Below are positions 1 through 39,725 of a DNA stretch of 39,725 bases, one piece after another. The notes below the pieces were generated by a model, which saw nothing but the letters and a program-made list of their open reading frames with translations, was not told where the DNA came from and did no database searches. The stretch lies in the NCBI GenBank assembly GCA_027014115.1, contig JALWEJ010000048.1, positions 1-39,725 of the forward strand, in the 5' to 3' direction. Every line of letters begins with the position of its first letter. The first letter of the stretch is position 1. Source of the stretch: Desulfurellales bacterium. Lineage in GTDB: Bacteria; Campylobacterota_A; Desulfurellia; Desulfurellales; Hippeaceae. The position numbers and the translations under genes were made by a program.

Positions 1-2
1 CA

Positions 3-1055
3 TATAAGTTTAGCAATGAAACATATGCTGTAAATTATAGCATAAACGTTTTAAAAAACAACAAGCCGTCCAATGAATTTTTGTCTATTTATGCCGGTCC
101 TAACTTGGGTGATTTGGAAAAAAGCAGATATTCCCATCTTGGCGCTGTAGCTTTGGTTGACGAAAAAAAAATCAGAAAAGATAAAAAAATTGACCCCAAA
201 GAGGATATTAATTGGATTGCTCTTGAAAGTAAATATTTCTGTTTTGCCTTCTTGCCCGTCAATTCACAAAGGCTGACAGCAGGCTATGCAAATCTAAACG
301 ACAATCATTACATTTATGTTAACCTAACAACACCTACTCAACTTGAGATATACGGCGGACCAAAGAGTAAAGAACAAATTGCTGCCGTTGACCACAACCT
401 TGATAAGATTATACGTTTCGGTATGTTCGGATTTATAGGAGAGCCGCTGCTCAAGGTTATAAACATTCTATATTCAATGGTGGGAAACTATGGAATAGCT
501 ATAATTATTCTTACATTTTTTATAAGACTCTTATTCTATCCTTTAAGTTTTAAATCTTATAAATCAATGAAAGCCATGTCTAAACTTCAACCGCAGCTCA
601 AGGAACTTCAAGTAAAGTATAAAGGCAAACCCGAGCTTTTAAATAAAGCAACAATGGAGTTATATAAAAAGCACAAAGTTAATCCTTTTGGCGGCTGTTT
701 ACCTGTTGTTGTTCAAATACCTGTATTTTTGGCTTTATACAATGTTTTATTAAATGCAATAGAGTTAAGGGGAGCGCCTTTCTATTTCTGGATAACGGAT
801 TTAAGTGCAAAAGACCCTTATTATATACTGCCTATCATTATGGGTTTAACCATGTTTCTGCAGCAAAAACTAACACCATCAACGATGGACCCTAAACAGC
901 AAAAAATAATGATGTTTATGCCGTTGATTTTTACTGTGATGTTTTTGAGTTTCCCTTCAGGGTTGGTTATTTACTGGACAACAAACAACATCTTAACCAT
1001 TCTGCAACAGTTTATTGATTCGAAGATATTGCAAGCAAAAGAGCAAAATGTATGA
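3..1055 (+). CDS. yidC: Membrane protein insertase YidC (C-terminal part, cut by window start)
   Basis: Inserts and folds inner-membrane proteins, alone or with SecYEG. The reading frame is open from the first complete codon at position 3, so the N-terminus lies outside the window; 350 residues are visible. The first ~110 are the end of the periplasmic beta-sandwich domain typical of Gram-negative YidC. The conserved membrane core follows: a helix ending in the groove arginine (TFFIRLLFYP), the cytoplasmic helical hairpin (KLQPQLKELQVKYKG), the NPFGGCLP segment and a final helix with SGLVIYWTTNN. The stop overlaps the mnmE start by 8 bp, so the two are probably cotranscribed and coupled. In many bacteria yidC lies in the rpmH-rnpA-yidC-mnmE origin cluster, which fits the genes that follow. 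No jag gene separates yidC from mnmE. Confidence 0.97.
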   Translation, partial: YKFSNETYAVNYSINVLKNNKPSNEFLSIYAGPNLGDLEKSRYSHLGAVALVDEKKIRKDKKIDPKEDINWIALESKYFCFAFLPVNSQRLTAGYANLNDNHYIYVNLTTPTQLEIYGGPKSKEQIAAVDHNLDKIIRFGMFGFIGEPLLKVINILYSMVGNYGIAIIILTFFIRLLFYPLSFKSYKSMKAMSKLQPQLKELQVKYKGKPELLNKATMELYKKHKVNPFGGCLPVVVQIPVFLALYNVLLNAIELRGAPFYFWITDLSAKDPYYILPIIMGLTMFLQQKLTPSTMDPKQQKIMMFMPLIFTVMFLSFPSGLVIYWTTNNILTILQQFIDSKILQAKEQNV

Positions 1056-2403
1056 TGATGATGTAATTGCTGCCATAGCTACAGGATATGGCGCTTCTGC
1101 TATCGGGATAATAAGGGTCTCGGGCAGAAGCGCTTTTGAAATTTTAAAAAAAATCTTTACACAACAACCTCCTTACAAGCATAGATATTTACACTACGGG
1201 CATATTTTAAACAAAGACAGCTCCATAATCGACGAGGTTTTGGTTTCTGTCTTTGAACAACCGCATTCTTATACTGGTGAGAACTCCTTTGAAATAAACT
1301 GCCACGGTGGTATTTTAGTATTAAACAAAATTCTTCAAAGACTGCTTGAATCAGGTGCAAGATTAGCTCAACCAGGAGAATTTACCAAGAGAGCATTCCT
1401 TAATGGTAAACTCGATTTGTCCCAAGCAGAAGCAGTTGAAAAGATTATTTCATCAAAAACAGAACGTGCATTGAAAATTGCTCAAAGACAGCTTCGTGGT
1501 AGATTTTCTTCAAAACTTGATACCATACGAGAAAAAATTCTTTTTTTAATGGCTGAAAACGAGGTTATAATTGACCATCCCGACGAGGATTTATCTTCAA
1601 TATCTTTTGAAAAAAAAATTGAAACAGTAAGGAACATTCAATCAGAATTAAAAAACATATTAAAAGCCTCAGAACTTGGCAATACTCTTTTTGAAGGCAT
1701 TCTACTTGCAATTGTCGGAAAACCAAATGTGGGAAAATCAAGCCTTCTAAATATACTTACCGGTACAGAGCGTTCAATTGTTACAGAAATACCAGGCACA
1801 ACAAGAGATGTGGTATCTGAAAGTTTTGTAATTGACGGTATTCCGTTTACTATTTTGGATACTGCCGGAATTAGAAAGACAGAGGATGTTGTAGAAAGCA
1901 TTGGAGTACAAAAAAGTGTTGAGGCAATTCATAAGGCGGACATGGTTCTTGCTGTATTTGACGCAACAAAAAAATTAGAAGATGAAGATTTGCATATAAT
2001 TGAACACATAAAAAATACGAATAAAAAAACCTTAGCAGTACTAAATAAAACCGATACACCAAGCTTAATCTGCAAAAGTGATATTCCCTTTGATAATGTT
2101 ATAAATATCTCATGCAAAACAAGAGATGGCCTAGAAAAATTGGAAGATTCTCTTTCTAAATTGAGTCTTGGAGAGATAGAGGATTCTGATATTGTATCCC
2201 TTAATGCAAATCAAAAAGAAAGTATAAAAAACGCTATAGATATATGTGAGCAGCTGATTAAGGACATAGAAAACAATATTGACCCTTCTCTTATCGCTGT
2301 TGATCTCATTGGTTTGACAGATTATCTTGACGAGATAGTTGGTAAAATTACAAATGAAGACATGCTTGATGTCATGTTTAAAAATTTTTGCATAGGCAAA
2401 TAA
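1048..2403 (+). CDS. mnmE: tRNA modification GTPase MnmE
   Basis: With MnmG it builds the 5-carboxymethylaminomethyl group on wobble uridine 34 of certain tRNAs, in the cytoplasm. The 451-residue protein has the N-terminal tetrahydrofolate-binding domain (IIRVSG near residue 20), a helical domain, and an inserted G domain with G1 GKPNVGKSS, G2 TTRD, G3 DTAG and G4 NKTD. It ends in the family's invariant CIGK, whose cysteine is required for modification. A longer frame opens at 1015 but would overlap yidC by 41 bp; ATG 1048 gives the usual MnmE start (few residues, then AIATGYGASAIGIIRVSG) with an 8-bp overlap. mnmG follows after 31 bp that hold a parS palindrome. Confidence 0.97.
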   Translation: MYDDDVIAAIATGYGASAIGIIRVSGRSAFEILKKIFTQQPPYKHRYLHYGHILNKDSSIIDEVLVSVFEQPHSYTGENSFEINCHGGILVLNKILQRLLESGARLAQPGEFTKRAFLNGKLDLSQAEAVEKIISSKTERALKIAQRQLRGRFSSKLDTIREKILFLMAENEVIIDHPDEDLSSISFEKKIETVRNIQSELKNILKASELGNTLFEGILLAIVGKPNVGKSSLLNILTGTERSIVTEIPGTTRDVVSESFVIDGIPFTILDTAGIRKTEDVVESIGVQKSVEAIHKADMVLAVFDATKKLEDEDLHIIEHIKNTNKKTLAVLNKTDTPSLICKSDIPFDNVINISCKTRDGLEKLEDSLSKLSLGEIEDSDIVSLNANQKESIKNAIDICEQLIKDIENNIDPSLIAVDLIGLTDYLDEIVGKITNEDMLDVMFKNFCIGK

Positions 2404-2406
2404 AAA

Positions 2407-2422
2407 TGTTTCACGTGAAACA
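2407..2422. other. parS centromere site (ParB-binding palindrome)
   Basis: The 16 bases TGTTTCACGTGAAACA are a perfect palindrome and match the classic chromosomal parS sequence bound by ParB/Spo0J. The site lies between the mnmE stop and the mnmG ribosome-binding site. parS sites cluster near oriC, and the neighbouring yidC-mnmE-mnmG-rsmG genes are typical origin neighbours, so the context supports the call. No parA or parB gene is present in the window. Confidence 0.9.
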
Positions 2423-2434
2423 CGGAGTGAAATT

Positions 2435-4324
2435 ATGATTTATCCAAAAAAATACGATGTAGTTGTGATTGGTGGTGGTCATGCAGGATGTGAAGCGGCA
2501 TTAATATCATCAAGACTTGGTGTAAATACACTAATGCTGACCATAGCTTTGGATTCTATCGGAGCAATGAGCTGCAATCCTGCAATAGGAGGGCTTGCCA
2601 AAGGGCACCTTGTTAAAGAGGTAGATGTATTTGGTGGGGAAATGGCAAGAAATATAGATGAAACAGGACTACAGTTTAAAATTTTAAACAAAAGCAAAGG
2701 TCCAGCTGTCTGGTCTTCCAGGGCACAAGCAGACATGACGGCATACAAGCTTCGAATGAAATACATTTTGGAACAGCAGAAAAATCTTGACATAAAACAG
2801 GAAACCGTTGACGAAATTATAGCAGAAGACAATAAAATCATTGGTGTAAAAACCAATATCGGAAACGAATATCTTTGTGATTCAGTTGTGGTAACAACAG
2901 GAACATTCATGAAAGGTAAAATATTCATAGGATTAAATGAATACGAAGCCGGTAGAGCATGGGAGCCTCCATCAAAAAAACTATCAGACAGCTTAAGAGA
3001 GTTGGGATTGAGAGTTGGAAGACTTAAAACAGGCACAACTCCAAGGCTTGATGCAAGAACAATAGATTTTGACTCACTCAAATTACAACCGGGGGATGAC
3101 GAACCAGTTCCATTTTCATTTAAAACAACAAACTTCAACAGACCCAATATACCCTGTTATCTGGCACACACAAACGAAAAAACACATAAAATTATTTTGC
3201 AAAACTTAGACCAATCTCCACTGTACAGCGGAATGGTTGAATCGATGGGACCAAGATACTGTCCATCAATAGAAGATAAGGTTGTTAAGTTCTTTGAGAA
3301 AAAGCAACATCAAATATTCCTAGAACCTCAAGATGAACACTCAACAGAGATATATGCAGACGGACTACACACATCATTGGGATATGAAGTGCAGCTCAAA
3401 TTTTTAAGGAGCATGAAAGGTTTGGAAGAGGTCGAAATTATGAGACCCGGCTATGCAATAGAATATGATTTTGTTGACCCTACTCAACTAAAACATACCC
3501 TTGAAACAAAAAAAATAAAAGGGTTGTTTCTTGCAGGACAGATTAACGGAACAAGCGGCTATGAAGAAGCGGCTGCTCAGGGCATAATAGCCGGCATAAA
3601 TGCAGCATTTCAAATGCAAAAAAAGAAACTGTTTACAGTCGGAAGAGACGAAGCATACACAGGTGTTCTAATAGATGACCTTGTAACAAAGGGAACAAAA
3701 GAACCATACAGAATGTTTACATCAAGAGCCGAATACCGACTCATTCTCAGGGAGGACAACACTCAGCTAAGATTAGCAGAAAAAGCATTCAAGGCAGGCT
3801 TAATGAATAAAGAGCACTATGAAATGGTTATGGAGCAAAAAGCAAAAATTCAAGAAATGGTAAAAAAATTAAAAACAACATATATTTTCCCAAATGACGA
3901 CACAAATAAAAAGCTGCAGGCTCTCGGCACAAAAATCATTAAAACAAAAACAGACTTGGCAAAGATGTTAAGGCGAACGGAAATAAACTATGAAAACTTA
4001 ATAGAATTAAATCCCAACTTAGAAAAACTCGAACCGTTCATCAAACAAGAGGTAGAAATAGATTTAAAATACGAAGGATACTTAAATCTACAAAAACAGC
4101 AAATAGAAAAATTCAAGAAATATGAAGAATTAAAGATTCCGTCAGATTTTGACTATAATGTTGTGGGTGGTTTATCAAACGAGGTTAGGGGAAAGTTAAT
4201 GGAAATAAAACCATCATCAATAGGTCAAGCAATCAGAATTCCAGGGGTAACGCCCGCTGCAATATCCATAATTGTAGTACACCTAAAGAAAAGTAATGAC
4301 AAAAGATATAAAAGCACAGCTTAA
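2435..4324 (+). CDS. mnmG: tRNA uridine-34 carboxymethylaminomethyl synthase, FAD subunit MnmG (GidA)
   Basis: FAD- and NADH-dependent partner of MnmE in wobble-uridine modification. The 629 residues match the long form of the family. The N-terminal dinucleotide-binding motif is VIGGGHAGCEAA; conserved blocks include SCNPAIGGLAKGHLVKEVD, GTFMKGKIFIG, RLKTGTTPRLD, GYEEAAAQGIIAGINAA and the signature TSRAEYRLILREDN. The C-terminal helical domain that contacts MnmE ends in GVTPAAISIIVVHLKK. ATG 2435 follows a GGAGTGA-type ribosome-binding site that sits just after the parS palindrome. The 3' end overlaps rsmG by 29 bp. Confidence 0.97.
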   Translation: MIYPKKYDVVVIGGGHAGCEAALISSRLGVNTLMLTIALDSIGAMSCNPAIGGLAKGHLVKEVDVFGGEMARNIDETGLQFKILNKSKGPAVWSSRAQADMTAYKLRMKYILEQQKNLDIKQETVDEIIAEDNKIIGVKTNIGNEYLCDSVVVTTGTFMKGKIFIGLNEYEAGRAWEPPSKKLSDSLRELGLRVGRLKTGTTPRLDARTIDFDSLKLQPGDDEPVPFSFKTTNFNRPNIPCYLAHTNEKTHKIILQNLDQSPLYSGMVESMGPRYCPSIEDKVVKFFEKKQHQIFLEPQDEHSTEIYADGLHTSLGYEVQLKFLRSMKGLEEVEIMRPGYAIEYDFVDPTQLKHTLETKKIKGLFLAGQINGTSGYEEAAAQGIIAGINAAFQMQKKKLFTVGRDEAYTGVLIDDLVTKGTKEPYRMFTSRAEYRLILREDNTQLRLAEKAFKAGLMNKEHYEMVMEQKAKIQEMVKKLKTTYIFPNDDTNKKLQALGTKIIKTKTDLAKMLRRTEINYENLIELNPNLEKLEPFIKQEVEIDLKYEGYLNLQKQQIEKFKKYEELKIPSDFDYNVVGGLSNEVRGKLMEIKPSSIGQAIRIPGVTPAAISIIVVHLKKSNDKRYKSTA

Positions 4325-4880
4325 TAAAAGTTTTGATGAGCTAAACCTTCAAGCAAAAAATGTAGAATATTTTGAAGAATATATTAAAATACTTCTTTTA
4401 TGGAATAAAAAAATAAACCTGATATCCAAAAAAGAAGAAAATATAGTACAAAATTTAATTGCACCATCTCTTCTTTTTTTTAAACACTTCACATTAGACA
4501 ACTACAACATAATAGATTTGGGTTCTGGATCAGGCATTCCGGCTGTAGTATTAAAGATATACAAACCATCTCTTAACATTACAATGGTTGATGCAAATTA
4601 TAAAAAAACAACATTTTTGCAGTATATCTGTAGAAAATTAAATTTAGACTGCAAAATTATCAACAACACTTTTGAAGCAATAAATAAAAATATCATGCAA
4701 TACAATATTACAACAACAAGGGGCGTAAATATAGACACAAAACTATTGGGGATAATAAAACAAAATATCCAGAGCAGATGGCTTGTTTATTTTACATCTC
4801 CAAACATCCATCTGCCTCTGAATATACAAAAAGAATTAAGATTAAGTTTGACTGCAATGAAGATATACAACCTATTATAA
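4296..4880 (+). CDS. rsmG: 16S rRNA (guanine-527-N7)-methyltransferase RsmG (GidB)
   Basis: Methylates G527 of 16S rRNA with S-adenosylmethionine. The 194-residue protein is slightly shorter than E. coli RsmG. The N-terminal helical part carries LLLWNKKINLIS, the usual RsmG signature, and the SAM-binding motif I is IIDLGSGSGIP. A TTRGVN segment lies where the family usually has SRA. The start lies inside mnmG with only a weak AAGAAAAG ribosome-binding site, implying translational coupling. In many bacteria parA-parB follow; here the gene ends 6 bp inside a convergent regulator instead. The C-terminus diverges from the family. Confidence 0.93.
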   Translation: MTKDIKAQLNKSFDELNLQAKNVEYFEEYIKILLLWNKKINLISKKEENIVQNLIAPSLLFFKHFTLDNYNIIDLGSGSGIPAVVLKIYKPSLNITMVDANYKKTTFLQYICRKLNLDCKIINNTFEAINKNIMQYNITTTRGVNIDTKLLGIIKQNIQSRWLVYFTSPNIHLPLNIQKELRLSLTAMKIYNLL

Positions 4881-5417
4881 AACAGGAGGGCTAACAACCC
4901 ATATTGTCTCAACATCTACATCTCCAGCATTTTTATAAGAATGGGGTAGTGTGCTGGCAAAATAAAAACTATCACCCGGCTCAAGAATTCTAACTTGATC
5001 GCCAACTTTTAATTCAAGCTTGCCTTTTAAAATATATCCGAACTCTTCGCCTACATGCCTATGATCTTTTGCAGAACCACAACCAACAGGCACAACTTTA
5101 TAAAGCGGTTCCATTGCTTTATTGGAAATTTTAGATACCAACAACTCGGCAAAAATATGACTGCCGGGGTAAATGATTTGAGTCCTTTCTTCTTTGGACA
5201 AAAAAATCTTATCTTGATTCTGCTCATCACTCAATAAATCTCTGACTTGAACATCAAGTGCAGTGGCAATTTTTTTTAAAACACTTATCGAGGGCACAGC
5301 CTTCCCAGTTTCTATTTGGGATACATAAGCATCTGTACACCCAACTCTTTCAGCAAGAGCCTTAAGTGTTAAACCCAGCTTCTTCCTTTTTGACTTAACC
5401 TTCTCTGACATTTCCAT
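4875..5417 (-). CDS. XRE-family transcriptional regulator with C-terminal cupin domain
   Basis: Two-domain regulator of 180 residues. Residues ~5-60 form a helix-turn-helix of the Cro/XRE type (LGLTLKALAERVGCTDAYVS then QIETGKAVPSI). Residues ~110-178 form a small beta-barrel cupin (GEEFGYILKGKLELKVGDQV, LEPGDSFYFASTLPHSYKNAG), which in this family senses a small ligand. ATG 5417 follows a GGAGG ribosome-binding site. The gene converges on rsmG with a 6-bp overlap and lies directly downstream of the acetate permease on the same strand, separated by a terminator that overlaps its promoter. Regulation of the neighbouring permease is plausible but inferred only from position. The ligand is unknown. 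Confidence 0.9.
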   Translation of the reverse strand: MEMSEKVKSKRKKLGLTLKALAERVGCTDAYVSQIETGKAVPSISVLKKIATALDVQVRDLLSDEQNQDKIFLSKEERTQIIYPGSHIFAELLVSKISNKAMEPLYKVVPVGCGSAKDHRHVGEEFGYILKGKLELKVGDQVRILEPGDSFYFASTLPHSYKNAGDVDVETIWVVSPPVL

Positions 5418-5458
5418 CTTTCAAATTCCTCCAAAGAGCTAATTAAGTTAGACTCATA

Positions 5459-5487
5459 AGCATAAAAAAACAGGAGGACAAAGTCAA
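5459..5487 (-). promoter_or_regulatory. Predicted sigma-70 promoter of the XRE-cupin gene
   Basis: On the minus strand a TTGACT -35 (5482-5487) and a TATGCT -10 (5459-5464) are separated by exactly 17 bp. Transcription would start near 5452, giving a leader of about 35 nt with a GGAGG site before ATG 5417. The -35 hexamer lies in the loop of the upstream gene's terminator and the spacer contains the terminator's descending arm and T-tract. Confidence 0.6.
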
Positions 5488-5496
5488 GCCCTCCTG
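5464..5496 (-). terminator. Rho-independent terminator of the acetate permease gene
   Basis: A 7-bp perfect GC-rich stem (CAGGAGG at 5471-5477 pairing with CCTCCTG at 5490-5496), loop of 12 nt, is followed on the minus strand by seven T residues. It lies 27 bp after the permease stop codon. It overlaps the promoter of the next gene. Confidence 0.88.
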
Positions 5497-5522
5497 CTAT
5501 TTTCTACCTACAAATCTACTAA

Positions 5523-6077
5523 TTAATCACTCACAACATCAAACTGAGCAGAAATACCCTCATACATACCATACCATGCTGCAAGAGCTGTCAAGATACC
5601 TTCATACCCAGCAAATGTTTTGATTGCTGTACTTCCAGTATAGTGAGCTATAACGAGAAGTATGAATAGAATTTCCAATAAAACAAATATGACAATGACC
5701 GTCGTGTGCCCGCTTTTTAAAATCAACAAAGTCATAATTGTTGTAAAAATTGTCCATGCTATTAGCGTAATACCCAATGCAGGCCCTAAAGCAGCAGCAG
5801 AAACCAATCCAAGTTTATGGAAATAAACCAAAGAAGCCAAAGCAATCCAAAATGCGCCGTATGAGCCAAAGGCAGTCATACCGAATGTGTTGCCGGTTCT
5901 CATTTCAAGAACACCTGCAATTAACTGAGCCAAGCCACCATAGAATAATCCGAGTGGCAAAGCTGCATCAAGAGCTGCCGGAACCAATCCAGCATTGTGA
6001 ACATTAAGCACAAAAGTTGTCAAAGCAAATCCACCAAGACCTAAAGGACCTGGATTACCCAACTTAACCTCAGCCAT
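5523..6077 (-). CDS. satP: Acetate/succinate permease, GPR1/FUN34/YaaH (SatP) family
   Basis: Inner-membrane transporter for acetate and related monocarboxylates. The 184-residue protein has the family signature near the N-terminus ([15 protein letters not shown], the NPAPLGL-type motif) followed by about six hydrophobic helices. A longer frame opens at 6164, but ATG 6077 has a strong GGAGGTG ribosome-binding site and places the signature close to the N-terminus as usual. A promoter lies just upstream and a terminator downstream, so it is probably monocistronic. With PEP synthase and succinyl-CoA synthetase in the same window it fits acetate use through the TCA cycle and gluconeogenesis. Substrate choice among small acids cannot be told from sequence. 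Confidence 0.9.
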
Positions 6078-6136
6078 AAAAACACCTCCACTAAAAAAAA
6101 TAATAAACATAAACCCACATTTAATGATTTGTAAGT

Positions 6137-6164
6137 ATTTTATAATATTTTTTCTAAAAGTCAA
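6137..6164 (-). promoter_or_regulatory. Predicted sigma-70 promoter of the acetate permease gene
   Basis: Minus-strand TTGACT (6159-6164) and TAAAAT (6137-6142) are separated by 16 bp. The start site would be near 6130, about 50 nt before ATG 6077. The region is AT-rich, so chance matches are possible. Confidence 0.45.
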
Positions 6165-6347
6165 GTAAAAATTAATTTTGAGTTAAATAAGATATTAGTA
6201 TGACTAATTATTAAGTAAAATAATTTTTATCACAATAGACAAAGACTCAAAAACGGTAAGCTATCAAGAATTTCTTAAAACATACTTTATTGCATTTATA
6301 TAATATATATGCTCAATGGATTTATTGTTCAGTATAGATAAAAACTA

Positions 6348-6653
6348 TTATTCACCCATAAGACGTTTTTTAGAATCCTCACTCATCATATTAGGATTCC
6401 ATGGCGGATCCCAAACAATATCAATAATTACATCAGATGCCCCAATTTCTTCTAAGCGTTGTGTTATATCCTCCTGTATAGGAACATTCAAAGGACATCC
6501 AGGGGTAGTAAGAGTCATGACAACCTTTACTCTATTATCATCATCAATATCAACAGCATATACAAACCCCAAACTTATTATATCCATGCCAATTTCAGGG
6601 TCTATGACATTATATAAAGCATCAATAACATCCTTTTTGCTGAGTTTAGCCAT
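6348..6653 (-). CDS. DUF59 / MIP18-family protein (SufT/PaaD-like, Fe-S assembly type)
   Basis: A 101-residue protein of the DUF59 family. Conserved parts are the start VIDALYNVIDPEIGMDIISL, the central LTTPGCPLNVPI with the reactive cysteine, and the WDPPWNPNMMSEDSKKRL tail. Family members include SufT and PaaD, which help mature iron-sulfur proteins. The start codon overlaps the stop of the upstream gene (TAATG), implying coupled translation as the last gene of the run from ppsA or tldD. No suf or isc genes are nearby, so the client protein is unknown. Confidence 0.92.
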   Translation of the reverse strand: MAKLSKKDVIDALYNVIDPEIGMDIISLGFVYAVDIDDDNRVKVVMTLTTPGCPLNVPIQEDITQRLEEIGASDVIIDIVWDPPWNPNMMSEDSKKRLMGE

Positions 6654-7045
6654 TATATATACTCCTTTTTTGTTAATCTAAAATTCAAAACATTCTCACC
6701 CTTTTTCACAGAGGTCTGTGTTTTTTTAATAGATTTTCTCTTAAGAGATTTTACTATAGAAGAGTTTTCTTTGAGAAATTTAATGGTCATAATATTATCT
6801 ATATTCATAATCAGCATACTGCTTTTATACAATGATTCTTTTGTATCAAGGGGGTAAACCTCAAGTTTTTCATTATTCTCTTCACATTTATGAACATTTT
6901 CAAGTCTCAAACCCATATATGCCTGCTCTTCCAAGAAAAGCATAAAATTTTCTTCCTCTTCCTCTTTGTAGATTGTATCAATTGAACCTATATAGCATTC
7001 GCCATTGACCAAATCTACTCTCACCCACATGTTATTATTCATCAT
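6653..7045 (-). CDS. Small protein of unknown function, possible Sm-like fold
   Basis: I do not recognise this 130-residue protein. The frame opens at a TTG (7054) overlapping the gatA stop, but GAGG lies just upstream of tandem ATG codons at 7045 and 7042, so one of these is the likelier start. The N-terminal WVRVDLVNGECYIGSID and a later NIDNIMTIKFL resemble the two halves of an Sm/LSm motif with a long acidic insertion (KEEEEEN) between; this is a visual impression only. The C-terminus is lysine-rich (KSLKRKSIKKTQTSVKKG), compatible with RNA or acidic-partner binding. It sits between gatA and the DUF59 gene with 1-bp overlap to the latter, so it is cotranscribed with both. Confidence 0.75.
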   Translation of the reverse strand: MMNNNMWVRVDLVNGECYIGSIDTIYKEEEEENFMLFLEEQAYMGLRLENVHKCEENNEKLEVYPLDTKESLYKSSMLIMNIDNIMTIKFLKENSSIVKSLKRKSIKKTQTSVKKGENVLNFRLTKKEYI

Positions 7046-7050
7046 AAACC

Positions 7051-8469
7051 TCAATCCAAAGGCAATTTATCTAACAGATTAAACTCTTTTTCAAAAGCCG
7101 ATGCAGCTTTGAAAATATTATCCTCTCTAAATACATCGGACATAATTTGCAAACCCAAAGGCAGATTGCTATCTGATACACCGCAAGGAATACTAATGGC
7201 GGGGATTGCAGCCAAGTTTGCCGGGATTGTGAAAATATCAGACAGATACATCTGTAAAGGGTTATTGGATTTTTCTCCTATTTCGAAAGCCTCTGTTGGC
7301 GTAGTCGGCGATATGATAACATCAAAATCTTTAAAGAGATTATCAAAATCCTGCTTAATCAAGCCTCTCAATTTCTGAGCTTTAAGGTAATAAGCATCAT
7401 AGTAGCCGCTTGATAAAACATAAGTTCCAAGCATTATTCGTCTTTTTACCTCATCACCAAAACCCTTAGAACGTGTTTTTATATACATCTGTTTCAAATC
7501 ATCAAACACATCAGCTCTAATTCCGTATTTTACACCATCGTAACGCTCAAGATTGCTTGATGCTTCAGCCGGTGCAATAATATAATAATCAGAAACAGCA
7601 TATTTAGCATTAGGTAAATCTACACTTCTAACATTGCATCCCAACCGTTTGAATATATCTATGCTATCATCCATAGACCTTTGAACATCTCTTGAGCAAT
7701 CTTTAAACACCTTATCATAAACACCCACTTTTAAACCTGAAATATCGTTATTTAGATACTGCATAAAATCATCAACATCAACATTGGCGCTAGTTGAGTC
7801 TCTTTCATCCTTTCCAGATATAATATTCATTAAAATAGCTGCATCTTCAACAGTCTTTGTAATAGGACCAATCTGGTCAAGACTGGATGCAAAAGCAACA
7901 AGGCCATACCTCGATACCCTACCATAGGTAGGCTTTAATCCGACAACACCACAAAGGGCAGCAGGCTGTCTTATCGAACCACCCGTATCAGACCCTACTG
8001 CACAAACTGCTTCTCCTGATGCAACCGCTGCTGTGCTTCCACCACTTGAACCTCCTGGAATTTTAGACAAATCCCAAGGGTTGTGCGTAGTACCAAAGTA
8101 AGATGTCTCTGTTGACGAACCCATTGCAAACTCATCCAAATTTGTCTTTCCTATAAAAGATGCACCTTCATTTTTTAATTTCGATACGGCTGTAGCATCA
8201 AATATAGCCGTATAATTTTCTAATATTTTTGATGAGCAAGTTGTCCTCTTTCCTTTTATGTGCATATTATCCTTTACGGCAACAGGGATGCCTTTAAGTA
8301 ATCCGCCGTTATCATTTGGTTCAAGTTCTTCAAAAACCGTCACATAGGCATTGATGTCTCGATCTTTGGTTCTGATTCTATCCAAAACAGATTCATAAAT
8401 TTCTTTTGCAGTTATTTCGTTTTTATCAATCAACTCAATCAAATCTTTCAAACTTTTTTTATACAACAC
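7051..8469 (-). CDS. gatA: Glutamyl/aspartyl-tRNA(Gln/Asn) amidotransferase subunit A
   Basis: Amidase subunit of GatCAB, which converts Glu-tRNA(Gln) and often Asp-tRNA(Asn) to the amidated forms using glutamine-derived ammonia. The 472 residues carry the amidase-signature catalytic triad: Lys in GIPVAVKDNM, cis-Ser in PGGSSGGSTAAVASG, and the nucleophile Ser in GSDTGGSIRQPAA. GTG 8469 is chosen because AAGGAGA lies 8 nt upstream and the family starts here. gatC is immediately upstream (11-bp gap). gatB is not in the window, as is common when the subunits are split. Confidence 0.97.
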   Translation of the reverse strand: MLYKKSLKDLIELIDKNEITAKEIYESVLDRIRTKDRDINAYVTVFEELEPNDNGGLLKGIPVAVKDNMHIKGKRTTCSSKILENYTAIFDATAVSKLKNEGASFIGKTNLDEFAMGSSTETSYFGTTHNPWDLSKIPGGSSGGSTAAVASGEAVCAVGSDTGGSIRQPAALCGVVGLKPTYGRVSRYGLVAFASSLDQIGPITKTVEDAAILMNIISGKDERDSTSANVDVDDFMQYLNNDISGLKVGVYDKVFKDCSRDVQRSMDDSIDIFKRLGCNVRSVDLPNAKYAVSDYYIIAPAEASSNLERYDGVKYGIRADVFDDLKQMYIKTRSKGFGDEVKRRIMLGTYVLSSGYYDAYYLKAQKLRGLIKQDFDNLFKDFDVIISPTTPTEAFEIGEKSNNPLQMYLSDIFTIPANLAAIPAISIPCGVSDSNLPLGLQIMSDVFREDNIFKAASAFEKEFNLLDKLPLD

Positions 8470-8480
8470 GGTGCATCTCC

Positions 8481-8762
8481 TTATATAACCTTGGGAACCT
8501 TAAAGGCACAATCGCCACTTTCCGGAGCATTCAACAAAGCGGTATCATTATCCAAAGATTCAACAACAGCATCTTCTCTAAAAACATTACTCAAATCATT
8601 GATATGAAATGCCGCTTCCTGCTCAGATAAATCCAAAGCGTCAATTTCCTTCATATATTCGAGTATTTCATTGAATTGATTAGAAAACTTCTCAACACCC
8701 TCTTCATTAATCTCCAGCATTGCTAGTGCTGCGATTTTTTTTATATCCTCTTTTGTAATCAT
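8481..8762 (-). CDS. gatC: Glutamyl/aspartyl-tRNA amidotransferase subunit C
   Basis: Small stabilising subunit of GatCAB. The 93 residues show the usual layout: ITKEDIKKIAALAMLEINEE at the start, a linker with FREDAV, and the C-terminal ALLNAPESGDCAFKVPKVI that wraps around GatA. The start follows a GGGGTGA site and lies 3 bp after the truA stop. Confidence 0.95.
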   Translation of the reverse strand: MITKEDIKKIAALAMLEINEEGVEKFSNQFNEILEYMKEIDALDLSEQEAAFHINDLSNVFREDAVVESLDNDTALLNAPESGDCAFKVPKVI

Positions 8763-8765
8763 TTT

Positions 8766-9494
8766 TCACCCCTTTTTGTAATAGACCTTAGTCAAAAACA
8801 ATCCGTTAGGCGGCGCCTTGTGTGATTTAACCTCCGCCTGTTCTTGGATTATATTATTGAAAGTATCTATTTTCAAGCTGTTTGTGGAAAAAGCAACAAG
8901 ACTCCCTACAATATTCCTCACCATACCCCTCAAAAATCCGTTTGACCGTATGTGAAAGATTAAAAAACCCCTAAACTGTTTTATGTGTAAAAAATACACC
9001 CTGCGAACACAGTTTTTACTGCTGTTTTCGTTGGATATGAAGGAATAATCTTTTTTACCTTCAAAAATATGCTTAACCTGCTTCATTAACGCAACATCAA
9101 GCAATCCCGAAATCTGCCAAGAATACTTATAATAAAAAGGGTTGGGTTTTGATGAATTGTATATAAAATAGACATAATCTCTATAAACTGCAGAATACCT
9201 GCTGTGGAAAGTTTCATTTACAGATGAAACATCCATAATGCGTATATCTTTTGGCAAAATGGAATTAAGCGCAGCCTGCAAATTTTTCATAGGAATAGTG
9301 TCGAAAGGAGAAAAAAAATCAATATATTGAGCAAGTGCATGAACACCAGTATCGGTTCTACCGGCATAATTTATTTTAATTTCACATTTATAGATAATCG
9401 ATAAAGCTTTTTCTATGCGTTCTTGAACTGTATCGGCATTCGGTTGAATCTGAAATCCGTGATAATTTGTGCCGTCGTAGGCAACCTTAGCCAA
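8766..9494 (-). CDS. truA: tRNA pseudouridine(38-40) synthase TruA
   Basis: Converts uridines 38-40 of the anticodon stem-loop to pseudouridine. The 242 residues include VAYDGTNYHGFQIQPNADTV, the catalytic aspartate in YAGRTDTGVHALAQ, and the C-terminal FLRGMVRNIVG motif. The frame upstream contains only a few codons before a stop and no ATG or GTG, so TTG 9494 is the likely start; it has no clear ribosome-binding site, suggesting coupling to tldD, which ends 9 bp upstream. Confidence 0.95.
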   Translation of the reverse strand: MAKVAYDGTNYHGFQIQPNADTVQERIEKALSIIYKCEIKINYAGRTDTGVHALAQYIDFFSPFDTIPMKNLQAALNSILPKDIRIMDVSSVNETFHSRYSAVYRDYVYFIYNSSKPNPFYYKYSWQISGLLDVALMKQVKHIFEGKKDYSFISNENSSKNCVRRVYFLHIKQFRGFLIFHIRSNGFLRGMVRNIVGSLVAFSTNSLKIDTFNNIIQEQAEVKSHKAPPNGLFLTKVYYKKG

Positions 9495-9502
9495 ATAATG
9501 TG

Positions 9503-10861
9503 CTATAGCGCACTACCTCCAACCATTATGGAAGGAATTCGCAGCGTAGGCTCACCATCGGTTACAGGAACACCCTGTCCGCCCTTGCCGCATGTCCCAA
9601 CCTCAACACCGAAATCACTGCCTACCATATCAATCTCTTCAAGCACCTTAGGACCGTTTCCAATCAGTGTGGCGCCTCTAACCATATTACCTACTTTACC
9701 ATTTTTAATAATATAGCCCTCATTAACCTCAAAAACAAAATCTCCGGTAACAGGGTTAACCTGTCCGCCGCCCATATGTTTTACAAACAGACCTGAATCG
9801 ACCGAAGCTACAATCTCCTCAGGGTCGTCTTCACCCGGAAGAATATATGTGTTTGACATCCTTACAATCGGTGCAAATCTGTATGATTCTCTTCTTGAGT
9901 TACCCGTTGTCTCTTTTTGTGCAAAATTTGCATATATTTTATCAAACATATAATTCTTCAGAATACCATTTTCTATCAATAATGTATTTTGAGCTTTGCT
10001 GCCCTCATCATCATAAACAAAAGAGCCTCTCATCATAGGTCTTGTAGCATCATCAACAACGGTTATTTTGCTGTTTGCAACTTTTTCTCCAAGCTTATTT
10101 TTATACACACTCATCGACTCATATACTAAATCAGCCTCAAGCCCGTGCCCAACAGCTTCGTGAATCATAGTTCCACCTGCAGATGAAGACAGTACAACAC
10201 TCATCATTCTTGCCTCAAGCGGTGGAGACATTATAAGCTCTATGAGTTTTTCTGTCATATCTTCAGCCACAGACTCAAAATTTAAGCTCTCAAAAAATTC
10301 AAAGCCGCCAAGATACCCGAAAGGCTTTCTTGATGTTTGAATAACATCCTCTTTTTTTGCGGTCATTTCGATAAACAAAACCGTATATACCCGTTTTTCA
10401 GCCACATATTGACCCTGTTCATTAATTATTTCAATCTCTTTTATTTTATCCGAATATGTAAGACCAACCTGCTGAATTTCTTCATGCTTATAGGCAATTG
10501 AGTTAAATATTTCAAAGATGTCTTTTATTTTATCCAACTTAGGATAAATCCCTCCGTATGATTCAGCCGACACGGTTTCCGGTTTTATAAGGTTAAAGCT
10601 GCCGTTTTTCGAGACAGAACCGTAATCAGCCAAAAATTTAGATACATCAAAAACAGATTTTTCAGAGGTATCATAGGTTGAGGAAAAAAGGGTTGATAAT
10701 CCTTTAACCATCCTAACGCCAACACCGTCATCCCTACCTACTCTGATATTCTCTACTTCTTTGTTTTTTGCTTCAAACAGTCTAATACTTGATGTTTCTT
10801 TATAGATATCAAAAAAATCACAACCGGACTGTTTTAAAACACTATAGGAATCCTCATACAT
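9503..10861 (-). CDS. tldD: Metalloprotease TldD (U62 family)
   Basis: Zinc protease that, with TldE/PmbA, degrades unfolded peptides and processes some modified peptides. The 452-residue protein has the HExxxH zinc motif in MIHEAVGHGLEADL, the RMSNTYILPG segment and the C-terminal GCGKGGQ-type block (GTCGKGGQGVPVTDG). ATG 10861 is preceded by GAGGGTG at good spacing; the frame extends to a TTG at 10876 but that codon overlaps the ribosome-binding site. No tldE partner is adjacent. A hairpin separates it from ppsA. Confidence 0.95.
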   Translation of the reverse strand: MYEDSYSVLKQSGCDFFDIYKETSSIRLFEAKNKEVENIRVGRDDGVGVRMVKGLSTLFSSTYDTSEKSVFDVSKFLADYGSVSKNGSFNLIKPETVSAESYGGIYPKLDKIKDIFEIFNSIAYKHEEIQQVGLTYSDKIKEIEIINEQGQYVAEKRVYTVLFIEMTAKKEDVIQTSRKPFGYLGGFEFFESLNFESVAEDMTEKLIELIMSPPLEARMMSVVLSSSAGGTMIHEAVGHGLEADLVYESMSVYKNKLGEKVANSKITVVDDATRPMMRGSFVYDDEGSKAQNTLLIENGILKNYMFDKIYANFAQKETTGNSRRESYRFAPIVRMSNTYILPGEDDPEEIVASVDSGLFVKHMGGGQVNPVTGDFVFEVNEGYIIKNGKVGNMVRGATLIGNGPKVLEEIDMVGSDFGVEVGTCGKGGQGVPVTDGEPTLRIPSIMVGGSAL

Positions 10862-10878
10862 ACAAGACACCCTCAAAG

Positions 10879-10897
10879 AAGGGGCTAAAAGCCCCTT
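10879..10897 (-). terminator. Hairpin after ppsA, weak terminator or attenuator
   Basis: An 8-bp stem (AAGGGGCT at 10879-10886, AGCCCCTT at 10890-10897) with a 3-nt loop lies 3 bp after the ppsA stop codon. On the minus strand the stem's own TT is followed by CTTT, a poor T-tract, so read-through into tldD is likely. Confidence 0.5.
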
Positions 10898-10900
10898 TAA

Positions 10901-13294
10901 TTATCTTTCAAGCTTTTCTTCAAGTTTTTTGATATTCAAAATTGTCGACATAATACTGTCTGGGTTTAGACTCATAGAATCAATTCCATTTTCTACCAAA
11001 AATTCGGCAAAATCTGGAAAGTCACTTGGGCCCTGACCGCAGATACCCACAGATTTACCGTGTTTATGAGCTGTTTCCAGCAGCATGGAAATCATTCTCT
11101 TTACAGCTATATGCCTTTCATCAAACAGATGTGCAACAAGACCGGAATCTCTGTCAATACCAAGAGTCAACTGTGTCAAATCGTTAGAACCTATTGAGAA
11201 TCCATCAAAAATTTCTGCAAACTCATCTGCACAGATAACGTTGCTTGGTATCTCAGCCATAACGTATATCTCAAGACCATGTTCACCCTGAACAAGTCCG
11301 TTTTCTTTCATAACTTCTATAACTCTCTTTCCCTCTTCCGGTGTTCTACAAAAAGGAATCATTAAAGCAACATTTTGCAGTCCAAATTCCTCCCTAACCT
11401 TTTTCATTGCCCTGCATTCCAAAGCAAAACCCTCTTTATAGGCATCCGAATAGTAGCGTGATGCCCCCCTAAAGCCTATCATGGGGTTTTCCTCTTCAGG
11501 CTCAAACTCTGCACCGCCGATTAAATTTGCATACTCGTTTGTCTTAAAATCGCTCATTCTTACAAGAATTTGGTTTGGATAAACACTTGCTGCAAGCATG
11601 GATACACCCTCTGCCAGCTTATCAACAAAATACTGAGGCTTGTCATCATACCCGACCGTAAGTTTTTCTATAACCTCTTTTGCGCTTTTATCTTCGAGCT
11701 CGTTAAAGTGTATCAAGGCAAGTGGATGAACCTGAATGAACGAGCTTATAATAAACTCCATCCTTGCAAGACCTATACCGTCATTTGGTATGCTTGCACT
11801 CGCCAATGCTATTGAGGGATTGCCCAAATTCATTTTAATCTGTGTTTTTGGTTTTTCTATTTGCGACAAATCAACCGTTTCCACCTCATAATCGAGAGTC
11901 CCGCTATAAACATAACCTATTTCACCTTCGGCACAAGATATTGTTATTTCATCGCCTGTTTTTAGTTTTTCTGTTGCATCACCGCAACCAACAATAGCAG
12001 GAACCCCAAGCTCCCTCGAAATAATCGCAGCATGGCAAGTCCTTCCACCCCTATTGGTAATAATGGCAGATGCTTTTTTCATTATAGGTTCCCAGTCAGG
12101 GTCTGTCATATCGGTCACAAGAATCTCTCCGCTTTGGAATTTATCCATATCCTCAGGGTCATCTATAACATTTACCCTACCCGTTGCAATCTTGCTTCCT
12201 ACAGCTATACCCTCAACAAGAATATCGCCTTTTTCTTTCAGCTTATAGGTCTCAAGAACACTCAAGCTTTTTCTTGATTGAACAGTCTCAGGCCTTGCTT
12301 GAACAACAAAAAGCTGATTTGTCTTACCGCATTTTGCCCACTCTATATCCATAGGTGTATATCTTCCGTTTTTCTTTGAATAGTGATCTTCTATTGAAAC
12401 AGCCCACTTTGCTAAAGTTAAAATATCATCATCGGTTAAAGAAAATCTATTCCTTTCTTCTTCTGTTGTATCAACATCTTTTATTCCACCGTTTTCATCG
12501 TAGATTGCTTTATTGAGCTTAGAACCCAACCTTTTCTTTATTATTGCCTTATAGCCCTCTTTGAATGTGGGTTTAAAAACCATAAATTCATCAGGGTTAA
12601 CCTTTCCTGCTACTATATTTTCACCCAAACCGTAACTTGAGTTAATAACCACAGCCTGGTCAAAACCAGTTTCTGTATCTATAGAAAACATAACACCGCT
12701 TGATGCCAAGTCACTTCTTGCCATTTTTTGAACACATACAGACAAACCAATCTTGAAATGGTCGAAATCCTTATCATGTCTGTAGGATGTAGCCCTGTCT
12801 GTAAAAATGGAAGCATAGCAACTCTTGACATAATGCACAACATCTTCCAAACCTTTGACATTCAAATAGGTATCCTGCTGTCCGGCAAATGATGCATCGG
12901 GTAAATCCTCAGCCGTTGCCGAACTCCTTACTGCAACATCACTATTTTCTTCGTTATAATATTCACTAAGCTTTTTATATGCTTCCTTTATCTCATCATA
13001 CAAATCATCAGGCATTTCCGCATTGAATATTAAATCTCTTGCTTTTTTTGTTTTTTCTTTCAAGCTGTTTATATCGTGCGTATCAAGATTGCTTAAAACA
13101 TCGGAAATTTTATCGCGTAGATTGTTTGAATCAAGCAGATACCAGTAGGAATCAGCGGTTAGTGCAAAACCGTACGGCACATTTACCCCTTCTGATTTTA
13201 ACTCCTTAATCATCTCACCCAAAGATGCATTCTTTCCCCCCACCAACTTTACATCGTCGGCGCCAACCTCATCTAACCACTTGATATGCTTCAC
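10901..13294 (-). CDS. ppsA: Phosphoenolpyruvate synthase (pyruvate, water dikinase)
   Basis: Makes PEP from pyruvate and ATP, the entry to gluconeogenesis. The 797 residues match the family length. In order: N-terminal ATP-grasp domain (VGGKNASLGEMI; DVAVRSSATAEDLPDASFAG), swivelling domain with the phospho-histidine in GGRTCHAAIISRELGVPA, and C-terminal TIM barrel with the catalytic cysteine region GICGQGPSDFPDF. The EWAK and VQARPETV motifs separate PEP synthase from pyruvate phosphate dikinase, which is longer. GTG 13294 follows a strong GGGGGTG site. A promoter is predicted upstream and the gene may head a run through tldD-truA-gatCA. Confidence 0.95.
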   Translation of the reverse strand: MKHIKWLDEVGADDVKLVGGKNASLGEMIKELKSEGVNVPYGFALTADSYWYLLDSNNLRDKISDVLSNLDTHDINSLKEKTKKARDLIFNAEMPDDLYDEIKEAYKKLSEYYNEENSDVAVRSSATAEDLPDASFAGQQDTYLNVKGLEDVVHYVKSCYASIFTDRATSYRHDKDFDHFKIGLSVCVQKMARSDLASSGVMFSIDTETGFDQAVVINSSYGLGENIVAGKVNPDEFMVFKPTFKEGYKAIIKKRLGSKLNKAIYDENGGIKDVDTTEEERNRFSLTDDDILTLAKWAVSIEDHYSKKNGRYTPMDIEWAKCGKTNQLFVVQARPETVQSRKSLSVLETYKLKEKGDILVEGIAVGSKIATGRVNVIDDPEDMDKFQSGEILVTDMTDPDWEPIMKKASAIITNRGGRTCHAAIISRELGVPAIVGCGDATEKLKTGDEITISCAEGEIGYVYSGTLDYEVETVDLSQIEKPKTQIKMNLGNPSIALASASIPNDGIGLARMEFIISSFIQVHPLALIHFNELEDKSAKEVIEKLTVGYDDKPQYFVDKLAEGVSMLAASVYPNQILVRMSDFKTNEYANLIGGAEFEPEEENPMIGFRGASRYYSDAYKEGFALECRAMKKVREEFGLQNVALMIPFCRTPEEGKRVIEVMKENGLVQGEHGLEIYVMAEIPSNVICADEFAEIFDGFSIGSNDLTQLTLGIDRDSGLVAHLFDERHIAVKRMISMLLETAHKHGKSVGICGQGPSDFPDFAEFLVENGIDSMSLNPDSIMSTILNIKKLEEKLER

Positions 13295-13355
13295 TTAAAC
13301 ACCCCCAAATATAGTAATAAATGAATTAAAAATGCTAAACATCATATGTGTGCGA

Positions 13356-13385
13356 ATACTAACATAAATATACAGTTGTTTTCAA
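13356..13385 (-). promoter_or_regulatory. Possible sigma-70 promoter of ppsA
   Basis: Minus-strand TTGAAA (13380-13385) and TAGTAT (13356-13361) are separated by 18 bp, giving a start near 13350 and a leader of about 55 nt to GTG 13294. The spacing is at the edge of the usual range. Confidence 0.35.
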
Positions 13386-13429
13386 CCAAAAAACTGCAAA
13401 CAAAACATAGACAATTGCTTCAAGCATGT

Positions 13430-15160
13430 TCATGTTTTAATTATTTCACCCAATTTCCTTTTTGAATCTTTTGTAAATTCAATTTTTTGATTAATCTCAA
13501 AAAGCATAGTTGAAATTATTTTTTCGTTTTTACTTTTTATATTTAATGTTTCATTTAAAATAGAATCGATTTGGCTTAAAGTTTCCTCAATCTTTTGCTC
13601 CAAATCATATCCGAATTGACGGGTTGTCTCTTGTATGTTTTCAACAAGATAATGCCTTATCCTGCCGCAATGTCTGTCGAAGATTTCTTTTGTTGTCTTT
13701 ATAATATGCTTTTCAACAACAATCCTCCCAACAAAAAGAGGCAGTTTTTTTCTTAAAAAACCGCTCATAATCACCAAGGCATCCTCTTGATCTTTGAATT
13801 TAAATGAAAATTTTTGTTTTTCCAAAAAACTCTCACCTATTTCAAAAGGTTTTAGGTTCATATCAAAAAGAGATGAAGCTTTTTTTGTGATATTCCTTAT
13901 TGTTGCATTTGTTCTATCTCTAAAATCTGCGTATATACTTTCAACCTCTTTAGATAGAAATTCAACCTCATCCTGTTTGAACTTTTTAAAAATAGTTTTA
14001 ATTTCTGCCTGCATATTGTTTTTTAACAAATCCTCAAGTTCTTCTGTCTTTATTTTCTTATTCGACGCTGTTTTAAAAATATCTATCATCTTGTCAACCA
14101 ATGTTGTCAAGCGTTTATTTTTCAACGATTCTATATGTTCATCTATCGTTTTTATCAAAGTATCCGTTTTGCCATCCAATATAAATCTGTTTTCTCCTTT
14201 CTGTTTTTCAACAACAAAAAAAAATTCTCTAAATTCATCAGCCTTTTGCTTTAAATCATCCAAAGACATCTCGTTTGCACGCTTTTTAAGAATATATTCA
14301 GATTCAATAGAATCGAGTTTTCTAACAGCTGAGGATATAATAGAATCGCATAAAATATAATCCTTCTCTTTTTTTAAAGTTTCAATAATTGTGTTGTCAA
14401 TTACATTGATATTTGACTGTTTAAGCCTTTCTTGATTGTTCTCTTTTGTTGCCCAAAAAGCATCCAGAGCTGATATGCATACCATGTCTATTTCTTGATG
14501 CAGCTCTTTTGCTATAACATTTTTATTAAACTCCACAACGTCTTGAAGTTCTGTATCTTTAAGTAGGTCTTTTTTATTGAGTACAAAAAAGAATTTATGA
14601 ACAAATTCTTTTGAATCTTTCAAAAACTCCAATTCGGATTTGGTTATGGGGGGATCGGGGCTTAGCATAAAGACAGCAGCATCACAATTTGGGAGGTATC
14701 TATAGGTCACATCGGTATTGTGGTCAAAAATAGAACCGATTCCCGGTGTATCAATGATTCTTACACCGTCTTTTAAATAATCAGACGGATAGAAAACCGT
14801 TACCTGTTCAACATTTAATTTGTTGTGAGGATTATGTTTTTCTGTTACATATAGATTTATATTGTCAATATTGTCTTTACTTTTAGAGTGATTTTTATAT
14901 TCAATAATAATTTTTGGATCATCACCGTATTGTATTATCGTAACAATGGAGGTAAGTGGAACAACAGCACTTGGCAGAAGCTCTTCTTTGAGTAAAGCAT
15001 TGATAAATGTGGATTTTCCTCTTTTGAATTGGCCTATTACAACAAGATTGAACTCTTTTTTGTCAAGTTTGGAAGATAAGAGTTTAAAAAACCCATCTTC
15101 CAAACCCTTGCTAATATGTTCAAGCTCATTTTTTAACAAATCAAAACAGCTGTCATCCAT
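13430..15160 (-). CDS. Dynamin-like GTPase
   Basis: Bacterial dynamin-family protein of 576 residues, expected to act on membranes. The G domain shows G1 GQFKRGKST, a G2 threonine in VVPLTSIVT, G3 DTPGIGS and G4 NKKD. After it come long charged helices with coiled-coil character (residues ~290-430 and ~510-576) and a more hydrophobic patch (IMSGFLRKKLPLFVGRIVV) that could be the membrane paddle. ATG 15160 is preferred over a TTG two codons upstream, though neither has a clear ribosome-binding site. Family members often occur in tandem pairs; this one is alone, 42 bp after amtB, and could be read from the amtB promoter. Its role is unknown. Confidence 0.87.
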   Translation of the reverse strand: MDDSCFDLLKNELEHISKGLEDGFFKLLSSKLDKKEFNLVVIGQFKRGKSTFINALLKEELLPSAVVPLTSIVTIIQYGDDPKIIIEYKNHSKSKDNIDNINLYVTEKHNPHNKLNVEQVTVFYPSDYLKDGVRIIDTPGIGSIFDHNTDVTYRYLPNCDAAVFMLSPDPPITKSELEFLKDSKEFVHKFFFVLNKKDLLKDTELQDVVEFNKNVIAKELHQEIDMVCISALDAFWATKENNQERLKQSNINVIDNTIIETLKKEKDYILCDSIISSAVRKLDSIESEYILKKRANEMSLDDLKQKADEFREFFFVVEKQKGENRFILDGKTDTLIKTIDEHIESLKNKRLTTLVDKMIDIFKTASNKKIKTEELEDLLKNNMQAEIKTIFKKFKQDEVEFLSKEVESIYADFRDRTNATIRNITKKASSLFDMNLKPFEIGESFLEKQKFSFKFKDQEDALVIMSGFLRKKLPLFVGRIVVEKHIIKTTKEIFDRHCGRIRHYLVENIQETTRQFGYDLEQKIEETLSQIDSILNETLNIKSKNEKIISTMLFEINQKIEFTKDSKRKLGEIIKT

Positions 15161-15202
15161 ATTCAATAATTAACACTTTTCCAAACTGTTGTAAATATTA
15201 AT

Positions 15203-16486
15203 TTATAGATCAAATCCCTTTTCTGTATGAACGGCGATATCCAACCCCTTAACCTCATCCTCTTCGTCCACCCTCAAGCCATTTGTTAAAACAGATGTAA
15301 TCTTAATCGAGATTAGAGTGCCTATTGCAACAAAAAATACAACAGCCAAAACACCGATTAACTGAACAGACATTTGACTATATCCACCATAGATGAGTCC
15401 TGCAACACCGTTTACCTTCGGATCTGCCAATATACCTATAGAAATCATTCCCCACATACCATTTAATCCGTGTACGCCAAAAACGTCCAAAGAGTCATCG
15501 TACGAAAATTTATATTTTAAGTATCCCGTTGCAAACCAGCTTATAAGACCGGCAACGGTACCTATAACAATCGCCCCTTCGTTGTTAACAAAACCGGCGG
15601 CAGGAGTGATGGCAACAAGTCCTGCAACGGCACCGGATGCAACACCGAGCATAGTGGGGTGTTTATGCATAATCCAGTCCAACACCATCCAAGCAACAGC
15701 ACCCATTGCACCTGCCGTATTGGTTGTCAAAAAAGCATTTGAGGCCAAAGCACCTGAGGATAAAGCACTTCCTGCATTAAATCCAAACCACCCGAACCAA
15801 AGCATAGCTGCTCCAAAAACTGTCAGAGCTATGGATGATGGCGGCATTGAGGTCTTTTTAAACCCCCTTCTTGCACCCAGTACCAACGCAAAAACGAGTC
15901 CGGATATGCCAGATGCAGTCTCTACAACGAGCCCTCCGGCAAAATCGGCAATACCCATCTTTGCAAGCCAACCCCCACCCCAAACCCAGTGGGCAAGAGG
16001 AATATAAACAAAGCTAAACCATATAACACTAAAAACAACCCACGATGAAAATTTTACTCTCTCAACAATTGAACCACTAATCAAAGCTGTTGTTATGGCT
16101 GCAAATGTAAGTTGAAATGCACTAAATGCAAAAACAGAAATATGAGTACCACTTGCAACCTCATTAATATCAACATCCATAAAAAGATATTTAAAATTTC
16201 CTATAATGCCGCCTGTGTCTGTTCCAAAGGCAAGTGTATAACCATATACAATCCACAAAATACTGACAATGGCAAATGTAACAACGGACATGCCCATGGA
16301 GTTTAAAATGTTTTTGCTCCTTGCCATACCTCCGTAAAAGATAGCCAAACCGGCAGGTGTCATCATCATAACTAAAGCGGCAGAAATTAAAACCCATGCC
16401 GTATCTCCGCTATTTATACCGCTGGATGATGCAAATGCAAAAGATGGAAACATAGCTATAAAAACAAAAATAAATAACAACCTCAT
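15203..16486 (-). CDS. amtB: Ammonium transporter AmtB
   Basis: Ammonium channel of the inner membrane. The 427 residues begin with a signal-like helix (MRLLFIFVFIAMFPSFAFAS) then about eleven membrane segments. Family landmarks are GLAIFYGGMARSKN, SGSIVERVKF, the first twin-His region YIPLAHWVWGGGW and the second HGLNGMWG. The frame starts at 16528, but ATG 16486 has GGGGGTT upstream and starts the signal peptide. A sigma-54 promoter lies 38 bp upstream, as expected for nitrogen control. No glnK/PII gene adjoins it, which is unusual because amtB and glnK are normally paired. Confidence 0.96.
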   Translation of the reverse strand: MRLLFIFVFIAMFPSFAFASSSGINSGDTAWVLISAALVMMMTPAGLAIFYGGMARSKNILNSMGMSVVTFAIVSILWIVYGYTLAFGTDTGGIIGNFKYLFMDVDINEVASGTHISVFAFSAFQLTFAAITTALISGSIVERVKFSSWVVFSVIWFSFVYIPLAHWVWGGGWLAKMGIADFAGGLVVETASGISGLVFALVLGARRGFKKTSMPPSSIALTVFGAAMLWFGWFGFNAGSALSSGALASNAFLTTNTAGAMGAVAWMVLDWIMHKHPTMLGVASGAVAGLVAITPAAGFVNNEGAIVIGTVAGLISWFATGYLKYKFSYDDSLDVFGVHGLNGMWGMISIGILADPKVNGVAGLIYGGYSQMSVQLIGVLAVVFFVAIGTLISIKITSVLTNGLRVDEEDEVKGLDIAVHTEKGFDL

Positions 16487-16523
16487 ACATAACCCCCGCA
16501 AATAATTTCTTATGCTAAAAATA

Positions 16524-16539
16524 AGCAATTATAGTTCCA
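16524..16539 (-). promoter_or_regulatory. Predicted sigma-54 (RpoN) promoter of amtB
   Basis: The minus strand reads TGGAACTATAATTGCT, matching the sigma-54 consensus TGGCAC-N5-TTGCW at all but one position, with the GG and GC elements exactly 12 bp apart. The start site would be near 16513, about 27 nt before ATG 16486. amtB is a classic nitrogen-regulated sigma-54 target, and an NtrC-type activator is encoded at 30747-32090. Confidence 0.78.
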
Positions 16540-16548
16540 TTACTATGA

Positions 16549-16635
16549 TAACAACATATACAATAAATTATAAAAGCTGTTCAAAGAAAATAAATTACAT
16601 TATTGTAAGTGTGTTCACAAAATTGTATGTTGTTA
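16549..16635. repeat. Inverted repeat upstream of the amtB promoter
   Basis: The left arm TAACAACATATACAAT (16549-16564) and right arm ATTGTATGTTGTTA (16622-16635) are complementary over 14 bp, differing by a 2-nt AT insertion, with 57 bp between. The right arm includes the stop codon of the gene upstream of amtB. The left arm lies 10 bp before the -24 element. It could be a binding site pair for an activator or an RNA stem at the 3' end of the upstream transcript. Confidence 0.55.
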
Positions 16636-17166
16636 AACAGAAATATCTATCATAGAGGGGTCAAACTTTATATTTTGAGCCAAAAGGAGTGTGATTTGAG
16701 TATAAATTCTCATTTTTTTCTGCTGCAATTCAAGTTTTCTTGATTCTATCTTTTTTAAATCATTTTTGTAGATGCTTTTAAGAGAGTTGCTTTTTACAGC
16801 TTTTAACATGGTTTTTAGCTTAAATTCGTCATATGTATATTTTGTAATTCTTGCATTAATTTTAGAACCTATGCCGGATTTTATACGTTCGGTTTTATCT
16901 TTTTTCGGACAGTAGGTGGCAACGGAGGAATGTCCGCTTATTGCGGCAAGATAGCTACCTTGCTTAACAAGATTGAGATACAAATCTTTATCCACAATAT
17001 AGCAACCTTCTTTATTTGCCTTGCTTTCAAATCGCTGCAGGTTGCTTGACTCATGAGATGCAACCCGAGAGATTGAGTTTGAGGCTGTTGCTGCGCTTGA
17101 TGAACCCCACTCTCCCGGGTCTAATTTGTAGTACAGTATGGGGTTAGAGTGATTAATCTGCAACAC
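16633..17166 (-). CDS. Protein of unknown function, downstream of metG
   Basis: I do not recognise this 177-residue protein. The N-terminal ~55 residues are serine-rich and low in structure (GSSSAATASNSISR). A middle part has two cysteines (GCYIV, TYCPKK). The C-terminal ~70 residues are lysine-rich and helical (LKSIYKNDLKKIESRKLEL), probably coiled coil. There is no signal peptide or membrane helix. GTG 17166 follows AAGGAGG by 5 nt and lies 13 bp after the metG stop, so it is the last gene of that operon. An ATG four bases upstream is out of frame. Confidence 0.75.
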   Translation of the reverse strand: MLQINHSNPILYYKLDPGEWGSSSAATASNSISRVASHESSNLQRFESKANKEGCYIVDKDLYLNLVKQGSYLAAISGHSSVATYCPKKDKTERIKSGIGSKINARITKYTYDEFKLKTMLKAVKSNSLKSIYKNDLKKIESRKLELQQKKMRIYTQITLLLAQNIKFDPSMIDISV

Positions 17167-17179
17167 CCATACCTCCTTT

Positions 17180-19084
17180 TTATCCTATTTTAGCCCCCGG
17201 TGCCACTTCACCTGAAACACCAAGAAGCGCCAACGATTTCCCATCCTTTGCAGCAAGAAGCATTCCGTTTGATTCAATTCCCATGAGCTTTGCAGGTTTT
17301 AAGTTTGCAACCACCACTATTGTTCTGCCAATAAGCTCTTCCGGTTTGTAATACTCCTTTAGTCCCGCAACAAGAGTTCTTGGTTTGTCTTCACCTACAT
17401 CTATTGTTAATTTAAGCAGTTTTTTGGATTTTTCAACACTGACAGCATCAAGCACCTTTGCTGTTCTCAAGTCAACATTAAAAAATTCGTCTATTGAAAT
17501 CTTCTTTTTTTGCACTTCTTCTTGTTTACTCTTTTTATCACTCTTTTTTTCTTCCTCTATCCTTTCAAATATCACATCGCCCTTTTTAACAACCGTTTTG
17601 TCTATTGAGTAAAAATCCGTAAAGAATTTATAGTTATATTCAGAAACAGATTTATCAAAACCAAGCTGCGAAAATATCTTATCTGCTGTATCAGGCATAA
17701 AAGGAGAGACCACACCAGCAATAAATTTCAAAGCAGAAATTATATTATACAAAACCTCTTTCAATTCTTCTTCTTTGCCTTGTTTCTTTAAACTCCACGG
17801 CTCTTTCTGCGTGATATATTTATTGCTGAAGCGAATGAATTCAAATATATCGGACAAAGCCTCATCAAATCTGAATATATCCAAAGAGCGCTGAATATTT
17901 TCAAAAACCTCTTTAGCTTTCGCATCCAACGAATCACCCGATACTGCTGCGGGCTTTTCAACAACGCCATCTGTATATTTTTCAACCATCGTTATGCTTC
18001 TATTTAAAAGGTTCCCTAAATCATTAACAAGCTCGGAATTAATACGTTCAATAAGCTCTTTTTCGGAGAAATCCCCGTCAAGTCCAAAAGGGACATTCCT
18101 TAACAAAAAATACCTATAGGCATCACGAGGATATCTTTCTATCATATCATTTGGGTCAACAACATTACCCAAAGATTTACTCATCTTTTTACCATCAACA
18201 GTCCACCATCCGTGAGCTGCTATATGTTTGGGCATAGGCAAACCCAAAGCCATCAAGAAAGCCGGCCAATAAACGGCATGGAATCTCAAAATATCCTTAC
18301 CCACAAAGTGAACATCAGCAGGCCAAGTTTTAAAAAATTCATCTCTACTCTCAGCATACCCTATAGAACTGATATAGTTTAACAAAGCATCAAACCAGAC
18401 ATAAATGACATGTTTATCATCAAACGGAACAGGAACACCCCAATCAAAAGACGTCCTCGTTATACTCAAATCCCTCAAACCGCTTTTTACAAAACTTATA
18501 ATTTCGTTATATCTTGTCTTCGGCAAAACAAAGTCGGGGTTTGCTTCATAAAACTGCAGCAGCCTATCTTCGTATGCAGAGAGTTTAAAAAAATAGCTTT
18601 CCTCTTTTACCATATCCACCTTTCGACCGCAAGAAGGGCAGAGCCTCTCACTACCTATTTCAATCTCCGAGTAGTAGCTCTCGCAAGGAATACAATACCA
18701 ACCTTCATATTCTCCTTTGTAAATATCTCCTTTTTCGTAGAGTTTTTCGAATGCGTTTTGTACGCATTTTATATGATAATTATCTGTTGTTCTAACGAAA
18801 AAGTTGTTTGTTATATCCAATTTTTTCCACAAATTTTGAAAATTAACAACAACACTGTCTGCAAGCTGTTTCGAGGTTACACCTTTTGATTTTGCAGTTT
18901 TTTGAATTTTCTGACCATGTTCATCCGTACCTGTCAAAAAAAACACATCCTCACCGAGAAATCTTTTGTATCGTGCAAGAGTATCTGCGGCTATAGTTGT
19001 GTATGAGTGTCCTATATGAGGAACATCGTTTACATAGTATATGGGCGTCGTAATGTAACATATCTCTTTGTTAAAATCACTCAT
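17180..19084 (-). CDS. metG: Methionyl-tRNA synthetase
   Basis: Charges tRNA(Met). The 634 residues include the HIGH motif (VPHIGHSYT), four zinc-ligand cysteines in two CxxC pairs (CIPC, CPSC), the WFDALLNYI block, and KMSKS in KKMSKSLGNVVDP. The C-terminal ~110 residues are a tRNA-binding OB fold of the Trbp111 type (FFNVDLRTAKVLDAVSVEKS), linked by a lysine-rich stretch. ATG 19084 has GAAGGAGAG upstream and lies 1 bp after the ricT stop; the frame's earlier ATG at 19099 would lie inside ricT. Confidence 0.97.
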   Translation of the reverse strand: MSDFNKEICYITTPIYYVNDVPHIGHSYTTIAADTLARYKRFLGEDVFFLTGTDEHGQKIQKTAKSKGVTSKQLADSVVVNFQNLWKKLDITNNFFVRTTDNYHIKCVQNAFEKLYEKGDIYKGEYEGWYCIPCESYYSEIEIGSERLCPSCGRKVDMVKEESYFFKLSAYEDRLLQFYEANPDFVLPKTRYNEIISFVKSGLRDLSITRTSFDWGVPVPFDDKHVIYVWFDALLNYISSIGYAESRDEFFKTWPADVHFVGKDILRFHAVYWPAFLMALGLPMPKHIAAHGWWTVDGKKMSKSLGNVVDPNDMIERYPRDAYRYFLLRNVPFGLDGDFSEKELIERINSELVNDLGNLLNRSITMVEKYTDGVVEKPAAVSGDSLDAKAKEVFENIQRSLDIFRFDEALSDIFEFIRFSNKYITQKEPWSLKKQGKEEELKEVLYNIISALKFIAGVVSPFMPDTADKIFSQLGFDKSVSEYNYKFFTDFYSIDKTVVKKGDVIFERIEEEKKSDKKSKQEEVQKKKISIDEFFNVDLRTAKVLDAVSVEKSKKLLKLTIDVGEDKPRTLVAGLKEYYKPEELIGRTIVVVANLKPAKLMGIESNGMLLAAKDGKSLALLGVSGEVAPGAKIG

Positions 19085-19085
19085 T

Positions 19086-19886
19086 CTACTCTCCTTCATC
19101 TATTATTTCTTCTGCATCGGCAACATCAACCTCTATCATAAGATTCTCTTTGTTTTTAATAATGACAGTCTTTTTGATGGGATTTATGTATACAATTTTA
19201 CCTATTACATCCCCGGCTTGTACAATGGAATCCATTGGCGGAGCAATATTCATAAAATCCTCATATAAACCATGCTCATACCACAAACAACACATAAGCC
19301 TTCCACATGCACCGGATATTTTCTTTACATTTATATTTAAATTCTGATCCTTCGCCATTTTAACAGAAACAGGGTTGAATGTTCTTAAAAAACGGGAACA
19401 ACACAACTCATCTCCACACAATCCCAAACCGCCTGTTATCCTTGCCTCATCCCTAACACCAATCTGTCTCATTTCAATTCTTGTCTTAAAAGAAGATGCA
19501 AGTTTTTTTACAAGGTTTCTAAAATCAACTCTTCCCGGCGCAACAAAATAGAATACTATCTTGCTCCTATCGAGCATGTATTCAACCTTAACAAGCTTCA
19601 TATTGAGACCAAAAGCTACTATTTCCTCTCTGCATACTCTAAAAGCCTCTTTCGATAAACGGTTGTTTTCTTCATAGATTTCCAAATCCTCAGGCGTTGC
19701 TTTTCTTAGAATAAAATGCAAATCATCAGAAACACTCTCAAGCTTCTTGAGCTTCATAACCGTTCCGATATTCACTCCGCGCTCATATTCTGCAACAACC
19801 CGATCACCCACAGAAAGTTCTTCATGTTTATAAAAAAACGGGTACAGCTGACCCGCCCTACTAAATTCAACCAAAGCTATATTCAT
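19086..19886 (-). CDS. ricT: PSP1-domain protein, RicT (YaaT) family
   Basis: Member of the PSP1/YaaT family of 266 residues. In Bacillus the homologue forms part of an Fe-S-bearing complex affecting RNase Y and mRNA processing. Seen here are the N-terminal basic domain with GDRVVAEYERGVNIGTVMKL, the VDFRNLVKKLASSFKTRIEM block, and the cysteine cluster CGDELCCSRF ... GACGRLMCCLWYE that carries the iron-sulfur ligands. It overlaps holB by 4 bp (ATGA) and metG follows 1 bp later. The tmk-holB-psp1-metG order recurs in many bacteria. Its partners RicA and RicF are not in the window. Confidence 0.95.
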   Translation of the reverse strand: MNIALVEFSRAGQLYPFFYKHEELSVGDRVVAEYERGVNIGTVMKLKKLESVSDDLHFILRKATPEDLEIYEENNRLSKEAFRVCREEIVAFGLNMKLVKVEYMLDRSKIVFYFVAPGRVDFRNLVKKLASSFKTRIEMRQIGVRDEARITGGLGLCGDELCCSRFLRTFNPVSVKMAKDQNLNINVKKISGACGRLMCCLWYEHGLYEDFMNIAPPMDSIVQAGDVIGKIVYINPIKKTVIIKNKENLMIEVDVADAEEIIDEGE

Positions 19887-20488
19887 TCTTCAACGCCCCC
19901 AAACAATTTAGAAAAAAGAGCAAACAAAAACAATTTCTGATTTAAATTGAATTTTTTAAATCTTACAAGCTCCCTGTTTATAATTTCTGTTTTTTTAGAT
20001 TCTCCAAGCAAAGACAGCTCTCTTGCCACATACTCCAGAGAGTTTATATTCTTCTGCTTTTCAAGAGTCTGCATTGAATATGCAATCAAAAGAAGTTCGG
20101 ATATGTTTTTCTCTATAACAGCCTTCAACAATTTCTCATCCTCTGCATAATTAACTTTTTTGTTTATCAAATAAGCTCTGGATTTGATGGTATCCAAAAG
20201 CTCGCCTTCTCCGTAAAAAATAAAATATACAAAAGGATAGGGTTCTTCAAGTAATTTCAATAAAGCATTTTGTTGAATAATACCGACATCTTTTAGCAAA
20301 AAAGCTCTTTTGTGTTCAAAAGACAGAGAACTTAACTTTTTTATTGTCCTTATGTTTTCTATTGTAGGCTTATCAAACACAGCCACATTACCAGTTTCAA
20401 TCCCAAGTTCTTTACAAAAACTCAACGCATCATCTTTTGGTGAATGGTTGAGTATAAAAACACTAAACCTTTCTAATGATTTTTCCAT
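19883..20488 (-). CDS. holB: DNA polymerase III delta' subunit, short form
   Basis: Clamp-loader delta' subunit. At 201 residues it is much shorter than the ~330 of E. coli HolB and lacks the Walker A loop and zinc site. The family's QQNALLKLLEEP motif is clear, preceded by VGIIQQ and followed by FIFYGEGELLDTIKSRA, which corresponds to the SRC region with Ala in place of Cys. Short delta' proteins of this type are known in Campylobacterota. The position between tmk and ricT supports the call. Its start overlaps the tmk end by 16 bp. Confidence 0.83.
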   Translation of the reverse strand: MEKSLERFSVFILNHSPKDDALSFCKELGIETGNVAVFDKPTIENIRTIKKLSSLSFEHKRAFLLKDVGIIQQNALLKLLEEPYPFVYFIFYGEGELLDTIKSRAYLINKKVNYAEDEKLLKAVIEKNISELLLIAYSMQTLEKQKNINSLEYVARELSLLGESKKTEIINRELVRFKKFNLNQKLFLFALFSKLFGGVEE

Positions 20489-21069
20489 ATTTCAATAATA
20501 TCCCTAAATATTTCTTCTTGTGTTCTCTCGCCGTCTATCACATAAACATTGTTATACTGTTTTTGTATATATTTATAGCCCTCTTTCACTTTTTTGAAAA
20601 ATTCTCTTCCCTTGGATTCAATTGAATCTTTACTCTTAATCCTCTTATCCATTGTGTCTATTTTTACGTCTATAACAAAAGTCAAGTTCGGCAAAAGACC
20701 GTCTGTTGCATACCTGTTAGCCTCTTCTACAAATTTAAGGCTTAATCCGTCACCAAAACACTGGTATGCAATCGTCGAAAACAGGCTCCTGTCACTGATA
20801 ACAATACTGCCTGTGTTAAGTTTTTCTCTCACCATCTCCATATGAATGGTTCTGTCGGCCAAAAACATAAACATTTTGGCTTTAGGCAAAATAGAACCAT
20901 GCAGCAAGATATCCCTAATACACATATCAATGGCACCGCCGCCCGGTTCTTTTGTGCAGAACAGCTCATATCCCTGATTTTTTAAAAATTCGCAAAACAT
21001 ACGAGCCTGAGTGCTCTTTCCACAGGAATCTATACCTTCAAATGCTATATACTTACTTGAAAAGCTCAT
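20473..21069 (-). CDS. tmk: Thymidylate kinase
   Basis: Phosphorylates dTMP to dTDP. The 198 residues have the P-loop AFEGIDSCGKSTQA, the TKEPGGG motif, and SDRSLFSTIAYQ in place of the common DRYIDSSLAYQ. ATG 21069 gives a standard N-terminus; an ATG at 21087 (six residues longer) is equally possible, as neither has a clear ribosome-binding site. The start lies within the end of the HD/OB gene, so translation is probably coupled. Confidence 0.94.
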   Translation of the reverse strand: MSFSSKYIAFEGIDSCGKSTQARMFCEFLKNQGYELFCTKEPGGGAIDMCIRDILLHGSILPKAKMFMFLADRTIHMEMVREKLNTGSIVISDRSLFSTIAYQCFGDGLSLKFVEEANRYATDGLLPNLTFVIDVKIDTMDKRIKSKDSIESKGREFFKKVKEGYKYIQKQYNNVYVIDGERTQEEIFRDIIEIWKNH

Positions 21070-22015
21070 TTGTTTTTTTCGGCGCATAGATGCTTTTGCC
21101 TATTATTCTAACCATATCACTCCATCCTGAGTTGGCATTAATATGTGCATTCAAAACTGGCTGCATCCTCGAATCAAGAACATCAATCAAGTTAAACAGC
21201 ACAGCCTCTTTTGTTTTCGGCTTCTTCGGGGACCCGTATTCATACTCTCCGTGATGGCTCAAAATACAGTGAAGCAGATCCATTTCTTTTTCTTTGGATA
21301 ATAGTTTATGCTGTTGTATCTTGCCTTGAACAATCGTGTATCCAATCATTATGTGGCCTATGAGCTTGCCTTGTGTTGTGTAGTTAAAGGTAATAGGGTC
21401 TAACTCATAGACCTTGCCTATATCGTGACATAAAGCACATGTGATTAATAAATCACCATCAATATCATTATAATATTCAGACATCTCTTTTGCTATTTTT
21501 CCAACGGATACGGTATGCTCAAGCAATCCGCCAACATATGCATGATGCATTGCCTTTGCTGCCGGTGCCACACAAAATTTATCGAGAAACTCCTTATCTT
21601 CAAATATGGACAAAAGGAGTTTTTTGAAAGACTGACTGTTCACATTATTTATAAGGGCAAACAGCTCCTGTTTCATAATCTCTCCATCCCTTGAAGAAGA
21701 CGGCAAAAAGTCGGTTTTATTGACATTGTTGTCATCAATTTTTTCCACATCCTTTATTATTATCTGCCAATTATCATTATAAAAATTACTCTCACCCTTA
21801 ACCTTTACAAAATCACCCTCTTCAAATCTATTCTCAAGATATAAAAGATTGTTCCATATCTTTGCATCTATAACACCACTTTTATCCTTAAGCTTCAAGC
21901 CCACATAATCATCACCGTTTCTTGCCTTTAAAATATGCTTCTCCGACACCAAAAAAATCTCGTTTTCTATTTTTTGGATTTTTTTCTCTTTAATATTTTT
22001 TATACAGTCGTACAT
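21053..22015 (-). CDS. OB-fold + HD-domain 3'-5' exoribonuclease, YhaM-like
   Basis: A 320-residue protein with an N-terminal OB fold (residues ~20-100; DYVGLKLKDKSGVIDAKIWN) and an HD metal phosphohydrolase domain (HHAYVGGLLEHTVSVGKIAK, then the HD pair in ALCHDIGKVYEL, then HCILSHHGEYEYGSPKKP). This order is that of Bacillus YhaM, a 3'-5' exonuclease acting on RNA and DNA. ATG 22015 follows GAGGGGT; a GTG/ATA-rich extension to 22066 has no such site. It heads the tmk-holB-ricT-metG operon. Substrate is inferred from family only. Confidence 0.9.
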   Translation of the reverse strand: MYDCIKNIKEKKIQKIENEIFLVSEKHILKARNGDDYVGLKLKDKSGVIDAKIWNNLLYLENRFEEGDFVKVKGESNFYNDNWQIIIKDVEKIDDNNVNKTDFLPSSSRDGEIMKQELFALINNVNSQSFKKLLLSIFEDKEFLDKFCVAPAAKAMHHAYVGGLLEHTVSVGKIAKEMSEYYNDIDGDLLITCALCHDIGKVYELDPITFNYTTQGKLIGHIMIGYTIVQGKIQQHKLLSKEKEMDLLHCILSHHGEYEYGSPKKPKTKEAVLFNLIDVLDSRMQPVLNAHINANSGWSDMVRIIGKSIYAPKKTNELFK

Positions 22016-22047
22016 AACAAAGAACCCCTCAATTTTGTTTACGCATA

Positions 22048-22076
22048 AAGATATAACAATAATCAATTCTTTTCAA
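22048..22076 (-). promoter_or_regulatory. Possible sigma-70 promoter of the HD/OB-tmk-holB-ricT-metG operon
   Basis: Minus-strand TTGAAA (22071-22076) and TATCTT (22048-22053) are separated by 17 bp. The start would be near 22041, 26 nt before ATG 22015. The sequence is AT-rich and the -10 is imperfect. Confidence 0.38.
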
Positions 22077-22106
22077 GTTTTATAGATACGCTAAAGGAGA
22101 TTTAAA

Positions 22107-23975
22107 TTAGTATTCTTCACTTTCCCACATAGACTCCTCAAATCTGACAACCCTATTTCTACCGCTTTCTTTTGCCTTATACATAGCAACATCGCTGTAT
22201 TTTACACACTTCCAAAAATCTTCGGAGTCGTAAGGGAATATGGAAACACCTATACTGACAGTTTTTTTTATGATGCTGTTGGATACGGCTATCTCAGCAC
22301 TCTCCACATTAGTTCTAATTCTTTCTGCGACATCCAAAGCCGAATTTTCGTTGACATCCTGAAGAAGAATAAGAAATTCCTCCCCTCCGTATCTAACTGC
22401 TATATCTGCCTCTCTTACAGCTTTATATATGGAATTTACAACAACCTTCAACATCTCATCACCTATATTATGCCCATAAACATCATTAACCTGCTTGAAG
22501 AAATCTATATCACACATCAAAATACCGACTTGAGTGTTTCTTCTTTTTATTGATTCTGAAAATGTCGATGCAAACTCATCAAGAAAACGTCTGTTGTAGA
22601 GATTGGTCAGCGGGTCTCTGACATTAGATTCCTGAAGCTGAGCAAGAAGCCTTTTGGAATCTATAACAGGAGCAGCATCTTTTAAAAATTTCTTAATCCT
22701 TTTAACATTCTTTGCAACATCGGCATATTCTATGTCATTATTAAACACAATCTGAATTACACTTCCGACCCCTCCACCAATCATTAAAGGTATGCATATA
22801 TGATTCTTTTTATCCTTCTTTGCAAAACTTAAACATACACCCTTTTCTTCAAAAGAAGAAACTTCAGAAGCTGTCCTTGCTGCTCGGCATAGTGTTGAAT
22901 CAATTAGCACATCATGCTTACAGTACAGTTCATTGCCCGACAACACAACATTTTTTAAAGCATTTTTGCTGTTGTTTACCTCGTATACAGAAAACTCCTT
23001 AATATCAAATTCGCCCTTTAAAAGATTTTCTATTCTAGCATAAACACTCTCTATATCTCTATCTTCTTCTATAGTTTTCTTAAATAGGCTTAATTTGTAA
23101 TTTTCATCTATAAATGCATTAAAATTACCCACTAAATAACCAAGTTCATCCTTGGATTCATAGGGTAGCTTTAAGTCTTTATTTATCTCTTCATAAACAA
23201 ATTTACCCGACACCTCTCCAACTTTATACAAATGATAAACCATACGAGATATAATGACATAGAACACCACACCGGATACACAAGAAACACCTCCGCCGAG
23301 AAGAAAGCTTAAAAGGATCATCCTAAACATTTCGTGTTTCTTTCTTTTGGAGTATTCATCTATCTGTTTTTGTATAGAATCCAGATAAAATCCGCTCCCT
23401 ACAATCCACTGCCATGGATAAAACAATCTTACATATGACATTTTCGGATAACAGACATTTTTTGGCTTTCCAAGTTTGGGCCAGCAGTAATGCACATACC
23501 CAAAACCATTTGTTTTAACAACTCTTTCCATATCTCTAAACAGAGAAACACCGTTTTTGTCTTTAAAATCCCAAACATTTTTTCCATTAAGCTCGGGTTT
23601 TGGCGGATCTACAACCATTATTCCGTCAATCGTGTTTATCCAAATATAGTTTGCCTGACTATCTCCAATGTTATACCTTGCAGAATATATCATCTTAATA
23701 GCCTCGTCTTTTGCTTCTGCTTTACTGATTTCTCCGTCTGCATATTCTTTATATAAAACATTAATTTGATTTATTGCTACATTAACCATATTTTCAACTG
23801 CCTGCCTCTTTTTATCAATCAGTTTTTGCCTGTATGTTGCAACATCATGGTTTATAACCTTGATGTTTCCGTAGATGTAATAGAAATAACCTATAATTCC
23901 TATAAAGGTGATTGAAACAACATATATTAAAATAATTTTTGTTTTTATACTTCTATCTTTAAAGGCTCTAAGTAT
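22107..23975 (-). CDS. Membrane diguanylate cyclase with Cache sensor domain
   Basis: Likely makes cyclic di-GMP in response to an extracytoplasmic ligand. In order: a membrane helix (IILIYVVSITFIGIIGYFYY), a single-Cache domain (ANYIWINTIDGIMVVDP, KPELNGKNVWDFKDKNG, YPWQWIVGSGFYLD), a second membrane helix, a HAMP-like linker, a ~150-residue GAF-like region, and a GGDEF domain with active site RYGGEEF and the inhibitory RxxD site (READ) five residues upstream. The first standard start is ATG 23789, but that removes the first helix and the Cache stalk. The frame is open to 23978 without ATG, GTG or TTG. ATA 23975, 8 nt after AAGGTG, is used here as a tentative start; see findings. Confidence 0.85.
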   Translation of the reverse strand: MLRAFKDRSIKTKIILIYVVSITFIGIIGYFYYIYGNIKVINHDVATYRQKLIDKKRQAVENMVNVAINQINVLYKEYADGEISKAEAKDEAIKMIYSARYNIGDSQANYIWINTIDGIMVVDPPKPELNGKNVWDFKDKNGVSLFRDMERVVKTNGFGYVHYCWPKLGKPKNVCYPKMSYVRLFYPWQWIVGSGFYLDSIQKQIDEYSKRKKHEMFRMILLSFLLGGGVSCVSGVVFYVIISRMVYHLYKVGEVSGKFVYEEINKDLKLPYESKDELGYLVGNFNAFIDENYKLSLFKKTIEEDRDIESVYARIENLLKGEFDIKEFSVYEVNNSKNALKNVVLSGNELYCKHDVLIDSTLCRAARTASEVSSFEEKGVCLSFAKKDKKNHICIPLMIGGGVGSVIQIVFNNDIEYADVAKNVKRIKKFLKDAAPVIDSKRLLAQLQESNVRDPLTNLYNRRFLDEFASTFSESIKRRNTQVGILMCDIDFFKQVNDVYGHNIGDEMLKVVVNSIYKAVREADIAVRYGGEEFLILLQDVNENSALDVAERIRTNVESAEIAVSNSIIKKTVSIGVSIFPYDSEDFWKCVKYSDVAMYKAKESGRNRVVRFEESMWESEEY

Positions 23976-24027
23976 CTTTCACACACCTTCCACATTTTTT
24001 CAAAATGTTAAAAATATTATTTTTCAC

Positions 24028-24056
24028 ACATTAGTGTATAAAATCTAAAAAGTCAA
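24028..24056 (-). promoter_or_regulatory. Predicted sigma-70 promoter of the diguanylate cyclase gene
   Basis: Minus-strand TTGACT (24051-24056) and TAATGT (24028-24033) are 17 bp apart. The start would be near 24021, about 46 nt before the tentative ATA start and 230 nt before the first ATG, which favours an upstream translation start. Confidence 0.42.
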
Positions 24057-24096
24057 ATATTTTTCTTAACGAATGGGCAGATATGTCCAAACAACA

Positions 24097-24125
24097 TTGA
24101 CAAAAAAATATCAGAAAAATAAAAT
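24097..24125 (+). promoter_or_regulatory. Predicted sigma-70 promoter of waaA
   Basis: TTGACA (24097-24102, perfect) and TAAAAT (24120-24125) are separated by 17 bp. Transcription would start near 24132, about 50 nt before ATG 24185. It is divergent from the diguanylate cyclase promoter. Confidence 0.62.
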
Positions 24126-24184
24126 GGCTTCCATGTTTATTTTTTATTATGCAGTCACATTTAACATAAAATTAAAGGGATAGC

Positions 24185-25315
24185 ATGATTTATATATACT
24201 ACATTTTTTTGCTTGTTTCCTATATCATTGCTGTACCATTTTTGATAGCTGCAAGTTTTTTTCCAAGATACAGATTATCCGTACCGGCACGATTTTTTCT
24301 AAAAAACAATCCGCCGTTTAAAAACAATGCCTACTGGTTTCACTCATGCTCTTTGGGAGAAACAAGGTCTTTGCTGCCCATCATTCGACACTTTGGCAGC
24401 GTCAATATAAGCGTAGTTACAAATACAGGCTTTGAGGAGGCAAAAAAATACAAAAATGCAGATGTCAGATTTCTACCTTTTGAAATATTTCTGCCTTTCT
24501 GGATAAAAAAGTGTAGATATCTTGTTGTTATGGAAGCTGAACTTTGGCTTATGTTGTTTTTTATAGCAAAAAAACGCTGCCAAAAAACCGCTTTAATCAA
24601 TGCAAGAATTAGCGATAAAAGCTATCACAAATATCTGCAGTTCAAATTCTTCTACAAACTGCTCTTTAAATATGTTGATACAGTGTTTGCACAAAGCCAA
24701 AAAGACGCTGAAAGGCTTGCCGCCCTTGGTGCAAAAAACATAGCTGTTGCAGGCAATATAAAAACAGCAGGAGAGTTTAAAGTTTCAAAACACTACATAA
24801 ACGAAACCAAAAAACCAATAATCGTTGCAGGCTCAACTCACAAAAATGAGGAAACGCTGATACTCAATGCTGTTGATTTTAAAAAGTTTTCACTTGTTAT
24901 TGTTCCCCGCCATCCAGAGCGTTTTAACATCGTCTGGTCTGTAATAGACAGCTTTTCAAAAACACGTAATCTAAGCGCAAAACGGTTTGACGGAATAATA
25001 GATAAAGACATAGTACTTGTTGACAAAATGGGGGAACTTATAAATTTTTATGCAATAGCCGATATTGTTATACTCGGGGGTGCATTCGGAGAATTTGGCG
25101 GGCACAACCCTATTGAGGTTGCCTATTTTAACAAACCCTTAATAAGCGGAAAAAATATTTTCAACCAGAAAGCATTATTCAAAGAAATTGAAAACTATTA
25201 CATTGCAGACAACAAATATGTATTAAGAGAGCTGCTGCTGCAAAACCTGAAGCCCTCAAGAATAAAAAACAGAGGCTCAATAGACAAAATCATTCAAGAA
25301 CTTAGAAATATATAA
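24185..25315 (+). CDS. waaA: 3-deoxy-D-manno-octulosonic acid (Kdo) transferase
   Basis: Adds Kdo from CMP-Kdo to the lipid A precursor at the cytoplasmic face of the inner membrane. The 376 residues start with a membrane anchor (IFLLVSYIIAVPFLIAA). The N-terminal glycosyltransferase half has FHSCSLGETRSLLPII with the catalytic Glu and VVMEAELWLMLF; the C-terminal half has VAGSTHKNEE, VPRHPERF and GGAFGEFGGHNPIEVA. It is somewhat shorter than E. coli WaaA. A perfect -35 promoter precedes it and AAGGGAT serves as ribosome-binding site. No other LPS genes adjoin it. Confidence 0.95.
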   Translation: MIYIYYIFLLVSYIIAVPFLIAASFFPRYRLSVPARFFLKNNPPFKNNAYWFHSCSLGETRSLLPIIRHFGSVNISVVTNTGFEEAKKYKNADVRFLPFEIFLPFWIKKCRYLVVMEAELWLMLFFIAKKRCQKTALINARISDKSYHKYLQFKFFYKLLFKYVDTVFAQSQKDAERLAALGAKNIAVAGNIKTAGEFKVSKHYINETKKPIIVAGSTHKNEETLILNAVDFKKFSLVIVPRHPERFNIVWSVIDSFSKTRNLSAKRFDGIIDKDIVLVDKMGELINFYAIADIVILGGAFGEFGGHNPIEVAYFNKPLISGKNIFNQKALFKEIENYYIADNKYVLRELLLQNLKPSRIKNRGSIDKIIQELRNI

Positions 25316-25325
25316 ATTATTTCTC

Positions 25326-25353
25326 TTGCAGACAAAATATATTTCTATACAAT
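25326..25353 (+). promoter_or_regulatory. Possible promoter of the NifX-methyltransferase / feo cluster
   Basis: TTGCAG (25326-25331) and TACAAT (25348-25353) are 16 bp apart in the 72-bp gap after waaA, with a start near 25360 and ATG at 25388. I see no convincing Fur box in the gap. Confidence 0.35.
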
Positions 25354-25387
25354 TGCAGAAAATAAAGTTTAAAAAAGAGGTGTAGTT

Positions 25388-26344
25388 ATGAGAAAGTTCA
25401 TAGCCGTATCAACCCAAAAAGACAAAAAAAGTATATGGATAGGACATTTTGGCGTATCGCCCATCTACAGTATTTTTGACGAAAACGGCAGCTTGATAGA
25501 GCAGAGAGAGAATCCATACGCAGGAGGCGGAAAACACCACGATGATCCGGATTTGATTGTAAATTTTCTTTCGGATGTCAAAACATTTATAGCAAAGAAT
25601 ATGGGACAAAAATCAAGGGAGCGTCTTATAAACAAACTCGGCATAGAAAGTGTTCTCGTTGATGAAAAAGACATATACAAAGCAATAAACTACTACATCG
25701 AAGCCAAAAAAAATATTGATGTTTTTGAGGAATGTTGGGAAAAATACGAGGAGTGGTTTGATAAAAACAAAGCCGTATATGAAAGTGAACTTGAAATGCT
25801 TAAAGAGGTTACACCCAAAAACAAAAAAGGTATAGAAATAGGCGTGGGAAGCGGACGCTTTGCCTATCCTCTTGGTATAAAAGACGGTGTTGAGCCGTCA
25901 AAAGAGATGGCAAAAGTAGCAAAAGAACGCGGTATAAATGCTGTATACGGATATGCCGAAAAGCTGCCGATAAAGGACGAAGAGTACGATTTTGCACTTA
26001 TTGCCGTAACAATCTGTTTTGTAAACGATGCCGTGAAAGCCTTAAAAGAAATAAACAGAATTCTTAAACCAAACGGAGAAATTATTGTTGCAATTGTTGA
26101 TAAAGAAAGCAAAATAGGCAAAGAGTATCTTAACAAAAAAGAAAAGGGCAAATTCTACAAAAATGTAACATTCTTCTCGACCCAAGAGATTGAAGAGATG
26201 CTGCAGCAGACGGGATTTGAGATAAAAACAGTCCGCCAGACGCTTTTTGGAGACAGCATAAAAACAATAAACGAGAAACAGCCCTCAAAAGAAGGCTTTG
26301 GTGAAGGTGGGTTTGTTGCCGTTGTCGGTGTTAAAAATGGTTAA
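25388..26344 (+). CDS. NifX/NifB-type cofactor-binding domain fused to SAM methyltransferase
   Basis: A two-domain protein of 318 residues. Residues ~1-110 resemble the dinitrogenase iron-molybdenum cofactor (NifX/NafY/NifB C-terminal) fold: MRKFIAVSTQKDKK, GHFGVSPIYSIFDENGSLIE, ENPYAGGGKHH, and a final LINKLGIESVLVDEKDIYKA. Residues ~130-318 are a class I methyltransferase of the Methyltransf_11 type: GIEIGVGSGRFA (motif I), GVEPSKEMAKVA, YDFALIAVTICFVND and LKEINRILKPNGEIIVAIVD. AGAGGTG precedes ATG 25388. The gene overlaps the next one by 8 bp and is probably cotranscribed with feoAB. No nif genes are near, so a link to nitrogenase is not supported. Substrate unknown. Confidence 0.85.
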   Translation: MRKFIAVSTQKDKKSIWIGHFGVSPIYSIFDENGSLIEQRENPYAGGGKHHDDPDLIVNFLSDVKTFIAKNMGQKSRERLINKLGIESVLVDEKDIYKAINYYIEAKKNIDVFEECWEKYEEWFDKNKAVYESELEMLKEVTPKNKKGIEIGVGSGRFAYPLGIKDGVEPSKEMAKVAKERGINAVYGYAEKLPIKDEEYDFALIAVTICFVNDAVKALKEINRILKPNGEIIVAIVDKESKIGKEYLNKKEKGKFYKNVTFFSTQEIEEMLQQTGFEIKTVRQTLFGDSIKTINEKQPSKEGFGEGGFVAVVGVKNG

Positions 26345-26537
26345 TAGTTTTGGCTTTGCCGTTCAAAAGTCATTTGAGGGTACACTATCTATACTATTTG
26401 TTGTATTATTTTGGATTGTTGTTATTTCTGTATTCTTGCTGTGGTTATCTGTGCCCTTTATACTGTTATCCATAAAAAAAGATATTAAATTTTTAAAAGA
26501 AGAAATATCAAAACTCAAAAACGACAGGCTTGACTAA
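26337..26537 (+). CDS. Small membrane protein in the feo cluster
   Basis: A 66-residue protein with one long hydrophobic stretch (residues ~18-42, ILFVVLFWIVVISVFLLWLS) followed by a charged amphipathic helix (KKDIKFLKEEISKLKNDR) likely to form a coiled coil. ATG 26337 overlaps the end of the fusion gene by 8 bp; an earlier start at 26298 would lie deep inside it. I do not recognise a family. Its place just upstream of feoA suggests an accessory role at the membrane, perhaps analogous to other small Feo proteins, but this is inference from position. Confidence 0.7.
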   Translation: MVNSFGFAVQKSFEGTLSILFVVLFWIVVISVFLLWLSVPFILLSIKKDIKFLKEEISKLKNDRLD

Positions 26538-26546
26538 CTGTCGTTT
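26519..26546. other. Hairpin in front of feoA
   Basis: AAACGACAG (26519-26527) pairs with CTGTCGTTT (26538-26546), a 9-bp perfect stem with a 10-nt loop that contains the stop codon of the small membrane protein. It lies 20 bp before feoA. It lacks a proper T-tract on the plus strand, so it may slow or attenuate transcription, or shape the feoA translation start. Confidence 0.5.
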
Positions 26547-26566
26547 CAAGTATAGACTTCCATACA

Positions 26567-26794
26567 ATGAAGCTGGTGGATGCAGAAACAGAAAAGGTAT
26601 ATAGGGTTGTTGCCATAGAAGGCGGATGCCACTCAAAAGACAGACTAATTAAGCTTGGCATACTGCCGGGTGTTGAAATAGAGTTAAAAAGAAAAGCCCC
26701 TCTAAGGGGACCTTTTATGGTAAGCTTAAACGGCTCAGACATAGTTGTAGGAAGGGGCATTGCCGCAAAAATAGAGGTCGAAGAACTAGTATGA
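26567..26794 (+). CDS. feoA: Ferrous iron transport protein FeoA
   Basis: Small SH3-like cytoplasmic partner of FeoB, 75 residues. It shows the family pattern VYRVVAIEGGCHSKDRLIKL, GILPGVEIELKRKAPLRGPF, and the ending IVVGRGIAAKIEVEEL. The stop overlaps the feoB start (ATGA). No clear ribosome-binding site precedes ATG 26567; a stable hairpin does. Confidence 0.94.
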   Translation: MKLVDAETEKVYRVVAIEGGCHSKDRLIKLGILPGVEIELKRKAPLRGPFMVSLNGSDIVVGRGIAAKIEVEELV

Positions 26795-28689
26795 CAACCA
26801 TTGCCCTTGTAGGTCAGCCAAACTGCGGCAAAAGCACACTCTTTAATCAAATAGCCGGCTACAAAAGCCTCGCTGCAAACTTTCCCGGCGCCACAGTAAC
26901 ATATACAAAAGGAACAACATATATAGACAATGAGCTTGTAGAGGTAGTGGATCTTCCCGGCACATACTCTCTAAGCTGGTATGACGATGCCGAAAAAGAA
27001 ACTGTAAAAGCACTATTCTCAATGGATATTGATGTAATTGTAAATATTATTGATGCCTCTATGCTTATTCGCAGCATAGAATTAACCCTTGAATTGATGG
27101 CATTGGAAAAACCAATGATTGTGGCTTTGAATATGATGGATGAAGCCAAAAAAAAGGGTATTCAGATTGACACAAAAAAGCTTGAAGAGATAATAGGCGT
27201 AAAGATTGTACCCATTATTGCCAAAAAAGGTAAAGGCATAAAAGAGCTTCTTGCAAGTATACAAAACGCTCAAAAACCCAAAAAACGGTGCGTGTATCAG
27301 AAAGAGGCAGAAGAAACCATAAAAAACCTCTCGGGGTGTATAGCCGAGAATGTCAAAGATATAAAATGGCCGTCCAAACTTGTGGCAATCAAAGCGATAG
27401 AAGGCTTCTCGGAATGTGAAGAAGTCGTGGAAAACTCACCATGTAAAGATTTGCTTAATATTGCAAAAGATAAATTAAATAATGGTATGACTATAATAAA
27501 TCAAAGACACGCATTGTGTATGAACATATTCGAACACTCAACAAAACTAACCAAACCTCCAAAAAAAAGCATAGAGTCACGCATTGACGACTTTTTAATG
27601 CATCCGTTTTTGGGGTATGTTTTTATGCTTGCAATATTCGTCGCAATATTTTACGGAGTTTTCACAGGTGGTTCACCTATTGAAAATTTTGTCATATCAA
27701 TCTTTGATACAGTTGACAACTATCTTGCTCAATTGATAACAAACAAACTGGTCTTTGCCATAGCAAAAGGTGCCGCAGACGGGATAGGCGCTGCTATCGG
27801 CATAGCCCTGCCTTACCTGCTTCCGTTTTTATTTATTATATCGCTACTTGAAGATGTGGGATACCTGCCCCGTATTGCATATCTTATGGATTCCACAATG
27901 CACAAAATGGGCATCCACGGAACAAGTGTTATACCGTTTGTTGCCGGTTACGGATGCAGTGTACCTGCTATTATGGCAATCAGAATCCTAAAAAGCAAAA
28001 AAGAAAAGTATATCTCGGCTTTTCTGGCATCGCTTGTACCCTGCTCTGCAAGAACAACTGTAATCATGGGACTTGTGGGTTATTTTTTGGGATGGCAGTA
28101 TGTGATAGCTTTATATGCTTTAAATCTGTTTGTTATAGCAGTTAGCGGCGTTATCTTAAAAAAGATGCTTCCCGGAATAAGCCCTGAAATGATAATAGAT
28201 ATACCCCCATACAGAATGCCCACCGTAAAAACACTGCTTTTAAAGACATGGCACAAGGTCAAAGATTTTGTATATCTTGCAATTCCTATGTTAATAGTCG
28301 GCAGCATTGTACTAACGCTTATCTCTTATTACAACCTAAATCCATACATCAATAATATATTTAAGCCGGTATTGACCGGTTTTTTGGGGCTTCCGTCAGC
28401 TTTGGGTGTTGTTTTAATATTCGGTATATTAAAAAAAGAGCTTACGCTTATCATGCTTTATCAGGCTTTGGGGCTATCAAGCATATCCATGCTGAGCAGC
28501 GTTATGAGCCCTACCCAGATGCTTACATTTACCATATTTGTCATATTCTATATACCCTGCGTTGCAACAATTGCCGCCATAAATAAAGAAATAGGAACAA
28601 AAGGGGGCATGCTCATTACTGTCGGTACAACCGCCCTTGCTCTGATTTTGGCATTTATAACAAAAATTACAGCCCCGCTGTTTATTTAA
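26791..28689 (+). CDS. feoB: Ferrous iron transporter FeoB
   Basis: Inner-membrane Fe(II) transporter with a cytoplasmic G domain. The 632 residues begin with G1 GQPNCGKST, the switch region FPGATVTYTKG, G3 DLPGTYSLS and G4 NMMDEAKK, then a helical GDI-like domain (~165-250). The membrane part has two inverted Gate domains with GYGCSVPAIMAIRIL and LVPCSARTTVIMGLVGYFLG. It is shorter than E. coli FeoB (773) but in the normal range for many bacteria. It is the last gene of the plus-strand cluster and overlaps the convergent AsmA-like gene by 8 bp. Confidence 0.97.
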   Translation: MTTIALVGQPNCGKSTLFNQIAGYKSLAANFPGATVTYTKGTTYIDNELVEVVDLPGTYSLSWYDDAEKETVKALFSMDIDVIVNIIDASMLIRSIELTLELMALEKPMIVALNMMDEAKKKGIQIDTKKLEEIIGVKIVPIIAKKGKGIKELLASIQNAQKPKKRCVYQKEAEETIKNLSGCIAENVKDIKWPSKLVAIKAIEGFSECEEVVENSPCKDLLNIAKDKLNNGMTIINQRHALCMNIFEHSTKLTKPPKKSIESRIDDFLMHPFLGYVFMLAIFVAIFYGVFTGGSPIENFVISIFDTVDNYLAQLITNKLVFAIAKGAADGIGAAIGIALPYLLPFLFIISLLEDVGYLPRIAYLMDSTMHKMGIHGTSVIPFVAGYGCSVPAIMAIRILKSKKEKYISAFLASLVPCSARTTVIMGLVGYFLGWQYVIALYALNLFVIAVSGVILKKMLPGISPEMIIDIPPYRMPTVKTLLLKTWHKVKDFVYLAIPMLIVGSIVLTLISYYNLNPYINNIFKPVLTGFLGLPSALGVVLIFGILKKELTLIMLYQALGLSSISMLSSVMSPTQMLTFTIFVIFYIPCVATIAAINKEIGTKGGMLITVGTTALALILAFITKITAPLFI

Positions 28690-30163
28690 AAATACCTTTA
28701 ATAAGGCCTTTAATCTCTTTTTTTACTTTTTTTTCAATATTCTTTTTTATGGTTTTTTTGATGTCTATACCTATTTTCGGTTTATTCATATCACCCTTGA
28801 TGGTTATTTTCATCGTATTTTTTTTAATAGTTGCAGATACAAGTGCATCCACTTTGTCTGTTTCAAAATTCAGTCTTGCACCTTTTGTGCTTAGATTTGT
28901 CAATCTGCTTGCCATATCAAAATTTAAAACAACCTTTTTATTGTCTATTTTGCTGTTTATTGTAGTTTTTTTGTAAATCTCCTTTGTTAAATCAAATCCT
29001 GCAACAGATTTAACCAAAAGAACCATTCTGTTTGGCAGGATATGCCCATTTAAAAATGTTCCGCTTGCAGCACCTTTTTTTGAAAATATATTGTAGTTAA
29101 ATTCAAGACTACCTTTTGAGGAAAAAAATCTCTTATACATCAGCATATCTGTCAAGCCCACAATATCAATCCCGTTTGCTTTTCCTCTTATCTGCCCGTT
29201 TTTGAATACTGCATCAAGTTTTCCACCCCAAATGTTTGAATGGGCTGTAATTTCTGCGCTGTCTTTTTTGTATTTTATACTGCCGTTTAATACAACACTC
29301 CCTTTTAAATGTCTCTTTGTCAAAAAATACAACTTGTCAAGATTAGGAATATCGAGTACATAATCCGATTTTAAACTCATATTCTTAAGTTTTATCACGG
29401 CATTTTTACACAACAAGGAGCCGTAAATCGATGATACCTTTATTTTTGAATAGGCTTTTTTACCTTTTATATTTGAGTTTAGTTCCAAACCAATCTCACT
29501 GCTTCCCTGAAGTTCAAATCCGAAATCCTTTTTTATCAAAACTTTATTCAAAACGGCTTTCGGCACATTTACAAAAACGATGCCCGAAATGTCATCATCA
29601 TCCGATATATCATCCAAATCCGATTTGATATTAGCTATACCCTCCACATAGGCAGGTCTATTAACCGTTTCAAGCAGCTTGCTTATATGAACATTTACGG
29701 CATTTAAGCTAAAAGATGCAAAAGACATCTTCTTCAAGGTAAATGCGTATTCTGTTTTTGAATTTGCTATATTGCTTTTACCGTCTATGTTTAGTTTTGA
29801 TTTTACATTACCGATAATTTTGCCCTTTACCCAAAAAGGTCCTTTTATTGTCTGTTTTTTTATATGTATAGAGTCGTTTTTCGACAATCTTATATAGTAA
29901 TGTGCGTTAATATTGTTTGAAAATATACCAAACAACCCCTTAATATTAATCTCTGAACCGCTGCGGCTCTTCATAATAACTGCAAAAGATGAAGGTCTTA
30001 GCTTGAATGTATCCAAAGAAAAATCTTCAGAAAGATATTTATGGATTTTTGATTGGACTTTTGGTTTTAATAAATTGTTTCCAAAATCGGTAAATAAAAC
30101 CCCATACATACCCGCAATAACAATGACTACAAATAGAATAAACGCTATAACAAACTTCTTCAT
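28682..30163 (-). CDS. AsmA-like membrane-anchored periplasmic protein
   Basis: A 493-residue protein with one N-terminal membrane helix (KKFVIAFILFVVIVIAGMYG) followed by a long beta-rich periplasmic region. The repeated short strands, a DUF3971/AsmA-like body (LKGSVVLNGSIKYKKDSAEI, NGHILPNRMVLLVKSVAGFD) and the late GDMNKPKIGIDIKK, a typical AsmA C-terminal phrase, support membership of the AsmA/YhdP/TamB-like group that carries lipids to the outer membrane. The last ~25 residues are very lysine-rich. ATG 30163 has GGAGG 7 nt upstream. Exact function is not assigned. Confidence 0.75.
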   Translation of the reverse strand: MKKFVIAFILFVVIVIAGMYGVLFTDFGNNLLKPKVQSKIHKYLSEDFSLDTFKLRPSSFAVIMKSRSGSEINIKGLFGIFSNNINAHYYIRLSKNDSIHIKKQTIKGPFWVKGKIIGNVKSKLNIDGKSNIANSKTEYAFTLKKMSFASFSLNAVNVHISKLLETVNRPAYVEGIANIKSDLDDISDDDDISGIVFVNVPKAVLNKVLIKKDFGFELQGSSEIGLELNSNIKGKKAYSKIKVSSIYGSLLCKNAVIKLKNMSLKSDYVLDIPNLDKLYFLTKRHLKGSVVLNGSIKYKKDSAEITAHSNIWGGKLDAVFKNGQIRGKANGIDIVGLTDMLMYKRFFSSKGSLEFNYNIFSKKGAASGTFLNGHILPNRMVLLVKSVAGFDLTKEIYKKTTINSKIDNKKVVLNFDMASRLTNLSTKGARLNFETDKVDALVSATIKKNTMKITIKGDMNKPKIGIDIKKTIKKNIEKKVKKEIKGLIKGIFK

Positions 30164-30224
30164 TTTCAAACCTCCACAACTTTATATTATCTATTATAAA
30201 CCTTTTTTGTCGTGTATCAAACTA

Positions 30225-30253
30225 TTGTAACACAATAAAACAAAGTTTATAAT
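30225..30253 (+). promoter_or_regulatory. Predicted sigma-70 promoter abutting the rnhA start
   Basis: TTGTAA (30225-30230) and a perfect TATAAT (30248-30253) are 17 bp apart. The expected start site falls at about 30260, which is the first base of the rnhA ATG. Confidence 0.45.
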
Positions 30254-30259
30254 AGAGGT

Positions 30260-30727
30260 ATGGAAATATGCGTATACACAGACGGAAGTTGTTTTGTAAA
30301 TCAAAATATAGGTGGCTGGGGAGTATATATGATGTTGGGCAATAACAAAACCATAGAATTTTCAGGCTCATGTAAATGCAAAGAGCCGGTTTATGCAGAG
30401 CTTTTCGCTATAGTTAAATCACTGGAATACATAAGCTCTTTCATACTGCATGTTAAACCGCTCAACATAAAACTCTATACAGACTGTGATTATTTTATCA
30501 AGCTCATTAAGCAAAAAAACAAGCTAAACAAAACAAACTTCCCTTTGAGAGATAAAACTTCAAAGAAAAACAAGAGGCTGCTTTTTGAAATATGCAATTA
30601 TCAAGAAAATATAGATTCCATAGAATGGATTGCTGTCAAGTCTCACAGCGGCATAAAAGGAAACGAAATTGCAGATCAACTTGCCAAAAATGCAGCAAAA
30701 AAAGCTATTAAGAAAACCGATATTTAG
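30260..30727 (+). CDS. rnhA: Ribonuclease HI
   Basis: Cuts the RNA strand of RNA-DNA hybrids. The 155 residues equal E. coli RNase HI in length. The four catalytic acids are visible: Asp in YTDGSC, Glu in VYAELFAIV, Asp in LYTDCDYF and Asp in GNEIADQLAKNA; the histidine loop is VKSHSGIKGNE. AGAGGT lies directly against the ATG. It converges with the NtrC-type gene downstream across a 19-bp gap without a clear terminator. Confidence 0.95.
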   Translation: MEICVYTDGSCFVNQNIGGWGVYMMLGNNKTIEFSGSCKCKEPVYAELFAIVKSLEYISSFILHVKPLNIKLYTDCDYFIKLIKQKNKLNKTNFPLRDKTSKKNKRLLFEICNYQENIDSIEWIAVKSHSGIKGNEIADQLAKNAAKKAIKKTDI

Positions 30728-30746
30728 TGGTGTAATCTGCTCTATA

Positions 30747-32090
30747 TTATTTTATATTATATTTTTTTATCTTATAGCGCAGAGATCTAAAAGAAACGCC
30801 AAGAATCTTTGCTGCCTTCATTTTAACACCATCGGCTTTTTTTAGTGCATCTATAATAATCTGTTTTTCATAATTTTCAACTTTATCATCCAAACTGCCA
30901 CCAACGGTGTCCATGTACCCATTATCAGATGACAAAACATATTTTGGAAGGATTTCATAGGAAATAGTTCCATCGCTCATAATGGCTGATTGGTTGATAA
31001 TGTTGTAAAGCTCTCTAATGTTTCCCGGATAATCATACAAAATAAGAGCCTTTAAGGCTTGAGAGGTTAAAGAATATTTCTTTTTGTCCCGTTTTTCTAT
31101 GGAACTCAATATATGCTTGACAAGAAGAGGTATATCCTCTTTTCGTTTTCTCAAAGGTGGAATCTTTATGATAAAACCGGATAATCTGTAAAATAAATCC
31201 TCTCTAAAAGCACCGCTCTTTACGGCATCAGCAAGATTTTTATTTGTTGCTGCAATAATTCTTACATCAACCTTTTTGATTTTATTGACGCCAAGCCTTC
31301 TTAGTTCAAAACCCTCAAGAAATCTAAGCATTTTGGCTTGAAGTTCTATCGGCATATCTCCTATTTCATCCAAAAAAACGCTTCCAAAATCCGCCTCTTC
31401 CAAAAGACCTTTTTTTGTAGATGTTGCACCGCTAAATGCTCCCTTTTCATATCCAAAAAGTTCACTCTCCAACAAATTATCGGGGATTGCAGCACAGTTG
31501 ATGGCAATAAATTTACCTTTTCTTTTGCTAATTTCATGTATGGTTTTTGCGCACAACTCTTTGCCCGTTCCACTTTCACCTTCTATTAATACGGTAATAT
31601 TCGAAGTGGAAACTCTTTTAATTTGGTCATATACAGACCTCATTTCGCTACTTAACCCTACCATGTCATAGAATCCGTTTTTCATGTTGTTGACTGCTGA
31701 TCTTAGCTCTTCGTTTTCTCTTTTTAGGGCAACCTTTTCCATGGCATTATTTATAACAAACAACAACTCATCCAACTTAAAAGGCTTAACAAGATAATCA
31801 AAAGCACCGTTTTTCATTGCCTTTACAGCACTTTGAGCATCCTTTTCATAGGCTGTTATTATAATAATCTCAGAATATGGAAACAGCTCTTTTATGACAT
31901 GTATGGAATCAATGCCATTTGCATCCGGTAGCCTGACATCCAAAAGAACAATGTCCATATCTTGAAATTTCGAGATATTTTTAAATTTATCTGTTGCGCA
32001 TACATCATAGCCATTTTCTTCAAGAAATGTTTTTAATATGCCCCTTATGTTTTTTTCATCATCCACAATCAAAACAGATCCATCAGACAC
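30747..32090 (-). CDS. Sigma-54-dependent response regulator, NtrC type
   Basis: Activates sigma-54 promoters by ATP-driven remodelling. The 447 residues comprise a receiver domain (phosphoacceptor Asp in IVLLDVRLPDANG, Lys in YLVKPF), a linker helix, an AAA+ domain with Walker A GESGTGKE, the sigma-54 contact loop as GAFSGA in place of GAFTGA, Walker B VFLDEIGD and the R-finger region FREDLFYRL, and a Fis-type helix-turn-helix (KMKAAKILGVSFRSLRYKIK). GTG 32090 lies 5 bp after the kinase stop. The amtB sigma-54 promoter in this window is a possible target, but nitrogen control is not shown. Confidence 0.93.
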   Translation of the reverse strand: MSDGSVLIVDDEKNIRGILKTFLEENGYDVCATDKFKNISKFQDMDIVLLDVRLPDANGIDSIHVIKELFPYSEIIIITAYEKDAQSAVKAMKNGAFDYLVKPFKLDELLFVINNAMEKVALKRENEELRSAVNNMKNGFYDMVGLSSEMRSVYDQIKRVSTSNITVLIEGESGTGKELCAKTIHEISKRKGKFIAINCAAIPDNLLESELFGYEKGAFSGATSTKKGLLEEADFGSVFLDEIGDMPIELQAKMLRFLEGFELRRLGVNKIKKVDVRIIAATNKNLADAVKSGAFREDLFYRLSGFIIKIPPLRKRKEDIPLLVKHILSSIEKRDKKKYSLTSQALKALILYDYPGNIRELYNIINQSAIMSDGTISYEILPKYVLSSDNGYMDTVGGSLDDKVENYEKQIIIDALKKADGVKMKAAKILGVSFRSLRYKIKKYNIK

Positions 32091-32095
32091 TATAC

Positions 32096-33199
32096 TTAAT
32101 CCCCTATTGTTATCTTAAAAGAATGCGTGTCATTTATTTCAATGAAACCATTATGAAGCTCAACAATCTGCTTGCATATAGCAAGACCAAGTCCACTACC
32201 CTGATCTTTAGTGGTATAAAATGGCATAAATACCTGCTTTCCATCAATTTTGTCAAGATCTATACCGACACCGTTATCCTTTACGACAATAACAGTATAC
32301 ATGCCGTCTTGAAAAACATCAATAGAAACCTTTGAAGCTTTAGCTTCTTGGGAATTTCTTATTAGATTATCAAACAATCTTTCAAACATGGCTCTATCTG
32401 CATTGATTGTGGCGCTGTTTTTACAATTTATTGTTATTGTTATTATGCCCTGTTTCTTTCTTGCAAAATCATTTAAAAAACTGCACACATCAACGGCTGT
32501 TTTATTTAATTTGTACGGTTTTTCAAGATTAAGAAAATCTTTTGTAAGATTGTTTGCCCTTTCTATCTCCTGTTGAGCTATGTTAATCATATCATTTTTT
32601 ACCTGTTCGCTTTTTGCGTTTTTTAGCATCTCTACGGCACCGGAAATACCCATAAGCGGATTTCTGATTTCGTGTGCAAACTCCAAGGACATCCTTTTTG
32701 CTATGGCAATCTTATCTTCAAATTCTCTATCAAAAGCCTCTTTTTGTTTAATCATCTTCTTATTCTTAATGGACTCTCTCAACAAATACGAAGAAACAAA
32801 AGCAGCAATATATGATATAACTGCAAATATCACATTAACATCAGAAAAAAACAAAACAACAAAAAAACTTGAAAAAAGTAAAATCCACGACAATCTATAA
32901 GAAAACAACAAACAGGATGCAAATAGAGGAGCAATAGAAAACATTATCAGCTCTTCAACAAATAACAACTTTGCAACAAAATAGGCAAATATTATATCCA
33001 AAACCAAAGAAAAAAGCTCAAAAAGTTCGTTATCTATTTGCCAAAACAGTGCAACAGTCAAAAAATAAACAAAAAAAACAATATTAGCCGGAGCACTGTG
33101 TAAATCCTTAATATGCGCAAAAAACAGAAACGTTATAATAAAAAACAGAAATTTATAAAGAGCATATATTTTTTTTAGAACAATGTCGTTATCGAACAT
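32096..33199 (-). CDS. Membrane histidine kinase, partner of the NtrC-type regulator
   Basis: A 367-residue sensor kinase. Residues ~12-140 hold five or six hydrophobic helices with little periplasmic loop, so the signal is probably sensed in or through the membrane. The H-box is SLEFAHEIRNPLMGISGAVE; the ATPase part has the N-box NLIRNSQEA, G1 DNGVGI, F-box MPFYTTKDQG and G2 GSGLGLAI. The H-box is of the NtrB group, but NtrB itself is soluble with a PAS domain, so the ligand may differ. ATG 33199 sits against the T-tract of the sucCD terminator, with no ribosome-binding site. Confidence 0.9.
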   Translation of the reverse strand: MFDNDIVLKKIYALYKFLFFIITFLFFAHIKDLHSAPANIVFFVYFLTVALFWQIDNELFELFSLVLDIIFAYFVAKLLFVEELIMFSIAPLFASCLLFSYRLSWILLFSSFFVVLFFSDVNVIFAVISYIAAFVSSYLLRESIKNKKMIKQKEAFDREFEDKIAIAKRMSLEFAHEIRNPLMGISGAVEMLKNAKSEQVKNDMINIAQQEIERANNLTKDFLNLEKPYKLNKTAVDVCSFLNDFARKKQGIITITINCKNSATINADRAMFERLFDNLIRNSQEAKASKVSIDVFQDGMYTVIVVKDNGVGIDLDKIDGKQVFMPFYTTKDQGSGLGLAICKQIVELHNGFIEINDTHSFKITIGD

Positions 33200-33200
33200 G

Positions 33201-33232
33201 AAAAGAAAAAGGCAGGGGCATTATCCCCTACC
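33201..33232 (-). terminator. Rho-independent terminator of sucCD
   Basis: Stem GGCAGGGG (33211-33218) against CCCCTACC (33225-33232), one mismatch, 6-nt loop, followed on the minus strand by TTTTTCTTTT. It starts 10 bp after the sucD stop and ends 1 bp before the histidine kinase start codon. Confidence 0.85.
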
Positions 33233-33242
33233 TCAATAAAGA

Positions 33243-34127
33243 TTATAGGTCGTATTTATTCTTTAGAGTGCTATAGATGGTTTCCCCTATATAGCCAGGG
33301 TTTTCTATAATGTGAACACCTGCTTGTTTTAAAACCTCATATTTATACTCGGCTGTTCCGCTTTTTCCCATTATTATAGCACCAGCATGCCCCATTCTTC
33401 TTCCTGGTGGTGCTGTTCTTCCCGCTATAAATGCAAATACAGGTTTTTTCATCTCTTTTTGAACGAATTCAGCAGCCTTTTCTTCTGCATTTCCACCTAT
33501 TTCTCCAACCATCATGACAGCTTCGGTTTCCGGGTCATTCTCAAATCTTTCAAGCCAATAAATATAATCCGTACCAACAATCGGATCACCACCTATTCCG
33601 ACACATGTTGACTGACCCAATCCTGACTTTGTAATCTGATCTGCCGTTTCATAAAGTAGTGTTCCACTCCTTGAAATTATACCCACACTTCCTCTTTTAA
33701 ATATATGTCCGGGCATAATACCAATTTTGCTTGCACCGGGTGTTATAATGCCGGGACAGTTTGGTCCAATCAATGTTACACCCTCTTTTTCTATAACCCT
33801 TTTGACCTTAACCATATCTAAAACAGGTATTCCTTCTGTAATACAAACAACGGTTTTAATGCCACTTCCTACAGCTTCCAAGATAGCATCGGCTGCAAAT
33901 GGAGGCGGAACAAATATTAAACTAACATTTGCATGGGTGTTGTGTACAGCCTCTTCCATTGTGTTGTATACCGGAATACCCTCAACATCCATACCGCCTT
34001 TACCGGGTGTTACACCTGCAACAATTTTTGTTCCATACTCTCTGCACGCCAAAGCATGGTATTTTCCTTCTCTTCCTGTTATACCTTGAACAACAACCCT
34101 ACTTGTTCTATATACACAAACAGCCAT
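33243..34127 (-). CDS. sucD: Succinyl-CoA synthetase, alpha subunit
   Basis: Forms the nucleotide-linked succinate-CoA ligase with SucC. The 294 residues include the CoA-binding fold (VVQGITGREGKYHALACREY, GGKG-like GVTPGKGGMDVEGIPVY), IGPNCPGIITPG, SRSGTLLYET and the phospho-histidine in MGHAGAIIMG. Its ATG directly follows the sucC stop, so the two are coupled. A terminator follows. Confidence 0.97.
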   Translation of the reverse strand: MAVCVYRTSRVVVQGITGREGKYHALACREYGTKIVAGVTPGKGGMDVEGIPVYNTMEEAVHNTHANVSLIFVPPPFAADAILEAVGSGIKTVVCITEGIPVLDMVKVKRVIEKEGVTLIGPNCPGIITPGASKIGIMPGHIFKRGSVGIISRSGTLLYETADQITKSGLGQSTCVGIGGDPIVGTDYIYWLERFENDPETEAVMMVGEIGGNAEEKAAEFVQKEMKKPVFAFIAGRTAPPGRRMGHAGAIIMGKSGTAEYKYEVLKQAGVHIIENPGYIGETIYSTLKNKYDL

Positions 34128-35339
34128 CTATTTCTCCTTCTTTTCTTCTGCTTTTTGGACAGGTTTTTTCTCAACAGCGACAGCCTTTTTCGACAATTCA
34201 GATACCATCTTAGCGGCCTCTCTCAAATCTTCTGCTATATGAAATTTCATGGGTGCTTTTTTCAAAATCTCCATACCCTCTTCTTTGTTCATACCTGTCA
34301 ACCTGATAACAACCGGTATCTTTACATCGACTGTTTTCAAAGCCTGAATTATACCGTTTGCAACCTTATCACACCTTACTATACCGCCAAATATATTAAT
34401 AAAAATGGCTTTCACTTCAGGATCTCTTGTAATAATTTCAAAGCCCTTGGCGATAGTTTCAGGTGTTGCTTCACCACCTACATCAAGGAAGTTTGCAGGC
34501 TCACCACCAGCCAGTTTAATAACATCCATTGTCGTCATTGCAAGACCCGCACCGTTAACCATACAACCTATATTGCCGTCCAATTTAATAAAGTTTAATC
34601 CTGAGAATCTGGCTTCAAGTTCATCCGGGTTTGATTCTGTCAAATCCCTCATTTTTGATATATCTTTTCTTCTATAAAGAGCATTTTCGTCTATATCCAT
34701 CTTTGCATCAACAGCCAAAAGGTGCCCCGACTTCAACACCACCAAAGGGTTTAGCTCAAGAAGAGAACAATCTTTTTCAGAAAACGCCTTATATAAAGCA
34801 CTAAATATCTTTGCGGCTTCCTTTTCTTGTGCTGTCAATTCCAAATCATATTTTAACCTTCTAATCTGGTAGGGTAGAAAACCTACTGCAGGGTCAATTG
34901 GAATCTTAATAATGTCTTCCGGATACTTCTCAGCAACCTCTTCTATGCTCATACCACCTCTTTTTGATGCAATAACAGTTGGCCTTGATGTTGTTCTGTC
35001 AATTACTATGGAGAAATAAAGCTCTCTATCAATATCGGCAGCCTTTTCAACAAGAAGCTTTCTAATCACAACACCCTGAGGTCCTGTCTGCTTTGTAACA
35101 AGTTTTTTACCAAACAGCTCCTGTGCTATATCTCTGGCTTCGTCAGACGTTTTAGCAAGTTTCACTCCACCTGCTTTTCCTCTTCCTCCGGTTAAAACCT
35201 GAGCCTTCAAAACAACAGGCAAACCCAACTCCATTGAGACCATCCATGCATCATAAGGAAAATGGGTAACTCTGCCATCAGGCACAGGAATTCCGTAGCT
35301 CGCCAGCACCTCTTTGGCTTGATATTCGTGAAGCTTCAT
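34128..35339 (-). CDS. sucC: Succinyl-CoA synthetase, beta subunit
   Basis: ATP-grasp subunit of the TCA-cycle enzyme. The 403 residues start with the standard MKLHEYQAKEVLASYGIPVP and contain VLTGGRGKAGGVKLA, LLELNPLVV, NFLDVGGEA and FINIFGGIVRCD. The last ~20 residues (VEKKPVQKAEEKKEK) are a charged tail beyond the usual ~388 residues and are probably disordered. ATG 35339 follows GGAGG. Confidence 0.97.
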   Translation of the reverse strand: MKLHEYQAKEVLASYGIPVPDGRVTHFPYDAWMVSMELGLPVVLKAQVLTGGRGKAGGVKLAKTSDEARDIAQELFGKKLVTKQTGPQGVVIRKLLVEKAADIDRELYFSIVIDRTTSRPTVIASKRGGMSIEEVAEKYPEDIIKIPIDPAVGFLPYQIRRLKYDLELTAQEKEAAKIFSALYKAFSEKDCSLLELNPLVVLKSGHLLAVDAKMDIDENALYRRKDISKMRDLTESNPDELEARFSGLNFIKLDGNIGCMVNGAGLAMTTMDVIKLAGGEPANFLDVGGEATPETIAKGFEIITRDPEVKAIFINIFGGIVRCDKVANGIIQALKTVDVKIPVVIRLTGMNKEEGMEILKKAPMKFHIAEDLREAAKMVSELSKKAVAVEKKPVQKAEEKKEK

Positions 35340-35391
35340 TAAATACCTCCAATAAAATAAAATCTAAGTTAATAAATAACTCCCTTTAACA

Positions 35392-35420
35392 ATGCTATAT
35401 CCATTCACACTCAAAGTCAA
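35392..35420 (-). promoter_or_regulatory. Predicted sigma-70 promoter of sucCD
   Basis: Minus-strand TTGACT (35415-35420) and TAGCAT (35392-35397) are 17 bp apart; a TATAGC two bases upstream of the -10 is an alternative. The leader to ATG 35339 would be about 46 nt. Confidence 0.48.
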
Positions 35421-35466
35421 TATAAAAATTATTACAGACAGCTAAAAGCAAAAAAATGCACTAAAT

Positions 35467-35493
35467 TAATTAAGTTTAATTTTAAGCCGATAA
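35467..35493 (+). promoter_or_regulatory. Possible sigma-28 (FliA-type) promoter of the secreted cohesin protein
   Basis: GCCGATAA (35486-35493) matches the sigma-28 -10 consensus at all eight positions. The -35 position at the right distance reads TAAT (35467-35470), a weak match to TAAA. A small hairpin (ATGCT 35527-35531 with AGCAT 35544-35548) lies between this and the ribosome-binding site. Confidence 0.33.
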
Positions 35494-35567
35494 TTAAGTA
35501 AATCTTTGCAAGAAAGGGAACATTTTATGCTAGGTTCAATTTCAGCATGAAAATAAGGAGGTTTGTC

Positions 35568-38500
35568 ATGTATAGAAAGATTAGCATGTTTATAGTGCTA
35601 TTGGTTTTTCTCTTTGGTCCTTTGGCTTTGGCTAGTGAAACACCTATGTTCTATGTCGGCAGTTGCTGCAAGATGCTTTCACCAGCAGTTGACAACGGAA
35701 CTGTTTTTATTGCACCCCAAGACGGTGCACTTCAAGCCATAAATATATCTAATAACCATAGCATAAACGGGTGGCCTCTTGACAACTACTCTATAACATC
35801 GTCACCTGCCATAGACAACACAAATCAGGTTGTCTATGTAGGCACAAGAGACAAAAAAGTTCTGGCCGTTAATGAAGACGGCACTATTAAATGGACATTC
35901 GAAGCAGACGGGACAGTTGAATCCTCACCGGCGATATCGGCTGATAAAAGTACAATATATGTCGGCTCAGACGATAACAAATTCTACGCCTTGAACGCTT
36001 CAAACGGAAATAAACTGTGGTCATACTCAACAGACGGAGATATCGTAACACCACCTGCCTTGTATACAGACAACAAAACCGCCTATTTCTCATCGAACGA
36101 CGGATATCTCTACGCACTCAACACACAAGACGGCTCTTTGAAATGGAAACTTTACATAGGAGGCAATCCGACAGGTCCTGTCATTGGGCAAAACGGCATG
36201 ATCTATGTGGGTTCACAAAATGGAAACGTATATGCCGTATATCCATATGGCATCACAAAATGGACACACTCAATTGGAGGATGGATAACATCCCAACCTG
36301 TTATCGGATACGGCGGAACACTCTATGTAGGAGCAGACGACTGGACACTTTATGCTCTAAATCCAGATACAGGTAACGAAGAATGGCACTATAAAACAAA
36401 CGGCCAAATCAAATCCTCCCCACTTGCAGCATCAGATGGAAACATCTATGTAGGTTCATACGACGGATATCTGTATGCAATCGACAACTCAACAGGTTTA
36501 GAAAAAAAAAGCTGGGAGCTTGGAGGATTCATATCCTCATCACCGGTCTTATACGACAACAATATATACATTGGAAGCAACTCGGGTTATCTGTATAAAA
36601 TATCTCTGGACAACACCAGCACAGCAACCTTAGCTGATTCTGCATGGCCTATGTTTAAACACGACACGCAGCATACGGGCTATGACAACAGTACACTCAT
36701 ATCTGACAATATAACAATAGATAATTTGACTACAATCGACGGTGTAGTAGATGGAGATGCGCCATTCGTAGTTACTCTAAGATGTACTGCATCCGCCGAT
36801 AACGGTTCAATCAAGAGATTTTTTTGGGATTTCAACGGAGACGGCACTACAGATTCAATAACATATATCCCAACTGAGAATGCGACATACACTGCAAGCG
36901 CAACATACTCATATACTGAAAAAGGCACATACGCTGCAAAGTGTACGGCAATGGACGATAAAGGTCAGACAGGCTCAAAAGAGCTGAATATTACGGTCAA
37001 CCAGGAACAGGACAATATGACAGTCACGCTCAAAGGGCACGGAACGGTTACGAGTAGCCCAGCAAAAATATTGTGCGATACAGGCTCATCCGACAACAAG
37101 ACATGCACCGATAAATTTGATGATGGAACAGATGTATATTTGACCGCTGCACCCTATGCAGGATATCAAATATTCGCATGGTATGGAGACTGCGCAGAAT
37201 GCAACAACGATTCATCACCATACAGCACATGCAAGGTTGCAATGGACGGCGACAAAACATGTACGATTGAATTTAAAACGCAGGCAGAAATAGATAACAA
37301 CACAGCCCCTGTAGCAACAAACATAATCGTCAGCGGAACAGTAAAGGTGGGTAATAAAATAACCCTTACCGGATCAGGTAGTGATACAGACGGCGACTCG
37401 CTAAACTACAAATGGAGCATGGTTTCACAACCTGAGGGAAGTAGCGCTACATTAACCTCGGCAAGCACAAATCCAACACAATTTACACCAGACAAGGAAG
37501 GTGCCTACAAAATTCAGCTCATAGTAAATGACGGAAGAAAGGACAGTGAGGCAATCAGCACAACAATAAATGTAAGCGGTGCAAACAGAGCTCCTGTAGC
37601 AGTAATATCGGTAGACAACAGCTCTATCGTAGTTAAAGACGATAATATGACATTAAGCGGAGCAGAGAGCATGGACCCAGACGGCGATACACTAAGCTAT
37701 GCGTGGAAAATATATAAACCGGATGGAAACCTTGCCTCATTAACATTATCAAGTGACAACAGCACCATAACATTCACACCCGACCAAGTAGGAACATACT
37801 CAGCTGTATTAAAAGTCTCAGATACTTCATCTTTAAGCGATACAGCAACACTTGACTTTAATGTTACATCAGATAACAACAGTGCTCCTACGGCTGTTAT
37901 ATCCCGTGGAGATAGCGCAATAAGCTCCACAACCGCAGCTTTAAACAGTGAAGTCACCCTAAGTGGTGATAAAAGCTCAGATCCCGATCAAGATATCCTG
38001 ACATATAAATGGCAGATTATTGCTCCTGACGGTTCAATATCTTCAACTGCAGAGAGTGCATCCTCCTCCGTTACATTTACACCTACACAGGAAGGGGATT
38101 ATACGGCCATACTGACTGTTAGTGACGGAAAACTCAGCGCAGCTGCAAAAGCCACTATCACTGCGGCAGAATCGCCAACAGCAAAAATTACAACAGACTC
38201 AAACAACGCGGTCGTAGGCACACAATTCAATCTAAACGCATCAGAAAGTACAGGTCCAACAGATGAAGGCTTACTGCAATATAAATGGGAATTCATATCA
38301 AAACCAGCAAAAAGCAGCGCAGAGCTTACAAACAACTCAGGAGATAATGCATCTACATTAAGCAGTAACAATGAGTATGTAAAATTTACTCCTGATGTTG
38401 AAGGTAACTACACAATACAGCTAACAGTAAAAACTGCACACGGTTCTATCTGGGATACAGATAATATAACCATAAGCGCACACAATGCTGCAAGACAAAT

Positions 38501-39074
38501 AACAATAGGCTCAAAAAATATATCGAAAGGTCAGTGTGTGGAGGTTCCGATAAACATAGACAACTCTACAGATGTTTCAGGATTTGAATTCTATGTAACA
38601 TACAATCCCAATGTTTTAGAGTTGAGCTGCAATGACAATGTTACAACAGGTAGCCTGACAGACGGCTGGTATATAGATTCGTACAGCTCAAAAGCCGGAG
38701 AAATACACATAATGACAACCAGTAACTCACTAACACATCTCAATGGCTCAAGCGGCTCTTTGGCTAAAATAAAATTTAAGGCTATAGGTGATATATGGGA
38801 CAATTCGACAGTTGCGGTTGACACAACAAAAATCAATCTAATTACAAATGAAGATGCAAAACCTATAAACTTCAACGTAACGCCCGGGGTTGTCAAAATA
38901 ACCGCATCAGGCGATCTAAATGGTGACGGCACTGTAAATATTTTGGATGTTATGAAGGCACTACAGATAGCACTAGGGATAACAACCGAAGGCAGTGAAA
39001 ATGCCGACATGAACGATGACGGTACGGTCAATATTTTGGATGTAATTTTAATACTCCAAAAAGCACTGTCTTAA
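35568..39074 (+). CDS. Secreted PQQ-propeller / PKD / cohesin / dockerin protein
   Basis: A 1168-residue exported protein. A signal peptide (ISMFIVLLVFLFGPLALAS) is followed by a beta-propeller of PQQ-like repeats (~25-365), each with a phrase such as SSPAISADKSTIYVGSDDN and YALNASNGNKLW. A PKD domain (~380-475, FFWDFNGDGTTDS) comes next, then a cysteine-rich module (~480-570, six cysteines), four PKD/REJ-type domains (~575-970, each with SxDPDGDxLxYxW), a cohesin-like domain (~975-1110, SGFEFYVTYNPNVLEL) and a C-terminal type I dockerin with two calcium-loop repeats (DLNGDGTVNILDVMKALQIA and DMNDDGTVNILDVILILQKA). ATG 35568 has AAGGAGG upstream; an earlier ATG at 35547 does not. Of 24 Asp-Asn pairs, 21 are in DNX(S/T). 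A role in adhesion or surface assembly is inferred. Confidence 0.88.
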   Translation: MYRKISMFIVLLVFLFGPLALASETPMFYVGSCCKMLSPAVDNGTVFIAPQDGALQAINISNNHSINGWPLDNYSITSSPAIDNTNQVVYVGTRDKKVLAVNEDGTIKWTFEADGTVESSPAISADKSTIYVGSDDNKFYALNASNGNKLWSYSTDGDIVTPPALYTDNKTAYFSSNDGYLYALNTQDGSLKWKLYIGGNPTGPVIGQNGMIYVGSQNGNVYAVYPYGITKWTHSIGGWITSQPVIGYGGTLYVGADDWTLYALNPDTGNEEWHYKTNGQIKSSPLAASDGNIYVGSYDGYLYAIDNSTGLEKKSWELGGFISSSPVLYDNNIYIGSNSGYLYKISLDNTSTATLADSAWPMFKHDTQHTGYDNSTLISDNITIDNLTTIDGVVDGDAPFVVTLRCTASADNGSIKRFFWDFNGDGTTDSITYIPTENATYTASATYSYTEKGTYAAKCTAMDDKGQTGSKELNITVNQEQDNMTVTLKGHGTVTSSPAKILCDTGSSDNKTCTDKFDDGTDVYLTAAPYAGYQIFAWYGDCAECNNDSSPYSTCKVAMDGDKTCTIEFKTQAEIDNNTAPVATNIIVSGTVKVGNKITLTGSGSDTDGDSLNYKWSMVSQPEGSSATLTSASTNPTQFTPDKEGAYKIQLIVNDGRKDSEAISTTINVSGANRAPVAVISVDNSSIVVKDDNMTLSGAESMDPDGDTLSYAWKIYKPDGNLASLTLSSDNSTITFTPDQVGTYSAVLKVSDTSSLSDTATLDFNVTSDNNSAPTAVISRGDSAISSTTAALNSEVTLSGDKSSDPDQDILTYKWQIIAPDGSISSTAESASSSVTFTPTQEGDYTAILTVSDGKLSAAAKATITAAESPTAKITTDSNNAVVGTQFNLNASESTGPTDEGLLQYKWEFISKPAKSSAELTNNSGDNASTLSSNNEYVKFTPDVEGNYTIQLTVKTAHGSIWDTDNITISAHNAARQITIGSKNISKGQCVEVPINIDNSTDVSGFEFYVTYNPNVLELSCNDNVTTGSLTDGWYIDSYSSKAGEIHIMTTSNSLTHLNGSSGSLAKIKFKAIGDIWDNSTVAVDTTKINLITNEDAKPINFNVTPGVVKITASGDLNGDGTVNILDVMKALQIALGITTEGSENADMNDDGTVNILDVILILQKALS

Positions 39075-39094
39075 AAACAAGAAAGGGGTAAACA

Positions 39095-39725
39095 ATGAAT
39101 GGCGTATTAAGGCTACTAAGGCTAAAAAAAAGCACAGCATTGATTTTTATCATCATTCCTTTGATGCTTCTACTCGTGCTTGCATTCAATGTCTTTGCAG
39201 CCAATGTGGAAATACCGTCCCAGCAGATTGATGAAAACGCAACAGAGTTTTCAGTGCCTGTAGAGATTGACAATGCATCCTCAGTTAGCGGTTTTCAGGT
39301 TGAAATTGCATACGATGCAAACATACTGAAGATAGATAGCACAACAATTGGAAACGCTGTTTCAAGATGGCTTACATCAACTAGCGACAAAGACGGTGTT
39401 ATAAAACTAATAGGGGCATCAATGGGTGCCCCTCTAACTTCTGAGAGGACAGTATTATTCTATATCAACTTTAAGATTATAGACTATTCATGGTCATCAA
39501 CACCTCTACATTTTAATAAGGTAATACTGTCAGACGACAGCGGAAATGCACTGGACTGCACATACAAAGATACAATAATATATAAAGGACAAAAACCCAA
39601 CACAAAACCAACTGCTGTAATTCAGGCAAATTCAAAAAATGTAAAGGTTGGTGATTCTGTAACACTAAATGGCTCACAAAGCTCAGATGCAGACAACGAT
39701 ACATTAACATACTCTTGGAGTATAC
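39095..39725 (+). CDS. Secreted cohesin / PKD protein (3' end outside window)
   Basis: Starts at ATG 39095 with AAAGGGG upstream and stays open to the window edge; 210 codons are visible. A basic N-terminus leads into an export helix (ALIFIIIPLMLLLVLAFNVF). Residues ~40-165 are a cohesin-like beta domain (VPVEIDNASSVSGFQVEIAY, then DANILKI), related to the cohesin of the preceding gene (VPINIDNSTDVSGFEFYVTY). A PKD-type domain begins near residue 170 (SSDADNDTLTYSW). It lies 20 bp after the previous stop without a terminator, so the two are cotranscribed and probably assemble together. Confidence 0.87.
   Translation, partial: MNGVLRLLRLKKSTALIFIIIPLMLLLVLAFNVFAANVEIPSQQIDENATEFSVPVEIDNASSVSGFQVEIAYDANILKIDSTTIGNAVSRWLTSTSDKDGVIKLIGASMGAPLTSERTVLFYINFKIIDYSWSSTPLHFNKVILSDDSGNALDCTYKDTIIYKGQKPNTKPTAVIQANSKNVKVGDSVTLNGSQSSDADNDTLTYSWSI

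Follow-up and report, generated by a model that had tools for sequence, protein, structure and literature searches.

N-linked protein glycosylation in bacteria is taught from Campylobacter, in which the single-subunit, STT3-type oligosaccharyltransferase (OST) PglB modifies periplasmic acceptors at the sequon D/E-X-N-X-S/T, the acid at −2 being read in Campylobacter lari PglB by Arg331. What sets the acceptor specificity of OSTs is nevertheless described as poorly defined (PMC4894442). The PglB homologs of Desulfovibrio are freed from the −2 rule and are described as relaxed (DgPglB at −2, −1 and +1); they modified RDNAT but not RQNAT, and DvPglB has Tyr at the Arg331 position, but no −1 Asp rule and no evolution of DN-rich acceptors has been reported for them (PMC4894442). 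Trypanosoma brucei TbSTT3A favors acidic sequons, with the largest effect of Asp at −1 and +1, and is modelled to depend on Arg residues near the active site (PMC5724017). Archaeal AglB and eukaryotic STT3 use plain N-X-S/T and carry a Lys (Lys618 in AglB and Lys586 in yeast; PMC7226087) in place of the Ile of the bacterial MXXI motif.

Here we describe proteins of a Hippea-type thermophilic bacterium of the order Desulfurellales that are packed with Asp-Asn-X-Ser/Thr motifs, and an OST gene in the same genome. The window, the whole stretch of DNA that was analysed, is a contig of 39,725 nucleotides (JALWEJ010000048.1, assembly GCA_027014115.1). In the open-access literature searched, we found no paper naming Hippea or Desulfurella together with PglB, and searches for Hippea with N-glycosylation gave only Hippeastrum lectins.

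Results

Predicted acceptor proteins

One exported protein of the window is encoded at 35547-39074 (+) and is 1175 aa long; a version of 1168 aa, on which a sequence-only reading had been based, starts at the second ATG (35568). It has a signal peptide, a PQQ/ACSF4-type beta-propeller region (35799-36536, about residues 85-330; PF13570, PF13360), a Flg_new_2 domain, a PKD repeat region (37338-38456, about residues 598-970; PF22352, PF18911), a cohesin domain (38496-38897; PF00963, E 7e-14) and a C-terminal type I dockerin domain (38910-39053; PF00404, E 5e-9). Of its 89 Asn, 35 are in N-X-S/T sequons, and of its 24 Asp-Asn (DN) pairs, 21 are followed by X-Ser/Thr, confirming the count of the sequence-only reading. 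Shuffles of the same protein give 18.9 sequons, 7.4 DN pairs and 1.6 DN sequons (maximum 7 in 5000 shuffles). The 21 sites are held in the stretch 35694-38810 (+), with the Asn at residues 50, 80, 176, 314, 356, 381, 388, 393, 419, 490, 517, 584, 691, 700, 738, 777, 934, 973, 1006, 1031 and 1086, and lie in propeller, linkers, PKD and cohesin alike.

The signal is exactly at +2: Ser/Thr follows DN in 8/24 cases at +1, 21/24 at +2, 4/24 at +3, 6/24 at +4 and 7/24 at +5, and the +1 residue varies. Asn not preceded by Asp are sequons only at the level expected from composition (14/65), and only 4 of the 35 sequons have D/E at −2. A second exported protein, at 39095-39725 (+) and cut by the contig end, has a signal peptide, a cohesin domain (39242-39547) and the start of a PKD region, and both of its DN pairs are sequons, in addition to a DENAT. 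Its end overlaps another contig (C75) exactly for 127 bp, and the protein as completed there carries a third DN, also a sequon.

The sequence-only reading had found no sequon among 15 DN pairs of five cytoplasmic or membrane proteins. In 736 kb of the same genome, we found that 43 of 470 cytoplasmic DN pairs are sequons (49.6 expected), so the contrast is real, but the background is about 9% rather than zero. Across sampled DNA of three genomes of the family (hereafter f1), 133 of 305 DN pairs in exported proteins are in sequons, as compared to 89 of 807 in cytoplasmic ones (p = 8e-31), and DN is by far the top dipeptide by this measure (p = 2e-39; next 4e-4). The excess is concentrated in a few large surface proteins; exported proteins without these dense ones show a weaker but still significant excess (49/199, p = 3e-6 versus cytoplasm), although in the other exported proteins of genomes G007 and G014 taken singly it is not significant (p = 0.11 and 0.06). 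Gene and signal-peptide calls were made by simple heuristics on samples covering roughly 16-43% of each genome. A general sequon excess in exported proteins was not observed, with 188 N-X-S/T in the other exported proteins against 186 expected. A DNA-level pattern count over the whole genome (GAYAAYNNNWCN, 465 versus 566 for the reversed control) shows no excess because exported proteins are a small part of the genome, and protein-level classes were needed.

In the dense proteins, DN pairs are in sequons in 211 of 257 cases, whereas EN pairs (4/51) are not favored and [DE]-X-N sequons are at background (26/137); among exported proteins, the corresponding values are 133/314 for DN and 58/431 for [DE]-X-N. 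Thr is preferred over Ser (151:60) despite equal composition, and Pro is absent at +1 in the sequons (8 expected) and found once at +3 (8 expected).

The ortholog of the window protein in G014 is 57% identical and has 15 of 20 DN pairs in sequons, but the two share only 6 positions. An unrelated pilus-type protein (DUF6701) in seven relatives has 138/161, while similar-domain proteins of other bacteria have 3/20. An Aeromonas DUF6701 homolog fetched as a control contains no DN pair in its frame and is thus uninformative. One genome matches Hippea maritima by exact length.

Oligosaccharyltransferase and candidate glycan genes

One STT3/PglB homolog is found in 18 of 19 genomes of the order. In the genome of the window (G000), it is a protein of 676 aa encoded outside the window on contig C42 (about 68.1-70.1 kb, minus strand), between a fumarylacetoacetate-hydrolase-like gene and rpsB. 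Profile searches matched it to PF02516 (37 bits, cut-off 24.5) and PF21436 (43.7 bits, cut-off 23), which settled its fold, and the closest solved structures are those of C. lari PglB; however, the NCBIfam PglB equivalog NF050801 was matched at only 93.3 bits against a cut-off of 1300. The WWD motif, which binds the +2 Ser/Thr, is present as WWDYG at residues 440-444 and is invariant in 14 aligned homologs. Family f1 keeps the equivalents of D56, D154, D156 and E319 (D66, D175, D177 and E296), as well as those of R147 and R375. In contrast, the position of Arg331 is Tyr in 14 of 16 f1 sequences, Leu in the genome of the window and Phe in one, and the Ile of MXXI is an invariant Lys537 (with invariant Asp533), as in AglB and yeast STT3. 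The sister family (Desulfurella-like, f2) has a homolog with Arg in place of the catalytic Asp154 and shows no excess (13/92); another preferred residue at −1 or −2 was sought in f2, and none was significant.

PglF-, PglE- and PglC-like genes lie together in G000 on contig C97 and constitute a candidate glycan-lipid gene cluster. In G014, PglF- and PglE-like genes lie directly beside the gene for the orthologous predicted glycoprotein, with a PglC-like gene on the same contig. The OST gene is not linked to these genes, however, and such gene types also serve polysaccharide synthesis.

Discussion

Our study supports the proposal of the sequence-only reading that these exported proteins are under selection for N-glycosylation, possibly with a sequon preference different from that of Campylobacter. 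That reading would have failed in the absence of an export-specific excess or of an OST gene, and neither condition holds. The suggested shift of the acid from −2 to −1 is borne out, with the refinements that the excess is concentrated in a few large surface proteins and that the acid is Asp and not Glu. With high confidence, although as a prediction only (no glycan has been shown and no glycoproteomic or biochemical evidence exists for this organism), we consider the best explanation to be general N-glycosylation at D-N-X-S/T (X not Pro, Thr preferred) by a PglB-like OST that prefers Asp at −1 and transfers a lipid-linked glycan in the periplasm. Large surface scaffold and pilus-type proteins, such as the propeller-PKD-cohesin-dockerin protein of the window, appear to have evolved many such sites and are predicted to be densely glycosylated.

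As compared to the Campylobacter system, the enzyme shares the single-subunit STT3 type, the WWD motif and the metal-site residues, and the genome has PglF/PglE/PglC-like genes, but the acid is at −1, Arg331 and the MXXI Ile are replaced, and the OST gene is outside any pgl cluster. Most Hippea-type enzymes share with DvPglB the Tyr at the Arg331 position. Unlike the Asp-only preference at one position inferred here, that of TbSTT3A is a graded one for acids (Asp and Glu) around the sequon. The loss of Arg331 explains loss of the −2 rule but not by itself a −1 rule; an acid reader for −1 has probably been gained, most likely basic residues in the C-terminal half of loop EL5 (His299 and Lys303/304), though these are inferred from alignment only. 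It is somewhat more likely than not that a lineage of bacterial OSTs has swapped the acid-reading position from −2 to −1, giving a strict four-residue sequon that rejects Glu, that the surface scaffold and pilus proteins of these thermophiles have co-evolved to dense glycosylation at exactly this motif, with positions turning over but the number kept, and that in the Desulfurella-like family the OST lost a catalytic Asp and the motif pressure vanished. A lineage whose proteome alone spells out a different sequon, with an enzyme that has lost the known −2 reader, is a natural experiment on how OSTs read flanking residues, and would also give a thermostable OST with a distinct sequon for glyco-engineering. 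The approach of finding the dipeptide whose X-S/T follow-up is enriched only in exported proteins could reveal sequon rules of other uncharacterised OSTs from sequence alone.

It remains possible, though unlikely, that N-glycosylation by the OST is real but that the enzyme has no intrinsic −1 Asp requirement, Asp being favored for another reason such as solubility or loop conformation of the glycosylated sites, or charge patterning of surface proteins. The dense proteins are indeed acidic, extracellular and repeat-like, and OSTs of other bacteria are often relaxed (PMC4894442). However, with a relaxed enzyme, extra sequons of all kinds should accumulate, and sequons not preceded by Asp show no excess at all, nor is the equally acidic Glu favored.

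Because dockerin and PKD domains bind Ca2+ and are rich in D and N, the motif might instead serve Ca2+ binding, or act as a protease or adhesion recognition motif or a structural turn of these beta-rich domains. We consider this very unlikely, since the motif occurs in unrelated folds (propeller, PKD, cohesin, beta-helix/DUF6701), similar-domain proteins of other bacteria lack it (3/20), positions turn over while the motif stays, and the sister family with an altered OST lacks it; moreover, Pro exclusion at +1 and Thr over Ser are OST hallmarks with no meaning for Ca2+ binding. The least likely alternative is an artefact of composition or of duplication of PKD repeats. Although the composition is biased and there are several PKD repeats, this is already contradicted by the shuffles, which never exceed 7 against the observed 21, and by the enrichment at +2 only, and the pattern recurs in proteins without PKD repeats.

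Results

The ORF at 35547-39074 (+) encodes 1175 aa, of which the 1168-aa form described in the sequence-only reading is a version starting at 35568. It contains 24 Asp-Asn (DN) pairs, 21 of which are followed by X-Ser/Thr, whereas in 5000 shuffles of the same protein the mean number of such DN sequons was 1.6 and the maximum 7; the total number of N-X-S/T sequons was 35, against 18.9 in the shuffles. Ser/Thr after DN was raised only at +2 (21/24; at +1 and +3 to +7 it was found in between 4 and 8 of 24), and Asn residues not preceded by Asp were sequons at the level expected from composition (14/65). In the second protein (39095-39725), which is cut off by the end of the contig, 2/2 DN pairs are sequons. 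The last 127 bases of the window (39599-39725) repeat exactly at the end of another contig of the same genome (C75; locus L196), where the protein continues to its stop with a Pro/Thr-rich tail and one further DN, also a sequon.

The 1175-aa protein has a signal peptide, a PQQ-type propeller, a Flg_new_2 domain, PKD repeats, a cohesin, and a C-terminal dockerin, and the next gene encodes cohesin plus PKD. A third protein of the genome (contig C56, 872 aa), found as a cohesin match, has PKD domains and a JDVT-CTERM-type tail, with 7/10 DN pairs in sequons. The presence of cohesin and dockerin in one secreted protein (38496-39053), with cohesins in two further proteins (39242-39547 of the window, and locus L087), in a small sulfur-reducer-type genome raises the possibility of a self-assembling surface scaffold. 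Several of the DN-rich proteins (L087 220-2835, L138 2670-5276, and L070 958-2643) end in JDVT-CTERM/choice-of-anchor-U type sorting tails, suggesting that sorting and glycosylation share substrates.

To test the excess genome-wide, stretches of the window's genome (736 kb of 1.72 Mb), of a same-genus genome (G014), of a further genome (G007), and of two genomes of the sister family (G001 and G002) were taken, genes were called with a codon-usage ORF caller, and the products were sorted with a simple signal-peptide/TM rule. In the window's genome, exported proteins had 65 DN sequons (16.1 expected from shuffles), cytoplasmic proteins 43 (49.6 expected), and others 8 (12.7 expected). When three genomes of the family to which the window belongs (f1) were pooled, 133/305 DN pairs were sequons in exported proteins and 89/807 in cytoplasmic proteins (Fisher p 8e-31). 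When every dipeptide was tested for being followed by X-S/T, DN ranked first (p 2e-39), and the next dipeptide reached only 4e-4. With the DN sequon-dense proteins left out, the exported proteins still had 49/199 (p 3e-6 against cytoplasm). In the sister family (f2), the count was 13/92, with no excess.

Within the dense proteins, sequons were found at 211/257 DN pairs but only 4/51 EN pairs, and at 26/137 Asn residues in the [DE]-x(not D)-N context. At +2, Thr was found 151 times and Ser 60 times although these proteins hold equal numbers of both, and Pro was found 0 times at +1 in the sequons (8 expected) and once at +3 (8 expected). Because orthologs are included in this set, the counts are not all independent. 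Smaller exported proteins with DN sequons, an S41/Ctp-type protease (3/4 DN) and two type IV pilin-like proteins (2/2 each), were also observed (L041 5652-6923 and L027 5148-6598) and are candidate further glycoproteins.

The G014 ortholog of the 1175-aa protein is 57% identical over its length and has 15/20 DN pairs in sequons (1.5 DN sequons expected), but only 6 positions coincide with the 21 found here; the motif is thus kept while sites move, as for selected glycosylation sites. An unrelated exported protein (DUF6701, with beta-helix and Laminin_G-like domains in G007) showed the same in seven f1 genomes (138/161). In contrast, seven PKD or propeller proteins found by similarity in plasmids of other bacteria had 3/20.

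OST relatives in public genomes are Desulfurellales MAGs. Because G007 is 1,694,430 bp in one contig, exactly the published length of Hippea maritima MH2 (PMC3156395), we infer that f1 is Hippea-like and f2 presumably Desulfurella-like.

The window's genome has one STT3/PglB homolog, as do 18 of 19 genomes of the order (one draft shows two copies). In profile alignment to C. lari PglB, D56, R147, D154, D156, E319, WWD, and R375 are kept, whereas R331 is replaced by Tyr (Leu in this genome), the MXXI Ile by Lys, Y152 by Arg, and T322 by His. His299 (16/16 in f1, Arg in f2) and a basic residue at 303/304 (16/16 in f1) lie in the C-terminal half of EL5, the part that contacts the acceptor peptide in PglB (PMC6215017); by inference, these are our candidates for reading Asp at -1. 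The sister-family OSTs (L051, L055, and L056, the OST genes of G002, G001, and the f2 genome G003, respectively) carry ARLRPD where the metal-binding D-T-D motif is, so that the D154 equivalent is Arg, which fits the missing motif signal in that family; the enzyme may be inactive or repurposed.

The OST gene is not in a pgl cluster, but PglF-, PglE-, and PglC-like genes lie together on another contig of the genome (C97). In G014, PglF- and PglE-like genes lie directly beside the gene for the predicted glycoprotein on the same strand, with a PglC-like gene on the same contig; the glycan gene cluster (L137 4448-10877), which comprises a PglF-like dehydratase, a DegT aminotransferase, HAD, ATP-grasp, a PglC-like sugar transferase, and GT1, is upstream of and on the same strand as the glycoprotein ortholog.

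Discussion

Our study shows that the excess of DN sequons is real. The sequence-only reading had proposed selection for N-glycosylation with the acid at -1, to be abandoned if exported proteins showed no genome-wide excess of the motif or if there was no oligosaccharyltransferase gene, and its interpretation survives both tests. We conclude, with good confidence although as a prediction not yet shown biochemically, that these Hippea-like bacteria have a form of bacterial N-glycosylation that differs from the Campylobacter rule (an acid at -2, read by R331), which was tested here and does not hold. Desulfovibrio OSTs are relaxed; in the study describing them, they modified an internal RDNAT site but not RQNAT (PMC4894442), which in hindsight may hint at a -1 effect. 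TbSTT3A responds most to Asp at -1 and +1 (PMC5724017), but as a graded acid preference. In the literature we searched, which does not include most subscription papers, we found no report of a bacterial OST with an Asp -1 sequon. Elsewhere in the window, a 495-aa exported protein (28682-30169) has no Pfam match.
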